Shown here piece after piece: positions 1 through 64,000 of a DNA stretch of 64,000 bases (position 1 is its first letter; the number at the start of each line of letters is the position of its first letter). Made by a program: the position numbers and the translations under genes. The notes under the pieces are model-generated. The model ran no database searches. It was not told the origin of the DNA and saw only the letters and a list, made by a program, of their open reading frames with translations. The stretch is from an uncultured Opitutaceae bacterium (GTDB lineage Bacteria > Verrucomicrobiota > Verrucomicrobiia > Opitutales > Opitutaceae): contig CAIOZY010000025.1 in the NCBI GenBank assembly GCA_903862935.1, positions 94,579-158,578 of the forward strand, written 5' to 3'.

Positions 1-1
1 C

Positions 2-2017
<2,016 letters not shown>

Positions 2018-2234
2018 GGGCCGGCCGGGGGGTCCCGGGGTAGAGTCCGCAGCAGCGCGAGCCCGCCGCGGGGGGCTTGGGACTCACTTCTCCGGGGGAT
2101 GACCCCGGAAATCGGCCGAATCAGGTCGTTGGGGGCTCGTGGGATGCGGATCTGCATGGCCCGTTTCGGGAACGGATCTTGCCGCGGCAAAATCAAAGGC
2201 CGCGCACCCAAGCTGGGCGCCAACCCAAAGCACC

Positions 2235-2738
2235 ATGAAGCTCACCCTCGCGGCCCTTTTACCGATCCTCACCGCGGCGTGCGGCGCCGCCCCCGTCAGC
2301 CTGCCGACCCCGCTTGCCACGGATTTTCTCTATGCCATCCGCCAGGTCGAATCCGGCGACCGCTATGACTGCCCTGCCGGCCCGAAGGGCGAACTGGGCG
2401 CCTACCAGTTCCGCAGCAAGGTTTGGTACCAGCACACCAGCGAGCCGTTCTCGGCCGCCCGCACCCGCTACGCCGACACGGTCGCGGGCCTGCATCTCGA
2501 CTGGATCGCCTCGAGTCTGCGCTCGGCGGGCGTCGAGCCGAGCACCTGGAACATGGCGGCCGCCTGGAACAGCGGCGTCGGCTCGGTGCGCTCCGGGCGC
2601 ATCCCCCACTCCACCCGCGATTACGCGAGCCGCGTAGAGAACCTGGTCGGCAGCGAAATCGAGCTGCGCCGCTCGCTCACGCCCCGCTTCCCAGTGCTGG
2701 CCCCCGCCGGCCCTAGTCTGCGGGTGGCTTCGCGGTGA
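2235..2738 (+). CDS. Putative lipoprotein with lytic transglycosylase/lysozyme-like fold
   Basis: MKLTLAALLPILTAACGAAP lipobox-like signal, then FLYAIRQVESGD and LGAYQFRSKVWYQHT. The in-frame ATG at 2235 is preferred over the longer ORF start. Confidence 0.6.
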   Translation: MKLTLAALLPILTAACGAAPVSLPTPLATDFLYAIRQVESGDRYDCPAGPKGELGAYQFRSKVWYQHTSEPFSAARTRYADTVAGLHLDWIASSLRSAGVEPSTWNMAAAWNSGVGSVRSGRIPHSTRDYASRVENLVGSEIELRRSLTPRFPVLAPAGPSLRVASR

Positions 2739-3810
2739 ACGGAAGCGGGACCACCTCGACCCCCTCGCCCACCTTGTCGATCCCCTCGGCCACCACGCGC
2801 TCCCCGGGCTTGAGCCCGCTGTCGATGATCCACCAGGAGCCCTCGCGCTCGCCGACCCGCACGGCGCAAATGTGGACCCGGTTGTCGGGGCCGACGGTGG
2901 CGACCTGGAAGGAGCCCTGCAGTTCGGACACCGCCCTCTGCGGGACGAGAAGGGCCCCGCTCACCAGGCGGACGGCTGCGCGGACCCGGGCGTACTGCCC
3001 GGGGCGAAGGAGGAGACCGGGGTTGGAAAACTCAGCGGCGATCCTCAGGGTTCCCGTCGCCGCGTCGATCTGGCGGTCGGCCGCGTAGAAGCGGCCCTTC
3101 AGCGGGTAGGAGGTCCCGTCGGACAGGATAAGCTCCAGGGGCAGCCCCTCCCTCATGGCCTCGCGGCTGGGGAAGCGCCGTTCGAGCGCCAGGAAGGTCT
3201 GCTCGGTGACCGAGAAGTACACCTTGATCGGGTCCACCTGCGAGACGGTGGTCAGCGGCCCCGAGGCCGGCCCGACCAGGTTTCCGATCTGGGCGAGCGC
3301 GATCCCCGCGATCCCGTCGACCGGGGAGGTGATGCGGGTGAACCCCAGGTTGAGCTCCGCCTCCTCCAGGGCCGCCTTGGCGGCGCGGCGCGCCTGCACG
3401 GCGTCGTCGTAGCCCTGCCGCGCCGCGGCCTGGGTCGCGTACAACTCGGCCTCCCGCTTCAAGTCGAGCTCGGCCTTGTCGAAATTGGCCCGGACCCGGT
3501 CGCAGGCCGCCTGGAAGGGGCGCGGGTCGATCTCGAACAAAAGCTCGCCCTTTCGGACCGCAGACCCGTCGGCGTAGGCCTGGCGCAGCACGTAGCCGGT
3601 GACCTGGGCCCGGATCTCGGCGTTGACGAAGCCGTCCGTCGTCCCGATCCACTCCTGCAGGACCCGCTGGTCGCTCTGGACGACGCTGGCGACCAGGACC
3701 TGGGGCGGCGTGGATACTGTCTCGGTCTGGCGGCGGCAGCCGGGGGCGAAGGCGGCCGCGGCGGCGGCGAGGAGAGACAGGGCCCGGGGAAAGCTTCTTA
3801 TTGGGGGCAT
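2713..3810 (-). CDS. RND efflux periplasmic adaptor (membrane fusion protein)
   Basis: Lipoprotein signal (AAAAAFAPGCRR), QVTGYVLRQAYADGSAVRKGELLFEIDPRPFQAA, TRITSPVDGIAG. Start ATG at 3810. Confidence 0.92.
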   Translation of the reverse strand: MPPIRSFPRALSLLAAAAAAFAPGCRRQTETVSTPPQVLVASVVQSDQRVLQEWIGTTDGFVNAEIRAQVTGYVLRQAYADGSAVRKGELLFEIDPRPFQAACDRVRANFDKAELDLKREAELYATQAAARQGYDDAVQARRAAKAALEEAELNLGFTRITSPVDGIAGIALAQIGNLVGPASGPLTTVSQVDPIKVYFSVTEQTFLALERRFPSREAMREGLPLELILSDGTSYPLKGRFYAADRQIDAATGTLRIAAEFSNPGLLLRPGQYARVRAAVRLVSGALLVPQRAVSELQGSFQVATVGPDNRVHICAVRVGEREGSWWIIDSGLKPGERVVAEGIDKVGEGVEVVPLPFTAKPPAD

Positions 3811-3842
3811 TGAGGTGAAAAAATGGCTCCGGACCTTGGGGC

Positions 3843-6800
3843 TCACGGCTCCTTCGTGGCCGGGTCCCCGGGGGGTGCGGCGGGCCCGCGTCCCTTCCGG
3901 GCCACCAAGCAGTAGGCGACCGGGATGATGAAGATCGCCAGGGCGCTTGCCGCAAGCATGCCGCCGATCACGGTTGTCCCCATGACGCGGCGGGCGCCCG
4001 CCCCGGAGCCGCTCGCCAGCCACAGCGGGATGCAGCCAAAGATGAACGCGAGCGAGGTCATGAGGATCGGCCTCAGGCGGATACGGGCCCCCTCCAGGGC
4101 GGCCTCCGCGGCCGGGACCCCGGCGGCGTGCCGCCGCCGGGCGAACTCGACGATCAGGATCGCGTCCTTGGCGGCGAGCCCGATCAGCATCACCAGGCCG
4201 ATCTGGGCGTAGACGTTGTTGTGCATCCCGCGCGCGGCCAGCGCCGCCAGGGCCCCGAAGGCGGCCACGGGAACGGCCAGGAGCACGCTCACGGGAAGCG
4301 ACCAGCTGTCGTACAGCGCGGCCAGCACCAGGAAGGCGAACAAGAGCGACAGCCCGAAAACGGCGGCCGCGGGGATCCCTTCCTCGGCCTTTTGCTCCTC
4401 GAAGGACATGCCGGTGTAGTCGTAGCCCATCTCGCGGGGCATCGTCGCGGCAAAGACCTCCTCGAGGGCCCGCCGCGCCTGCGCCGGGCTGTAGTCCGGC
4501 GCCGCCGCGGTCGTGATCTGGGCGCAGCGGAACAGGTTGTGGCGCGCCACGAAGTCGGGCTCCAGGCGTGTCTCCACCGAAGTCAGCGCCGTCAGGGGCA
4601 CCATGGCCCCGGAGGAGCTCCGCACGTGGTACATCCCCAGGTCCTCCACCCGGCTGCGGTAACCCTGCTCGGCCTGGATGTAGACCTGCCACTGCCTGCC
4701 GAAGCGGTTGAAGTAGTTGACGAAGAGCCCGCCCAGGTAGCACTGCAGGGTCCGGTACACGTCGGCGATAGGGACCCCCTGCTTGAGGGCCTTGTCGCGG
4801 TCGACGTGGATGAACACCTGCGGCACCGCCGACTGGAAGCTTGTCCCCACCCCGGCCAGCTCCGGGCGCTTCCGCGCTGCGGCGAGGAACCGGTCGAGGT
4901 TCTGCTCCAGAAAGGCGACATCCCGGCCGGCCCGGTCCTCCAGCACCATCGAAATTCCCCCGTAGGAACTCACCCCGGGCAGGGCGGGCGTCGGGTAGGC
5001 CGCCGCATCGCCGTCGGGGATCTTCTTCAGCTCACGGTTCATGCTCTCGAGGATCGCCTCGTAGCGCTCCTGCGGCCGCGTGCGCTCGGACCACGGCTTG
5101 AGAACCGCGCAGAAGTAGGCGCTGTAGGTGTTGGCCATCGTGCTGAGCAGGTTCACGCCGACGACGGTGGTGAACCGGTCCACGCCGGGGGTGTTGCGCA
5201 TGACGGCTTCGACCTTGGTCGCCGCCTGCGCGGTGCGCTGCAGCGAGGCCCCGGCCGGCAGCTGGAGCGACAGGTAGAAGTACCCCTGGTCCTCCTCGGG
5301 CAGGAAGGCTCGGGGCAGGCGCCTCCAGAAGTACCCGGCGGCCGCCGCGAAAGCGACGAGCAGCGCAAGGCCCAGGACGCTGCGCCGGATCAGCCGGCGG
5401 GACAGGCCCACGTACCCCCGCGTCACGCGGGCAAAGGCCCGGTTGAACGCCCCGTAGAAGCGTCGCAGGGGGCCCGCCGGCTCGGCTCTCGGCTTGAGCA
5501 GCAGGGCGCACAGCGCCGGGCTCAGGGTCAGGGCGTTGAAGGCGGAGATCGCCACCGAGATCGCCGTCGTCAGCGCGAACTGCTGGTAGAGCCGGCCCGT
5601 GATCCCCGGCATGAACGCGGTCGGGACGAAAACGGCCATCAGGATGATCGCGATGGCGACCACCGGGCCCGAGACCTCCCCCATCGCCTTGAGGGTCGCC
5701 TCGCGGGGCGGCAGCCCCTCGGCGATGTGGCGCTCGACGGCCTCGACGACGACGATCGAATCATCGACGACCAAGCCGATCGCCAGGACCAGCCCGAACA
5801 GCGACAGCGTGTTCACCGAGAACCCGAACAGGGGGAATACGATGAAGGTGCCGATCAGGGACACCGGCACGGCGAGCAGCGGGATCAGGGTCGCCCGCCA
5901 GCCCTGCAGAAACACGAAGACGACGAGCACGACCAGCAGCAGGGCCTGCCACAGCGTGGCCGCGATCTCGCGCATTCCCGCCGACACCGCCTGGGTCGTG
6001 TCGAGCCCGATCTTGTAGTCGAGGTCGTCGGGAAAGTGCTTTTTGAGCTCCTCCAGGGTGCGCCTCACCCCGGCGGCGGCCTCAAGGGCGTTGGAGCCCG
6101 GCAGCTGGTAGACGGTCATCAGGGCGGCGGGCTCCCCGTTGAGCCGCCCGAGCACGCTGTAGGTCTGGGAGCCCAGTTCCACCCGCGCGACGTCGCGCAG
6201 GCGCACGATCGACCCGTTCGGTTCCTCCCGGATGACGATCGAGCCGAACTCCTCCGGCGAGGTGAGCCGGCCCTGCACCCGGACCGGGTACGTGAATTCC
6301 TGGCCGGGCGGGGCCGGCTCAGCCCCGATCTGGCCGGCGGGGTTGACCGTGTTCTGCGCCTGGATCGCCGACACCACGTCGGAGACGGTGATCCCGAGCC
6401 GAGCCAACTGGTCGGGCTTCACCCAGAAGCGCATCGCGTACTGCCCGGCCCCGTAGACCCAGACGTTGGCAACCCCCGGCACCCGGGTGAGCCAGTCGTT
6501 CACGTTGATGTAGGAGTAGTTGGCGAGGAAGGTGCTGTCGTGGGTGCCCCGGGGCGAGTACAGCGCCACCACCATGAGCGGCGCTGCCAGGGACTTTTGG
6601 ACGAGGACGCCGAAGTTGGCGACGTCGGCGGGCAGCTGGGCGCTCGCCTGGGCGACGCGCATCTGCGCGAGCATCAGGTCGTAGTTCGGATCGGAGGCGA
6701 TGTCGAAGTCGGCGTAGAGCCTGAGCGAGCCGTCGCTGCCGCTCAGGGAGTCCATGTAGTTGAGCCCGTCGGTGCCGCTCAGCTGCTGCTCGATCGGGAT

Positions 6801-6986
6801 CGAGACCGACTGCTCCACGGTCTGGGCGTCGGCGCCCACGAAGTTGGTGCTGGCCCGGACCCCCGGGGGCAGGATCTTCGGAAACTGGGCGATCGGCAGC
6901 CCCACGAAGGAGACGATCCCCAAGATCACCGTCACGATCGAGATGACGATCGCAACTATGGGCCGCTGGATGAAGAACCGGTACAC
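3843..6986 (-). CDS. RND multidrug efflux permease (HAE1/AcrB-like)
   Basis: 1047 aa: MYRFFIQRPIVAIVISIVTVILG, GLVVDDSIVVVEAVERH, ALYDSWSLPVSVLLAVPVA, GLAAKDAILIVEFA. Confidence 0.96.
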   Translation of the reverse strand: MYRFFIQRPIVAIVISIVTVILGIVSFVGLPIAQFPKILPPGVRASTNFVGADAQTVEQSVSIPIEQQLSGTDGLNYMDSLSGSDGSLRLYADFDIASDPNYDLMLAQMRVAQASAQLPADVANFGVLVQKSLAAPLMVVALYSPRGTHDSTFLANYSYINVNDWLTRVPGVANVWVYGAGQYAMRFWVKPDQLARLGITVSDVVSAIQAQNTVNPAGQIGAEPAPPGQEFTYPVRVQGRLTSPEEFGSIVIREEPNGSIVRLRDVARVELGSQTYSVLGRLNGEPAALMTVYQLPGSNALEAAAGVRRTLEELKKHFPDDLDYKIGLDTTQAVSAGMREIAATLWQALLLVVLVVFVFLQGWRATLIPLLAVPVSLIGTFIVFPLFGFSVNTLSLFGLVLAIGLVVDDSIVVVEAVERHIAEGLPPREATLKAMGEVSGPVVAIAIILMAVFVPTAFMPGITGRLYQQFALTTAISVAISAFNALTLSPALCALLLKPRAEPAGPLRRFYGAFNRAFARVTRGYVGLSRRLIRRSVLGLALLVAFAAAAGYFWRRLPRAFLPEEDQGYFYLSLQLPAGASLQRTAQAATKVEAVMRNTPGVDRFTTVVGVNLLSTMANTYSAYFCAVLKPWSERTRPQERYEAILESMNRELKKIPDGDAAAYPTPALPGVSSYGGISMVLEDRAGRDVAFLEQNLDRFLAAARKRPELAGVGTSFQSAVPQVFIHVDRDKALKQGVPIADVYRTLQCYLGGLFVNYFNRFGRQWQVYIQAEQGYRSRVEDLGMYHVRSSSGAMVPLTALTSVETRLEPDFVARHNLFRCAQITTAAAPDYSPAQARRALEEVFAATMPREMGYDYTGMSFEEQKAEEGIPAAAVFGLSLLFAFLVLAALYDSWSLPVSVLLAVPVAAFGALAALAARGMHNNVYAQIGLVMLIGLAAKDAILIVEFARRRHAAGVPAAEAALEGARIRLRPILMTSLAFIFGCIPLWLASGSGAGARRVMGTTVIGGMLAASALAIFIIPVAYCLVARKGRGPAAPPGDPATKEP

Positions 6987-7050
6987 GGCAAGATCCTCGC
7001 TTTCACGCTCTTAGCGGGGGACCCACCCCTTGGGAAGACAAAAGGTCCGG

Positions 7051-7659
7051 TCAGCCCGGGCGCCCGAGTGAAAACCGCTCGGTCGTGCGCGCGTAGTCGG
7101 AGCCGCCCAGGCGGCCGATCAGGTCGAGTTTTCCGGCCTCGGGCCTGCCGTCGGGGCCGAGGACCGACTCGCTCGCGTGCAGGGCCAGGATCCGGCCGAA
7201 GACGACGCTGGCGGCCATGGCCCCCTCGCCCACGGGGAAGATCGCGTGGAGCGCGCACTCGAAGGAGACCGGCGCGGCCGCGACCCGCGGCGGGCGGACC
7301 TGGGAACTCGGGGCCTGCGCGATCCCGAACTTCTCGAACTCGCTCTCCCCGTGCGGCAGGGACGCCGCCGTGTCGTTCATCGGGGCGGCTAGGGCGTAGG
7401 GCACCAGGTTGACGACGAATTCCTTGGTCTCCTCGATGTTGCGCAGCGTGTCCTTCTTGCGGCCGTCCCGGTTGTTGACCGGGACGAACATCAGGACCGG
7501 CGGGTTCGCCGTCACCCCCTGGAAGAAGCTGAACGGGGCGAGGTTGGTCCGGCCCTCGGCCGAGACGGTCGACACCCAGGCGATCGGCCGGGGCAGGATC
7601 GTGCCGGACATCCAGGCGTAGGCGTCGCGCGGGGGAAGGCTTGTGAAATCGACCAGCAT
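7051..7659 (-). CDS. Flavin reductase-like (FMN-binding) family protein
   Basis: MLVDFTSLPPRDAYAWMSGTILPRPIAWVSTVSAEGRTNLAPFSFFQGVTANPPVLMF is characteristic of the DIM6/NTAB flavin reductase family. Confidence 0.88.
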   Translation of the reverse strand: MLVDFTSLPPRDAYAWMSGTILPRPIAWVSTVSAEGRTNLAPFSFFQGVTANPPVLMFVPVNNRDGRKKDTLRNIEETKEFVVNLVPYALAAPMNDTAASLPHGESEFEKFGIAQAPSSQVRPPRVAAAPVSFECALHAIFPVGEGAMAASVVFGRILALHASESVLGPDGRPEAGKLDLIGRLGGSDYARTTERFSLGRPG

Positions 7660-7716
7660 GGCGGGGGAATTCCCCTCAAAATCCACCCCGAAGGCAAGCA
7701 CCGCGCATCGGACGCC

Positions 7717-9306
7717 TCACTCGACCATGATCTCGGTGTCGAACTTCTCCTCGGCCTTTTCCTCGGCCGTCTCGTGGTGGGGCTCGGCCTTGAGCATCAG
7801 GCAGAGCGGAATCCCGGCCAGCAGCACAAACCCCCCGAAAACGAAGCCGTTCTCAAAGCCTAAGACCTGGGCCCGGCGGAAGATCCCCATCGTCGAGGCG
7901 AAGGCCGTCTTGACCGGGAGGGAGTCGGTGATCCCCGGGGCATGCCTGACGATGAGCCCGGAGGCGGCGTCCAGCCCGAAGCGCGTGTAGGACTGCGACT
8001 GGCCGGGGAACACCTCCCCCAGGTGGACGGCGTGGACATGGATCGAGTTCGTGACGAAGCTGTTCAAAACGGCGATTCCGAGAGAGCCGCCGACATTCTG
8101 GGAGACGTTGACGAAGCTGCTCGCCATCGGCAGCTCATGGCGGGGGACAGCGTTCAAGGCCGCGGTGATGAGCGGGGCCATCATGAGGGCCAGGCCGATT
8201 CCGCGGAAGATCTGGGGAAAGACGAGCATCTGCCACGAGGAGAGCGGGTCGATGGCTCCGAAGGCCAGCAGCGAGGTCCCCACAAGCACGGAGCCGATCA
8301 GGGTCAGGATCGAGGCACTGTAGCGGTCGGCAAGCCGGCCGGCGAAGGGCATGGTCGCCCCGACGGCGATCGCGCCCGGGATCATCCACAGGCCCGACTG
8401 GACCGGCGTGTAGCCCATCAGGTTCTGCAGGAAGATGGGGAATAGGAATACGCTGCCGAAGAGCCCGACCGCGCGGAATACGGCGAGCAGGATCGACAGC
8501 GCGTAGTTTCGGATCAGGAAGAGCTTGAGGTCCAGGAGCGGGTGCTTGGCGTCCAGCTCCCGGGCGATGAAAAGGATGAAGCTGGCGGCCGCGAAGGCCT
8601 CGCAGACATGGATGTAGGTCGACTCCCAGCCCTTCTCCTGCCCGTTCGACAGCGCGGTCAGCCCCGCGATCAGGGCGATCGAGAGGAAGGCGTAGCCCGC
8701 CAGGTCGAAGGGCCCCCGGCCCCCGCGCGCCCGGATCGGCTTCATGATGATCATCCCCGCCATGAGGGTCGCGACCCCGATCGGAAGGTTCACCGAGAAG
8801 ATGGTCCGCCAGCTGTACGCGTCGGTCAGGTACCCGCCCAGGGTCGGCCCGATCGCCGGCCCGAGCATGATGCCCGTGCCCCATATCCCCAGGGCCCGGC
8901 CGCGCTCGTGCGGCTCGAACAGCTCCGCCACGATCGCCATGCCGATCGGCTGGATCGCGCCGCCTCCGATGGCTTGGAGGATGCGCGCGGCGATCAGCGA
9001 CTCGTAGCTCCAGGCCATCGCGCACAGGGCGCTCGACGCGGTGAAGATCAGCAGGCACCCCAGGTAGAGCGTCTTGTAGCTGATCTTGCTGGTGAGCCAC
9101 CCCATGAGCGGCATGACGACCGCCGAGGCGAGCAGGTACCCGGTCGCGACCCACTCGATCTTCTCCCGGTCGACCCCGAAGGTGCTCATCATGTGGGGGA
9201 GCGCCACGTTGACGATGCTGCTGTCCAGAATCGCCATGAAGGTCCCCATCATGATGATGTAAAGGACCGCCCAGCGGTTCGCCCGAAGTGATGCGTTGTC
9301 GCTCAC
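7717..9306 (-). CDS. DHA2-family MFS drug transporter (EmrB-like)
   Basis: 14-TM MFS: MGTFMAILDSSIVNVALPHMMSTFGVDREKIEWVATGYLLASAVVMPLMGWL. GTG start. Confidence 0.93.
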   Translation of the reverse strand: MSDNASLRANRWAVLYIIMMGTFMAILDSSIVNVALPHMMSTFGVDREKIEWVATGYLLASAVVMPLMGWLTSKISYKTLYLGCLLIFTASSALCAMAWSYESLIAARILQAIGGGAIQPIGMAIVAELFEPHERGRALGIWGTGIMLGPAIGPTLGGYLTDAYSWRTIFSVNLPIGVATLMAGMIIMKPIRARGGRGPFDLAGYAFLSIALIAGLTALSNGQEKGWESTYIHVCEAFAAASFILFIARELDAKHPLLDLKLFLIRNYALSILLAVFRAVGLFGSVFLFPIFLQNLMGYTPVQSGLWMIPGAIAVGATMPFAGRLADRYSASILTLIGSVLVGTSLLAFGAIDPLSSWQMLVFPQIFRGIGLALMMAPLITAALNAVPRHELPMASSFVNVSQNVGGSLGIAVLNSFVTNSIHVHAVHLGEVFPGQSQSYTRFGLDAASGLIVRHAPGITDSLPVKTAFASTMGIFRRAQVLGFENGFVFGGFVLLAGIPLCLMLKAEPHHETAEEKAEEKFDTEIMVE

Positions 9307-9324
9307 CGGGAGGTGTGCCTGGGG

Positions 9325-10464
9325 TCAGGGTGCGGGCCGCGCCGCGGTCCCGGTCCGGATCTTCACCTCGACCGAGAGCCCCGGGCCGAGGAACAGCCCC
9401 TCGGGCGCCTTCAGGGCGATCCTCAGCGGCACCCGCTGGGTGACCTTGATGAAGGTGCCGGAGACCCCCTCGGAGGGGATCAGGCTAAACTGGGAGTTGG
9501 TGGCGCGAAGGACATCGGTCACCCGGCCCTGGAGGCGCAGGTCGGGGTACGCGTCGACGGAGATCTCGGCCGAGTCGCCGATCGCGACCTCCCCGAGGTA
9601 CTTCTCCTCGATGTTGGCGTCCACCCTGAGGGTCGCCGGGTCGAAGACGCTCACGATGGGCTGGCCGGGCATCGGCATCGCGCCGGGGTCGAGCCAGCGG
9701 CGAACGACCCATCCGTCAAAGGGGGCGACAACCCGGCACTTGTCGAGGTTTCGGCGGCTCACCTCCAGTGCCGCCTCCGCCGCGGCCACCGCCCCGGCCG
9801 CAGCCTCGGCCTCAGCCTTTGCCGCAGCAATGTCCTCCGCCCGGGCGCCCTGCTCCAGGAGCGCCAGGTTCTGCGCCGCGCTCTCGCGGCTCTGCCGGGC
9901 CGCCTCGTAGGCAGACCGCGCGCTGTCGAGGGCGTCCTGGGTCGCGGCCCCGCCCTGGGTGAGGGCCTCGGTCCGCCCCAGGTCCACCTTGGCAAGGTCT
10001 TCCTGGGCCTGGAGGCGCTTCAGGGTCGCCGCGGCCGACTTGATCTCTTCGGGGCGGCTGCCGTTGAGGGCCTTCTCGTACCGGGCCTTTGCGGAGGCCA
10101 GGCCGCCACGGGCCGAGACAAGGGAGGCCTCGGCCCGGGTCACCTCGGCCCGCGCCGAGGTGGGGTCGAGCCGGAAGATCTCCTGCCCGAGGCGGACCGA
10201 CTCGCCCTCCCGCACAAGAACGGCCACAAGCCGGCCGTTGACCTCGGGGGCCACGTCCACGAGATGGCCGCCAAAGCGCGCGTCATCGGTAAACACGTTG
10301 CCGCGCAGGATGAAGAACCAGTACCCGAGGACCCCGACCGCAATCGCCGCCAGGATCCCCAGCCCGATCATCAGGTGCCGGCGGCTCGCTTTCGGCTCGG
10401 GCGTTTCATTGGTGCTGGGCGATGGATCGGAGATTTTCTCTGAAGATTTTCCCGGAGGGTTCAT
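9325..10464 (-). CDS. HlyD/EmrA-type secretion adaptor
   Basis: Single N-terminal TM, RGNVFTDDARFGGHLVDVAPEVNGRLVAVLVREGESVRLGQEIFRLD, coiled-coil, VVAPFDGWVVRRWLDPG. Adjacent to the EmrB-like gene. Confidence 0.92.
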   Translation of the reverse strand: MNPPGKSSEKISDPSPSTNETPEPKASRRHLMIGLGILAAIAVGVLGYWFFILRGNVFTDDARFGGHLVDVAPEVNGRLVAVLVREGESVRLGQEIFRLDPTSARAEVTRAEASLVSARGGLASAKARYEKALNGSRPEEIKSAAATLKRLQAQEDLAKVDLGRTEALTQGGAATQDALDSARSAYEAARQSRESAAQNLALLEQGARAEDIAAAKAEAEAAAGAVAAAEAALEVSRRNLDKCRVVAPFDGWVVRRWLDPGAMPMPGQPIVSVFDPATLRVDANIEEKYLGEVAIGDSAEISVDAYPDLRLQGRVTDVLRATNSQFSLIPSEGVSGTFIKVTQRVPLRIALKAPEGLFLGPGLSVEVKIRTGTAARPAP

Positions 10465-10562
10465 GGAGAGGGGGGCGGAGGTCGAACGGGAGGCGGTTTA
10501 AAGGTCGGAAAGGCTCCGATGTTGTGGACAACGGGCCCAAACTAGCAAGAAAGGACGCGTTT

Positions 10563-10877
10563 ATGGACAATCCAACGCCGCACAACGTTCAAATCGTCGG
10601 GGGCGAGGTCGCCATCGCCTGGAGCGACGGGATCGAGACCTATTTTCAGGGCGAGGTGCTGCGTGCAGCCTCCCCCAGCGCCGAGACCCAGGGCGAGCGC
10701 GACGTCTTCGGCACTCAGTACGGCGGGGCCGGGCCCAAGAAGTTCCCCGGGGTCCACGTCGTCGGCTGGGAGCGGGTGGGCAACTACGCGCTGCGCTTCG
10801 ACTTCAGCGACGGCCACAGCACCGGACTTTACAGCTACGAGTATCTGAGGAAACTGGCAGCCGCCCAGAGGCCCTGA
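10563..10877 (+). CDS. DUF971 (gamma-butyrobetaine hydroxylase-like N-terminal) protein
   Basis: VAIAWSDGIETYFQGEVLRAASPSAETQGE...GVHVVGWERVGNYALRFDFSDGHSTGLYSYEYLR. Confidence 0.85.
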   Translation: MDNPTPHNVQIVGGEVAIAWSDGIETYFQGEVLRAASPSAETQGERDVFGTQYGGAGPKKFPGVHVVGWERVGNYALRFDFSDGHSTGLYSYEYLRKLAAAQRP

Positions 10878-10880
10878 CCC

Positions 10881-11390
10881 ATGAGCACTCCAACATTCCC
10901 CGCCCGCACCGCCACGGCCGAGGTCGAACTCGGCAAACTTCTCCAGCCGAAGTTCGGGCCGGACGGCCTGATCCCCTGCATCACGACCGACCGCTCCAGC
11001 GGCGAGGTGCTGATGTTCGCTTTCATGAACGCGGAGGCTCTGACCCACACGATCCGCACGGGAAAGGCCACCTACTGGAGCCGCTCGCGGGGCAAACTCT
11101 GGATCAAGGGCGAGGAGTCGGGCAATGTGCAGCTCGTGCGCGAGCTGCGCGTGGACTGCGACCAGGACGTGGTGCTGCTGAAGGTCGACAACGTCGGCGG
11201 GGCCGCCTGCCACAACGGGTACCCGTCGTGTTTTTACCGGAAGCTGGCGGCGGGCGCCGACCCAGCGAACCCCTCGAGCCTTGCGCTTGAGTTCGCCTCG
11301 GAGCGGGTCTTCGACCCGGCCCAGGTGTACGGCCACAAGGCCGCCTCCACCAAGGTCAGCCCTCCAGCGCAGGATCGTCCACGATCGTGA
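10881..11390 (+). CDS. hisI: Phosphoribosyl-AMP cyclohydrolase
   Basis: [79 protein letters not shown]. Confidence 0.95.
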
Positions 11391-12696
11391 ACATCAGGTC
11401 CGCCGACGAGACGACCTGATCGGCGACCCGGCACTCGGCCGAGGCGGTGGCGAGTTTGTTGCCGCGCGACCTGGTGAGCTTCGCCGAGATCACGAGCTGG
11501 TCGCCCGGCTGCACGGGCTTGCGGAACTTCACCTTGTCGGCGCTCATCAGGAAGGCGGTCTTGGCGGCATTGCCGGAGATGCGCAGCATCAGGATTCCGG
11601 CCGCCTGGGCCATCGCCTCGAGCTGGAGGACCCCGGGCATGACGGGGTTTCCGGGGAAGTGCCCGTTGAAGAACGGCTCGTTGATCGTGACGTTCTTGAT
11701 GGCGATGATCTCGTTGTCGCCCTTGAACTCAAGGACCCGGTCGACCATGACGAACGGGTAGCGGTGCGGCAGGGTCTCGAGGACCCGCCGGATGTCGAGC
11801 GAGGTCTCGCTGGCGAGGATGACCGGCTTGGGCGCGGCATGGGCCTTCTTGCCCCCTCCCTTCTTCTGCTCCTCCATCCGCGCGAACAGGGCCTTCGTCA
11901 ATTCCGCGTTGATCGCATGGCCGGGACGGGTCGCCACAATGTGGGCCTTGAGCGGCATCCCGAGCAGCGTCACGTCCCCGATGATGTCTAGGATCTTGTG
12001 GCGGACGAACTCGTCCTTGAAGCGCAGCGGCTCCTTGGAGATCACGCTGTCGCCCTTGATGACGACCGCGCAGTCCAGCGAGCCCCCGCGGATCTTGCCC
12101 AGCTTGATCAGTTCCTCGATGTCCTCGTAGATCGTGAAGGTGCGAGCCGCGGCGATCTGCGAGCCGTAGATCTCCGGATCGATCGCGAGCGACAGGTGCT
12201 GGGTGTGGATCCCGCGGTCGTCGGCCGAGGTGCAGGAGATCTTCAGGATGTCGCACGGCAGGGCGATGATCGAGGAGTTGCCCCGGGTCACCGAGATCGG
12301 GGTGTCCAGGACAAAGTACTCCCGCTCCTTGTCCTGCTCCACGGGCTCGCCCTCCACGATCAGGTTCACGAAGGGCCGGGCCGATCCGTCCATGATGGGG
12401 GGCTCGGAGGCGTCCATCTCGATCACCACGTTGTCGATGCCGCACCCGCTCAGGGCGCTTAGGACGTGCTCGACGGTGTGGATCTTCGCGTGGCCCGACT
12501 GGATCGTCGTCGCCCGGACCAAGTCGGTCACCTGGTCCACCCGGGGCTTGATCTCCGGGGCCCCGTGAAGGTCGATCCGCTTAAAGACGATCCCGTGGCC
12601 GGCCGGGGCCGGCTTCATCGTGAGGGTCACCGGGTCTCCCGTGTGGAGCGAGTTGCCCTTGATCGACACTTCGCGCGCGAGGGTGCGTTGTTTCAT
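11356..12696 (-). CDS. lpxC-fabZ: Bifunctional UDP-3-O-acyl-N-acetylglucosamine deacetylase / 3-hydroxyacyl-ACP dehydratase
   Basis: LpxC region ([44 protein letters not shown]) followed by FabZ region ([42 protein letters not shown]). Start [10 protein letters not shown] at 12696. Confidence 0.96.
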
Positions 12697-12773
12697 GTGG
12701 AAGCACCCCGAGTGTCGCCCAACGGGGCGCTCCACGGCAAGGCCAGAGATTGCCGCCGGCCCTCGGGGCCGCC

Positions 12774-13148
12774 TCAGTCCTCGACCAATTGGTCGAAGGC
12801 GGCGAGAGCCGCAAGGCAGGCCGCGGTGACGGCGAGGCCGAGCACAAACCCGGGGTTCGCAAAGGCGGCGATCCCGTCCTCTGCGGCGGCCGAAAGCGAT
12901 AGGCTCGCCTCGCCCAGGGCGAACCCGGAGCCCCCCGACAGGACGATGCCGGCGAGTCCGGCCGCGGCTCCCAGGGCCACGGGGCCCCATCTTCCCCACT
13001 CGCCCCGGCTCCGGCGGGGCTCGGGCAGGGACGCCATCACGCGCCGGGTGAAGCCGTTGTCTTCCAGGGGCGCCGGCGCGGCTCTGCGCAGGAGGGCGTC
13101 AAACCGGTCGTCCGGGGAACTGTTGGGATTCAGGTCTGGGGATTCCAT
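12774..13148 (-). CDS. Small membrane protein, putative anti-sigma-type regulator downstream of ECF sigma factor
   Basis: [43 protein letters not shown] followed by TM segments. Overlaps the sigma gene stop codon. Confidence 0.55.
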
Positions 13149-13677
13149 GCGGAGAGTAGGCCGCGCAGCTTGTCCCGGCCGCGGCTGATGTGGGTCTTCA
13201 CGGTGCCCAGCGGCCAGCCGCACACGGCGGCGATCTCGGGGTGGCTCAGGTCCTGGTGGTAGAAAAGGTGCACGCCAGTCTGCTCGTCGGCGCTCAGTTG
13301 CCCCAGGGCCGCCGCCAGGTCGGCCCGCAGGTTCGCTCCGCGGGTGTGGGGTTCGCCGCCCTGCCCGTCCGGCTCGCCCCGGGGCTCTCGCCCCTCCCCG
13401 CGGACGAGCGCCCGGCGGCGGGCGTTTCGGTAGTGGTTGTGCGCGATTCCGAGCAGCCAAGAGCGGAAACTCGCTCACCGCGGTACCGGGAGATTCCCCG
13501 GTAGGCCGGGACGAAGGTGTCCTGGGCCAGGTCGTCGGCCTGCGCGGCGTCGCCCCGCAGGAGGTGGCGCAGGAAGTTGCGGACGCTGGACTGGTGGCGC
13601 AGGACAAGTTCGGAGAAGGCCGCGCGGTCATTCGACGCGACCGCGCGGGCGATCAGTTCGGTGTCGGGTTCCGTCAC
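13130..13677 (-). pseudogene. ECF RNA polymerase sigma factor with an apparent single-base frameshift
   Basis: Frame 1 reads (GTG)TEPDTELIARAVASNDRAAFSELVLRHQSSVRNFLRHLLRGDAAQADDLAQDTFVPAYRGISRYRGE. The other frame continues SFRSWLLGIAHNHYRNARRR...LSADEQTGVHLFYHQDLSHPEIAAVCGWPLGTVKTHISRGRDKLRGLL. The shift lies near 13475; adding one G in GGTGAG(G)CGAGTTTCCGC restores the frame. Confidence 0.8.
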
Positions 13678-14084
13678 GCGGGGCTGGAGGGGCCTTTGTC
13701 GTCTGAATTCCAATTGCGCACCAGCATCCCGATCAAGCCGGCAGCAAGCATGGCCACCCCGATGAACATCGGGACGTAGCCCCACAGGCGCGCCGGCCCG
13801 GGGATCGCCAGGTAAACGCCGGTGCCCACTCCGATCAGGATCATGCCGCCCTTGACGTCGCCCCAGGAGCGGTTCCCGCCGCATTTGCGCTGGCCCGGGC
13901 CGGCCAGCATCTCGGCGGTCAATCCCTCGGGAAGGGGCTGCCCCTTCTCCAGGGCGATGCGGGCGGTCTCGTGCCAGAGTTTCTGCTGGCTGACCCGCCT
14001 CCAGTTGGCGATCGCGACCACCGCGATCACGAAGACGAAGATGAGGGCGAGCTGCAGCAGGACGAACAGGTAGTGGTGTTCCAT
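13674..14084 (-). CDS. Small membrane protein (DUF6249-like)
   Basis: MEHHYLFVLLQLALIFVFVIAVVAIANWRR...DVKGGMILIGVGTGVYLAIPGPARLWGYVPMFIGVAMLAAGLIG. Its stop overlaps the GTG start of the sigma gene. Confidence 0.55.
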   Translation of the reverse strand: MEHHYLFVLLQLALIFVFVIAVVAIANWRRVSQQKLWHETARIALEKGQPLPEGLTAEMLAGPGQRKCGGNRSWGDVKGGMILIGVGTGVYLAIPGPARLWGYVPMFIGVAMLAAGLIGMLVRNWNSDDKGPSSPA

Positions 14085-14157
14085 GGGGGATGTGCGTTGT
14101 GGTTTCGAAAAGTAAGTGTCGCCAGGGCGGCCTTTGGATTCAAAATTGTGGCCTCCG

Positions 14158-15366
14158 ATGCCGGACCTACCCCAGATCGACCGCTCGCAGTGGCTCAGGC
14201 CCTGGGCCCAGCTGAAGTACTTCACCTTCCAGCCGGCGATCTTCCCGAGGCTGTTGGGAAAGGTCTCCGACGACGCCCGGCCGGGCGACCTGGTCTCCGT
14301 CTACGACAAATCCGGCAAACCGGCCGGGGCGGGGCTGTACAACCCCCGCGCGAAGATCCCGCTAAGGGTCGTCAGCCACTCGACCGCCCCCGTGGGCGAG
14401 GACTACTTCGAAGGGGCGATCCGCCGGGCCGTGGCGCTTCGCCGGGAGGTCTACCGCCTGGACGAGGTGACCGACGCCTACCGGCTGATCAACTCGGACG
14501 GGGACGGCTTGAGCGGGCTCACGATCGACCGGTACGGGGAGGTGCTCCTGTGCGAACTGTTCAGTTTCGGAATCGCCCAGAGGCTGCCGCGGTGGCTGCC
14601 ACTGTTGCACGAGCTGGCGGGAACCCGCTTCACGCGGGTCCAGGTGGACCACGACCTGGGGAGCCTCGAGGGGATCAAGCCATCGGCCTTCAACGAGGTG
14701 AACGCAGCGGCCCCCCTCTCGGTCAAGATCCGGGAGAACGGCGTGCGCTACGAGGTCGATTTCGAGCAGGGTCACAAGACGGGGTTTTTCTGCGACCAGC
14801 GGGACAACCGCCGGGAGGTCGCGCGCTTCGCCAAGGGGGCGAGGGTCCTGGATCTATGCTGCTACACGGGAGGCTTCTCGCTGTGCGCCAAGGTGCTCGG
14901 CGGCGCCGACGACGTCACCGCGGTCGATTTGGACGAGGACGCGATCGCGCAGGCCCGGCGCAACGCGAACCTCAACCAGGCCCGCATCAAGTTCGTCCAC
15001 GCCGACGCCTTCGCCTACGCCCGGCAGATGCAGCAGAACGCGGAAACGTGGGACCTGGTGGTCGTGGACCCGCCGAAATTCATCTTCACCCGGGAAGAGC
15101 GGGGGGCCTGGGAGGGGCGCCAGAAGTACGAGGACCTCAACCAGCTGGCGATCTCCCTGGTCAAGCCCGGCGGGATTCTCGTCACGGGCTCCTGCTCGGG
15201 GCTTCTGTCCCTGGAGGAGTTCGAGGAGCGCGTCATCAAGGGCGCGCACCGGCTCGGCCGCCGCCTGCAGTTTTTGAACCGGACCGGGGCGGGCCCCGAC
15301 CATCCGGTCTACTCAAACTGCCTGGAGAGCCGCTACCTGAAGGTCCTGTGGGCCCGGGTCGCCTAG
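14158..15366 (+). CDS. Class I SAM-dependent rRNA methyltransferase (RlmI/YccW-like)
   Basis: VDFEQGHKTGFFCDQRDNRREVARFAKGARVLDLCCYTGGFSLCA, VVVDPPKFI, GSCSGLL. Confidence 0.9.
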   Translation: MPDLPQIDRSQWLRPWAQLKYFTFQPAIFPRLLGKVSDDARPGDLVSVYDKSGKPAGAGLYNPRAKIPLRVVSHSTAPVGEDYFEGAIRRAVALRREVYRLDEVTDAYRLINSDGDGLSGLTIDRYGEVLLCELFSFGIAQRLPRWLPLLHELAGTRFTRVQVDHDLGSLEGIKPSAFNEVNAAAPLSVKIRENGVRYEVDFEQGHKTGFFCDQRDNRREVARFAKGARVLDLCCYTGGFSLCAKVLGGADDVTAVDLDEDAIAQARRNANLNQARIKFVHADAFAYARQMQQNAETWDLVVVDPPKFIFTREERGAWEGRQKYEDLNQLAISLVKPGGILVTGSCSGLLSLEEFEERVIKGAHRLGRRLQFLNRTGAGPDHPVYSNCLESRYLKVLWARVA

Positions 15367-15367
15367 G

Positions 15368-15925
15368 TCAGGCGCGCCCGAGGTAGGATCCGTCGGCCGT
15401 GCTGACGCGGACGACGTCGCCCTCCTTGATGAAGAGCGGCACCTGGACCATGACGCCGGTCTCGAGCTTCGCCGGCTTCTGCACGTTGCTCGCCGTGTCG
15501 CCCTTGATCCCGTCGGCGGACTCGACGACCTTCAGGGAGACCGCCGAGGGCAGCTCCACAGTGAGGGCCTTGTCGTCGACAAAGAGCACATCGACCTTGC
15601 CGCCGGGGGTGAGGTAGTTCTTCACGTCGCCGAGGGTCTCCGCGCTGAGCTCGATCTGGTCGAAGGTCGACGGGTCAATGAAGGCGAAGCTGTCCCGGTC
15701 CGCGTAGCTGAACTCCAGCGTCCGGCGGTCGGTTGGCAGCACCTCCATCGTGTCGGTCGAGGCGAAGCGCTGGTCGAGCGACTTTCCGTAGCGCAGGTTG
15801 CGCATCTTGACCTGGACGAACGCCCGCAGGTTTCCGGGCGTGCGGTGCTGGGTCTCCATCACCAGATGGGGTTCACCGTTAAACTTGATAACTTGTCCTT
15901 TGCGGATGTCGTTGGCTGCGGGCAT
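15368..15925 (-). CDS. efp: Translation elongation factor P
   Basis: MPAANDIRKGQVIKFNGEPHLVMETQHRTPGNLRAFVQVKMRNLRYG...FKV/SYLGRA architecture of EF-P. Confidence 0.95.
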   Translation of the reverse strand: MPAANDIRKGQVIKFNGEPHLVMETQHRTPGNLRAFVQVKMRNLRYGKSLDQRFASTDTMEVLPTDRRTLEFSYADRDSFAFIDPSTFDQIELSAETLGDVKNYLTPGGKVDVLFVDDKALTVELPSAVSLKVVESADGIKGDTASNVQKPAKLETGVMVQVPLFIKEGDVVRVSTADGSYLGRA

Positions 15926-16068
15926 GAGTCAGGGGGTCGGAGTGGCGGATTTGTCGTGTGTAAAGGATACCGAGTAAGGGACAGGAAAGTCCCCTGTCAA
16001 GCCACGGGGTTTCGACCGGGCTCGGCGCCCGGCCGGATTGCAGCGCAGTGGGCCCGGTTCCGCCCGTC

Positions 16069-17415
16069 CTAGGCAACCCGCTCGACGATCAGCGGCGGGG
16101 GGGTCGGGCGCTTCGGCGCCAGGCGGTAGGCGTTCTTGAAGTACTCCAGGGCCTGCTCGAGCTTGGACTCGTCGTTGTAGTGAATCATCATCAGGGGTTC
16201 GCCCTGCTTCACCTGGGTGCCGACCTTCTTCACCTCGGAGACGCCGACCGCGTGGTCGACCTTGTCGTGGGGGGCCTCCCGTCCGGCTCCGAGCAGGTGC
16301 ACGCCGCGCGCGATCATGGCCGCGTTGATCGTGTGGACGTAGCCGCGCTTCGGCGCGGGCAACTTCCGGATGTGCTTGGCATGCGGAAACTTCTCGGGGT
16401 GCTCGATGAAGGATGCATCGCCCCCCTGGGCCTTCACCAGCTCGATGAACTTGGCCAGGGCCGAGCCGTCGTTGAGATGCCTCTGGACGGTCTGTTTGGC
16501 CGACAGGGTCGACCCGGCCACTCCGGCCAGGCGCACGATCTCCATGCCAAGCTTGAGGACCAGCTCTTTCATGTCGGCCGGACCCTCGCCCTTTAACAGC
16601 TGGATCGCCTCCTTGACCTCAAGGGCGGTTCCGACCGTATCGCCGAGCGGCTGGTTCATGTCGGTCACCAGCGCCACGCAGCGGCGCTTCATCGACCGGC
16701 CGACCCGGGTCATGGACCGGGCGAGCTGCTTGGCCTGCTCGAGATCGCGGATGAACGAACCGTTGCCCCACTTGACGTCGATCACCAGGCCCTCGGCGCC
16801 GGCGGCGAGCTTGCGGGACAGGACGCTGCCCGTAATGAGCGGCAGGCTCGGGATCGTGCCCGTCTCCTTGCGCATCTCGTAGAGCTTCGCGTCGGCCGGG
16901 GCCAGGTCCGGGTTCTGGGCGATGATGGCCCCCCCGATCTTGCCCAGCTGGGCGGCGAACTGCTCGTTGGTGTGGTGCCCCTTGAAGCCGGGGATCGCGG
17001 CGAGCTTCTCGAGGGTGTTGATCACATAGTCGTGCTCAACCCCGCACATCATTGGGACGACGACCCCGGAGGCCATCGCGAAGGGCACCAGGACCAGCGC
17101 CGTCTTGTCACCCACGCCCCCGGTCGAGTACTTGTCGATCTTGGGCTTGGCGATGTGGGACAGGTCGATCACCTCGCCGGAGAGCATCATCTCCTCGGTC
17201 AGGTCGGCCGTCTCCTGCGCAGACATACCGGAAAAGTAGATCGCCATGGCCAGGGCGGCCAGCTGGTGCTCGGGCATCTCCCCGTCCAGAGTGCTGTCGA
17301 TGATGTACCGGATCTCCTCCTGGGAAAATTCCCCGCCATCCCGTTTCTTTTCGATTAAGAAGTTGAATGAGGGCTTTATGAAACGTCGCGCAGGGATCGT
17401 GCGTTTGCTGGTCAT
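16069..17415 (-). CDS. Pyrimidine/thymidine phosphorylase
   Basis: FLIEKKRDGGEFSQEEIRYIIDSTLDGEMPEHQLAALAMAIYFSGM, KIDKYSTGGVGDKTALVLVPFAMASGVVVPMM, VIDVKWGNGSFI. Confidence 0.93.
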   Translation of the reverse strand: MTSKRTIPARRFIKPSFNFLIEKKRDGGEFSQEEIRYIIDSTLDGEMPEHQLAALAMAIYFSGMSAQETADLTEEMMLSGEVIDLSHIAKPKIDKYSTGGVGDKTALVLVPFAMASGVVVPMMCGVEHDYVINTLEKLAAIPGFKGHHTNEQFAAQLGKIGGAIIAQNPDLAPADAKLYEMRKETGTIPSLPLITGSVLSRKLAAGAEGLVIDVKWGNGSFIRDLEQAKQLARSMTRVGRSMKRRCVALVTDMNQPLGDTVGTALEVKEAIQLLKGEGPADMKELVLKLGMEIVRLAGVAGSTLSAKQTVQRHLNDGSALAKFIELVKAQGGDASFIEHPEKFPHAKHIRKLPAPKRGYVHTINAAMIARGVHLLGAGREAPHDKVDHAVGVSEVKKVGTQVKQGEPLMMIHYNDESKLEQALEYFKNAYRLAPKRPTPPPLIVERVA

Positions 17416-17593
17416 GTTGTAAGGAGGGAAAGGAAGGCCGGCCCGGGCCGGTAAAGTATACGAGTCAAACATGATCCGTTACAAAGTCGAGCCAAAACTG
17501 AGGCCTCCGCCGGCCGCCGGGAACTCCCAACTATCGCTCCGGACGCTAATTCCGCGCTTGCGGACCACCCTCATCCGGGCTGAAAAATGCCCC

Positions 17594-19351
17594 ATGCGAC
17601 CGTCCTTCAACCTGGCTTTGGACCTTGAAACCGCCCTTCGGGAGGCGGCGGCCCGGGCCGGCCTGGACCCAGCGGGGTTCGAACCGGAGGTGAAGACCGC
17701 CGACGCGGCCCATGGAGACTTCCAGGCAAACGGGATCCTGGCCTACGCCAAACGGGCCAGGACCAACCCCAGGGCCCTGGCCGAAAAGGTGGTCGCCGCC
17801 CTGCCTGAGGCGACCCGGCAGTCCTGCTCGGTAACCGTGGCCGGCCCCGGGTTCATCAACTTTTTCCTCAACCCCGGGGCCCTGATGGCGTGGCTGACGG
17901 CCTACGCCTCGCGCGAGGCGCTTGAGGCCGGGGCCTCGACCTCCCGAGCGGGCCAGACCTGCGTCGTTGACTACAGCTCCCCCAACACGGCCAAGCAGAT
18001 GCACGTCGGGCACCTGCGCAGCACGGTGATCGGAGAATCGATCGCCCGCCTGCTCGCCTTCAGCGGGGCGGCCGTCATCCGCGACAACCACCTGGGCGAC
18101 TGGGGCACCCAGTTCGGAAAGCTCATCTACGCCTACAAGCGCTGGGCCGACCCCGCGGCGCTCAGGTCCGGGCCGATCGAGGAGTTGGAGCGCCTGTACA
18201 AGCTGGGCGACGCCGCGACCCCGGACGGCTCGCTCGAGCTGGAGGAGGCCCGCGGGGAGCTCGTGAAGCTCCAGAAGGGGCACCCGGGCAACACCGCGTT
18301 GTGGAAGGAGTTCACCGAAACCAGCTGGAGCGCCTTTCAGGGGATCTACGACCAGCTCGGGATCCGCTTCGACCACCATCTGGGCGAGAGCTTCTACAGC
18401 GACAAGGTGGCCGCCGTCTGCCGCGAGCTCACGGAGGCCGGGATCGCCCAGGAGAGCGAGGGCGCCCTGGTGATCTTCCACCCCGAGCACCCGCGCTTCA
18501 AGGAGCAGCCCTTCATCATCCGCAAGTCCGACGGGGCCGCCAACTACGCGACGACCGACTTGGCGACGATCCTGTACCGGGCGGAGCACTGGCGGGCGAG
18601 CGCCATCTACTACGTGGTCGACAAGCGCCAGGGCGACCACTTCGAGCAGTTGTTCCTCTCGGCCCGGAAGTGGTTCGAGAAGACCGGCCGGACTCTGCCG
18701 GCCCTCGCCCACGTCGACTTCGGGACCGTCCTCGGCGAGAACGGCAGGCCGCTGAAGACCCGAAGCGGCGAGAACGTCAAGTTAAAGGACCTGCTGAACG
18801 AGGCCGTGGAGCGGGCCTACGCCCTGGTGAGCCAGAAGAACCCCGAGCTTCCGGAGGCCGACCGGCGCGAGATCGCCTCCGTGGTGGGGATCGGCTCCGT
18901 GCAGTATGCCGACCTGTCCCAGAACCGCTCAAGCGACTACGTGTTCGCCTGGGACAAGATGATTTCGCTGGAGGGCAACACGGCCGCCTACCTCCTCTAT
19001 GCCGTCGCCCGCATCCATTCGATCTTCCGCCGGATGGGCGAGGCCCCGGCCCCTGCCGGCGCGGCGGCCGGGCCGACGCCCGTGGAGACGGCTGCCGAGA
19101 TCTCTCTCGCCCGCAAGCTCGTCAAGTTCCCCGACACGATCCGGCTGTCGACCGACAGCCTGCGCCCCCACTACCTGTGCCTGTACCTGTATGAACTGGC
19201 CGGGGAGTTCAGCGGGTTCTATACGGCCGACAAGGTCCTGGTGGACGACCCCGCGGTCAGGGCCCGGCGGCTGGCGCTTTGCGAGAGGACGGCGCTGGTG
19301 CTGGAGACCGGCCTGGAACTGCTGGGGCTGAGGACCGTGAAGCGGATGTAG
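17594..19351 (+). CDS. argS: Arginyl-tRNA synthetase
   Basis: VDYSSPNTAKQMHVGHLRSTVIGESIARLLAFSGAAVIRDNHLGDWGTQFGKLI; YLLYAVARIHSIFRR; C-terminal VLETGLELLGLRTVKRM. Confidence 0.97.
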   Translation: MRPSFNLALDLETALREAAARAGLDPAGFEPEVKTADAAHGDFQANGILAYAKRARTNPRALAEKVVAALPEATRQSCSVTVAGPGFINFFLNPGALMAWLTAYASREALEAGASTSRAGQTCVVDYSSPNTAKQMHVGHLRSTVIGESIARLLAFSGAAVIRDNHLGDWGTQFGKLIYAYKRWADPAALRSGPIEELERLYKLGDAATPDGSLELEEARGELVKLQKGHPGNTALWKEFTETSWSAFQGIYDQLGIRFDHHLGESFYSDKVAAVCRELTEAGIAQESEGALVIFHPEHPRFKEQPFIIRKSDGAANYATTDLATILYRAEHWRASAIYYVVDKRQGDHFEQLFLSARKWFEKTGRTLPALAHVDFGTVLGENGRPLKTRSGENVKLKDLLNEAVERAYALVSQKNPELPEADRREIASVVGIGSVQYADLSQNRSSDYVFAWDKMISLEGNTAAYLLYAVARIHSIFRRMGEAPAPAGAAAGPTPVETAAEISLARKLVKFPDTIRLSTDSLRPHYLCLYLYELAGEFSGFYTADKVLVDDPAVRARRLALCERTALVLETGLELLGLRTVKRM

Positions 19352-19422
19352 GGCTCCGGCTGAGCCCCCCACTTAGCCCTTGCCACCCGGCAGCGGCGAC
19401 CTAGCCTCGGCGTTTTCTCCCT

Positions 19423-20967
19423 ATGATTTCCTGGATCCAGCGATCGTTCCAGCACCACTTCCGAGTCGTCTTCGCGATCCTGCTCGCGGTGACCATTGTC
19501 TCGTTCATCATCACGATCGGGGCCACGCCCGGCATCGGCCGCGGCGACCGCCGCGTGGTCAGCCGGGACTTCTTCGGCCTTAATCTCGCCTCCCGCGATG
19601 ACATGATGCGGATGACCACCGACGCCGGGATCAGCCTCGAGCTGCAGCTCGGCTCCCAGTCGGGCCTGGACGACCAGCAGATGAAGAACTACGCCATGCA
19701 GCGCATCGCCGCCCTGCACCTGGCCGACCAGTGGCACGTGCCGCAGTCGACGAGCCCCGAGATGACCGACTTCATCAAGGGCTTGAGGGTCTTCGCCGAC
19801 AAGGACGGGGCCTTCGACAAGGCCCGCTACGACAGCTTCCGCGCGAGCCTGCGCAACTCCCCCGGATCGACCGAGGCGGACATCTCGCGGGTGATCGGCG
19901 AGGACATCCGCATGCAGAAGGTGGAGCTGCTGCTCGACGGGCCCGGCTACGTGCTGCCCGACGACGTGAAGAGCCAGCTGGCGATCGCCGACACCTCGTG
20001 GACCCTGTCGGTCGCGACCGTCGATTATGCGAGCTTCCAGCCGGACCTTAAGCCGACCGACGCCGATCTGGCCAAATTCTACCAGGAAAACGACTTCCGC
20101 TACCAGATTCCGGCCCGGATCGCAGCGGGCTACCTCGACTTTGCGGCGGCCGACTACGTGTCCCAAGTCAAGGGCACGGGCGATGCCAAGGCGAAGCTTG
20201 AGCAGGCCAAGCGCCTGGCGGCCAAGGCGGCTTCCGACATGGCCTACGCCCTTTACCAGTCGAAGCTCCCCTACGGGGCCCCGCTCGACGCCTATCTGCT
20301 GGCCCACAAGCTTTCCCTCAAGCCCCTCGCCCCTTTCGCCGCGGAAGCCGGCCCAGCCGAACTCGGAGGGACCCCGGAGGTTGCCGAGACCGCCGCCGCG
20401 CTCGACAAGCAGCACTACTTCTCCGAGGCCGTTGCGACCCCGGACGGCGCCGCGATCCTCATCTGGAAGGACTCCCTGCCGGCCCGCAAGCCGCTGCTCG
20501 CCGAGGTGAAGGACAAGGTCAAGGCCGACTATTCCGACGTCGAGCGCCGCCGCCGGTTTGACGATCTCGGCCGGACCCTGCGCGCCACTCTGCAGGCCCG
20601 GCTCAAGTCCGGCGAGACCTTCGACAAGGCCGCGGCGACGGCCGCGCGCTCCCAGTCGGTAAAGATCGAGTCGAAGAGCTTCCCGGCCTTCACCCTGCGC
20701 ACCCCCCCAAAGGACCTTCCCCAGCCCGCCCTTGGAAAGCTCGACGCCCTGGACAAGGGGACGGTCTCCGAGATGGCCCTGGACGCCGACAAGGGGTATC
20801 TGGTCTACGCCGCTGACAAGAAGCTGCCCGACCTATCTCCGACGGGAGCCGAGTTCGCCCAGATGAGGGCCTCCATTGCCGCGTTCATGGCCCAGCGGGG
20901 AGCCTCCTCCTATCTGGGAGAGCTTGTAGCCCAAGAACTAAAGCGCACAGAGCCGCCCGTTAAGTGA
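19423..20967 (+). CDS. SurA/PpiD-N-terminal-like membrane-anchored protein
   Basis: Single N-terminal TM (FRVVFAILLAVTIVSFIITIGA) followed by a SurA_N/PpiD-like helical region (IAALHLADQWHVPQSTSPEMTDFIKG...SRVIGEDIRMQKVELLLDG). No clear parvulin domain was recognised. Confidence 0.6.
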   Translation: MISWIQRSFQHHFRVVFAILLAVTIVSFIITIGATPGIGRGDRRVVSRDFFGLNLASRDDMMRMTTDAGISLELQLGSQSGLDDQQMKNYAMQRIAALHLADQWHVPQSTSPEMTDFIKGLRVFADKDGAFDKARYDSFRASLRNSPGSTEADISRVIGEDIRMQKVELLLDGPGYVLPDDVKSQLAIADTSWTLSVATVDYASFQPDLKPTDADLAKFYQENDFRYQIPARIAAGYLDFAAADYVSQVKGTGDAKAKLEQAKRLAAKAASDMAYALYQSKLPYGAPLDAYLLAHKLSLKPLAPFAAEAGPAELGGTPEVAETAAALDKQHYFSEAVATPDGAAILIWKDSLPARKPLLAEVKDKVKADYSDVERRRRFDDLGRTLRATLQARLKSGETFDKAAATAARSQSVKIESKSFPAFTLRTPPKDLPQPALGKLDALDKGTVSEMALDADKGYLVYAADKKLPDLSPTGAEFAQMRASIAAFMAQRGASSYLGELVAQELKRTEPPVK

Positions 20968-21099
20968 TTCCCGGGGCGGCCACCCCGCCCCAGGCGCAAC
21001 TTTCCCGGCGCCGACCCGTCTCATCCCGTTAGAAAGGTGTAACTAACCGCCGACTTCCGTGTTTTAATCGGTGGCCGACCACACCCAAACGTCCCCATC

Positions 21100-22602
21100 A
21101 TGTCCCGAATCACCGCTGTCACCCTCTCCATCGCTCTGAGTTTCGCCGCGGTTGCGGCAACCCGCGCGGAGGAGGCCCCGCCCGCGGCCCCGGAGGGCCC
21201 CGCCCTGACCCTTGAGCAGTGCGTCGCCCAGGCTCTGGCCAAGAACTTTGCAGTAAAGATCCAGACCTACTCCCTGGATTCGGCCAAGGCGGCGGTGATC
21301 ATCGCCCAGTCGACCTACGATCCCGTCCTCGGGGTGTCCTGGCAAAAGGAGGTCAACCTGAACCCGGCCGTGACGAGCGTTGTCACCGCGGGCGCAGGAG
21401 GGAGGCCCCTGTCCACGGACAACCAGGGCGCGACGGCCTCCGTCACGCAGAGCGTGATCACGGGAGGCACCGTAACGGCGACCTACGCGCTGGGGCGCGA
21501 CCTGACGAACGCGTCCTCGCCGCTCAACCCCGCTTATCTGGGAAATTCGTCGATCACTGTGTCCCAGCCCCTGCTCCAGGGCGCCGGCACCGACTACAAC
21601 CGAGCGGTGATCGATCGGGCCCGCCTCGGGCAGAAGATTGCCGGGCTCAACTTCAAGAGCTCGGTCCTGACGACAATCCTCAACGTTGAGACGGCCTACT
21701 TCAACGTACTGTACACGCGCCAGCAGTACCGGGTCGCCGAGGACACCCTCAAGCTCGCCCAGGAGCTGCTCGACGAGAACACGATCAAGCGCAAGACCGG
21801 GGTCCTGACCGACCTGGACGTCGTGCAAGCGCAGGCCGGCGTCGCCACCGCCAAAAGCCAGCTGATCGGTTTCAAGCAGGCCATGGACAATGCCGCGGAT
21901 GTGCTGCTGCAGGCCCTGGGAGAGCGGGAATTCAAGCTCCCGGTCGGCGCCGTCGCGTTCCCGCCGCTGCCCGACACAAGCGTCGCCTTTGATCTCTCGT
22001 ACAAACTGGCCCGCGACAATGGACCGACCCTGGCGACCATCGAGACGACGATCGAGCAGTACAAGCTCGACGCCTTGAGGGCCAAGCGCAACAACCTGCC
22101 GCAGCTGAACGCGACCGGAAGCATGGGCTACGGCAGCGCGGAGAACAGCTTCAACAACGCAAACTCGGGCCTGTGGCCGGGAACCGGCCACAGCTGGTCG
22201 GCCGGACTGACGTTCAGCGTGCCGTGGGGAATGCGCAGCAACAAGGCGCTCTACAGGCAGGCCATGGACAATGTGAACAGCGAGCAGGTCGCCCTCGACC
22301 AAGCCGACCAGGCGCTTGTCGTCAGCGTCCGCAACGCGGTCCGCTCGGTCCAGTCGAGTGTCGAGTCCGTTGCCGCAGCCAGCTCGGCCGCCGTTCTCAG
22401 CCAAAAGCAGTACGACCTGCAGAAGGCCAAGTTCGAGGCCGGGCTAGCGACCAGCTACGACGTCCTCCAGGCGCAGAACCAGCTCGAGTCCGCCCGCGTC
22501 GCCGAACTCCAGGCCCAAGTGGGCCTGCGGGTCTCGCTCGCCAGCCTGCGCTTCCTCGAGGGATCCTCCCTCGACTCGTACCGCGTCAACCTGCAAGGCT
22601 GA
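21100..22602 (+). CDS. TolC-family outer membrane efflux protein
   Basis: Signal peptide, LTLEQCVAQALAKNFAVKIQTYSLDSAKAAV, two internal OEP repeats with GLATSYDVLQAQNQLESARVAELQAQV. Confidence 0.92.
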   Translation: MSRITAVTLSIALSFAAVAATRAEEAPPAAPEGPALTLEQCVAQALAKNFAVKIQTYSLDSAKAAVIIAQSTYDPVLGVSWQKEVNLNPAVTSVVTAGAGGRPLSTDNQGATASVTQSVITGGTVTATYALGRDLTNASSPLNPAYLGNSSITVSQPLLQGAGTDYNRAVIDRARLGQKIAGLNFKSSVLTTILNVETAYFNVLYTRQQYRVAEDTLKLAQELLDENTIKRKTGVLTDLDVVQAQAGVATAKSQLIGFKQAMDNAADVLLQALGEREFKLPVGAVAFPPLPDTSVAFDLSYKLARDNGPTLATIETTIEQYKLDALRAKRNNLPQLNATGSMGYGSAENSFNNANSGLWPGTGHSWSAGLTFSVPWGMRSNKALYRQAMDNVNSEQVALDQADQALVVSVRNAVRSVQSSVESVAAASSAAVLSQKQYDLQKAKFEAGLATSYDVLQAQNQLESARVAELQAQVGLRVSLASLRFLEGSSLDSYRVNLQG

Positions 22603-23476
22603 CCAACCGGTGTTCCGGCAGCTGGGTCCTGAACCAGGTCCGCTGCTTGCGCACCAGCGCCCGGGTATTGCGGACGATCTCGCCCTCGAGCTCGGCCTCG
22701 CCCAGCCGCCCGTCGAGCATCGCGATCACCTCGCGGTAGCCGATCGCCTTCGCGGCGCTCGGGTTGTCCCGCAGGCCCACCCCGAGAAGGCCGCGGACCT
22801 CATCCACGAGCCCCGCCTGGAGCATCGCGGCCGTGCGTGCCTCGATCCGCCGGGCCAGGTCTCTCGGATCGCGCTCGAGCAGCGTCAGCTCGAGCCTCCA
22901 GCCTCCAAACGGGGCCGGCATCCGCGAAAACTCCTCGGCGAGCTCCGCGAGCGGCCGCCCCGAGGCCAGGCACCGCTCCAGGGCCCGGACGACCCGGCGG
23001 GGGTTCGCCGTGTCGAGTTCGCCCAGGCCGAGCGGGTTTAACCGCCTCAGTTCTGAGACAAGCGCGGGCAGCCCGCCCTCCGCTCCGAGCCGCTCCACAT
23101 GGGCCCTGAGCTCGGCGGGGACGGCCACTGCGTCAGCGACCGGGACGAAGAATGACTTCAGGTAGAAGCCGCTGCCCCCGACGACGACGACCGGCCGGCC
23201 CCGGGCGGAGATCTCCTCGGCCGCCTCCCGGGCAAGCGTTGCGTAGCGGGCGACATCCATCCGCTCGGTCACCTCGAGGATATCCACCAGGTGGTGAGGG
23301 ACCCGCGCGCGCTCGGCCGCCGTGGGCTTGGCCGTCCCGATGTCCATCCCCCGGTAGAACAGCAGCGAGTCGCACGAGATCACCTCGGCGCCCTGCTCCT
23401 GCGCCAGGCGCAGCGCCCAGTCGGTCTTGCCGGTTGCCGTCGCCCCCGTGACGAGATGGAGGGTGCGCCCGCTCAC
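22586..23476 (-). CDS. miaA: tRNA dimethylallyltransferase
   Basis: LVTGATATGKTDWALRLAQEQGAEVISCDSLLFYRGMDIGTAKPTAAERARVPHHLVDIL. Confidence 0.96.
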   Translation of the reverse strand: MSGRTLHLVTGATATGKTDWALRLAQEQGAEVISCDSLLFYRGMDIGTAKPTAAERARVPHHLVDILEVTERMDVARYATLAREAAEEISARGRPVVVVGGSGFYLKSFFVPVADAVAVPAELRAHVERLGAEGGLPALVSELRRLNPLGLGELDTANPRRVVRALERCLASGRPLAELAEEFSRMPAPFGGWRLELTLLERDPRDLARRIEARTAAMLQAGLVDEVRGLLGVGLRDNPSAAKAIGYREVIAMLDGRLGEAELEGEIVRNTRALVRKQRTWFRTQLPEHRLVSLAG

Positions 23477-24381
23477 GCCTGGGCCCCGCCGGGGCCGGCC
23501 ACCCGGTTTCGACCCTGCCCCTTGGCGGCGTAGAGCGCCCGGTCGGCCGCGGCGACAAGCTCGGAGGCGGACGCCGCGTTCTCGGGGGCGACCGCCCAGC
23601 CCGCGCTCACGGTGAGCTCAAGCGGCGGGCCCTCCCCCGACTCAACCGCATGCCCCCGCACCGCTTCGCAGGCGGCAAGCGCCGCGCGCCGGGCCCCGTC
23701 CGGGCCGGCCTCAATCAGCACCAGGGCGAACTCCTCGCCGCCGAAGCGGGCCACGATATCGACCGGGCGCACCGCCCCGCGCAGGCGCCGGGCGACCTCG
23801 CGCAGGACGGCGTCGCCCGCCGGGTGCCCCCGCCGGTCGTTGACCAGCTTGAAGTGGTCGATGTCGACCATGGCCAACGCGAGTCGGTGGCCGAAGCTCC
23901 GGGCCCGGGTCCACTCCGCATCGAGCAGCCGGTCGAACTCGCGCCGGTTCACAAGCCCCGTCAGTTCGTCCCGGGTCGCCAGCCGGTGCAGTGCGTCGAG
24001 GGTTTCCCCGAGTTTCAGGGCGTAGCGGATCGACCGCTCCAGGGATGCCGGGGCGATCTCGCCCTTGACCAGGTAGTCGAGCGCCCCGGCGTTCATCGCC
24101 TCGATGTCGACCGTCTGGGAGGACTCGGCCGTAAGGAAGATGATCGGCGTCCGGCAGCCCCGCCCGACGGCCTCCCGGATGAGCTGCAGGCCGTCGCGCC
24201 CCCCGAGCTGGAAGTCGAGCAGGCACGCGGCGTAGCCCCCCGACATCAGGCGCTCCAGGCCCTCCTCATAGGTGCCGGCCCAGTCCAGCTCATAGGGCTC
24301 GACCCGGAAGTGGCGGAAGTGGGCCTGGATCAACCGGTGCTGCAGCCGGTCGTCGTCGATCATCAGGATCTTCCGGGCCAT
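23473..24381 (-). CDS. Response regulator with GGDEF domain (diguanylate cyclase)
   Basis: REC domain (ILMIDDDRLQHRL...ACLLDFQLGGRDG) plus GGDEF domain (DELTGLVNRREFDRLL, ARFGGEEFALVL). Confidence 0.93.
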   Translation of the reverse strand: MARKILMIDDDRLQHRLIQAHFRHFRVEPYELDWAGTYEEGLERLMSGGYAACLLDFQLGGRDGLQLIREAVGRGCRTPIIFLTAESSQTVDIEAMNAGALDYLVKGEIAPASLERSIRYALKLGETLDALHRLATRDELTGLVNRREFDRLLDAEWTRARSFGHRLALAMVDIDHFKLVNDRRGHPAGDAVLREVARRLRGAVRPVDIVARFGGEEFALVLIEAGPDGARRAALAACEAVRGHAVESGEGPPLELTVSAGWAVAPENAASASELVAAADRALYAAKGQGRNRVAGPGGAQA

Positions 24382-24388
24382 GGGCGTG

Positions 24389-25201
24389 TCACCCCCGCGC
24401 CGTCCCGGCCGAAAGGTCCCGGACCCGCGCCGCGAGAGCGGGCGCGATCCGCTCCCTTGCGGAGAGGTTCTCGCCGATTAAATTTACCAGGGCGCTGCCG
24501 ACGACGACGCCGTCTGCGAGGGCCGCGACCTGGGCGACATGCTCCCGCCGCGAGATCCCGAAGCCCACGACTACGGGAAGGGCCGTGTGGCGCCGGATGC
24601 GCCCCAGGGCCTCGCCAATCCCCGCAGGCAGCTCGCTGCGCACCCCGGTGACACCCTCGCGGGAAACGTAGTAGATGAAGCCCGTCGCCATCCGGCAAAT
24701 CCGCTCGAGGCGGGCCTCCGGTGTCGTCGGGGCCACGATCGCGACCAGGTCCACCCCGTGCCTTCCGGCCGCGGCGGCGACCTCGCCCGACTCCTCGGGA
24801 GGCAGGTCCAGGACGAGGATCCCGTCCACGCCGGCCTCCTTGGCCGCCCGCACGTACGCGTCGACCCCGTTTGCAAAGACCAGGTTGTAGTAGGTGTAGA
24901 AGACGACCGGCACCTGGGTCTCGCCGCGCAGCCGCCGCACCAGCTCGAATACCCGCGCCGCGGTCATCCCCGACTCCAGCGCCCGCTGGGCGGCGAGCTG
25001 GTTGGTGGGGCCGTCGGCCAGCGGGTCCGAGAAGGGGACTCCGAGCTCCAGCACGTCGACCCCGCCGGCGACCGCGGCGCGGCACGCCTCAAGCGAGGTC
25101 TCGAAGTCGGGGTCGCCCGCGCAGAGGTAGGCGACAAACGCGGCGCGGTTTCGGGCTCGGGCCCGGGCGAAGGCTTCGGCGATGCGGGGCATCGGGGCCA
25201 T
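24389..25201 (-). CDS. trpA: Tryptophan synthase alpha chain
   Basis: AYLCAGDPDFETSLEACRAAVAGGVDVLELGVPFSDPLADGPTNQLA; VGFGISRREHV; ADGVVVGSALVN. Confidence 0.96.
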   Translation of the reverse strand: MAPMPRIAEAFARARARNRAAFVAYLCAGDPDFETSLEACRAAVAGGVDVLELGVPFSDPLADGPTNQLAAQRALESGMTAARVFELVRRLRGETQVPVVFYTYYNLVFANGVDAYVRAAKEAGVDGILVLDLPPEESGEVAAAAGRHGVDLVAIVAPTTPEARLERICRMATGFIYYVSREGVTGVRSELPAGIGEALGRIRRHTALPVVVGFGISRREHVAQVAALADGVVVGSALVNLIGENLSARERIAPALAARVRDLSAGTARG

Positions 25202-25253
25202 CCTGCCAAAAGCCTCCGCCGGGAGGCAAGGGTCATGTGGCGGGACCGATGGG

Positions 25254-26024
25254 CTAGAACGTGAATTCCACCACGACTGGGCAGTGGTCGGAGAGCATGC
25301 TCCTTAGGACGCGGCATTCGACATGCCGGCAGCTGGCGGGCAGGAAGATGAAGTCCAGCATCCGGCGCGGGAGCGGCGAGGGAAAGGTTCCCCCGGTCTG
25401 CGGCCGGACAATGTAGTCGCCGTACTCGCGCAGATGGCCCCACAGGGCCGCCGTCGCGTCGTCGCGAGTTGCCGGGGTGTTGAAGTCCCCGCACACGATA
25501 GGCGGGATCGCCCAGCGGTGCGAACTCGAGCGCTGCTTCGCCCTGAGCCAGGCTACCAGCAGGTCCAATTGGCGCATGCGCCGGGCCCGGGAACTGGAGT
25601 GCAGGTGCAGGTTGACGAAGGGCACCCGCCTCGCCCCGACCGCCAGCTCCGCGAACAGGAACCCCTTCTCCCCCACCCGCCGCTTGCCGAAGGCCACCGT
25701 CTCGGTCTCCAGGATCACGTGGCGGGACAGGAGCGCGTTGCCGTACGACAGGTTAAGGAACCCCATCCTTCGGTTGTTGATCCCGAAGACGGCATGCGGG
25801 AACTTCCCGAAGACACGCAGATAGTCCAAATGGTTGAAGCTGCCCGCCCAGCGCGAGTTCTCGTCGATCTCCTGCATCGCAACGATATCCGGGTCGAGGC
25901 GGCGCAGCATGGCGGCGATCCTGCGCAGGTTGACCCGGATCTTCCGGGGCGAGGTCAGGCCCTGGATCGGCGCAAGGCCCCGGCCGTGCGCGATGTTGAA
26001 GGTTACGATCCTGAGGCGCGACAT
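25254..26024 (-). CDS. Endonuclease/exonuclease/phosphatase family protein
   Basis: MSRLRIVTFNIAHGRGL, DIVAMQEIDENSRWAGSFN, VCGDFNTP, LSDHCPVVVEF. Confidence 0.9.
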   Translation of the reverse strand: MSRLRIVTFNIAHGRGLAPIQGLTSPRKIRVNLRRIAAMLRRLDPDIVAMQEIDENSRWAGSFNHLDYLRVFGKFPHAVFGINNRRMGFLNLSYGNALLSRHVILETETVAFGKRRVGEKGFLFAELAVGARRVPFVNLHLHSSSRARRMRQLDLLVAWLRAKQRSSSHRWAIPPIVCGDFNTPATRDDATAALWGHLREYGDYIVRPQTGGTFPSPLPRRMLDFIFLPASCRHVECRVLRSMLSDHCPVVVEFTF

Positions 26025-26145
26025 GGCGGGACAGGGCGAACCTAGCGGATCGGGCGGCGGATTCCCATCCGCAAATCGCCCGCCTGCCAAGCAGCGCTTG
26101 ACAGGCCGAGCGGGCCCCAAGAATCTCTCCCCTCGCCTTTCTTAC

Positions 26146-26223
26146 GGCGGCCATAGCTCAGTTGGTTAGAGCACAAGATTGTGGATCTTGGGGTCGCGGG
26201 TTCGAGCCCCGTTGGCCGCCCCA
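26146..26223 (+). tRNA. tRNA-His (anticodon GTG), encoded CCA, with G-1
   Basis: G-GCGGCCA TAGCTCAGTTGGTTAGAGC ACAAGATTGTGGATCTTG GGGTC GCGGGTTCGAGCCCCG TTGGCCGC C CCA folds as a cloverleaf with a GTG anticodon. Confidence 0.95.
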
Positions 26224-26227
26224 CTTC

Positions 26228-26257
26228 AAAGCCCCCTCTGAAAAGAGGGGGCTTTTT
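26228..26257 (+). terminator. Rho-independent terminator downstream of tRNA-His
   Basis: AAAGCCCCCTCTGAAAAGAGGGGGCTTTTT: perfect GC-rich hairpin followed by a T-run. Confidence 0.9.
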
Positions 26258-26376
26258 GTTTGGCCTCCCGGCTCAGGACGCGGCCAGACGCCCCCAAACG
26301 CCCTTCCCGTTCTTCACCGGAGCCCCACCCAACATGTCTCTGCCGCCCGCTTGCCCGGACTTGCTTGCCCTCGTCC

Positions 26377-26406
26377 CGTTGTCTTTCAGGGCGTTGTCTT
26401 TCAGGG
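26377..26406. repeat. Perfect 15-bp x 2 tandem repeat
   Basis: CGTTGTCTTTCAGGG CGTTGTCTTTCAGGG downstream of the tRNA-His terminator. Confidence 0.9.
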
Positions 26407-26550
26407 GTTCTTGACCGTCGCAAACCTTCGCGTCACAATGAACGCACCCCGGAAGAATACGCGCTATTGGCTACGTCGCCCGCCGCAGAATGGGCCGGGA
26501 TGATCGAGAGAATCCAGACCGCTCGAAGATACAACACCACGAGGTGCAAC

Positions 26551-26961
26551 ATGAAGTGCATTCTAGGTTTGGTCGCCGCCATCGCACTAAGCACGCTGGA
26601 CACGTCACAGTCTTTCGGAGGTCCGGTTGCTCCGTTTGACCGGCAAGGTGTGATTCAGGGGAAAACAGGGACCGAGTGGGCCGTGTCGTTCAAGGGCGCC
26701 GAGGGGGCTGTTGCGGGTCTTTCCATTGATGTGACCGACCACATCAATGAGTCACCCGGTAGCGCCAATGTCGTGCTCGCCGTGAAAGATAGCAGCGGCA
26801 ACGTTATACAGTCGGTCAAAGTCACCCCCATGCTGATCTTCTACAACATGGGGATGATAAAATGGACACCGCCTGCGCCCGGGACGTATGTCATTCGGAT
26901 AGAGAACAACGACAACACCGACTACAAATACCATCTTTGGTGTGCCGTGCCTGCTACCTGA
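26551..26961 (+). CDS. Small secreted protein (paralog of 27061-27458)
   Basis: Signal peptide MKCILGLVAAIALSTLDTSQSFG, then GPVAPFDRQGVIQGK...WTPPAPGTYVIRIENNDNTDYKYHLW. Confidence 0.6.
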   Translation: MKCILGLVAAIALSTLDTSQSFGGPVAPFDRQGVIQGKTGTEWAVSFKGAEGAVAGLSIDVTDHINESPGSANVVLAVKDSSGNVIQSVKVTPMLIFYNMGMIKWTPPAPGTYVIRIENNDNTDYKYHLWCAVPAT

Positions 26962-27060
26962 TCCACTGAGGACGCCGCGGGGGCGCGCCAGTTTCTTTGG
27001 GCCAGGACGGGATACTTAGGGGTCTCCACCACACACGATGCAACGCCGAGAATTCACACA

Positions 27061-27458
27061 TGAAACCTATTCTAGTGCTGATCGCGACGATCTGGCTGGT
27101 CTCAGGGCCGGCATCCCGCTGCTTCTGCGGGCCGGTTCAGCCCTTTCACGTGAAGGCCACCATCGCGGCACAGGGCCGCGACAGGTATCGCGTCGCGTTG
27201 AAGGGCAATGAAGTGGCGGCGGCGTACTTCTATATCGCCCAGATTGGCTACGGGACTTTCGAACTCTCTGTAACTGGGCCCAACGGGGCCGTTGTCGGTT
27301 CCGACAAGGGGAATATGCTTCATAGCCCAATGGTGTCGTGGACACCGACCGAGCCCGGTGTTTACCTCATCGAGTTAACAAATAACGATAGGCTTTCCTA
27401 CAACTACGAGCTAACCGTGTATACGCCGGCGTCACCGGGCGCCGGGCCCCCCGGGTAG
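27061..27458 (+). CDS. Small secreted protein (paralog of 26551-26961)
   Basis: Signal peptide MKPILVLIATIWLVSGPASRCFCGPVQPF...SWTPTEPGVYLIELTNNDRLSYNYELTVY. Same layout and C-terminal motif as the upstream gene. Confidence 0.6.
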
Positions 27459-27614
27459 CACAGCAGCCAGCACAACCGAATCGCCTCGGTCGCCATTGAG
27501 AAGTACCGCGGAAGAGCCCCGCGTCCGGCCAGAAACCCGCCCCCCCTGCGGCTTTCCCAATGCGGCCTCTCCGACTCGGGTTTCACCCCGGATGGGCGAG
27601 ACCCCGCCGTTCCG

Positions 27615-27860
27615 TCAGTCCCTTCCCCAGCTCCAACGTGGCCGCTCACCCTTCCAGCAGCAGAATGTGAGCAGGACCACGAACACCGCTGAGACATACA
27701 GAATATACCCGGCTCTGTGGGCCTTCGCCATGGGAGCCCCACCGACTGCGGCAAGGACGCAGCCGACAAACACGGCCCATCCCTGCCAACGCGCGGGGAA
27801 ACTCCACCCCCAGCCAAAGGTTTTCGCAAAAAACCACGCCTTTTCTCTTGGAAGGGCCAT
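27615..27860 (-). CDS. Small membrane protein
   Basis: MALPREKAWFFAKTFGWGWSFPARWQGWAVFVGCVLAAVGG...AGYILYVSAVFVVLLTFCCWKGERPRW: two predicted TM segments. Confidence 0.5.
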   Translation of the reverse strand: MALPREKAWFFAKTFGWGWSFPARWQGWAVFVGCVLAAVGGAPMAKAHRAGYILYVSAVFVVLLTFCCWKGERPRWSWGRD

Positions 27861-28139
27861 ACTGCTTTCTTTGACCCTAGCCTTCCCTCGAGCCTTCTCA
27901 ATCCCATACCGTCGGTGCTTGCCGTTCGCCCAGGCCAACTCGGCTCTTGCCCCGGCCCCGCACCTGCTCAAGACGGGCCTGCTCGGTGGGCTCCTCCTCC
28001 CTGCGTAACCGATACAAGTGCAACCCTGCGGGGCCCTCGAGACTTGCGACCAAGGGTCCCACCAGTCAGGATGCGCGGGATGCCAGCCGCGATCGGCAGT
28101 CGATCCCAGCGCCTGACGCCATCCAACACAGCGAACCCT

Positions 28140-28451
28140 ATGACATCCTCCCTTGATTCACGAGCAGCCGCGGTTCGAGAGTTACAGGTCATTCCCGGGG
28201 TGGGCCCCATCATAGCCCGCAACCTGGTGGCCCTAGGCATCTCTCGCGTTGCGCAGTTGAGAGGAAAGAATCCGGAGCGCCTATACCGGCGATTGGAGGC
28301 GCACGAGGGAGCCCATGTCGATCGCTGCGCCCTGTATGTGTTGCGTTGCGCCGTTTACTACGCGGAAAATCAGCGGCACGACCCTCGCCTGCTCAAGTGG
28401 TGGAATTGGAAGGACGATCGGGTCGGTCCCCACCATCGCCGCCGCCCGTAG
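28140..28451 (+). CDS. Helix-hairpin-helix / Cdd1-like protein
   Basis: LQVIPGVGPIIARNLVALGISRVAQLRGKNPERLYRRLEAHEGAHVDRCALYVLRCAVYYAE. Confidence 0.7.
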   Translation: MTSSLDSRAAAVRELQVIPGVGPIIARNLVALGISRVAQLRGKNPERLYRRLEAHEGAHVDRCALYVLRCAVYYAENQRHDPRLLKWWNWKDDRVGPHHRRRP

Positions 28452-28559
28452 CCGCGATTCATCCATCCGTCCCCTAGATAAGAATCGCCCGAGGAGCCGG
28501 GACGGCCGTCGGGGTAGCAACGAGGCTCGGCCGGCCTAAGACTCGAGGGCGCCGGGGCC

Positions 28560-29447
28560 CTATGCAGCCTTCAATCTGCGGCGATACTGCGAGTATGCGG
28601 CCAAGGCCACGCCGACCACGACAGGAATCCAGGTTCCCACTTCTGGAACCGGCGTGATCGCCTTCCCATTTGCCCAGATCTCGGTAGTTCCGTTCCAAGC
28701 CGAGACGTTGTAGTCCAAAAGACCGCTCTCGTTCCATGCTGTGGAAGAACTCGAGCCGGAAATCCCGTTGGTGTTATCCACCAGAATCGCGAGATAGTTG
28801 ATCCCGTTATAGAATGTCGCGTTGCCGGTGCTTATGACCTGCTGCGTAACATTGTTCCACTCCCCTTGCGGCAAGGAAACTATCGAATTGGAATAATTGG
28901 AGGGCGCTGTCGTGGGACTGACGTTGTATCCCAGCGGGTTCATATAGATCGTATAGCCGTCGTCCGCAGCGATCGTCATGTCGATGGATACCGGAGCCGT
29001 AATAACAGCGCCAGCCGCTAGCCCCGTTTGGGTTAGATTAAACGCCAGAGTATATACGAAGAGGCCTTCATTGGATCCCGTTCCGTTTCCCGGTAGATAG
29101 TTTCCGCCCTTGTTGACGTAGGTAGATCCCGAGGTGTGGCCGCTTGAAGTTGACGCGCCGGGAGCAACAATCCACTCCGCTGTGCTCGTGTTGGACGTGT
29201 AGCCGGAACCGGACACCGCCGAGGCGGTAATCGCGTAAGCAGCCCCAACAAAGGTGGTGTTTACGCTGGATCCGCCATTGGACGAAGCGTAAGTCACCGT
29301 CCAATATGAAACGGCGCTCCCACCTGCGGTCAGCCCCTGCGAGCTGGTTTCGCCTGTGTTGTAAAGATTTGCAATAGTAACCTGGGCGCGGAGGCCGGAG
29401 AGCATCAGCGCCAGTACTGCGAAAATTGTGAATGGGAGTCGCGTCAC
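28560..29447 (-). CDS. PEP-CTERM-type sorted secreted protein
   Basis: Signal peptide, Ser/Thr/Gly/Asn-rich body, C-terminal PVPEVGTWIPVVVGVALAAYSQYRRRLKAA (VPE motif, TM, Arg cluster). Confidence 0.75.
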   Translation of the reverse strand: MTRLPFTIFAVLALMLSGLRAQVTIANLYNTGETSSQGLTAGGSAVSYWTVTYASSNGGSSVNTTFVGAAYAITASAVSGSGYTSNTSTAEWIVAPGASTSSGHTSGSTYVNKGGNYLPGNGTGSNEGLFVYTLAFNLTQTGLAAGAVITAPVSIDMTIAADDGYTIYMNPLGYNVSPTTAPSNYSNSIVSLPQGEWNNVTQQVISTGNATFYNGINYLAILVDNTNGISGSSSSTAWNESGLLDYNVSAWNGTTEIWANGKAITPVPEVGTWIPVVVGVALAAYSQYRRRLKAA

Positions 29448-29763
29448 TTGATAACGTTAATCTTAGCTTAGGCGCCATTACCTGTTGCAAGGGGGGAAAC
29501 TACTTACCGATTTGTAACTTTTCCCGCATAGGCTCTTGTGCCCCGGCAAGAGTTCGAAGCCGCAGGTTGTCTCGCGCCTTCGCGCCATCGAGGCGCCAAC
29601 AGCAGGCGGCGCACACCTAACCGAGTATGCCCCCGCGCCCTCGCAGGCCACGGGATCGCGCGGACCTTCTCTAGAATATCCCAGCGGGTGGGCATCGCCT
29701 CACGCGGCAGCCAGCCCCGTCCCGCGGCCCCGCACCCTGCTGGCTCCCGCAAGGCTTCCCAGC

Positions 29764-30195
29764 CTAGACTAATTTTCTTCGGTGCTGGAGGAGCCACCAC
29801 GACGACTGCTCCGTGATCGCCTGCTCAGCCGGAACGCCCTCGTTCAACCAGGCGAGCGCCTCCGAGCGCCTGCAGAAGATTCTCATCCGGTCGCCAAGCA
29901 CCGTTCGAATGTGGGTCTCGAAGTCCGAGACCCCGCTCGGCCCGAAGGCGAGCAGGGCATGCCGACCCCGAAGCCTGCCGATTCGCTCGGTGGAGAAGAG
30001 CGCCTTGGCGGTTCGGGCCGACACCCGGAACTCGTCCACGGCCGAGTAGTCCCCAAACCTGCGCGCATCGGCCCGGTCGTCAGGGTCTCTCCTAAGATCC
30101 TCAGCGCCGGCCACTAGCTCCTCGTCGGTCAGGACGCCGTACGCCATGACGAAGATGGTGTTCGTCTTCGGGTCGTACGAGTGGAACCAGGGCAT
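29764..30195 (-). CDS. STAS/SpoIIAA-like hypothetical protein
   Basis: MPWFHSYDPKTNTIFVMAYGVLTDEELVAGAEDLRRDPDDRADARRFGDYSAVDEF...FSTERIGRLRGRHALLAFGPSGVS. Confidence 0.5.
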   Translation of the reverse strand: MPWFHSYDPKTNTIFVMAYGVLTDEELVAGAEDLRRDPDDRADARRFGDYSAVDEFRVSARTAKALFSTERIGRLRGRHALLAFGPSGVSDFETHIRTVLGDRMRIFCRRSEALAWLNEGVPAEQAITEQSSWWLLQHRRKLV

Positions 30196-30619
30196 GGCTC
30201 TAGTATGATGATCCCAAACTGGAAACTTCACAAGGAGGCCACCCCGTTTTTACAATCAGATGGCCCGCCTCAGGCAAGAGTCCCGGGAAGCTGGGGCGCC
30301 TTCAAACCCCAAGCGCAGCTCCGCGCAGGCTGCCGGCGGAAACGTTTGGAAGCGGGTCAGTCTTTCTTGCGGCTGGGCTGCTCACAGCCGTGGCGTTCGC
30401 CGCACAGCCCGATACCGCACCCAATAGCAAATGTAGACAACAGCGGCGACAGCAAGACCGGCGTTCGATGTATCGAACGCAGTGCACGGCTTACGCTGGT
30501 GCGCAGTGGGCGCCCGCACAATTCTGATCTCAAACTGACCGCCACCGGGCATTACCCGGGTTTGCGCTCGGCCCCAATTGCCTCAACTGTCGCCTCTAGC
30601 GGGGCCGTGCCCCGCCCCC

Positions 30620-33562
30620 ATGATCATCCGGACCCTCGCCCTAGCAGTTCTAGCCGCGGCCGCCGCATCCGAGTCGGCGGCTGACCCTTCAGACGCCCGC
30701 GTGATCCGGGACGTGGCCTACCTCGAGCCCGGCCGGGCCGAGAAACTCGACGTTTACCTGCCGGAGCGCGCCCCTTCGGACCCGCCCTCTCCCGCCGTCG
30801 TCTGGATCCATGGCGGCGGCTGGATCAACGGTTCGAAAAAGGAGGACCGCGCGCTGGAGGTCTGCCGGTGCCTGTCGGCCGCCGGTTACGTGTGCGCGAG
30901 CATCGACTACCGGCTGGGCCCGGGGGCCTGGCCCACGGACCTTTTCGACTGCAAGAACGCGATCCGATTCCTGAGGGTCCACGCGGCCGACTACCACGTC
31001 GACCCCGAGCGGATCGCCGTCATGGGCGGCTCGGCCGGCGGGCACCTCGCGCTGATGGTCGGGCTCACCTCGGGCGATCCGGAGCTGGAGCCGCCCGGGC
31101 CCTATCCCGGGGTTGGCGACGGCGTCTGGGCGGTCGGCGACTTCTACGGGCCGACCGACCCGCTCACCCGCCAGGCGGTCGCCGCGGATGGAACCCCTCT
31201 CGGCACCCCGAAGCCGCAGCGGGGCCCCGCCTCCGTCTTCGGGGCCGTGCCCGAGGCCAATCCCGGACTCTGGAGGAATCTCGCCCCGGTCAACCACGTC
31301 AGACCGGACTCGCCGGCGGTTCTGATCGTGCACGGCAAGGCCGACCCCGTGGTCGACTACCCGCAGTCCCTCGAGCTTGAGCGGGCCCTCACCCGCAACG
31401 GGGTTCCCCATGAGCTGGTGCTCCTGGAAGGCGTGGGGCACGCCTTCGACCTCGAGTCCTGGGGCCAGAAGAGGCTGCCGCGCGACCTGCGGCCGGTCGT
31501 CTTGTCCTTCCTCCGGCAGTACTTCGCCGCGCCGGCCCACGGCATGGCGGCCCGGCCGCCCGCGGTGTCGCCGCGCACAGAGACAAGCCTCAGCGGCCCG
31601 TGGAAATTCTACCCTGCCGACAACGTCCACGGCCCCGAGCCGCAGTTCGACGACTCGGCGTGGGAGTCGGTGAGCCTCCCCCACACCTGGAACTCCCGGG
31701 ACGGCCAGGCCGGAGGGAAGTACCGCCGGGGCGCGGCCTGGTACCGCCTGCACCTCAGGCCGGATCCCGCGCTCGCCGGAAGGCGGCTGTACCTTCAGTT
31801 CGACGGCGTCAGCCTGGCGGCCGACGTCTACGTGAACGGAACACTCATCGGAGGCCACAAGGGCGGTTTCGCGCGGTTCCGGCTCGACGCGACCGACAGT
31901 CTCCGCCCCGGCCGGGACAACCTCGTGTCGGTCCGGGTGGACAACGGGGAGCTCGGCATCCCCCCGGTCTCGGCGGACTTCACCTTCTTCGGCGGGATCT
32001 ACCGGCCGGTGAGCCTGCTCTCAACCGGCCAGATCCAGATCTCGGCGACCGACTACGGCTCGAGCGGGGTCTACCTCGACCAGGTCGAGGTCACCCCCAA
32101 GGGCGCCGACCTGACCGTCCGGACCGAGGTCGAGAGTTACGCCGAGGACAAGACCCAGGTCGAGGTCCACGCCCGGCTCTACGACGCAGCGGGCCGTGAG
32201 GTCGCCGCAGCGGGCAACCGCGGCACCCTCAAGGGCGGCGACGCCGTCGAGGAGAGGCAGCGCCTGTACCTGCCCCGGCCCCACCTGTGGGCCGGGACCC
32301 AGGACCCGTATTTGTACACCCTCAAAGTCGAGATCGTCGCCGACAAGGTCCTGGTCGATTCGGTGAGCCAGCAGGTGGGCCTGCGCTCGTTCCGGCTCGA
32401 CCCCGACCGGGGCTTCTTCCTCAACGGAAAGCACCTCGACTTGCACGGCGTAGGCCGCCACCAGGACCGGCTCGACAAGGGCTGGGCAATCGGCCCGGCC
32501 GACGAGGCCGAGGACTTCGACCTAGTGCGGGAGCTCGGCTGCACCGCAGTCCGGGCGGCGCACTACCAGCAGGCCGACAGCTGGTACCAGAGGTGCGACC
32601 GCGAGGGCCTGGTCGTCTGGGCCGAGATTCCGTTTGTGAACGAGGCCCTGCCCTCCCCCGAGTTCCGCGACAGCGCCAAGCAACAGCTTCGGGAGCTGAT
32701 CCGCCAGAACTACAACCACCCCTCGATCTGCTTCTGGGGCGTTGGCAACGAGACCAAGGGAGAGTCGGCCGACTTGGTCGTCACCGAGCTCGCGGACGTC
32801 GCCCGTGCGCAGGATGCGACACGCCTGTGCACGTACGCCTCGAACGCCGATCCAAAGGAGGCGGTCAACTGGCGCACGGACACGGTGGGCTTCAACCGCT
32901 ACCTCGGCTGGTACTCGGGGTCCTATGCCGAGCTGCCGGCCTGGCTCGACTCGGTGCACCGGCTGCACCCGAAGTCGCCCTTCGCCCTGAGCGAGTTCGG
33001 CGCCGGGGCGAGCATCTTCGAGCACGAGGACCGGGCGGTCCGTCCCGACCCTAAGGGGGCCTTCCACCCGGAAGAGTACCAGGCGCGCCTGCACGAGGCC
33101 TCCTGGCTTGCGCTCAAGGAGCGCCCGTACGTCTGGGGCAAGTTCGTGTGGAACCTGGCCGACTTCGCCTCGGCCCAGCGCAGCGAGGGGGACCACGCGG
33201 GCCGCAACGACAAGGGCCTGGTCACCTACGACCGCCGGGTCCGCAAGGACTCCTTCTACTGGTACAAGGCGAACTGGAACCCGGAGCCGCTCGTGTGGAT
33301 CGCAAGCCGCCGGTTCTTCGAGCGGCGCAAGGCCTCGGCCGACGTCACCGTCTACTCGAACGCCCCCGAAGTTGAGCTGTGGGTCGACGGGCAGTCCCGC
33401 GGAACCTTGCACTCGGACAACCGCCTCTTCCGATGGCCGTCCGTCGCGCTCCACCCCGGGGAAAACCACGTGGCGGCGACCGCGCGCTTCGGGGACCTGG
33501 CGTTCACCGACGCGTGCACCTGGATCAGCCGGGCCCCGGCCGCCCCCGCGGGCAAGCCCTAG
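30620..33562 (+). CDS. Fusion enzyme: alpha/beta-hydrolase (esterase/lipase) domain plus glycoside hydrolase family 2 (beta-galactosidase-like) domain
   Basis: N-terminal: VVWIHGGGWINGSKKED, DPERIAVMGGSAGGHLALM, VGHAFD. C-terminal: WYRLHLRPDPALAGRRLYLQFDGVSLAADVYVNGTLIGGHKGGF, FFLNGKHLDLHGVGRHQDRLDKGWAI, ELGCTAVRAAHYQQ, FWGVGNETKGES. Confidence 0.9.
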   Translation: MIIRTLALAVLAAAAASESAADPSDARVIRDVAYLEPGRAEKLDVYLPERAPSDPPSPAVVWIHGGGWINGSKKEDRALEVCRCLSAAGYVCASIDYRLGPGAWPTDLFDCKNAIRFLRVHAADYHVDPERIAVMGGSAGGHLALMVGLTSGDPELEPPGPYPGVGDGVWAVGDFYGPTDPLTRQAVAADGTPLGTPKPQRGPASVFGAVPEANPGLWRNLAPVNHVRPDSPAVLIVHGKADPVVDYPQSLELERALTRNGVPHELVLLEGVGHAFDLESWGQKRLPRDLRPVVLSFLRQYFAAPAHGMAARPPAVSPRTETSLSGPWKFYPADNVHGPEPQFDDSAWESVSLPHTWNSRDGQAGGKYRRGAAWYRLHLRPDPALAGRRLYLQFDGVSLAADVYVNGTLIGGHKGGFARFRLDATDSLRPGRDNLVSVRVDNGELGIPPVSADFTFFGGIYRPVSLLSTGQIQISATDYGSSGVYLDQVEVTPKGADLTVRTEVESYAEDKTQVEVHARLYDAAGREVAAAGNRGTLKGGDAVEERQRLYLPRPHLWAGTQDPYLYTLKVEIVADKVLVDSVSQQVGLRSFRLDPDRGFFLNGKHLDLHGVGRHQDRLDKGWAIGPADEAEDFDLVRELGCTAVRAAHYQQADSWYQRCDREGLVVWAEIPFVNEALPSPEFRDSAKQQLRELIRQNYNHPSICFWGVGNETKGESADLVVTELADVARAQDATRLCTYASNADPKEAVNWRTDTVGFNRYLGWYSGSYAELPAWLDSVHRLHPKSPFALSEFGAGASIFEHEDRAVRPDPKGAFHPEEYQARLHEASWLALKERPYVWGKFVWNLADFASAQRSEGDHAGRNDKGLVTYDRRVRKDSFYWYKANWNPEPLVWIASRRFFERRKASADVTVYSNAPEVELWVDGQSRGTLHSDNRLFRWPSVALHPGENHVAATARFGDLAFTDACTWISRAPAAPAGKP

Positions 33563-34767
33563 GCGGCCCCACGGCTGCCCAGCTTGACCCTCAGTGTGAG
33601 GAGCGCCCCGAGGGCGAAGAGGGCCGCGCTGTAGGCGAAGGCCGCAGGGACCCCGAAGGCGCTCCAAAGGACGCCCACCAGGACACTCGACAAGAAGTCA
33701 CCGGCCCCGTTCACAGTGGCGAGGACCCCGAAGGCCATGCCGTGCTGCGAACTGTCGACCAGCTCAGCGCACAGGGAGTCCTCGACCGTCTCCTCGACGG
33801 CCACGTAGATTCCACCCACCAGAAACACCGCGGCCAGCATCGGCAGCCCCGCCGGCAGGACCGCGATCGCCACCGCCATCGCCGCCGCGAGGGCGTAGCC
33901 GCAGGCCAGCAGCCGGACCTTGTTCACCCGGTCCGCGAGCCAGCCGGCCACGAAGGCGAACCCGGCGTAGGCGACGTTGTGCGCGGCGTAGAGGCCCACG
34001 GCGGCCGCGGCGGCCCCCGCCGGCCCGAGGACCGGGCCCAGTTTCTGGGTCGCAAGCAGGATCAGCAGCGTGTGCGCGAAGTCGCCGGCCCCGAAGACCC
34101 CGACGGCGACCAGGAAGCGGCGGAACGGCTGCGGCAGCTGCCGCAGCCCGTCGCGGAAGGAGACGCTCGCGACCTTCTTGCGGTCCTTCTCCCGGACCGC
34201 GAATGCGATCAGGGCCGCCGCAGCCAGGCCCGGCACGAGCGTCCACAGGAAAACCGGCCTGAAGCCCAGGTGCAGGCCCTGCAGCAGGACAAAGGCCGTC
34301 GCCGGGCCCACGATCGCCCCGACCGTGTCCATCATCCGCTCGAACCCAAACGCCCGGCCGTAGGTCTCGGGCGTCACAGCCGCCGCGAGCACGGCCTTGC
34401 GGACGGGGGTGCGAACGCCCCGGCCAAGCCACGCGGCCGCCCGGGCCGCCAGGACATGCCAGGCCGCCGTCGCCAGGCTGAAGCTCGCCGTGCCGAGGGC
34501 CGTGACGACATAGCCGGCCACAAGGACCGGCTTTCGCTTGGCCAGCCGGTCGGTCCAGTGGCCCGAGGCGAGCTTGGCGAAGCTCGACAGGCCGTCGGAG
34601 ACGCCCTCGATCAGGCCGAGCCACACGGCCGCGACCCCGAGGCTCGCCAGGAAGGCCGGCAGGACGGTCGTCGCGATCTCGTGCGACCAGTCGCTGAAAA
34701 GCGATGCAAGCCCGATCCCGACCACGGTCGAGTTCAGCCAGGACTGCCTCAGGGGCTTCGGGTTCAT
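33559..34767 (-). CDS. MFS transporter
   Basis: 12-TM MFS: SLASLFSDWSHEIATTVLPAFLASLGVAAVWLGLIEGVSDGLSSFAKLASGHWTDRLAKRKPVLVAGYVVTALG. Confidence 0.88.
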   Translation of the reverse strand: MNPKPLRQSWLNSTVVGIGLASLFSDWSHEIATTVLPAFLASLGVAAVWLGLIEGVSDGLSSFAKLASGHWTDRLAKRKPVLVAGYVVTALGTASFSLATAAWHVLAARAAAWLGRGVRTPVRKAVLAAAVTPETYGRAFGFERMMDTVGAIVGPATAFVLLQGLHLGFRPVFLWTLVPGLAAAALIAFAVREKDRKKVASVSFRDGLRQLPQPFRRFLVAVGVFGAGDFAHTLLILLATQKLGPVLGPAGAAAAAVGLYAAHNVAYAGFAFVAGWLADRVNKVRLLACGYALAAAMAVAIAVLPAGLPMLAAVFLVGGIYVAVEETVEDSLCAELVDSSQHGMAFGVLATVNGAGDFLSSVLVGVLWSAFGVPAAFAYSAALFALGALLTLRVKLGSRGAA

Positions 34768-34777
34768 GCGCTTCCGC

Positions 34778-36739
34778 TCAGCGGGCGGGCGACTGCCTGA
34801 GCTCGTTGGACCGGTACGCCTCGATCAGCCGCTCCAATAGCGAGATCTCGCAGCGGAACTGCGTCCCCCGCTCCGTGTCGGACACCCGCCTGAGGGTCTT
34901 CTCGACCCGGACGACCGACACGCTCGGGATTATGTCCACCCCGTCGCGCACCGCGGCCTCGACGGACTCGAAGTGATGGTGGCAGGCGAGGAAGGTGCGG
35001 TCGGCCTCGAGGACCAGCGTGTACCCGTGGTCGCCGTACGCCTCCGAGAAGGCCCCGTCGATCGTGATCGCCTTGCCGCTGCGCTTGAGGGGCGACTCGC
35101 CCTTCTCGATCTTCACGGGCACGTGCCCGTTGACGATCAGGCCGCGCTCCGGGTCGGCGCCGAACTCGGCCAGGATCTTGCGGCAGAAGTCCGCCTCGTG
35201 GATCAGCGCGAAGTACGGGTTCTTGGTCTCGCGGTGGGCGGCCTTGTCGGCGATGAAGTCGCGCTCCAGGGTCGTGATCCGGTCCTTTCCGAAGAGCGGG
35301 GAGCGGGGCCCGCTCCACAGGTACCAGAGCAGGTCGAGGTCCCCCGGGGCGGGCCGGTCGACCGACCGGGCTATGACCCGCTGGATCGCCTCGAACAGCG
35401 CCCGGCCCCGGAAGGGCTCGCCATCGACCACCATGGGCAGGAATTCTCCGGACTCGTCCACGGGCACGCAGCCGTGGAAGATCAGGTGGTCGTCGCGCGT
35501 GAGGTACATGGCCCCGTGCCGCACGAGCCAGCGCATGTGCTCGCCCAGCTTCTGGCTGTGCAGGAACGACTCTCGCAGGCGCCGCAGGCACTCGGCCTCG
35601 GGCTTGGACAGGGCGTAGGGGTCGGCCGGGTCGACCGTGGGCAGCCGGGGGTCTCGCAGGGAGTAGCGGATCCCGTCGAGCTCGATCGTCCCGGCTGAGC
35701 GGTCGATCCGGTGCAGGAGCCTGCGGTGGCCCATCTCCCATTCCGGGTGGCGCCCGATCATCTGGCCCTCGAGCTTGAACTGCATCACGGCCGCGGCCTT
35801 TTGCATGCGGGCCAAAAGGATCGGCGGGCGCAGGTCCGCGCCCTTTGAGAAGAACGCCTCGGCCGGGTCATCGGCATAGGCGGTGGCCGCGAGGTGCTCG
35901 AGCGGCGTCCAGGGGATGCTGTAGCCCTCGTCCACCTGGTCCAGCCTCCCGTACCGCAGCGAGATCCGCATGACGTGGCAGATCAGCGCCTCGTGCCCTA
36001 GGGCCGCGCCGAGCCAGGCTGCGTCATGGTTGCCCCAGATGAACGAGACGTTCGGCTGCTGGCGCAGGTAGTCGACGACGCGGTCCCCGCGGGGCCCCCG
36101 GTCCCAGCAGTCCCCCCCGATGATCAGCTCGTAGATCGCAAGGTTGCGCACCAGCCGCACGGTCACGTAGATCAGCTCCCAGATCCTCCCGCGCCGCACG
36201 AGCTCCTCGACGATCGCCGACACGAACTCGCTTCCGCGCTCGGTGGTGGGCTCGTGGAGCATCTCGGACAACAGCTCCCGATACTCGGCCGGGAAGACCT
36301 CAGCCGACCACTTCAGGCTGTAGCGGCCGGTGAGGATGCGCACCAGCTCGAAGAGCTGCCGCAGCGTGTTCAACGCGTACTGCCGCAGCTCCTCCGGGCC
36401 CCTCGGCCTCTGCCCCACGCGCTGGACCATCTCGTTCGGGTAGAAGATCAGCGAGAGGAACTCCTGGAACTGGGCCGGAGCCATCCGCGAGGCGAACAGC
36501 TCCTCGGCCAGCGGTCGCAGGGTCCCCGAGGCGTTGTTGATCACATGCCTGAGCTTCTTGTCCTCGCCGTGGATGTCGCTGATCACGTGCACGGTTCCCT
36601 TCGGCAGGGTGAGCACGGCCGCAAGGCGCGCGATCTCGGCCATGGCCGCGTCCACGTTGGGGTAACGGTCCGCAAGCGGCCGCAGGAGCGTGAGTTCGGA
36701 CTCGCGGGGGGACGGGAGCGTGGTTTCGGGTTGGGCCAT
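34778..36739 (-). CDS. fbp: Fructose-1,6-bisphosphatase class III
   Basis: LRPLADRYPNVDAAMAEIARLAAVLTLPKGTVHVISDIHGEDKKLRHVINNASG; GGDCWDRGPRGDRVVDYL; FIWGNHDAAWLGAALG; LIVNGHVPVKIEKGESPLKRSGKAITIDGAFSEAYG. Confidence 0.92.
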   Translation of the reverse strand: MAQPETTLPSPRESELTLLRPLADRYPNVDAAMAEIARLAAVLTLPKGTVHVISDIHGEDKKLRHVINNASGTLRPLAEELFASRMAPAQFQEFLSLIFYPNEMVQRVGQRPRGPEELRQYALNTLRQLFELVRILTGRYSLKWSAEVFPAEYRELLSEMLHEPTTERGSEFVSAIVEELVRRGRIWELIYVTVRLVRNLAIYELIIGGDCWDRGPRGDRVVDYLRQQPNVSFIWGNHDAAWLGAALGHEALICHVMRISLRYGRLDQVDEGYSIPWTPLEHLAATAYADDPAEAFFSKGADLRPPILLARMQKAAAVMQFKLEGQMIGRHPEWEMGHRRLLHRIDRSAGTIELDGIRYSLRDPRLPTVDPADPYALSKPEAECLRRLRESFLHSQKLGEHMRWLVRHGAMYLTRDDHLIFHGCVPVDESGEFLPMVVDGEPFRGRALFEAIQRVIARSVDRPAPGDLDLLWYLWSGPRSPLFGKDRITTLERDFIADKAAHRETKNPYFALIHEADFCRKILAEFGADPERGLIVNGHVPVKIEKGESPLKRSGKAITIDGAFSEAYGDHGYTLVLEADRTFLACHHHFESVEAAVRDGVDIIPSVSVVRVEKTLRRVSDTERGTQFRCEISLLERLIEAYRSNELRQSPAR

Positions 36740-36884
36740 GGGGGTCGAGGGTCCCCCAAGGGGGGGGCACCTGAGTCCGTCGATCGAAAGCTCTGCCGGG
36801 CGCGAACTCAAGGCCTTACCGCAGCCACGGGCCCCGTGTTCCATAATTGCCATACGGACGGACGCCCGGAAACATAGCGGTCCG

Positions 36885-37724
36885 ATGCACCAGCAGACCT
36901 CCCCAGAGAGCCCCGGCGGCACCGAAGTCAGTCCGGACCGCACGCAGACAATCGTTCGGACCGAGAAGGCGGCCGACAGGCCCCCGCGCTACCTGCTGAT
37001 CGCCTGCGCGGTCCTGCACCGCGAGTGCTACCACTGCGCGAGCGTCTCCCGCAACATCATCGACGTGCGGCTGTGCGAGAAGGCCCTGCACGACGTCGGA
37101 GCGCCCCGGATGTCGGACCGACTGCAGCGGGAGATCGACGCCGCGGAGACCGGGGGCTACGACGCGATCCTGCTCGCCTACGGCCTGTGCAACCACGGAA
37201 CGGTCGGGCTGCACGCCCGGGTCCCGATCGTCGCGCCCCGCGCCCATGACTGCATCACGCTGCTGATGGGCTCCAAGGAGAAGTACCTGGAATACTTCAA
37301 CCGGCACCCCGGGACCTACTACCACTCCTGCGGCTGGGTGGAGCGCTCGACTTCCGCCTTCGACAACCCGAACAGCACGACCACGAGGATGGGGATCAGC
37401 ACCTACCAGCAGTACGTGGAGAAGTTCGGCGAGGACAACGCGAAGTACCTGATGGAGACCCTCGGGATGATGGCCAACTACGACACGTTCGCCTACATCG
37501 ACACGATGGTGGGCAACTTTCCGGCCTACAGGGCCGAGGTGGAGAAGGCGGCCGCCAAGGCCGGCCTGAAGTTCGCGCAGGTGCCCGGAAGCGTCGACTT
37601 GCTGCTGCGCCTGGTGAACGGCGAGTGGGCCGATGAGGACTTCCTGGTGATCAGTCCGGGGACGACGAGCCGGCCGACGAACGACGCGCGGATCATCGGC
37701 CCGGCGCCCCTGGGGGCGGCGTGA
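36885..37724 (+). CDS. DUF1638 family protein
   Basis: YLLIACAVLHRECYHCASVSRNIIDVRLCEKALHDVGAPRMSDRLQREIDAAETGGYDAILLAYGLCNHGTVGLHARVPIVAPRAHDCITLLMGSKEKYLEYF. Confidence 0.8.
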   Translation: MHQQTSPESPGGTEVSPDRTQTIVRTEKAADRPPRYLLIACAVLHRECYHCASVSRNIIDVRLCEKALHDVGAPRMSDRLQREIDAAETGGYDAILLAYGLCNHGTVGLHARVPIVAPRAHDCITLLMGSKEKYLEYFNRHPGTYYHSCGWVERSTSAFDNPNSTTTRMGISTYQQYVEKFGEDNAKYLMETLGMMANYDTFAYIDTMVGNFPAYRAEVEKAAAKAGLKFAQVPGSVDLLLRLVNGEWADEDFLVISPGTTSRPTNDARIIGPAPLGAA

Positions 37725-39357
37725 GGCCGAGCCGGGCCGCCTCGTCGAGTTCGGCTCCTGCCTCCTCCGTCCGGCCGAGCGAGCCCAGGGCTGTCCCAAG
37801 GTTGTAGTGCGCGACCCGGTTTTCCGGGTCCAGGCGGATCGCCTCCCTGAACCGGGCAATCGCCTCCCCGGTCCGCCCGGTCCGCGCGAGGGCCACCCCG
37901 AGGTTGTCGTGCGTCTCGGCGTTTCCCGGGTCCAGCCGCAGGGCGGCGCCGAACTGCTCGGCCGCCTCCGCACAGCGGTCCTGCTCGAGAAGGGCCCGGC
38001 CCAGGTTGAAGCGGGTGTCGGCATAGTCGGGGTTTGCCTCCCTCGCCGCCTCGTAGTGGGTGAGCGCCTCCCCCACCCGGCCCTCCTCGAAAAGCATGTT
38101 GCCGAGGTTCAGGTGCGCCAGCCAGCAGCCGGGGTTTTGCTCAAGGGTCCTTGCATAGAGGGTGCGGACGTCCCGGTACGTGCCGCACTGGCGCCAGGTC
38201 AGAGCGCCCAGCAGGCCGAGGACCGCGGCCGCCGCTGCGGCCCGCCAGCCCCTCCCCAGCCCCTCGCATCCCCACGCCGCCAGCCAGGCCGCCGCGGCAA
38301 TCACCGGGAGGCTCGCCAGGTACTGGAAATGGTCGGCCACGTAGGAGAAGACGAACGGGTAGACGTTGAAGAACCCGAGCGCCGGAAACAGGGTGCCGCA
38401 GAACAAAAGGCCCGCGGCAAGCGGCCCCTTGCGGCCCCGGCGGGCGACCCACGCGAGCGCCCCCAGGAGCGCGAGCGCGGCAGCCGGGTAGGCGTACTGC
38501 CAGGCCTGCCCCGGATTGACCGTCCAGCGCGGATAGATGAAGAGCAGGTCGGCCGGCCAGGCGAGCTTGCCCAGGTAGAACCACAGGGCCCTCCCCGCGA
38601 GCAGGCACCGCCCGGCCAGGCCCAGACTGAAGGCGTTTCCGTGGGCCCCGATGTAGCGCCACTCGACCCAGGCCGTAAGGATCCCCCCCGAAGCCCCGAG
38701 GAAAAGCCAGGGAACGAGCGGCGCAACGTCCTCCCTCCATCCCAGCCGCCCGCGGCGCCACCAGGCCAGGACAAGGAGGGCGGCCGGCAGGGTCGCCGTG
38801 ACGCTCTTGGTGAGGATCGCCAGGGCGAAAAGCCCCATCGCCAGAAGGTAGCCCCCCGCGCGTCCACCGACCTTTTCCTCCCTCCACCCCAGGTAGGCGA
38901 TCGCCGCCAGGAGCGCGAACACGGCCGACAGCGTGTTCTTCTGCTCGGAGATCCAGGCCACGGACTCGACGCAGACCGGGTGCAGCGCGAACACGAAACC
39001 AGCCAAGGCCGCCCCACGGACCGACAGCCGGCGCAGGAGCACCGCAAACAGGCAGGCCGCCGTCGCGTGGAGCAGCACGTTGGCCAGGTGGTAGGCGAAG
39101 GCCGAATCGCCCCACAGCCGGTGCTCCAGCCAGAACGCGCTGTGGAGCGCCGGATAGTACTGCTGGGTCGCCCCCAATTCCGTCCAGATCCTCCCGAGCC
39201 CCGACAGGGAGCGCAGGGCGGGCTTGGTCACGTGGGCGTCGTCGTCCCAGATGAACCCGCCCCGGAGCGCCGGCAGGTACGCCGCTATCGTCGCCAGAAA
39301 AATCCCGGCGAGGACCCAGGGCGCGGTCCGGCGGGCGGGCACCTCCTTCGCAAGCAT
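37693..39357 (-). CDS. Membrane glycosyltransferase-like (PMT-like) protein with C-terminal TPR repeats
   Basis: Multi-TM N-terminus (GGFIWDDDAHVTKPALRSLSGL, FALHPVCVESVAWISEQKNTLS) and TPR repeats (YADTRFNLGRALLEQDRCAEAAEQFGAALRLDPGNAETHDNLGVAL). Confidence 0.85.
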   Translation of the reverse strand: MLAKEVPARRTAPWVLAGIFLATIAAYLPALRGGFIWDDDAHVTKPALRSLSGLGRIWTELGATQQYYPALHSAFWLEHRLWGDSAFAYHLANVLLHATAACLFAVLLRRLSVRGAALAGFVFALHPVCVESVAWISEQKNTLSAVFALLAAIAYLGWREEKVGGRAGGYLLAMGLFALAILTKSVTATLPAALLVLAWWRRGRLGWREDVAPLVPWLFLGASGGILTAWVEWRYIGAHGNAFSLGLAGRCLLAGRALWFYLGKLAWPADLLFIYPRWTVNPGQAWQYAYPAAALALLGALAWVARRGRKGPLAAGLLFCGTLFPALGFFNVYPFVFSYVADHFQYLASLPVIAAAAWLAAWGCEGLGRGWRAAAAAAVLGLLGALTWRQCGTYRDVRTLYARTLEQNPGCWLAHLNLGNMLFEEGRVGEALTHYEAAREANPDYADTRFNLGRALLEQDRCAEAAEQFGAALRLDPGNAETHDNLGVALARTGRTGEAIARFREAIRLDPENRVAHYNLGTALGSLGRTEEAGAELDEAARLGLTPPPGAPGR

Positions 39358-39413
39358 GAGGGGGATATCGTTGCGGCGGGCGCCGGAGACAAGGATTTCC
39401 GCGCCGGGGGCGG

Positions 39414-41072
39414 TCAGCTGTCCGGCCCCACCCAGTCCCGCCCGGCCTTCGGCGGGATGTGGCTCATGGCGTGCTCCGTGAGCGCCGTGATGGTGAGGGC
39501 CGGGTTGACGCCGAGGTTCGCCCCGAGCACCGAGCCGTCGCAGATATACATGTTGCGGTAGCCGAAAACCCGGTTCCTCCCGTCGCAAACACCCTCCTCG
39601 GGGGTCCGCCCCATGACGGCGCCCCCGATGCAGTGGGCGGTCATCGGCACATTGAGCAGAATCTCGGTCACCGAGGCCAGGGGCACACCCCCGGTGGCCG
39701 CGGCCGCCTTGATCGCGAACTCGTGCGCGGCCGGGATGTAGGCGGGGATCCTCGCCCCGTGGGTCGTCAGCCGCTTCGAGAAGGGCCAGAACCAGCGTCG
39801 CCCCAGGCGCATGGTGAGGCGCCCCTCAAGGGTCTGCATGCATAGGAAGATCAGGGTTTCCCGGGCCCAGCCGAAGGGGAACAAGACCCGCAGCGTCCGG
39901 ACCGGCCGGGTGACCAGCAGCCGCAGCAGCGTCCCCAGCCAGGTCAGGACGTGCACCCGGCCGCCGCGGCCCGGGGCCATCACCGTGGAGATCAGGCCCA
40001 TGGCGTCCGAGCCCCTCGGGTAGCGGACGGCCTCGATGTGGGTGTGCTCGTCGATATAGATGCCGGAGCCGATCGCCACCCCCTGGGAAAGGTCGACCGG
40101 GGTGCCGGGGAAGCGGACCCCGATCAGGGACTCGGCGTTGGTGCGCACGTCGGCGCCCAGGGCGCCGGAGATTCGCGGCAGCGAGTGCTTCTCCTTCAGG
40201 CGGAAGAGCAGGTCCTGCGTCCCCAGCGAGGAGGCCGCGAAGACGACCCCGCGGCAGGTGAGGGTCCGGCGCCGGCCGCGGGACCCCTTGGCGAGCGAGA
40301 CGAACTCCACCGCGTAGCCCTGCGAGCCGTCCTCCCGGCCCGACAGGGGGCGGACATCGACCACCCTCGACTCGGCCAGCACCTCGGCGCCGCGCCGTTC
40401 TGCAAGGTAGAGATAATTGCGGTCCAGGGTGTTCTTGGCGTCGTGCCGGCATCCCACCATGCAGCCGCCGCAGGCGTTGCAGGACTTGCGCTCCGGACCG
40501 GCGCCCCCGAAAAAGGGGTCGGGGTAGCTCGCGCCGGGTTCGTCCCGGTCGTCCCCGAAGAAGATCCCGACCTCGGTCGGATAAAAGGAACCCTCGGCAC
40601 CGCCCTGCCTGGCCATCTCCCGCAGGCGCTCGTCGGCGGGGCCCAGCCTGCGGTTGGTGGTGACCCCGAGCATCCGCTGCGCGGTCGCGTAGTGCCCTGG
40701 CATCACCCGTTCCCAGTCGTTCAGGCCCGCCCAGCTGCCCTGCCGCCACACCCGCTCCGGCGGGACAAGCAGCACGTTCCCGTAGGTGATCGACCCGCCC
40801 CCGACCGCGTTGCCGTGCAGCACCACCAGGTGCCTGAAAAACCGCATGGAGAAGAACCCCCGAAGCCCGAGGGCCGGCTCCCAAATCCAACGGGCCACGC
40901 GCCAGTTGCTCTTGGGCAGGTTCTCCGCGGTCCAGCGCCGGCCCTGCTCCAGGACCGCCACCCGGTAGCCCTTCTCAGCCAGGCGCAGCGCCGAGACGCT
41001 CCCCCCAAAGCCCGAGCCGATCACGACAAAATCACAGGTGTCTGGGTGCGGGTCGGTCCGGCCTAGGTTCAT
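39414..41072 (-). CDS. GMC-family FAD oxidoreductase (cholesterol oxidase-like)
   Basis: DFVVIGSGFGGSVSALRLAEKGYRVAVLEQGRRW; GNAVGGGSITYGNVLLVPP; CNACGGCMVGCRHDAKNTLDRNYL; MTAHCIGGAVMG. Confidence 0.9.
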   Translation of the reverse strand: MNLGRTDPHPDTCDFVVIGSGFGGSVSALRLAEKGYRVAVLEQGRRWTAENLPKSNWRVARWIWEPALGLRGFFSMRFFRHLVVLHGNAVGGGSITYGNVLLVPPERVWRQGSWAGLNDWERVMPGHYATAQRMLGVTTNRRLGPADERLREMARQGGAEGSFYPTEVGIFFGDDRDEPGASYPDPFFGGAGPERKSCNACGGCMVGCRHDAKNTLDRNYLYLAERRGAEVLAESRVVDVRPLSGREDGSQGYAVEFVSLAKGSRGRRRTLTCRGVVFAASSLGTQDLLFRLKEKHSLPRISGALGADVRTNAESLIGVRFPGTPVDLSQGVAIGSGIYIDEHTHIEAVRYPRGSDAMGLISTVMAPGRGGRVHVLTWLGTLLRLLVTRPVRTLRVLFPFGWARETLIFLCMQTLEGRLTMRLGRRWFWPFSKRLTTHGARIPAYIPAAHEFAIKAAAATGGVPLASVTEILLNVPMTAHCIGGAVMGRTPEEGVCDGRNRVFGYRNMYICDGSVLGANLGVNPALTITALTEHAMSHIPPKAGRDWVGPDS

Positions 41073-41329
41073 TGGGGGTTCAGGGGCGCGGGAGCGCGGC
41101 GGCCCCCATAAGTCCGAAGTTGAGGCCCCGGATCAAGCCTTCTCTCGTTTAGGGCAGGGCCCTTTCAGTCGCCGCCCAGGGTCCCAGCGAGCATCAGGGG
41201 GCGCAGTCTCATCGCGGCTCGTCCGGTCCACTAGGCACCTTCCCCGGGGGTTTGTCCCTTTCTTCGGAGGCGGAGCCCCGTCGCCGAAGCGGAATGGTTG
41301 AAACGCAAATCTCTGGCCCTTGACCTGGA

Positions 41330-42952
41330 TCAAGGCGGGGCCGCGCCGTCCGTGGCATAGTCCCCTCCGACATGAAACACGCCACCTCCCTCCCCCAGCA
41401 GCCGGTCCAGGCCGATCCCCACCTCTTCGACGTCAGACCCATCCCGTGCCGGGTGAAGCACGGCCAGATCCTGCAGCGCTGGCTCGACCTGCCTGTCGGC
41501 GGCCACTTCGTCCTCTTGAACGACCACGACCCGGTGCCGCTGCGCTATCAATTTGAGTCCGAGTTCCCCGGGGCATTCCGCTGGGACTACGCCGAGCGCG
41601 GGCCCGAGGATTTCCGGGTCAGGATAACGAAGCTCAAGGCGGTCGAGGCCCCCGAGCGGGCCCCCGCCTCGCCCCCGCCGGCGGCCGCCGGGAGCCCGCC
41701 AGAGATCGACGCCCGGGGCCTGATGCCCCCCTCGGGCACCATCAACTTCCGTTACGCAAGTTTGGACAACCGTGGACAACACGCTCGTTTCGAGGGCATT
41801 GCCACCGTGACCGTCTGCACTATCGACCACCTGATCCGGGACAGATTTGGACTGTTTTGGACAGGATTTCCCAAAATTTGGGGAAGCTATTGAGGAAGGT
41901 AACACCGTGGCCAGTTTCTCCATCTCAGCGAACAGAGGGATGCTCCTCGGATCGGTGTAACGATCCGTCTGCCTCCACTCGCTGTGCCGGGCCAGCTTCA
42001 CCCGAGCCAGTTCTGAAACACCCACGTTCGCCAAGAAACTTGCGAAGGTGTGCCGCAATGCGTGGAAGTCCACCCGGTAACCCCGTTCGTCTTCGATAGG
42101 AATCCCACAAGCGGCGAGATCGATTTCTAGGCTCCGCACGCTTGGCAGTCCTCGTGGGAATACCTTGTCCGCCTCCGAGACCACGCTTGCCCGTAAAAGC
42201 CTAAGTGCGGCCGCTAGCGGTGGGACTAACGGAATCACCGCACTTCTCTTACTCTTGGTGATTTCGGCTCGAACGTCGATAAACGGCTGGGTTTCGTCCA
42301 GGCGGATATCCGACCAAAGCAATTGCTTTAGCTCCCCCCGTCGAAGGCCTGTGCAGCCAGCGAACAGATAGGGTAGGCGACGTTTTCCGCTCGACTCCAC
42401 CAGCTGCCAGAATTCCTCACGGGTTAGTGCCCGTCGATGGAATGTCTCCTTCTTCGCCAGTTTTGAAACAGCCCGAAGCGGGTTGTACGGACTCCGCCCT
42501 TGCCGCTCCATCCAGTTTAAAAGCGCCATCGCATGACCGAGATACTCGTTAAGCGTTTTTGTCGATAAACCGGATTGCCTAAGACGCCACTTAGTGAAGC
42601 TATCCGCCGTTACGTCCCGGAGGGTTACCCAACCGCATTCTTTCAATAGCCGCTTCAAACGGCACCTTACATGGACGAGGTGAGCCCGGCCGCGATTTCG
42701 CAACTCGAGATCCGCGGCAAAATCCGCAGCATGCTGAGTCAACGGGAGCAGAGTGGCTTCTCGCAATGACTTTGGCCCGAGCAGCCCTGCCAGCTCCTTC
42801 TCCTCGTCTTCGATAAGGTTTCGTGCCTTGGCCTCAGCGACTTCCTTTATGTGGGTTTTTAGAGGCTTATCGAAAATCTTCGGACCGTCACTTAGGCGGT
42901 AGCGCACACGATAAACCCTGCTGCCACGGGGACGGAAGATGCGTTTATACAT
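41330..42952 (-). CDS. Tyrosine recombinase/phage-type integrase; the integrated-form ORF reads through attL into host DNA
   Basis: MYKRIFRPRGSRVYRVRYRLSDGPKIFDKPLKTH; catalytic-type motifs LFAGCTGLRRGELKQLLWSDI, HALRHTFASFLANVGVSELARVKLARHSEWRQTDRYTD. No in-frame stop until 41330, beyond att. Confidence 0.93.
   Translation of the reverse strand: MYKRIFRPRGSRVYRVRYRLSDGPKIFDKPLKTHIKEVAEAKARNLIEDEEKELAGLLGPKSLREATLLPLTQHAADFAADLELRNRGRAHLVHVRCRLKRLLKECGWVTLRDVTADSFTKWRLRQSGLSTKTLNEYLGHAMALLNWMERQGRSPYNPLRAVSKLAKKETFHRRALTREEFWQLVESSGKRRLPYLFAGCTGLRRGELKQLLWSDIRLDETQPFIDVRAEITKSKRSAVIPLVPPLAAALRLLRASVVSEADKVFPRGLPSVRSLEIDLAACGIPIEDERGYRVDFHALRHTFASFLANVGVSELARVKLARHSEWRQTDRYTDPRSIPLFAEMEKLATVLPSSIASPNFGKSCPKQSKSVPDQVVDSADGHGGNALETSVLSTVVQTCVTEVDGARGGHQAPGVDLWRAPGGRRRGRGGGPLGGLDRLELRYPDPEILGPALGVVPAECPGELGLKLIAQRHRVVVVQEDEVAADRQVEPALQDLAVLHPARDGSDVEEVGIGLDRLLGEGGGVFHVGGDYATDGAAPP
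41372..41730 (+). pseudogene. 5' part of DUF2249-domain gene, interrupted by the integrated element (3' part at 47714-47891)
   Basis: MKHATSLPQQPVQADPHLFDVRPIPCRVKHGQILQRWLDLPVGGHFVLLNDHDPVPLRYQFESEFPGAFRWDYAERGPEDFRVRI...PPEIDARGLMPP. Joining to 47714 continues ...EPLVRILEGLETLPAGETLTARTDREPCHLFGEAAQRGFRHQSQIQPDGSWVTTLTRG* in frame. Confidence 0.9.
41877..41898. repeat. 22-bp direct repeat copy 1 (TTTGGGGAAGCTATTGAGGAAG)
   Basis: Perfect match to 47617-47638. Lies in the integrase 3' coding region (encodes SSIASPN on the minus strand). Confidence 0.95.
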
Positions 42953-43154
42953 GACTGCCCCCTCTTGCATCGCCCTTTCCCAAATAGGCTAGAAGCGCGC
43001 TCCTCCAAATTACCCAACGTCCGCCCTCTTTGAAGGCAGATAGCTTCCCGGCTTGGATGCGTCTGTAAACCGTCTTCTCGTCTGCTCGAATTTCAGCCGC
43101 GATTTCAGGCACCTTTAAGAGCCGGTCGGAATCCTGTGGGCATCCGTCATTCAT
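42945..43154 (-). CDS. Excisionase/helix-turn-helix DNA-binding protein
   Basis: MNDGCPQDSDRLLKVPEIAAEIRADEKTVYRRIQAGKLSAFKEGGRWVIWRSALLAYLGK: MerR/Xis-like HTH, overlaps the integrase start. Confidence 0.8.
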   Translation of the reverse strand: MNDGCPQDSDRLLKVPEIAAEIRADEKTVYRRIQAGKLSAFKEGGRWVIWRSALLAYLGKGDARGGSHV

Positions 43155-43645
43155 TGCCGTTTCCCCTTTCCTTTGCGAAGTTGTTCCCGCTCCCACCGAG
43201 AGCCCGGCTCAAGAAACTCTCCATACCAGTCCGGCTTGTCCCCCTCCAGCTCTGCCGGTGTCACCGCCCCCGCCTCAATCGCCCTCCGTTCTATTTCTTT
43301 GCCCCAAGCCCGACACTCGCTTTCTGGAATCATCAGCACTTCCAACTCGCGTACCTCCTTGCTCACCCCAAAAAGATTACGCTTCCTATGGGTAATGTCG
43401 TAACGGAAGCACGTCAGCTTCCCGTCCTTGATCCGCTTGTGAACAGCTGCGCGTGACACAGGGGCGAACATGGCTACGCCGCCCGGTGACACCGCGTGCC
43501 CAAAGCGGCTCTCGATTAGACTGTACCAGTATCTAATCTCTTCATGCGGGCCTGCCTTTCGGTAAACCCTGCTGCCAGGAACGGGCTCGCCTAGAGCCTT
43601 GTGCAGATCAGGCGTGACGTTCACGAACGGGAAAACAGTTGCCAT
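43151..43645 (-). CDS. Hypothetical element-borne protein, possible DNA-binding regulator
   Basis: VSRAAVHKRIKDGKLTCFRYDITHRKRNLFGVSKEVRELEVLMI has an HTH-like segment. Located in an operon-like run with xis and int. Confidence 0.5.
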   Translation of the reverse strand: MATVFPFVNVTPDLHKALGEPVPGSRVYRKAGPHEEIRYWYSLIESRFGHAVSPGGVAMFAPVSRAAVHKRIKDGKLTCFRYDITHRKRNLFGVSKEVRELEVLMIPESECRAWGKEIERRAIEAGAVTPAELEGDKPDWYGEFLEPGSRWEREQLRKGKGKRQ

Positions 43646-43675
43646 GACGTCAACCTATGAATGATTGACGCTGTG

Positions 43676-44104
43676 TCAACCTATATTTCGCCCTCTTCTC
43701 AATACCCGCTCCAACTTCGCAAAACACCGGGAGAACGCTGGCCCTTTGAGCTCGTGCTCCCAGACCCTGAGCACACTCCATCCAAGCTTTCTGAGAGCAG
43801 CCCCCACTCGCCTATCTCGCCTCCTGTTCGCCTCTATCTTTGCTTTCCAGTACTCCCGATTGGCTGAGGGCAGCCTCATGTGAGTTGCACAGCCGTGCCA
43901 AAAACAGCCATCGATGAACACCGCAACACGCTCTTTTTGAAATAAAAAATCGGGCCGTCCTGTGACCTGAGAATTCCGGCACCACCCAGTGATACCGTGC
44001 CAGCGCAGCCCGGCTAGGAATCTCAACTCAGTCGACCGATTCCCGCGGCTTTTGATTGCCGCCATGATTCTCGATCGCTCCTCCGTTGTGAATCGATCGC
44101 TCAA
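43676..44104 (-). CDS. vsr: Very short patch repair (Vsr) endonuclease
   Basis: SRIMAAIKSRGNRSTELRFLAGLRWHGITGWCRNSQVTGRPDFLFQKERVAVFIDGCFWHGCATHMRLPSANREYWKAKIEANRRRDRRVGAALRKLGWSVLRVWEHEL. TTG start. Confidence 0.93.
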   Translation of the reverse strand: MSDRFTTEERSRIMAAIKSRGNRSTELRFLAGLRWHGITGWCRNSQVTGRPDFLFQKERVAVFIDGCFWHGCATHMRLPSANREYWKAKIEANRRRDRRVGAALRKLGWSVLRVWEHELKGPAFSRCFAKLERVLRRGRNIG

Positions 44105-44132
44105 TCTCGCCTGCTCCCCCTGTCACGCCAAC

Positions 44133-45062
44133 CTATGCGCCAACAATCTCAATCTTTAGCGATGGGTCCCTTTCGTATCGGTCAATCAGCTCGTTGTATC
44201 GCTCCACAAGCTCAGCGGTCTTGATCCTTCGGCTGTCGCCCTCAAACACAGCTGCTTCGTGGATATTGCCGGCTAGGAACTCCTCGGCCCCGAAGATGTC
44301 CACGCGGTCCGCAATCTCGAGGGTCTCCGCGAGTCCGTAAGCAACAGCCGTCTTCTGACACAGGGTTACAATCATTGGGCGCAACCCTGCACCAAGATTT
44401 TCGCTGCATTTCCGCAATAATGCTTCACCGGGACTTGTCGTCACGTGAATGGCCATATCTCCCCACACGAAATCCCCAGCCCTCCCCTCCGCTCTGTCCG
44501 CCTCAGAAGCCGAGTGGTGCTCAATCTGCCCCTTCGTGATGCCGGCAAACTTTGCTCCGATAAGATGCTGCAACATTATCCCTTCGGATCGTGACCCCAC
44601 CATTTCCCTCTGACGAACTCGGGCCTGTCCCAATACGTCACTAACAGCCGCCCTAACCGAAAGGGCCGCATCAACTCGAAACTTGAATGGCTTCCCTGCA
44701 AAATAGCCTAAGACCTGTTCCACCCAAAACTTTTCGACCTCCGCTAAGTCAAGACCACCGTTCTCGGCATGGAGTGCATTTAAGAAGCCAACATAAATCC
44801 GCATCTTATCGATGGAACCCCGCGAGGTGCGGCCTCCCTCCTCGGAGAGTACCCTTTCAATTCCGTGCCGTTTCAGAATTGCTTGAACGGCTGCTTTCCC
44901 AAGTCCCTTCACCTGGCCTTTCTTTGGAGCAAGCATTTGATCTGGATCGAGCGGCAAGCACGCCTTTGCGTGGTCCGTCACCACAAGAGCGACTGATAGC
45001 GCGCCGGATCCTGAAAACCCGTTGTCTGTTGCGAATCCTAACAGCTCACTTTTTAGACTCAT
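44133..45062 (-). CDS. DUF4928-like protein, putative restriction-modification partner (candidate endonuclease)
   Basis: Located between the C5-MTase (4-nt overlap ATGA) and Vsr. Sequence ...SEGIMLQHLIGAKFAGITKGQIEHHSASEADRAEGRAGDFVWGDMAIHVTTSPGEALLRKCSENLGAGLRPMIVT. Confidence 0.65.
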   Translation of the reverse strand: MSLKSELLGFATDNGFSGSGALSVALVVTDHAKACLPLDPDQMLAPKKGQVKGLGKAAVQAILKRHGIERVLSEEGGRTSRGSIDKMRIYVGFLNALHAENGGLDLAEVEKFWVEQVLGYFAGKPFKFRVDAALSVRAAVSDVLGQARVRQREMVGSRSEGIMLQHLIGAKFAGITKGQIEHHSASEADRAEGRAGDFVWGDMAIHVTTSPGEALLRKCSENLGAGLRPMIVTLCQKTAVAYGLAETLEIADRVDIFGAEEFLAGNIHEAAVFEGDSRRIKTAELVERYNELIDRYERDPSLKIEIVGA

Positions 45063-46192
45063 GCGATTGCTTGTGCCATCTCAGCGTTAGCCGCTGCCAA
45101 TGGATCTAGAAGGTACCGCCTCAAATGTGCAACGACTGGAACACACAACCCGTCACCAACCACATCATAGGCGTCGTTGTATTCAGGCGGTAGCCAGTAT
45201 GAAGCCGGAAGGCCTTGTAATCGCGCGGCTTCTCGTGGTGAAAGCAGGCGGGAACGAACTTGCGAACCATTTACCTCTAGGACGATTTGCCGCGATGACC
45301 CTCCAGCACTTGTTCGCAAGCAGCCGGCAACACCGTCGAATCGAACCTCCGCTCTCTGTTTTCCATTTCGGGTTCGGCGGTAAACTGTGCCGACGATTCG
45401 CCTGTGTAACTCTTGGGCTTGGCGCACCTTCGAGCGATGCAGTTCATTCATCAGCGACAATAAGTAATCGGTCTCCTGCTTGCTATGCCACGAGACCCAG
45501 CCTCGCGGGTTTTTCTCGATGAGCGTGCCTAGCCTGCGAACTCGCCTGACAGGCGCAGGGAGAGTCCACCAGATCCATTTCCCGCGCGCCTCATCCGAAA
45601 TCGACCCGAAGGCTCTTATCACAGCATTATCATGCCAAAGCGACTCAGGCCCAAACTGACATAGATGTTCCGGGATCGTAGCACCTTGCCGCACCGCTAT
45701 CACAAATAGTCTTGGACGCGATTGCGGGACAAAGAGGGCCGCATCAATGACCAGTGGTCCGAATCGATAATCCGCCCCTGATAAGGCAGAACAGATCGCC
45801 CTGATATCCTGTCCGTCGTTAGACGTTAAGGCACCTTCAACATTTTCAAGAACGATCAAGGTCGGCCTGACGGTCCGCATTAACCTCATGAAAGGCCAGA
45901 ACGTTCCTGACCTCGTCCTCTTCTTCGCGTTGCTATGCCCAATGCCCTCCTTATCTCCAGCTAACGATAAGTCTTGGCATGGGAACGACGCCCAAGCGAG
46001 GTCTGCTGGCGGAACAGTGGTCGGATCGACGGCTGCAACATCGCCTTCGACCAGTTCATTGCCGCCCCAATTCTCTCGATAAATCCGCGCTTTTGTTGGA
46101 TCGAAATCGTTCGCCCATTGGCAGGCCCAATCATTACCCAGCCCCGCGCGGGCCATGCCCCCGCCGGCGAAGAATTCCAAGAAATTGGGCAT
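45059..46192 (-). CDS. DNA (cytosine-5-)-methyltransferase
   Basis: LEFFAGGGMARAGLGNDWACQWANDFD; ASFPCQDLSLAG (PCQ motif); LIVLENVEGALTS (ENV motif); VPQSRPRLFVIAVR; SPREAARLQGLPASY. Confidence 0.95.
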   Translation of the reverse strand: MPNFLEFFAGGGMARAGLGNDWACQWANDFDPTKARIYRENWGGNELVEGDVAAVDPTTVPPADLAWASFPCQDLSLAGDKEGIGHSNAKKRTRSGTFWPFMRLMRTVRPTLIVLENVEGALTSNDGQDIRAICSALSGADYRFGPLVIDAALFVPQSRPRLFVIAVRQGATIPEHLCQFGPESLWHDNAVIRAFGSISDEARGKWIWWTLPAPVRRVRRLGTLIEKNPRGWVSWHSKQETDYLLSLMNELHRSKVRQAQELHRRIVGTVYRRTRNGKQRAEVRFDGVAGCLRTSAGGSSRQIVLEVNGSQVRSRLLSPREAARLQGLPASYWLPPEYNDAYDVVGDGLCVPVVAHLRRYLLDPLAAANAEMAQAIA

Positions 46193-46237
46193 GAGTCAGC
46201 AAAGCGTTTGCTGCGCCCCAATGTCAATCCGCTCTGC

Positions 46238-47503
46238 CTACTCGCATTTAACCCCTGGCATTTTCCCGTTTGTTCGCGGCTGAAGAGGACCGGGAGGAAC
46301 CTCTGAAACAACGGTTGATATGAAGGTCTCCCAGTCAGAAGCGCTCGCTCCGATCACCATTCCGCGCAGGCGATAGCACCAATTTTGTCCGAAGCGCCGC
46401 CGTAGGCCTTCGAAATCCGTTCCGCCTGCCGCTACCGCTAGTTCGCCCAATCGTTTTCGCCACGCCGCCGCACCCGGAGACGCCCAACTGAACTGCCGTG
46501 AGCAGCGCCTCCAACTCGCTGCCTCTCTTCTGTCGCACTCAACACGCCGGCAACCCTTCCATTCGCCCCTCCGGAAGTGTAGTCCTGCCTCAAGATACTT
46601 GCCGATATATTCAGCCACAGCTGCTTCGGCTTTACGGAAAGGTAAGAACTCGGAGCGGCCCAATCCGTATCGGGAGCACCAGCGTCGCAGTTCAGCCCAA
46701 CATTTTCGAAGCTCAGGAGGAGCGTTCCGCGCATATTCCTTTGTCAACGCCCTTGCTGTGCCAAGATCGCCCTTCTTACGAGCGGCCGCCGCACCCCAAA
46801 GGGCCTCCCAGTCGAATGCATTTGGTTTCAGGTCAAACGGTGTAGCTACCAACAGGTGCCAATGAGGAGCCCCCCTTTCTTGAGGCTCTAGAACTCGGAT
46901 ATACGAGCGAATCCATGGCAGGCGACGCCGTCGCATTTTGTGCCAACGCTGCGCGAATTCCCTTGGATTTAAGTCTTCTCGCGTTGTCAGGGTCAGGAAT
47001 CCGCACTGTTCCCGGCGATAGTGCTCAGAAAAGGCTTCAACATTCCTGCGCAGGGCGAAAGCACCCTTTCGCTCAGGCGGGCTCGGTGGCTCCATGGTTA
47101 CCCATGTCTTTCCATCCTCAGACCTCCGCCAATGGCGGCCTGCGTTATCGAATCCGTCGTCCTTTCCTTCCGCCTCACAGTCGATTCGGACACCCTCGCC
47201 ATTGTGGTACCCGTAGATGGTCGCTGTCCGGGTAAGCCGATACTCGCCCGGCAGTCTGTAGGTCGCGCAATTGTTTTTATTTCGACTAGGAAGGCCGGCG
47301 GGGCCGCTCAGGCCGCGCTCCGCGCGGCCTGGGGCGTCCCCTTCCGGCCCCCAAGCCTCGGAATTACCCCACGCCCCTTCCCCCGCCCCAACGGGGCGGG
47401 GAACCTCCCGCTTGCTCTGGGCGCTTCGCTGGGGCTCCGCGTCCCGTCGCTGCGCTCCGCCATCGACGGAGCCGCAAGCGAGTTCTGACTCACCGGGTCC
47501 CAC
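46238..47503 (-). CDS. HUH-superfamily rolling-circle replication initiator (Rep); start codon uncertain
   Basis: GFLTLTTREDLNPREFAQRWHKMRRRRLPWIRSYIRVLEPQERGAPHWHLLVATPFDL (HxH = HUH motif) and AVAEYIGKYLEAG (YxxKY catalytic-Tyr motif). The N-terminal ~70 codons overlap a GC-rich hairpin region and may not be translated. Confidence 0.8.
   Translation of the reverse strand: MGPGESELACGSVDGGAQRRDAEPQRSAQSKREVPRPVGAGEGAWGNSEAWGPEGDAPGRAERGLSGPAGLPSRNKNNCATYRLPGEYRLTRTATIYGYHNGEGVRIDCEAEGKDDGFDNAGRHWRRSEDGKTWVTMEPPSPPERKGAFALRRNVEAFSEHYRREQCGFLTLTTREDLNPREFAQRWHKMRRRRLPWIRSYIRVLEPQERGAPHWHLLVATPFDLKPNAFDWEALWGAAAARKKGDLGTARALTKEYARNAPPELRKCWAELRRWCSRYGLGRSEFLPFRKAEAAVAEYIGKYLEAGLHFRRGEWKGCRRVECDRREAASWRRCSRQFSWASPGAAAWRKRLGELAVAAGGTDFEGLRRRFGQNWCYRLRGMVIGASASDWETFISTVVSEVPPGPLQPRTNGKMPGVKCE
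47310..47330. other. Perfect hairpin (AGGCCGCGC TCC GCGCGGCCT), candidate part of the element replication origin
   Basis: 9-bp perfect stem (10 bp with the outer C-G pair 47309/47331) and a 3-nt loop upstream of the Rep gene. Confidence 0.6.
47381..47401. other. Perfect hairpin (CCCCGCCCC AAC GGGGCGGGG), candidate part of the element replication origin
   Basis: 9-bp perfect stem and 3-nt loop, 50 bp from the preceding hairpin. Confidence 0.6.
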
Positions 47504-47616
47504 GGGCCGCCTCCATTGCGGCCCGAATCAGTGTCAATAGTGCATCACGTACGGGCTGACCTAGCAGTGGCCAACACTGGACGATTGTGCCCAGTTCTGG
47601 ACTCAGTTTGTCAGCG

Positions 47617-47638
47617 TTTGGGGAAGCTATTGAGGAAG
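47617..47638. repeat. 22-bp direct repeat copy 2 (TTTGGGGAAGCTATTGAGGAAG)
   Basis: Perfect match to 41877-41898. Also encodes SSIASPN on the minus strand, in the frame that would continue from the integrase in a circular form. Confidence 0.95.
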
Positions 47639-47713
47639 CTCGCGATTTCTCACTTTTGGAAGTGATTATTTTGCAGCAACCTCCGTTAGACCCTTTGGGG
47701 GTTCGATGCCCCC

Positions 47714-47891
47714 GGAGCCCCTGGTGCGCATCCTGGAGGGCTTGGAGACGCTGCCCGCCGGGGAGACTTTGACGGCCCGAACCGACCGGGAGCCCTGCCA
47801 TCTTTTCGGCGAGGCCGCCCAGCGCGGATTCCGCCACCAGTCCCAGATTCAGCCCGACGGAAGCTGGGTGACGACCCTCACCCGGGGCTGA
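47714..47891 (+). pseudogene. 3' part of the interrupted DUF2249-domain gene
   Basis: EPLVRILEGLETLPAGETLTARTDREPCHLFGEAAQRGFRHQSQIQPDGSWVTTLTRG*. An ATG inside the att core (47706) could restart translation. Confidence 0.88.
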
Positions 47892-47898
47892 GCACGCG

Positions 47899-49245
47899 AT
47901 GCCGAGCGCAGCACCCCCGATCCCGACGGCCCGTATCGCGGCACCGGCGGCCTCCCCCAGCTGGCTTGCCGCGCAGGGCCGCCTGCCGCTCGCCTTCATG
48001 GGCCTGGGCCTGGCATGGCTCGTGGCCGGGTCGGCCCTCCTAGCCGCAAACCCCTGGATCCTGAGCCTGCCCCAAATGACCCCTCCGGTCATCGCTCTGG
48101 TGCACGCCTGGGTGCTGGGGTTTTTCGTCACGGTCGCCTGCGGGGCGGTCTACCAGCTCGCACCGGTCGCCCTGGGGACGACCCTGGCGAGCGAGCGGCG
48201 GGGCTGGTGGCACTTCTGGCTTCACGCGGCGGGAGTGCCGGGGATGGTGTACGCGTTCTGGCGCTGGGACATGGCGCTTCTCGGCCACTTCGGCACCGCG
48301 GTTGCGCTCGGCGTCATCTTCTTTGCCGACAACACCTGGCGGACCGTGCTGCGTTCAGGAAAGCGGGGGCCGGTCGCCTGGTCGCTCGCCCTGGCGGCCG
48401 GATGGATCCTGCTGACCGTGCTGGCGGGACTCACGGTCGCGGCCAACAAGTTCTGGGCGTTCATTCCCGCCGATCCCCTGGCGCTCCTGCGGGCCCACGC
48501 CCACCTGGGAATTATCGGGTTTTTTGCGACGCTGCTGCAGGGGGCGGGGTTCCAGCTGATCCCGATGTTCACGCTGGCCGAGGTCCCGGACTGGAGGCCG
48601 GCCAAGGCCGGGCTAGTCCTCTCCCAGACCGGGCTCCTGGGGCTTGTGCCCTGCCTTGCGGTCGACTTCAGGGCCGGGACTGTCCTATCGGCCCTTCTGG
48701 TCGCGGCCGGGTTTGCCTTCTCGGGTTACGGGCTTGCCCGGACCTTCTCTACCCGGCGGAAGCGTGCGGTCGACCCCGGGGTCCTCGCGCTCTTCCTCGG
48801 GTTGGGCGGCCTCGGAGCGGCCGCGGTCGCCGGCCTCGCCCTGGCCCTGGCCGACCCCCGGACCGCCTCCGGCGGCATGAACGCCGTTTCCTATGGAGTC
48901 CTCGCGCTGGTCGGCGGTCTCCTCCCCTGCATCGCCGGGATAATGTGCAAGGTCGTTCCCTTCCTCGTGTGGATGCGCGCCTACGGGCCCCGCGTGGGCC
49001 GCGGCCCCACCCCCGCCGCCGCGTCTTTGAGCCACGCCGGGCTCGAAAAACTGGGCCTTGGCCTCATGGGCGCGAGCCTGTTGCCGCTGCTCGTGGGATC
49101 GGGAAACTCGAGCATCCCGGCGCTCACCGCGGGCGCGGGGCTCCTGGCGACGGGCGTCTTCTTTTTTGCCGGCAACTTGCTGCGGGTCATGAGCCACCTC
49201 TGGCGCCCCGCCGGGCTTGCGCCGGCCCCCGGAGGCAAACCATGA
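47899..49245 (+). CDS. Multi-TM heme-copper oxidase subunit I-like / NnrS-like membrane protein
   Basis: Conserved His-containing TM segments (VIALVHAWVLGFFVTVACGAVYQLAPVALG; LRAHAHLGIIGFFATLLQGAGFQLIPMF). Confidence 0.65.
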   Translation: MPSAAPPIPTARIAAPAASPSWLAAQGRLPLAFMGLGLAWLVAGSALLAANPWILSLPQMTPPVIALVHAWVLGFFVTVACGAVYQLAPVALGTTLASERRGWWHFWLHAAGVPGMVYAFWRWDMALLGHFGTAVALGVIFFADNTWRTVLRSGKRGPVAWSLALAAGWILLTVLAGLTVAANKFWAFIPADPLALLRAHAHLGIIGFFATLLQGAGFQLIPMFTLAEVPDWRPAKAGLVLSQTGLLGLVPCLAVDFRAGTVLSALLVAAGFAFSGYGLARTFSTRRKRAVDPGVLALFLGLGGLGAAAVAGLALALADPRTASGGMNAVSYGVLALVGGLLPCIAGIMCKVVPFLVWMRAYGPRVGRGPTPAAASLSHAGLEKLGLGLMGASLLPLLVGSGNSSIPALTAGAGLLATGVFFFAGNLLRVMSHLWRPAGLAPAPGGKP

Positions 49246-49556
49246 CCCAGACACCGCCCGATAATGACCAGATTTGGGAGGCCCTCAGGGGCATCCTCGA
49301 TCCCGAGTTCGCGATCAACATCGTCGACCTAGGCCTCATCTACAGCGTCGCCTGCATCGCAGGCGAGGTCGCCGTGACGATGACCCTGACCACCCCGGCC
49401 TGCCCCGCGGGATCCTGGATTGTCGAGGGGGTCCGCGAGACACTCTCGAAGCTGCCCGGGGTCGGACAGGCGCAGGTGGACCTGGTGTTCGAGCCGCCCT
49501 GGAACCCGCAGAGGCTCAGCGAGGCCGCCCGCGCTCAGCTCGGGCGTCCGGACTGA
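49242..49556 (+). CDS. Metal-sulfur cluster assembly factor (DUF59/MIP18/PaaD-like)
   Basis: IWEALRGILDPEFAINIVDLGLIYSVACIAGEVAVTMTLTTPACPAGSWIVEGVRETLSKLPGVGQAQVDLVFEPPWNP. ATGA overlap with the upstream gene. Confidence 0.88.
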   Translation: MTQTPPDNDQIWEALRGILDPEFAINIVDLGLIYSVACIAGEVAVTMTLTTPACPAGSWIVEGVRETLSKLPGVGQAQVDLVFEPPWNPQRLSEAARAQLGRPD

Positions 49557-49774
49557 CCACCCGGGCCGGGACGCGCCGCCCCCATGCGGCGACGCTCCTC
49601 CTCGCGCTCCCTTACCCGCACCTCCGCCGGGACGGCGAAGACGGTGTTGCCCGCCAAGACACAGCCCTTGCGCCCGGGCACGCAGTCGGCCTTCAGGCGA
49701 AGGCACCAGTCGTCCTCGAACCGGAAGTGGGGACAGGAGAAACTCACGAAAGGGGTGCGATCGGCGCCGGTCAC
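49535..49774 (-). CDS. Small conserved-type hypothetical protein
   Basis: MTGADRTPFVSFSCPHFRFEDDWCLRLKADCVPGRKGCVLAGNTVFAVPAEVRVREREEERRR; regular Cys pattern. Confidence 0.45.
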   Translation of the reverse strand: MTGADRTPFVSFSCPHFRFEDDWCLRLKADCVPGRKGCVLAGNTVFAVPAEVRVREREEERRRMGAARPGPGGQSGRPS

Positions 49775-49825
49775 GGCTGGGCCGCCCGGCGCCGCAGGGC
49801 CAAACACAGGGGGAGCGATCCGCCG

Positions 49826-50311
49826 TTATTCGACGATCAGGAAGCCCTTCATCCCAGCCTGCATGTGCCCGGGGAACGCGCACACGAACGGATAGCGGCC
49901 CGGCTTGGCCGGGGCGTTAAAGGAGACCGTGTCCGACTCATTCGGGCCGAGGAGCCGGGTCGACACGATGATGTTGCCCTTGAAGGAGTCCGGGATGAAC
50001 CCCGTCGCGGCGGCCTGGGCCGAGGCGGCCGAGAAGGCGTTCAGGTCCGTCTCGGGTACGAGCAGGATCCAGTTGTGCCCCATGACCGCCTTCGGAACGG
50101 CGCCCGTGTTGGTCAGGGTGACGGCCAGCGCCTCGCCGGGCTTGGCACGGATCTCGGTCAGGCTGTACTTCATCGTGTCGTTTGCCGTGATCGCAATCGC
50201 GCGTCCGGACGGGGCCGCAGCACCGGCATCCTTCGGGGAGCCGCCGCAGCCGGCTAGGGCCGCGGCCGCGAGGGCCAGGGCACCGAGAATCAGATGGTAT
50301 TTTGTCTTCAT
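49826..50311 (-). CDS. Azurin/plastocyanin-type blue copper lipoprotein
   Basis: Lipobox LAGCGG; ITANDTMKYSLTEIRAKPGEALAVTLTNTGAVPKAVMGHNWILL; copper loop CAFPGHMQAGM. Confidence 0.92.
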   Translation of the reverse strand: MKTKYHLILGALALAAAALAGCGGSPKDAGAAAPSGRAIAITANDTMKYSLTEIRAKPGEALAVTLTNTGAVPKAVMGHNWILLVPETDLNAFSAASAQAAATGFIPDSFKGNIIVSTRLLGPNESDTVSFNAPAKPGRYPFVCAFPGHMQAGMKGFLIVE

Positions 50312-50414
50312 GGTCATCCTTAGAGGGTGTGCGCCGGGAGTCCGGCACGCCTTGACCATAGTCAAGGAAGCCAACGATTCAAACGGCTTCTGGGGGACCG
50401 CAGAAACGGGTGGG

Positions 50415-51188
50415 TCAGGTCTCGTGGTACCGGGGAAGTGCGCTCAGCCCGCCGTCGACGGCGATGTCGGCGCCCGAGATGAAGCCCCCCTCCGGGCTTG
50501 CGAGCAGGACCGCCACGGCAGCAACCTCCTCGGGGGTCCCGAGGCGCAGCAGCACATGCTGGCCCGCGAGCTTCGAGATGAGCTCCGGTCCCTCGGATGC
50601 CGCCCGGCGCTCGTTCATCGGGGTATTGATCGCTCCCGGCGAGATGGAGTTGACCCGGATGTTCTCGGCCCCGAGTTGTCCGGCAAGCTGGCGGGTCATG
50701 GAGATCAGTCCCCCCTTTGCCGCGGCGTAGGCGGTCCAGTTGGCCCAGGAGCGGTGGGCCTGGGCCGAGGCGATGTTGATGATGGACCCTCCCTGCCTCT
50801 GACGCAGGTGCGGCAGGGCCGCCCGGATGACCCGGAAGGCCGAGGTGAGGTTGGTGTCGATCACCCGCTGCCAGTCCTCATCCGGCATCGTAGCCGGATC
50901 GCCGGGGAAGGCGACCGCCGCATTGTTGACGACGATGTCGAGCGCGCCGAAGCGGGCGACGGCCTGCCTCACCGCAGCGTCCACGTCAGCCGTTGACCGC
51001 ACGTCGGCGCGAAGCGCCAGGGCCGAGCCCCCGGCCGAGGCGATCTCGGCCTCGACGGAGGTTGCGCGGGCGCAGTCCAGGTCGGCAATCGCAACCCGGG
51101 CTCCTTCTCGCGCAAAGCAGATCGCGATCGCCCGGCCGATGCCGTCGCCGCCTCCTGTGACAAACGCTGTCAGTCCTGAGAGCCTCAT
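50415..51188 (-). CDS. Short-chain dehydrogenase/reductase (SDR)
   Basis: AFVTGGGDGIGRAIAICFAREGARVAIAD; NNAAVAF; YAAAKGGLISMTRQLAGQLG. Confidence 0.93.
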   Translation of the reverse strand: MRLSGLTAFVTGGGDGIGRAIAICFAREGARVAIADLDCARATSVEAEIASAGGSALALRADVRSTADVDAAVRQAVARFGALDIVVNNAAVAFPGDPATMPDEDWQRVIDTNLTSAFRVIRAALPHLRQRQGGSIINIASAQAHRSWANWTAYAAAKGGLISMTRQLAGQLGAENIRVNSISPGAINTPMNERRAASEGPELISKLAGQHVLLRLGTPEEVAAVAVLLASPEGGFISGADIAVDGGLSALPRYHET

Positions 51189-51219
51189 GGGGAAAATCTG
51201 TTGGGTTATGGAGTGCGAT

Positions 51220-52146
51220 CTATTTTCCGGCGGCGCGGTCCCAATCCAAGCTACGCACGAAGGCCGCGAAGAACGGCTTCAGCGAATAGCCGAAGCGGGG
51301 GTTGATCTCGAGCACGTAGGGAATGCGGCCGCGCTCCTTGTTGTCGATGCAGCACAGCCCCTCGAAGCCGAGCGAGCGCAGGATCCCTTCGAATATCCCT
51401 GTGTGGCGGTTGCGGCACCGACGCATCAGAAGGACCGGGTCGCGGCCGTGGATCGCCCGGTCCGAGCCCATCCGGAATTCGACCGTCAGGGCCCTGCGGA
51501 GCCGCCCGCCGATCATGAGCACGTGGGCCGAGTACTCGGTCTCCCCCTCGATGCACTCCTGAAGGAGGTAGTCCGCGGACCCGAGGCACTCCCTGTGCGC
51601 GTCCTCGTCTCTGGGCCCGCGGATCACGAACGAATTTACCCCGCGGGAGTCCCTCCGGCGCTTCAGCACAAGGGGAAACGAGCCCGGCACCGCCGGCTTC
51701 GGAACATGGCGGGAGAAGCCGGCCGAAACGAGCCGGGCGTTAAGGGCCGCCTTGTCGTCGAGGAGGTCGAGGAGCTCCGGGTCGGGGATCGGCAGGGGGT
51801 TCCGCCGCCGCAGCTCGCTGTCGGCTGCGGCCACGCCGAGGGCGCTGATCATCGTCGGCACGACCAGGTCAAAGTCCCCGCCACCGGCCGGAACCGGGCC
51901 AAAGGTCACCTTGTGCCGCATCCCCCAGAATCCGCGCCGGACCGAATCCTCCACCTCCGGCCAGGTCGAAAAGAGGATGCGCTTGCCCGCGGGCAGCTGC
52001 AACCAGTCCCTGACCCGCTCACCCAGCATGAAGGCGCGGTCGCGCCATTTGCGGATCGACTTGAGGGTGTTGATCGACAGCAAGCGGGCCATCCCGCCCC
52101 AGACTGGCCTCGACGTCTTCCGGCAGGCAAGCGCCATCGGGCGCAC
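51220..52146 (-). CDS. ATP-grasp domain protein
   Basis: FPLVLKRRRDSRGVNSFVI, LLQECIEGETEYSAHVLMIGGRLRRALTVEF, IPYVLEINPRFGYS. Confidence 0.8.
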   Translation of the reverse strand: MRPMALACRKTSRPVWGGMARLLSINTLKSIRKWRDRAFMLGERVRDWLQLPAGKRILFSTWPEVEDSVRRGFWGMRHKVTFGPVPAGGGDFDLVVPTMISALGVAAADSELRRRNPLPIPDPELLDLLDDKAALNARLVSAGFSRHVPKPAVPGSFPLVLKRRRDSRGVNSFVIRGPRDEDAHRECLGSADYLLQECIEGETEYSAHVLMIGGRLRRALTVEFRMGSDRAIHGRDPVLLMRRCRNRHTGIFEGILRSLGFEGLCCIDNKERGRIPYVLEINPRFGYSLKPFFAAFVRSLDWDRAAGK

Positions 52147-52198
52147 TGACCCGAAGACTCGCCTGGAAAGGTTGTCCCGCAGGCCCCCGCCGACTTCG

Positions 52199-53161
52199 TC
52201 AGCCCGCGGGCTTCCGGTCGGCCCCCTGCCCGCAGGCAGCCTGCGCCAGTGCGATCGCTCCGCAGATCCCGGCGTTGTCCCCCAGACTGGGGGGAACGAT
52301 GAAGGTTGCGATTCCGGACTCGGTGAGGGCGGGAGAGGTGATATACCCAGCCATCACGGACCGAAACTCAATTCGAAGGCGTTCAAAGAAGCGATCCTCC
52401 CCCAGCTGTCCGGCCTTCCTCACGCTCCCGCCGATGATGATCCGCCGGGGCGACAGCGCGCAGGTCAGGTTCACGAGAGCATGCGCCATGTACCGAATCG
52501 TCATGGCCCAGGCGGGATGGTCGGGCGGGAGGGACTCCGCGGGCATGCCTGCCCGTTTTGCAATGGCAGGCCCGGCGCAGAGGCCCTCCCAGCAGCGCCC
52601 GTGAAACCGGCAGGCCCCGGCGAAGTCGTCCCCCTCGATGCGCGGCAGACCCATGTGCCCCATCTCCGGGTGCACGAGGCCGTGCAGCAGCCTGCCGCGG
52701 GCCATGCCGCCGCCCCCGATCCCGGTGCCCACGGTGAGGTAGACGAAGTCCTCGAGACCCTGCGCGGCGCCCCAGTGCCACTCCCCCAGGGCCGCGCCGT
52801 TCACGTCGGTATCGAACCCAATCGGGAGGCCCTTGAACGCCTGGCGGAGCGGGCCGACGATGTCGGCGTTGTTCCACCCGGGCTTCGGGGTCGTCGTGAT
52901 AAACCCGTAGGTCGAAGAGCGCTCGTCCAGGTCCACCGGCCCGAACGAGGCAACCCCCAGCGCCGCCAAGGGGCCGTGCTCCGCCTGCCTTGCCTTGAGC
53001 CAAGCCACCACCTCACCCATGAGCAGCGAAGGGTTGTCGCCGGTTGGGAAGGAGGCGCGAGCCAACAGGGGGCTGTCCCCACCCGAGCCCACAGCACAGA
53101 CAAACTTTGTCCCACCGGCCTCAATCGCCCCGAAAATCGGTTTTCCCACGGTTCCGCTCAT
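52199..53161 (-). CDS. ROK-family sugar kinase (fructokinase-like)
   Basis: IFGAIEAGGTKFVCAVG; IGFDTDVNGAALGEWHWGAAQGLEDFVYLTVGTGIGGGGMARGRLLHGLVHPEMGHMGLPR. Confidence 0.92.
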   Translation of the reverse strand: MSGTVGKPIFGAIEAGGTKFVCAVGSGGDSPLLARASFPTGDNPSLLMGEVVAWLKARQAEHGPLAALGVASFGPVDLDERSSTYGFITTTPKPGWNNADIVGPLRQAFKGLPIGFDTDVNGAALGEWHWGAAQGLEDFVYLTVGTGIGGGGMARGRLLHGLVHPEMGHMGLPRIEGDDFAGACRFHGRCWEGLCAGPAIAKRAGMPAESLPPDHPAWAMTIRYMAHALVNLTCALSPRRIIIGGSVRKAGQLGEDRFFERLRIEFRSVMAGYITSPALTESGIATFIVPPSLGDNAGICGAIALAQAACGQGADRKPAG

Positions 53162-53297
53162 AATGCATTCACTCTCTCCAAGCCCCTTTCCTAGGGCGAG
53201 CTTTCTTAGACGGGAGAAGCCCGGCCTAGATCCCTTCCTTTCGGCGCGACTCCAGCGAACCCCGCCATGCTCGCTCTGCTAGAGCTTCGGCGATTTT

Positions 53298-54419
53298 TCA
53301 GGCCTTTGCGCACGCCGTGGCGTAGATTTCCCGCGCCCGGCCGAGGGCCCACGTGTAGCGTTCGAAGGAAACACCGAAGGGGATCGAATGGTCCGAGTGC
53401 ATGATGAAGCCCCCGTCGGCGGCATAGGGGATCTTGCGCTCAAGCTCCTTCTCGAGCGCGGTGCGGCTTCCAAGGAGATTCGCAACGCTGATGTTCCCGT
53501 AGCAGGCCATCCGCCGCGGATGGCGCCGGCGCAATTCGGCGATGTCCATGCCGGCGGCGCACTCGAACGGGTTGAGCGCCTCGACGCCGACGTCTAGCAG
53601 GCGTTCCAGGAGGTCCCAAACGCGTCCGTCAGTGTGCATGAGGAAGCGAATCTTGTGGCGGCGCAGCAGGGCTCCGATCCTCTCGTAACTCGGCCGCAGG
53701 AGCCGATCCCAGGCCTCGGGGCTGATCAGAAGCGAGGTTTTGAATCCCATGTCCTCGACAAGAAAAAGCCCGTCCGGACTCATTCCGAGGTCCGCCCCGT
53801 TCTGCAGGACTGCGATCAAGAGGTCGGTGTAGGTCGCGAACATATCGGCGCACCACTCAGGCTCGTCGAGCACGTCGACGAGCAGATTTGTCAGACCGCG
53901 GTGGCGCCATGTCGCCTCCCAAGGCCCGTAGGCGACAAAGGACAGGAACCGGCCCCGGGCCGACGCGGCGGCGTGCCGTCTCCTGGCCTCCTCCCAACTC
54001 GGGTACGGGTCGAGGTGGAAGAAGTAGCCTGTCGAATCGAGGCGGGCCGTCCCGCTCGGATCGTGGAGGGTCATCCGCGGCTTCGTAAGGGATTCCCATG
54101 CCTCCCTCGTTGCCGTCTTGTGTTCGACAAAGTCGAGCGTGCCGCCTCGCCCGTCGGCTTTGGTGACCGTGTAGCCCGCCCGGTCCTCGAAGGTGATGCT
54201 TCCCCCGGCACGGGAGTGGATCACCGTGTCGAATCGGGGCGAGGCGTCGATGAACATCGACTCCACGTCCCAACCGAAGTGGTCGGCGGGCGAAACCCCC
54301 GGCGGCATCCCCTCCCCGATCCAATCCTGCTGCACCCCGTCCCAGAGGGAGTCGCTCACCGGGAGCCGATCTGGGCGCTCGAAATTGAGGGCAGCGGTAA
54401 CGCGTTCCCGGGAGGTCAT
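53298..54419 (-). CDS. Uroporphyrinogen decarboxylase (URO-D)-like methyltransferase family protein
   Basis: MTSRERVTAALNFERPDRLPVSDSLWDGVQQDW; LRRHKIRFLMHTDGRVWDLLERLLDVGVEALNPFECAAGMDIAELRRRHPRRMACYGNIS. Confidence 0.82.
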   Translation of the reverse strand: MTSRERVTAALNFERPDRLPVSDSLWDGVQQDWIGEGMPPGVSPADHFGWDVESMFIDASPRFDTVIHSRAGGSITFEDRAGYTVTKADGRGGTLDFVEHKTATREAWESLTKPRMTLHDPSGTARLDSTGYFFHLDPYPSWEEARRRHAAASARGRFLSFVAYGPWEATWRHRGLTNLLVDVLDEPEWCADMFATYTDLLIAVLQNGADLGMSPDGLFLVEDMGFKTSLLISPEAWDRLLRPSYERIGALLRRHKIRFLMHTDGRVWDLLERLLDVGVEALNPFECAAGMDIAELRRRHPRRMACYGNISVANLLGSRTALEKELERKIPYAADGGFIMHSDHSIPFGVSFERYTWALGRAREIYATACAKA

Positions 54420-54968
54420 CGGAGGAGAGGGTTCTTTGGGAGCTCTCGGCTGCCCGAGGCCGCAGCGGCGAACCGAAAGACTCGACCGGACGGCGGGCGA
54501 TACAGCACCCGCTGAGCAGTCAGGGCACCCCGAAATTGTCGCGGGTCGGGAAAGGAGTGAATGGGCTTGCGCCGGAGGTTGTCCGAGTTCCCCAACCAGG
54601 CGTCGCAGCCATGCCCCGTAAGCGGGACTTCCGCCGCGGTCAGAAGAAGGCAGACACGTCTCCAGGCCATGAGGCTCAAGCCATGCACCCCTGACACGGA
54701 GCCTGCCCTCCGTCAACGACCCTGAGTACCGACTTGTTCCTCGGGCTGTGCGCCCCGGGTCGGGCAGTCCCTCTCAAAAGCCCGTTGGGCGGAGCTTGGA
54801 ACGGGATTTCCGCGCCACATGGGTAGCTGTCCTGAGAGGAGGAAGAGGGCCCCTGGATCCGTTTCAAGGCCCGCGCGCGCAAAGGCATGTTATACTTTAA
54901 CGGGTTACGTCTCGATTTATGAGAACTTTTATAAATTTTTGATTATATTGGGTTTATAATATAGCGTT

Positions 54969-64000: not shown

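Follow-up and report, generated by a model that had tools for sequence, protein, structure and literature searches.

Actinomycete integrative and conjugative elements (AICEs) of the pSAM2 type, which are larger than the element studied here, are among its closest counterparts. They combine a tyrosine integrase (Int) and an excisionase (Xis) with attachment at a tRNA 3' end and an HUH rolling-circle Rep, RepSA (PMC3218068). The present element has the same layout, and its Rep gives a weak RepSA match; unlike AICEs, it is non-actinobacterial, its Rep is nearer to filamentous-phage G2P/Arp proteins, and it is without an FtsK/TraB translocase. Membership among the AICEs was rejected on this last point, an FtsK/SpoIIIE-type Tra translocase being absent among the seven element genes. 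ICEBs1 likewise has a tRNA-Leu gene as its primary attB with a 7-bp crossover between short inverted repeats, and it enters protein-coding genes with many mismatches if the primary site is unavailable; it differs in being a full conjugative ICE of Bacillus with experimentally shown behavior (PMC3715440).

According to the part of the published account used here, the IntY tmRNA islands (I23, I44, I55) resemble the element in having a tyrosine integrase at the 3' end of an RNA gene, direct repeats, and defence cargo including type II restriction-modification (R-M) with no transfer genes; they differ in being about 20-70 kb long, residing in Pseudomonas and Vibrio and being transduced by jumbo phage, and an HUH Rep with an in-gene origin is not mentioned for them in that part (PMC12595487). 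Phasyl (Arp) mini-plasmids and G2P-type filamentous phages have Rep proteins 30-32% identical to that of the element and share with it the motif CTTCCTTGTC...AACAA in the 5' part of rep. In contrast to the element, they are 1.3-1.8 kb plasmids or Zot-bearing phages, and those examined showed neither a tyrosine integrase nor tRNA attachment nor R-M cargo. Plasmid pNECK1 of Pseudomonas aeruginosa has the same C5-MTase, DUF4928 and Vsr genes in the same order, but there the operon lies on a mobilizable MOBQ plasmid and not in an integrative element.

The window, that is the whole stretch of DNA analyzed here, comprises 64 kb from an uncultured Opitutaceae bacterium. Judged by gene content and ends, it very probably contains an integrative rolling-circle replicon that carries a type II restriction-modification-Vsr operon and sits off its natural tRNA target. 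Each part is known already; a combination of a tRNA-T-arm integrase, a filamentous-phage/Arp-type Rep and an in-gene origin was not found described for 3-9 kb defence carriers in the open-licence PMC literature searched. The insertion comprises 5,983 bp (41731-47713), with GATGCCCCC at each end, and truncates the second domain of a DUF2249 gene:

41372-41730, plus strand: 5' part of the DUF2249 gene (domain 1 and the beginning of domain 2), cut off by the element; PF10006, 86 bits; joined ORF and orthologues
41722-41730, plus strand: attL core GATGCCCCC, host/element crossover repeat; repeat positions and ORF restoration
47705-47713, plus strand: attR core GATGCCCCC; repeat position
47714-47891, plus strand: 3' part of the DUF2249 gene (remainder of domain 2); PF10006, 45 bits; joined ORF of 178 aa

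Joining 41372-41730 to 47714-47891 gives a single two-domain DUF2249 ORF of 178 aa, and the junction, DARGLMPP/EPLVRIL, falls in the block DxRGLxPPEPLxRIL conserved in 14 uninterrupted orthologues. The joined protein was matched in 42 of 200 Opitutaceae genomes, about 30 of the matches being uninterrupted over the junction, with a best identity of 73% among uninterrupted orthologues. These results bear out the first-pass annotation, which had proposed a precise insertion of about 6 kb in a DUF2249 gene and had named uninterrupted homologues in related genomes, and related elements of the same architecture elsewhere, as its tests; both are present. Its further statement that GATGCCCCC direct repeats bound the element holds in that they are present at both ends, but nine bases alone are at chance level: the 9-mer is expected 1.9 times on average in 64 kb and occurred at least twice in 56 of 100 shuffles, so the repeat proves nothing by itself. 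The boundaries are supported by ORF restoration, by GC content (56.5% in the element vs 66.6% in the remaining window), by the tRNA-end attP described below and by the anatomy of relatives with perfect attL/attR repeats. The gene was absent from all 12 other genomes of the genus searched, which therefore provide no near-isogenic empty site. Most DUF2249 orthologues have RGLEPPEP where the host has RGLMPPEP, and it is this difference that gives the CTGATGCCCCC core.

The seven genes of the element are all co-directional on the minus strand, in the order in which they had been listed from the sequence at first reading (rep, C5-MTase, DUF4928, vsr, HTH protein, xis, int):

41330-42970 (element-encoded 41731-42970), minus strand: int, tyrosine recombinase ORF; PF00589, 8e-14; PHROG integrase, 5.6e-41
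42945-43157, minus strand: xis, small HTH_17 excisionase-like protein; PF12728, 1e-9; TIGR01764, 4e-5
43151-43645, minus strand: accessory protein of 164 aa with an HTH-like segment; conserved in some relatives
43676-44104, minus strand: vsr, very-short-patch mismatch endonuclease (cargo); TIGR00632, 116 bits, above cut-off
44133-45062, minus strand: DUF4928 protein, predicted type II restriction endonuclease (cargo); PF16280, 9e-55; PADLOC REase_II, 1.8e-43; C5-MTase synteny
45059-46192, minus strand: C5-cytosine DNA methyltransferase (cargo); PF00145, 2.5e-45; TIGR00675, above cut-off
46238-47503, minus strand: rep, HUH rolling-circle initiator (HWH, YIGKY) of filamentous-phage G2P/phasyl Arp type; PF23343, 4e-10
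47490-47704, minus strand: small ORF overlapping the rep start

The int frame has no stop inside the element and continues across attL into host DNA, which leaves the C-terminus of the integrase undefined. Its alignment shows the R-H-R-H-Y residues of tyrosine integrases as conserved R210, H303xxR306, H329 and Y338. The xis product is 78% identical over 54 aa to that of a second element in the same genome. Family-model searches gave no match for the 164-aa accessory protein, which is a backbone gene (44-48% identity in L015 and L018, similar proteins in L038 and L080).

The attachment site can be read from the element itself. When its two ends are rejoined they form TTTGGGGGTTCGATGCCCCCCTCGGGCACCA, comprising T-stem and T-loop, acceptor 3' strand, discriminator and CCA of a tRNA, and 28 bp of this attP are identical to the 3' end of tRNA-Leu(CAA) of the same genome. 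The relevant sites are:

41731-41741, plus strand: element-borne tRNA 3' end CTCGGGC-A-CCA (acceptor 3' strand, discriminator, CCA) on the int side of attP; within the 28-bp identity to tRNA-Leu(CAA)
47697-47704, plus strand: rep-side part of the tRNA mimic in attP, namely the 5' half of the T-arm, GGGGG-TTC
41877-41898, plus strand: int-side copy of the arm-type direct repeat, TTTGGGGAAGCTATTGAGGAAG, built of two 9-bp half-repeats with a 12-bp period; spaced as in relatives
47617-47638, plus strand: rep-side copy of the arm-type direct repeat, with the same sequence as 41877-41898

We regard the tRNA 3' end apparent in the rejoined attP as the decisive evidence on attachment. It corrects the picture drawn in the first-pass annotation: the natural attachment site is a tRNA 3' end, for the window copy that of tRNA-Leu(CAA), and the DUF2249 site is off-target. 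There is no tRNA where the window copy is integrated; instead, the RGLMPPEP codon run of the DUF2249 gene gives a T-arm-like GGGGcctGATGCCCCC, and outside the nine-base core this proposed pseudo-attB has little in common with attP past GGGG. An ARAGORN call of a tRNA-Pro at 61881 looks spurious and is absent from the Rfam scan. The 3' end of tRNA-Leu(CAA) in the same genome is adjoined by an int-only relative (integrases 56% identical), and a third element, 4.5 kb long and with a rep gene, lies at tRNA-Leu(CAG). For the int-only remnant C40 no second end was identified. The tRNA-Leu element ICEBs1 has been shown experimentally to use mismatched secondary sites (PMC3715440), and by analogy an occupied primary tRNA-Leu(CAA) site may have caused the off-target insertion seen here.

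ICEBs1 at secondary sites excises poorly or never (PMC3715440), and the window copy could similarly be a dead remnant, stranded at a poor secondary site with excision lost, its R-M operon now serving as a resident chromosomal system. We consider this rather unlikely, as all element genes are open and the att core and arms are intact; moreover, the core copies are identical, so that no heteroduplex would be expected in the shared core. In relatives, attL/attR identity breaks just past the T-stem in the tRNA-Ser cases (L062, L080) and after TTCGAGTCCC in L038. Together with the nine-base core of the window copy, these breaks suggest a crossover within about seven bases, in the T-loop 3' half and the T-stem 3' strand.

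Most elements of the family have a repeat of their own in two copies, one some 135 bp in from the int end and the other some 60 bp in from the rep end. Each copy consists of two 9-bp half-repeats with a 12-bp period; an exact repeat above control level was not found in L019 and L023. The fixed positions, together with sequences that vary between elements, suggest that these are arm-binding sites of the integrase. The 22-bp pair of the window copy (41877-41898 and 47617-47638) had been missed in the first-pass annotation, and no match to it within 3 mismatches was obtained in 100 shuffles. We also considered this pair as the attachment site itself and rejected it: excision there would leave a scar and the ORF unrestored, and the equivalents in relatives are internal at fixed distances.

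A first search among relatives detected Rep relatives in 8 of 57 genomes; across the class the count was 24 of 384, this genome being included both times. In 17 loci int lies against the 3' end of a tRNA or tmRNA gene (Asn, Glu, Gly, Pro, Leu, Met, Lys, Asp, Ser, tmRNA), a count that excludes L046, where the end falls on a reversed tRNA-Ser-like fragment, and L014, where it falls on a contig end. Exact attL/attR repeats of 17-38 bp, spanning the T-loop up to CCA, were found in 13 of these 17 loci, and the relatives with exact flanking repeats have element sizes of about 2.8-8.7 kb. At the tRNA-Asn of L015 two elements stand in tandem. In the common backbone int and rep occupy opposite ends; xis is usually present, and matched arm repeats are found in most cases. 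By this comparison the window copy, at its T-arm-like pseudo-site, is the clear non-tRNA exception.

A search for the int-xis-vsr-DUF4928-dcm-rep synteny, as had been suggested, did not recover the identical order elsewhere; the backbone recurs with other cargo. This includes C5-MTase/Vsr/MvaI-BcnI REase (L016), AbiL (L015), SIR2 (L019), a type IIG R-M system (L039), a KAP/PifA-like ATPase (L040), a BglII REase with MT-A70 and DndB (L057) and a type I R-M system (L041). Recognised defence genes are absent in L014, L018, L023, L024, L038 and L062, and L014 has non-defence genes between rep and int, e.g. a TonB receptor and NrdDG-like genes. The cargo of the family is interchangeable, and in many cases it is anti-phage.

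Candidate routes of transfer between cells are conjugative mobilization, transduction and filamentous-helper packaging. With L019 integrated in tmRNA, the elements could be passive passengers comparable to the IntY tmRNA islands: generalised or jumbo-phage transduction would carry them between cells, and Rep would serve solely to maintain them once excised. As far as the cited part of the source goes, those islands have IntY and type II R-M without transfer genes and are moved by a jumbo phage, but they are about 20-70 kb long and an HUH Rep is not mentioned there (PMC12595487), which makes passive carriage a doubtful alternative.

The cargo of the window copy was annotated from several sides. 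DUF4928 matches the PADLOC type II REase model (E=1.8e-43), and a C5-MTase adjoins it in all three plasmids examined and in 8 of 10 further verrucomicrobial DUF4928 loci compared, with a Vsr match as well in 4 of the 10. On pNECK1 the C5-MTase, DUF4928 and Vsr genes follow in identical order with 54, 51 and 40% identity; the operon is known on proteobacterial plasmids too. In an AlphaFold model of DUF4928 (pLDDT 84), a conserved hairpin, GDF...AIHVT, lies between helices. Compared with the PDB the model gave no match at E<=0.001, the weak top matches being of PD-(D/E)XK type (MspJI, PspGI, YaeQ, BsoBI), and sequence searches against the PDB, viral contigs and phage records gave nothing useful. 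The model makes a divergent PD-(D/E)XK nuclease likely, if unproven. From the methyltransferase, the adjacent predicted REase and Vsr we infer a type II restriction-modification module. The DUF4928-like protein accordingly keeps the place of nuclease candidate proposed for it at first reading, and the compact defence payload noted then is present with all three genes; what does not stand is its description as a solitary R-M-like system, as it is rather an R-M-Vsr operon. A standalone orphan methyltransferase was also considered; an REase-type partner is adjacent.

The sharing of this cargo with mobilizable plasmids would suit an integrative and mobilizable element (IME) whose HUH Rep doubles as relaxase and whose excised circle is transferred by a conjugative element. 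The Rep is of the HUH family, and rolling-circle initiators have relatives among the relaxases (MOBT). The Rep is, however, of G2P/Arp type, no relaxase family match was found among the element genes, and an oriT was not identified; we therefore think mobilization of this kind possible, if on the unlikely side. Of the earlier proposal of a minimal integrative plasmid or IME, the pairing of an integrase with an HUH Rep stands, and the assignment to IMEs is not assertable with neither a canonical relaxase nor an oriT identified. An integrative rolling-circle replicon remains the description that we prefer.

The Rep matches the REP_ORF2-G2P family (PF23343), with H214/H216 and Y299/Y303 (HUH and two-tyrosine YxxxY motifs) invariant in the alignment, and shares 32% identity with Arp of phasyl mini-plasmids and 30% with the filamentous-phage Rep of a Zot-bearing contig; the Rep of another family member is 46% identical to the latter. 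Single-protein Rep searches of viral contigs and phage records and a Rep-alignment scan of genome contigs gave nothing useful. Two features inside rep suggest an origin:

47284-47293, minus strand: predicted double-strand origin nick site CTTCCTAG^TC, inside rep; DNA-level conservation
47309-47331, minus strand: origin hairpin CAGGCCGCGC-GGA-GCGCGGCCTG, 15 nt upstream of the nick motif; stem and fold score

Sites of the CTTG type are classical in this superfamily of initiators. CTTCCTWGTC, exact or slightly altered, occurs at the same place in 27 of 33 rep genes of relatives. Where the respective residue is encoded, the motif codons CTT, CCT and TGT are used in 24/25, 25/25 and 24/24 cases against backgrounds of 14, 21 and 36%, a test that counts related sequences as independent, so that the computed probabilities overstate independence. 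The hairpin has a 10-bp perfect stem (shuffle maximum 8; fold z = -3.4), and in most relatives the nick motif is preceded by a hairpin, usually with a GNA loop; such a GNA-loop hairpin was not found in Arp plasmids. Both Arp plasmids and Zot-bearing filamentous phages have the nick motif itself, and a longer-motif scan of viral contigs returned five contigs resembling filamentous prophages. Its retention in the rep genes of relatives, in Arp plasmids and in these contigs points to a double-strand origin nick site.

An origin in common with filamentous phages raises the possibility of an inovirus satellite, its Rep and origin derived from such phages, packaged as single strands by a helper phage with a matching origin and delivering defence genes as a competitor of other phages. 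The Rep and nick motif common to Zot-bearing filamentous phages, sizes of about 2.8-8.7 kb, which are in the filamentous-phage range, and the lack of transfer genes would all fit. A packaging signal was not identified, though, and free Arp plasmids share the origin without known packaging; neither a Zot nor a coat gene is among the element genes, and we consider helper packaging improbable. Only a slim chance is given to the broadest version, in which the 3-9 kb tRNA-int and phage-Rep family (mainly Opitutaceae, other Verrucomicrobiota) would be an undescribed group working as inovirus satellites, with helper-packaged ssDNA that bears exchangeable anti-phage cargo and re-integrates at tRNA genes or, if none is free, at sequences in protein genes that resemble a T-arm.

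For an integrative rolling-circle replicon, the predicted activities of Int, Rep and the REase suggest the following life cycle. Int, with Xis and the two arm-type repeats, would recombine the attP core with the T-arm of a tRNA gene, and the tRNA would be rebuilt on integration because attP carries a copy of its 3' end. With the int remnant of a relative beside tRNA-Leu(CAA), this copy would have entered the DUF2249 gene at its T-arm-like sequence. After excision, Rep may nick the circle within its own gene at CTTCCTAG^TC, beside the GGA-loop hairpin, and so start replication in the rolling-circle mode of filamentous phages and phasyl plasmids. Since all genes have the same orientation, transcription via int across attP could turn on rep in the circle only. 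The methyltransferase would protect DNA, DUF4928 would cut unmodified DNA, and Vsr would repair T:G mismatches arising by 5mC deamination.

The chassis is very small, the smallest complete relative (2.85 kb) being essentially rep and int, and it has acquired compact defence systems repeatedly. Conserved ends, arm sites and the in-gene origin allow new members and their cargo to be delimited exactly, and such delimiting may prove useful as a tool for defence-system discovery in Verrucomicrobiota. With the off-target copy and, in the same genome, a relative beside the tRNA-Leu target, attachment specificity and exclusion between elements can be tested, and helper packaging by filamentous phages can be tested directly through the common origin. 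No annotation was found for the small ORF that overlaps the rep start (47490-47704), whose C-terminus, ...W..L....R..(L/I).., is kept in L014, L016, L018, L019 and L023.

The HUH rolling-circle Rep found in this element family is a type common to filamentous phages and integrative elements. Five short viral contigs (L196-L200) encode a Rep related to that of the family and carry an identical nick motif. One of them, L198, has Pfam matches to Zot and a TspB-like protein; the other four resemble it as judged by eye and additionally contain IS110-like transposases.

A small ORF at 47490-47704 of the window overlaps the start of rep and has a conserved C-terminus, W..L....R..(L/I). Comparable small ORFs were detected upstream of rep in five related loci (L014, L016, L018, L019 and L023). 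In tRNA-integrated relatives, the frame of the small ORF runs on into the tRNA, yielding known "GFEPT"-type hypothetical proteins.

The element at L062, about 2.85 kb between tRNA-Ser repeats, consists essentially of rep and int only and is an apparent minimal form. L015 (3.6-16.0 kb) holds a tandem pair of different integrase-bearing elements at a single tRNA-Asn, with three att copies. The ARAGORN call of a tRNA-Pro at 61881-61962 of the window looks spurious and was missing from the Rfam scan.

At L014 (8.1-16.3 kb), rep and int flank genes for a TonB receptor and for NrdD/NrdG-like proteins, along with further metabolic genes, and the contig stops directly past int; this interval is either an element with atypical cargo or a pair of broken elements. 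On the int side (about 2.5 kb) of L046, the int end adjoins a reversed fragment resembling a tRNA-Ser 3' end, inside or past a protein gene, and this locus is possibly a second non-tRNA insertion.

Follow-up and report, generated by a model that had tools for sequence, protein, structure and literature searches.

A tRNA-Leu-type integrative element, very probably off target in a DUF2249 gene, with attP inside the integrase reading frame

Results

The element and its genes

The window, a stretch of 64,000 nucleotides from an uncultured Opitutaceae bacterium, contains an element of approximately 6 kb that interrupts a gene encoding a protein with two DUF2249 domains (Table 1). The first of these domains is intact in the 5′-part of the gene, from where the frame enters the element and stops at position 41893. 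The frame of the tyrosine integrase (Int) in turn runs through attL into the antisense strand of the DUF2249 gene. Int comprises a catalytic domain, as indicated by a PF00589 match above the cut-off and by the R, HxxR, H and Y positions, which are conserved in the family alignment. For the small HTH protein the HTH_17 match lies above and the TIGR01764 (excise) match below the respective cut-off, and for the replication initiator (Rep) PF23343 scores better than RepSA, which reached 20.3 bits versus a cut-off of 34 bits. Searches against Pfam, PADLOC and NCBIfam yielded no family match for the 164-aa protein, and no ORF of the element gave a Pfam match to relaxase or type IV secretion genes.

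The methyltransferase gene adjoins that of the DUF4928 protein, which is probably a type II restriction endonuclease, and profile matches thus predict a type II restriction-modification cargo. The methyltransferase, the DUF4928 protein and Vsr are not apparent among the ORFs of a sibling element on contig C17 of the same genome, and homologues of DUF4928 were found in just 4 of the 188 other genomes searched, indicating that the restriction-modification genes together with Vsr represent variable cargo.

Table 1. Features of the element and of the interrupted gene (positions in the window).
Feature	Position	Strand	Evidence or remark
5′ part of interrupted DUF2249-DUF2249 gene	41372..41722	+	PF10006 E=1.3e-24 on ORF 41372-41893
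attL	41722..41741	+	GATGCCCCC core 41722-41730, then CTCGGGC, discriminator A and CCA from the left end of the element
Tyrosine integrase	41330..42970	-	PF00589 E=2.1e-13; family search
Left arm-type direct repeat TTTGGGGAAGCTATTGAGGAAG (putative)	41877..41898	+	within int coding sequence; encodes SSIASPN
Small HTH_17 protein, excisionase-like	42945..43196	-	PF12728 E=1.5e-9
164-aa protein without family	43151..43645	-	profile searches
Vsr mismatch endonuclease (cargo)	43676..44104	-	TIGR00632 116 bits, above cut-off
DUF4928 protein (cargo)	44133..45062	-	PF16280 E=9.1e-55; PADLOC REase_II E=1.8e-43
C5 cytosine DNA methyltransferase (cargo)	45059..46192	-	PF00145 E=2.5e-45
HUH/rolling-circle-type replication initiator (rep)	46238..47503	-	PF23343 REP_ORF2-G2P E=4e-10; N-terminal start uncertain
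Detached integrase C-terminal tail	47490..47704	-	in frame with Int only in the circle; stop overlaps rep start
Right arm-type direct repeat TTTGGGGAAGCTATTGAGGAAG (putative)	47617..47638	+	partner of left copy
attR	47697..47713	+	T-arm GGGGG-TTCGATG-CCCCC from the right end of the element; sequence
3′ part, second DUF2249 domain	47714..47891	+	PF10006 E=8.6e-12 on ORF 47706-47891; rejoined frame

The joined ends of the element rebuild a tRNA 3′-end

The right-end sequence GGGGGTTCGATGCCCCC maps to positions 47697-47713 and the left-end sequence CTCGGGCACCA to positions 41731-41741. As noticed in the first-pass annotation, joining both ends reconstitutes a tRNA 3′-end, CTTTGGGGGTTCGATGCCCCCCTCGGGCACCATCAAC, consisting of a T-stem of 5 bp, the 7-nt T-loop TTCGATG, the 3′ acceptor strand CTCGGGC, the discriminator A and CCA. 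The same junction can be written as TTGGGGGTTCGATGCCCCCCTCGGGCAC(CA), where TTGGGGGTTCGATGCCCCCCTCGGGCAC represents the first 28 bases. The exact repeat common to attL and attR comprises the 9-bp sequence GATGCCCCC at positions 41722-41730 and 47705-47713, and this is likewise all that the reconstructed attP has in common with the DUF2249 site. The 7-bp spacers are unequal, with CCTGATG in attL and TTCGATG in attR.

Excision of positions 41731-47713 in silico generates a single DUF2249-DUF2249 frame of 178 codons, which aligns across the junction with uninterrupted relatives at 66-73% identity. Since the draft genome consists of 62 contigs, one might suspect that a tRNA-integrated element was erroneously joined to a DUF2249 contig during assembly. 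However, removal of the element restores the gene frame exactly, both junctions are present on one contig of 158 kb, and the tRNA-Leu(CAA) site described below was assembled separately with a different sibling beside it, which renders such an artefact extremely improbable.

Moreover, the element harbors an exact direct repeat of 22 nucleotides, TTTGGGGAAGCTATTGAGGAAG, compared to a maximum of 11 in shuffled sequences. Most elements of the family contain internal direct repeats, located approximately 120-137 bp from the left end and 55-71 bp from the right end, which mostly exceed the longest repeat in the shuffles; the left copy occupies the same position, +120 to +137 from the CCA, in most siblings. 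These repeats are probably arm-type Int sites.

The host tRNA-Leu(CAA) gene matches attP

Using the T-arm pattern, we located in the host genome a tRNA-Leu(CAA) gene (C40:121364-121448) that is identical to attP over the 28 bases of TTGGGGGTTCGATGCCCCCCTCGGGCAC. The 16-mer GGGGTTCGATGCCCCC is present at two sites only in the 3.35 Mb genome, namely at the right end of the element and in this gene. Given the 28 identical bases and the two occurrences of the 16-mer, the match is not due to chance. The tRNA-Leu-type end proposed in the first-pass annotation is thereby supported, except that the 5′ acceptor strand is GCCCGGG, which pairs with CTCGGGC via one G-U pair, and not GCCCGAG. The 28 identical bases are followed by TCT; the gene ends with CTCGGGCAC-T, and CCA is not encoded. 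When the host genome was searched for exact copies of CTCGGGCACCA, 11 matches were obtained, none of them beside a tRNA called by ARAGORN; tRNA-Leu(CAA) escaped this search because CTCGGGCA is followed by CTC instead of CCA in the host gene.

Directly downstream of tRNA-Leu(CAA) we found a sibling integrase (56% identity), which is apparently a remnant; in the stretches scanned on the element side (L024, L082) no right end of this sibling element was observed. The core of the tRNA gene beside it is intact, so that an occupied primary site does not by itself account for the mis-targeting. In other members of the genus, the T-arm and the acceptor of tRNA-Leu(CAA) deviate from attP at a few bases, suggesting that the 3′-end of the host gene may itself be derived from an element. 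The sibling on C17, 4.46 kb in length, resides in tRNA-Leu(CAG) and encodes an integrase, a small HTH protein and a Rep-like protein; both of its ends are visible, with a T-arm copy at each.

Related integrases are located at tRNA and tmRNA genes

Relatives of the integrase were sought across 372 genomes of the order and their flanking regions were retrieved. At 46 of the 51 related loci, not counting the window, the 3′-end of a tRNA or tmRNA gene faces the 3′-end of the integrase gene, mostly 146-212 bp beyond the integrase match; in the window, the attP CCA lies at a corresponding distance of 166 bp. The targets of the family include Leu, Glu, Ser, Pro, Gly, Lys, Asp, Val, His, Gln, Asn and Met tRNAs as well as tmRNA. 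Two of the five exceptions lie at contig ends, one of them with a residual tRNA-Asp 3′-end, two show tRNA-like 3′-ends adjacent to sequence that is not tRNA, and the last has no clear pattern. The latter three were considered as additional off-target cases and rejected, since the far end of L154 is unresolved, L168 appears to belong to an array, and L162 revealed nothing clear.

The closest integrase found, with 78% identity in the best segment, is encoded by Verrucomicrobia bacterium RYN_616 and adjoins a tRNA-Leu(CAG) gene that ends exactly with CTCGGGCACCA. A tRNA gene with this end thus exists in a relative, in addition to the 28-bp match in the host, and tRNA-Leu is the site of four of the five closest relatives. 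None of the related integrases examined abuts a DUF2249 gene. In about two dozen genomes of the family, the homologue with two DUF2249 domains is uninterrupted. These data bear out the earlier proposal of an element that is built for a tRNA gene and was captured here in a protein-coding gene. As the copy in the window is not in a tRNA gene, its assignment to the tRNA-targeting elements is based on attP and the siblings.

Where the second copy is visible, the att repeats of the siblings typically comprise 26-37 bp, extending from the T-arm to the CCA. With only 9 bp, the repeat in the window is an outlier, as expected of an off-target event. A repeat this short would also be compatible with arrival at the DUF2249 gene without the element's own integrase, for instance by transposition or homologous recombination. 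However, the breakpoints at both ends coincide exactly with the T-arm core that the siblings use, the inverted repeats around the 7-bp spacer are kept at the site, and there is no transposase among the identified genes of the element; we regard this route as scarcely credible. Matches to free circular forms were absent from the plasmid and phage collections searched, and collections of viral contigs contained just two distant relatives with 24-25% identity.

The insertion site in the DUF2249 gene

The insertion point coincides with the conserved motif DARGL-x-PPEP. At position x, 11 of 11 relatives have Glu (GAG or GAA), while the interrupted gene has Met, encoded by an ATG inside GATGCCCCC. 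As the change from Glu to Met requires at least two base changes, the simplest reading is that the ATG was imported from the attP spacer, and the shared 9-bp core probably includes attP-imported bases. If so, the original site would have been CGGGG-CCTGGAG-CCCCC, matching attP (GGGGG-TTCGATG-CCCCC) at 11 of 17 positions; the site as now found differs from the attP core at 4 of 17 positions. With the sequence CGGGG-N7-CCCCC it mimics a T-arm. The pattern GGGG-N7-CCCCC occurs at dozens of places in the host genome, and some other sites show fewer mismatches to the attP core than the DUF2249 site. Similarity to attP was therefore rejected as a sufficient reason for the choice of this site.

Within the genus, the DUF2249 gene is present in this genome only and absent from the other 12 genomes, and its interruption by this element is known from one copy. 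The first-pass annotation considered the gene inactivated. The second domain is indeed cut off; the first domain survives, which points to a partial disruption and leaves partial function possible.

Alternatively, the integrase lineage could have switched its specificity, with DUF2249 now representing the regular target and the tRNA-like attP a relic. Consistently, the DUF2249 site holds the only copy of the element's own integrase in the host genome, and the Int and Rep frames are intact. Nevertheless, attP retains 28 bp of exact identity to the tRNA, including the acceptor strand that is absent from DUF2249, the nearest relatives reside at tRNA-Leu genes, the attL and attR spacers differ, and all other DUF2249 genes examined are uninterrupted by the element. 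We thus consider a switch of specificity unlikely and favor an off-target insertion.

attP is located inside the integrase reading frame

When the element is circularized virtually, the Int frame crosses attP and continues into the right end, with a stop codon 212 nt past the join. The same frame remains open for over 100 nt beyond attP in 22 of the 25 elements with both ends visible, or in 20 of 23 without L030 and L025, whose attR was re-picked after the first choice had given an early stop. The attR copy was otherwise picked by repeat length; for L030 the second of two candidates and for L025 the T-arm copy was taken. The Int frame is the longest of the three frames in those 22 elements, and the median distance to the next stop codon is 200 nt, compared to 37 and 21 nt in the other two frames. 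The remaining three elements measure 1.4-2.0 kb.

The tails of 15 elements constitute one family with the pattern LxxVVxxWPxLxxxxRxAIxxIVxA. Their pairwise identities at the three codon positions are 0.50, 0.64 and 0.34, respectively, and dN is lower than dS in those close pairs that allowed an estimate of both, as would be expected if the tail is translated. In most elements the stop codon of the tail and the next start codon share a few bases, frequently in the form of ATGA or GTGA. The gene following the common tail type encodes a Rep-like protein, identified by a Pfam match for the copy in the window and by visible similarity for the others. Furthermore, L154 displays a tail-like C-terminus before attP, and at L142 a second integrase is encoded by a single frame that comprises the body, a tRNA-like att and the tail.

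The catalytic residues and the PF00589 domain remain on the attL side after integration, which removes about 65-70 C-terminal codons. Due to the position of attP inside the frame, integration exchanges the C-terminus of Int and detaches rep from int. Judged from the reading frames, the lost tail would be replaced by residues encoded antisense to the tRNA, or here antisense to DUF2249. Phage integrase genes with 3′-ends overlapping attP are known. Phrase searches of open-access papers, which extend neither to subscription journals nor to other wordings, retrieved no description of an attP inside the integrase frame in bacteria.

Discussion

We consider it very likely that the window contains a tRNA-Leu-type integrative element that lies off target in a DUF2249 gene and carries attP within the int frame, and we infer the choice of its primary site. 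According to this model, a small rep-int element, encoding a rolling-circle-type Rep, an excisionase-like HTH protein, a tyrosine integrase and restriction-modification cargo, would carry an attP that mimics the 3′-end of tRNA-Leu. Integrases of this family would insert elements into tRNA and tmRNA genes at the T-arm, with the tRNA being restored by element-borne sequence. Recombination would then have taken place at the T-arm-like inverted repeat in the DUF2249-DUF2249 gene, which served as a secondary site despite its mismatched 7-bp spacer, and would have severed the second domain. As the attL and attR spacers are unequal, as at the secondary sites of ICEBs1, excision is predicted to be inefficient.

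In the free circle, Int would run via attP into the tail at the right end, the stop codon of which overlaps rep. Irrespective of whether it occurs on or off target, integration would replace the C-terminus of Int and separate rep from int. The long and short forms of Int may differ in activity, and rep might be expressed mainly from the circle, so that the arrangement could serve as a switch of Int direction or of rep expression. We see about an even chance that, with attP placed in an int-tail-rep coding unit, recombination sets the state of the element: the circle would specify long Int and Rep and the chromosome short Int without coupled Rep, and an off-target Int would bear an abnormal tail derived from antisense DUF2249.

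The pSAM2-like elements of actinobacteria are small and encode a replication initiator, an excisionase-like protein and an integrase beside attP in a tRNA gene. The element described here shares its small size and these three components, with the integrase next to attP, but differs in that the RepSA match is below the cut-off and no transfer gene was identified. In Tn916, genes near opposite ends are connected only in the circle, by transcription into the transfer genes. Likewise, opposite-end genes are linked only in the circle here, though also by one reading frame up to rep.

ICEBs1 of Bacillus subtilis uses a primary site in a tRNA-Leu gene, with a 17-bp core composed of 5-bp inverted repeats and a 7-bp spacer (PMC3715440). 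Its secondary sites are located in protein genes and have 2-12 mismatches, where mismatched spacers result in an attL that differs from attR; integration at these sites was obtained in the laboratory by deletion of the primary site (PMC3715440). The element in the window resembles ICEBs1 with respect to the tRNA-Leu-type site, the inverted repeats with a 7-bp spacer, the secondary site in a protein gene and the unequal spacers of attL and attR. In contrast, it resides in another host, no conjugation genes were identified, the event is natural and not selected, and attP lies inside the int frame, which the available text does not mention for ICEBs1 (PMC3715440). Taken alone, the off-target insertion is a naturally occurring instance of a known phenomenon, for which a single genome provides both ends, the tRNA and sibling elements.

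The position of attP in int is the more novel part of the finding. The attachment site of the SSV-type (suicidal) integrases of archaea is located within the integrase frame, and integration splits the gene such that the N-terminal part is separated from the catalytic domain (PMC8371274). A 2021 review states that self-gene-disrupting integrases occur only in archaea (PMC8371274). The elements studied here share with the SSV type the location of attP inside the integrase frame. However, their catalytic core remains whole and solely the C-terminal tail is lost, and the Pfam match is PF00589 and not PF16795. The wider pattern matters more than the single insertion: in this bacterial family, integration disconnects both a C-terminal tail and rep from the integrase gene, pointing to a state switch that would be inherent in the attachment site and can be tested.

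Integrase reading frame and attachment sites

In the circular form of the window element, attP is crossed by the reading frame of the tyrosine integrase Int, which runs on into the right-end tail, the stop of which overlaps the start of the replication initiator gene rep. Of 25 elements, 22 have an Int frame that crosses attP into such a tail; the count becomes 20 of 23 once two with a re-chosen att copy are excluded. Moreover, the 22-nt direct repeats, which keep their positions in most of the integrase-element family, are probably arm-type integrase sites; they likewise encode a repeated peptide.

All 11 relatives checked carry a Glu codon where the interrupted DUF2249 gene has the core ATG, which suggests that bases were brought in from attP during strand exchange. 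In the second DUF2249 domain (window 47706-47891) an ATG falls precisely within the core and closely follows a GGGGG run, and this domain could be translated separately.

Features of the element and of related loci
Feature	Location	Strand
ATG within 9-bp shared core	window 41723-41725 and 47706-47708	
22-nt direct repeat, one copy either side of attP	window 41877-41898 and 47617-47638	
int frame, integrated state	window 41330-42970	-
Right-end tail, joined to int frame across attP in circular form	window 47490-47704	-
Restriction-modification cargo (C5 methyltransferase, DUF4928 probable endonuclease, Vsr)	window 43676-46192	
Host tRNA-Leu(CAA), adjoining sibling integrase	L024 9364-9449 (contig C40)	
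Left end of second element (roughly 100 bp), after right T-arm copy of tRNA-Leu(CAG) element	L025 16233-16350 (contig C17)	
Second integrase; a single unbroken frame runs from its body through tRNA-like att sequence to the tail	L142 3635-5131 (int-minus orientation, reverse complement of stored locus)	

Sibling elements and related loci

The host tRNA-Leu(CAA) is without an encoded CCA, and its 3′ end may be element-derived. On C17, the left-end stretch of the second element is a truncated tandem copy; no C5 methyltransferase, DUF4928 or Vsr cargo is apparent in the C17 sibling. In addition, at the family loci L154 and L168 we observed tRNA-like 3′ ends adjoining non-tRNA sequence, about 190-350 bp past the integrase 3′ end; these may be remnants of an array or additional cases of off-target insertion.
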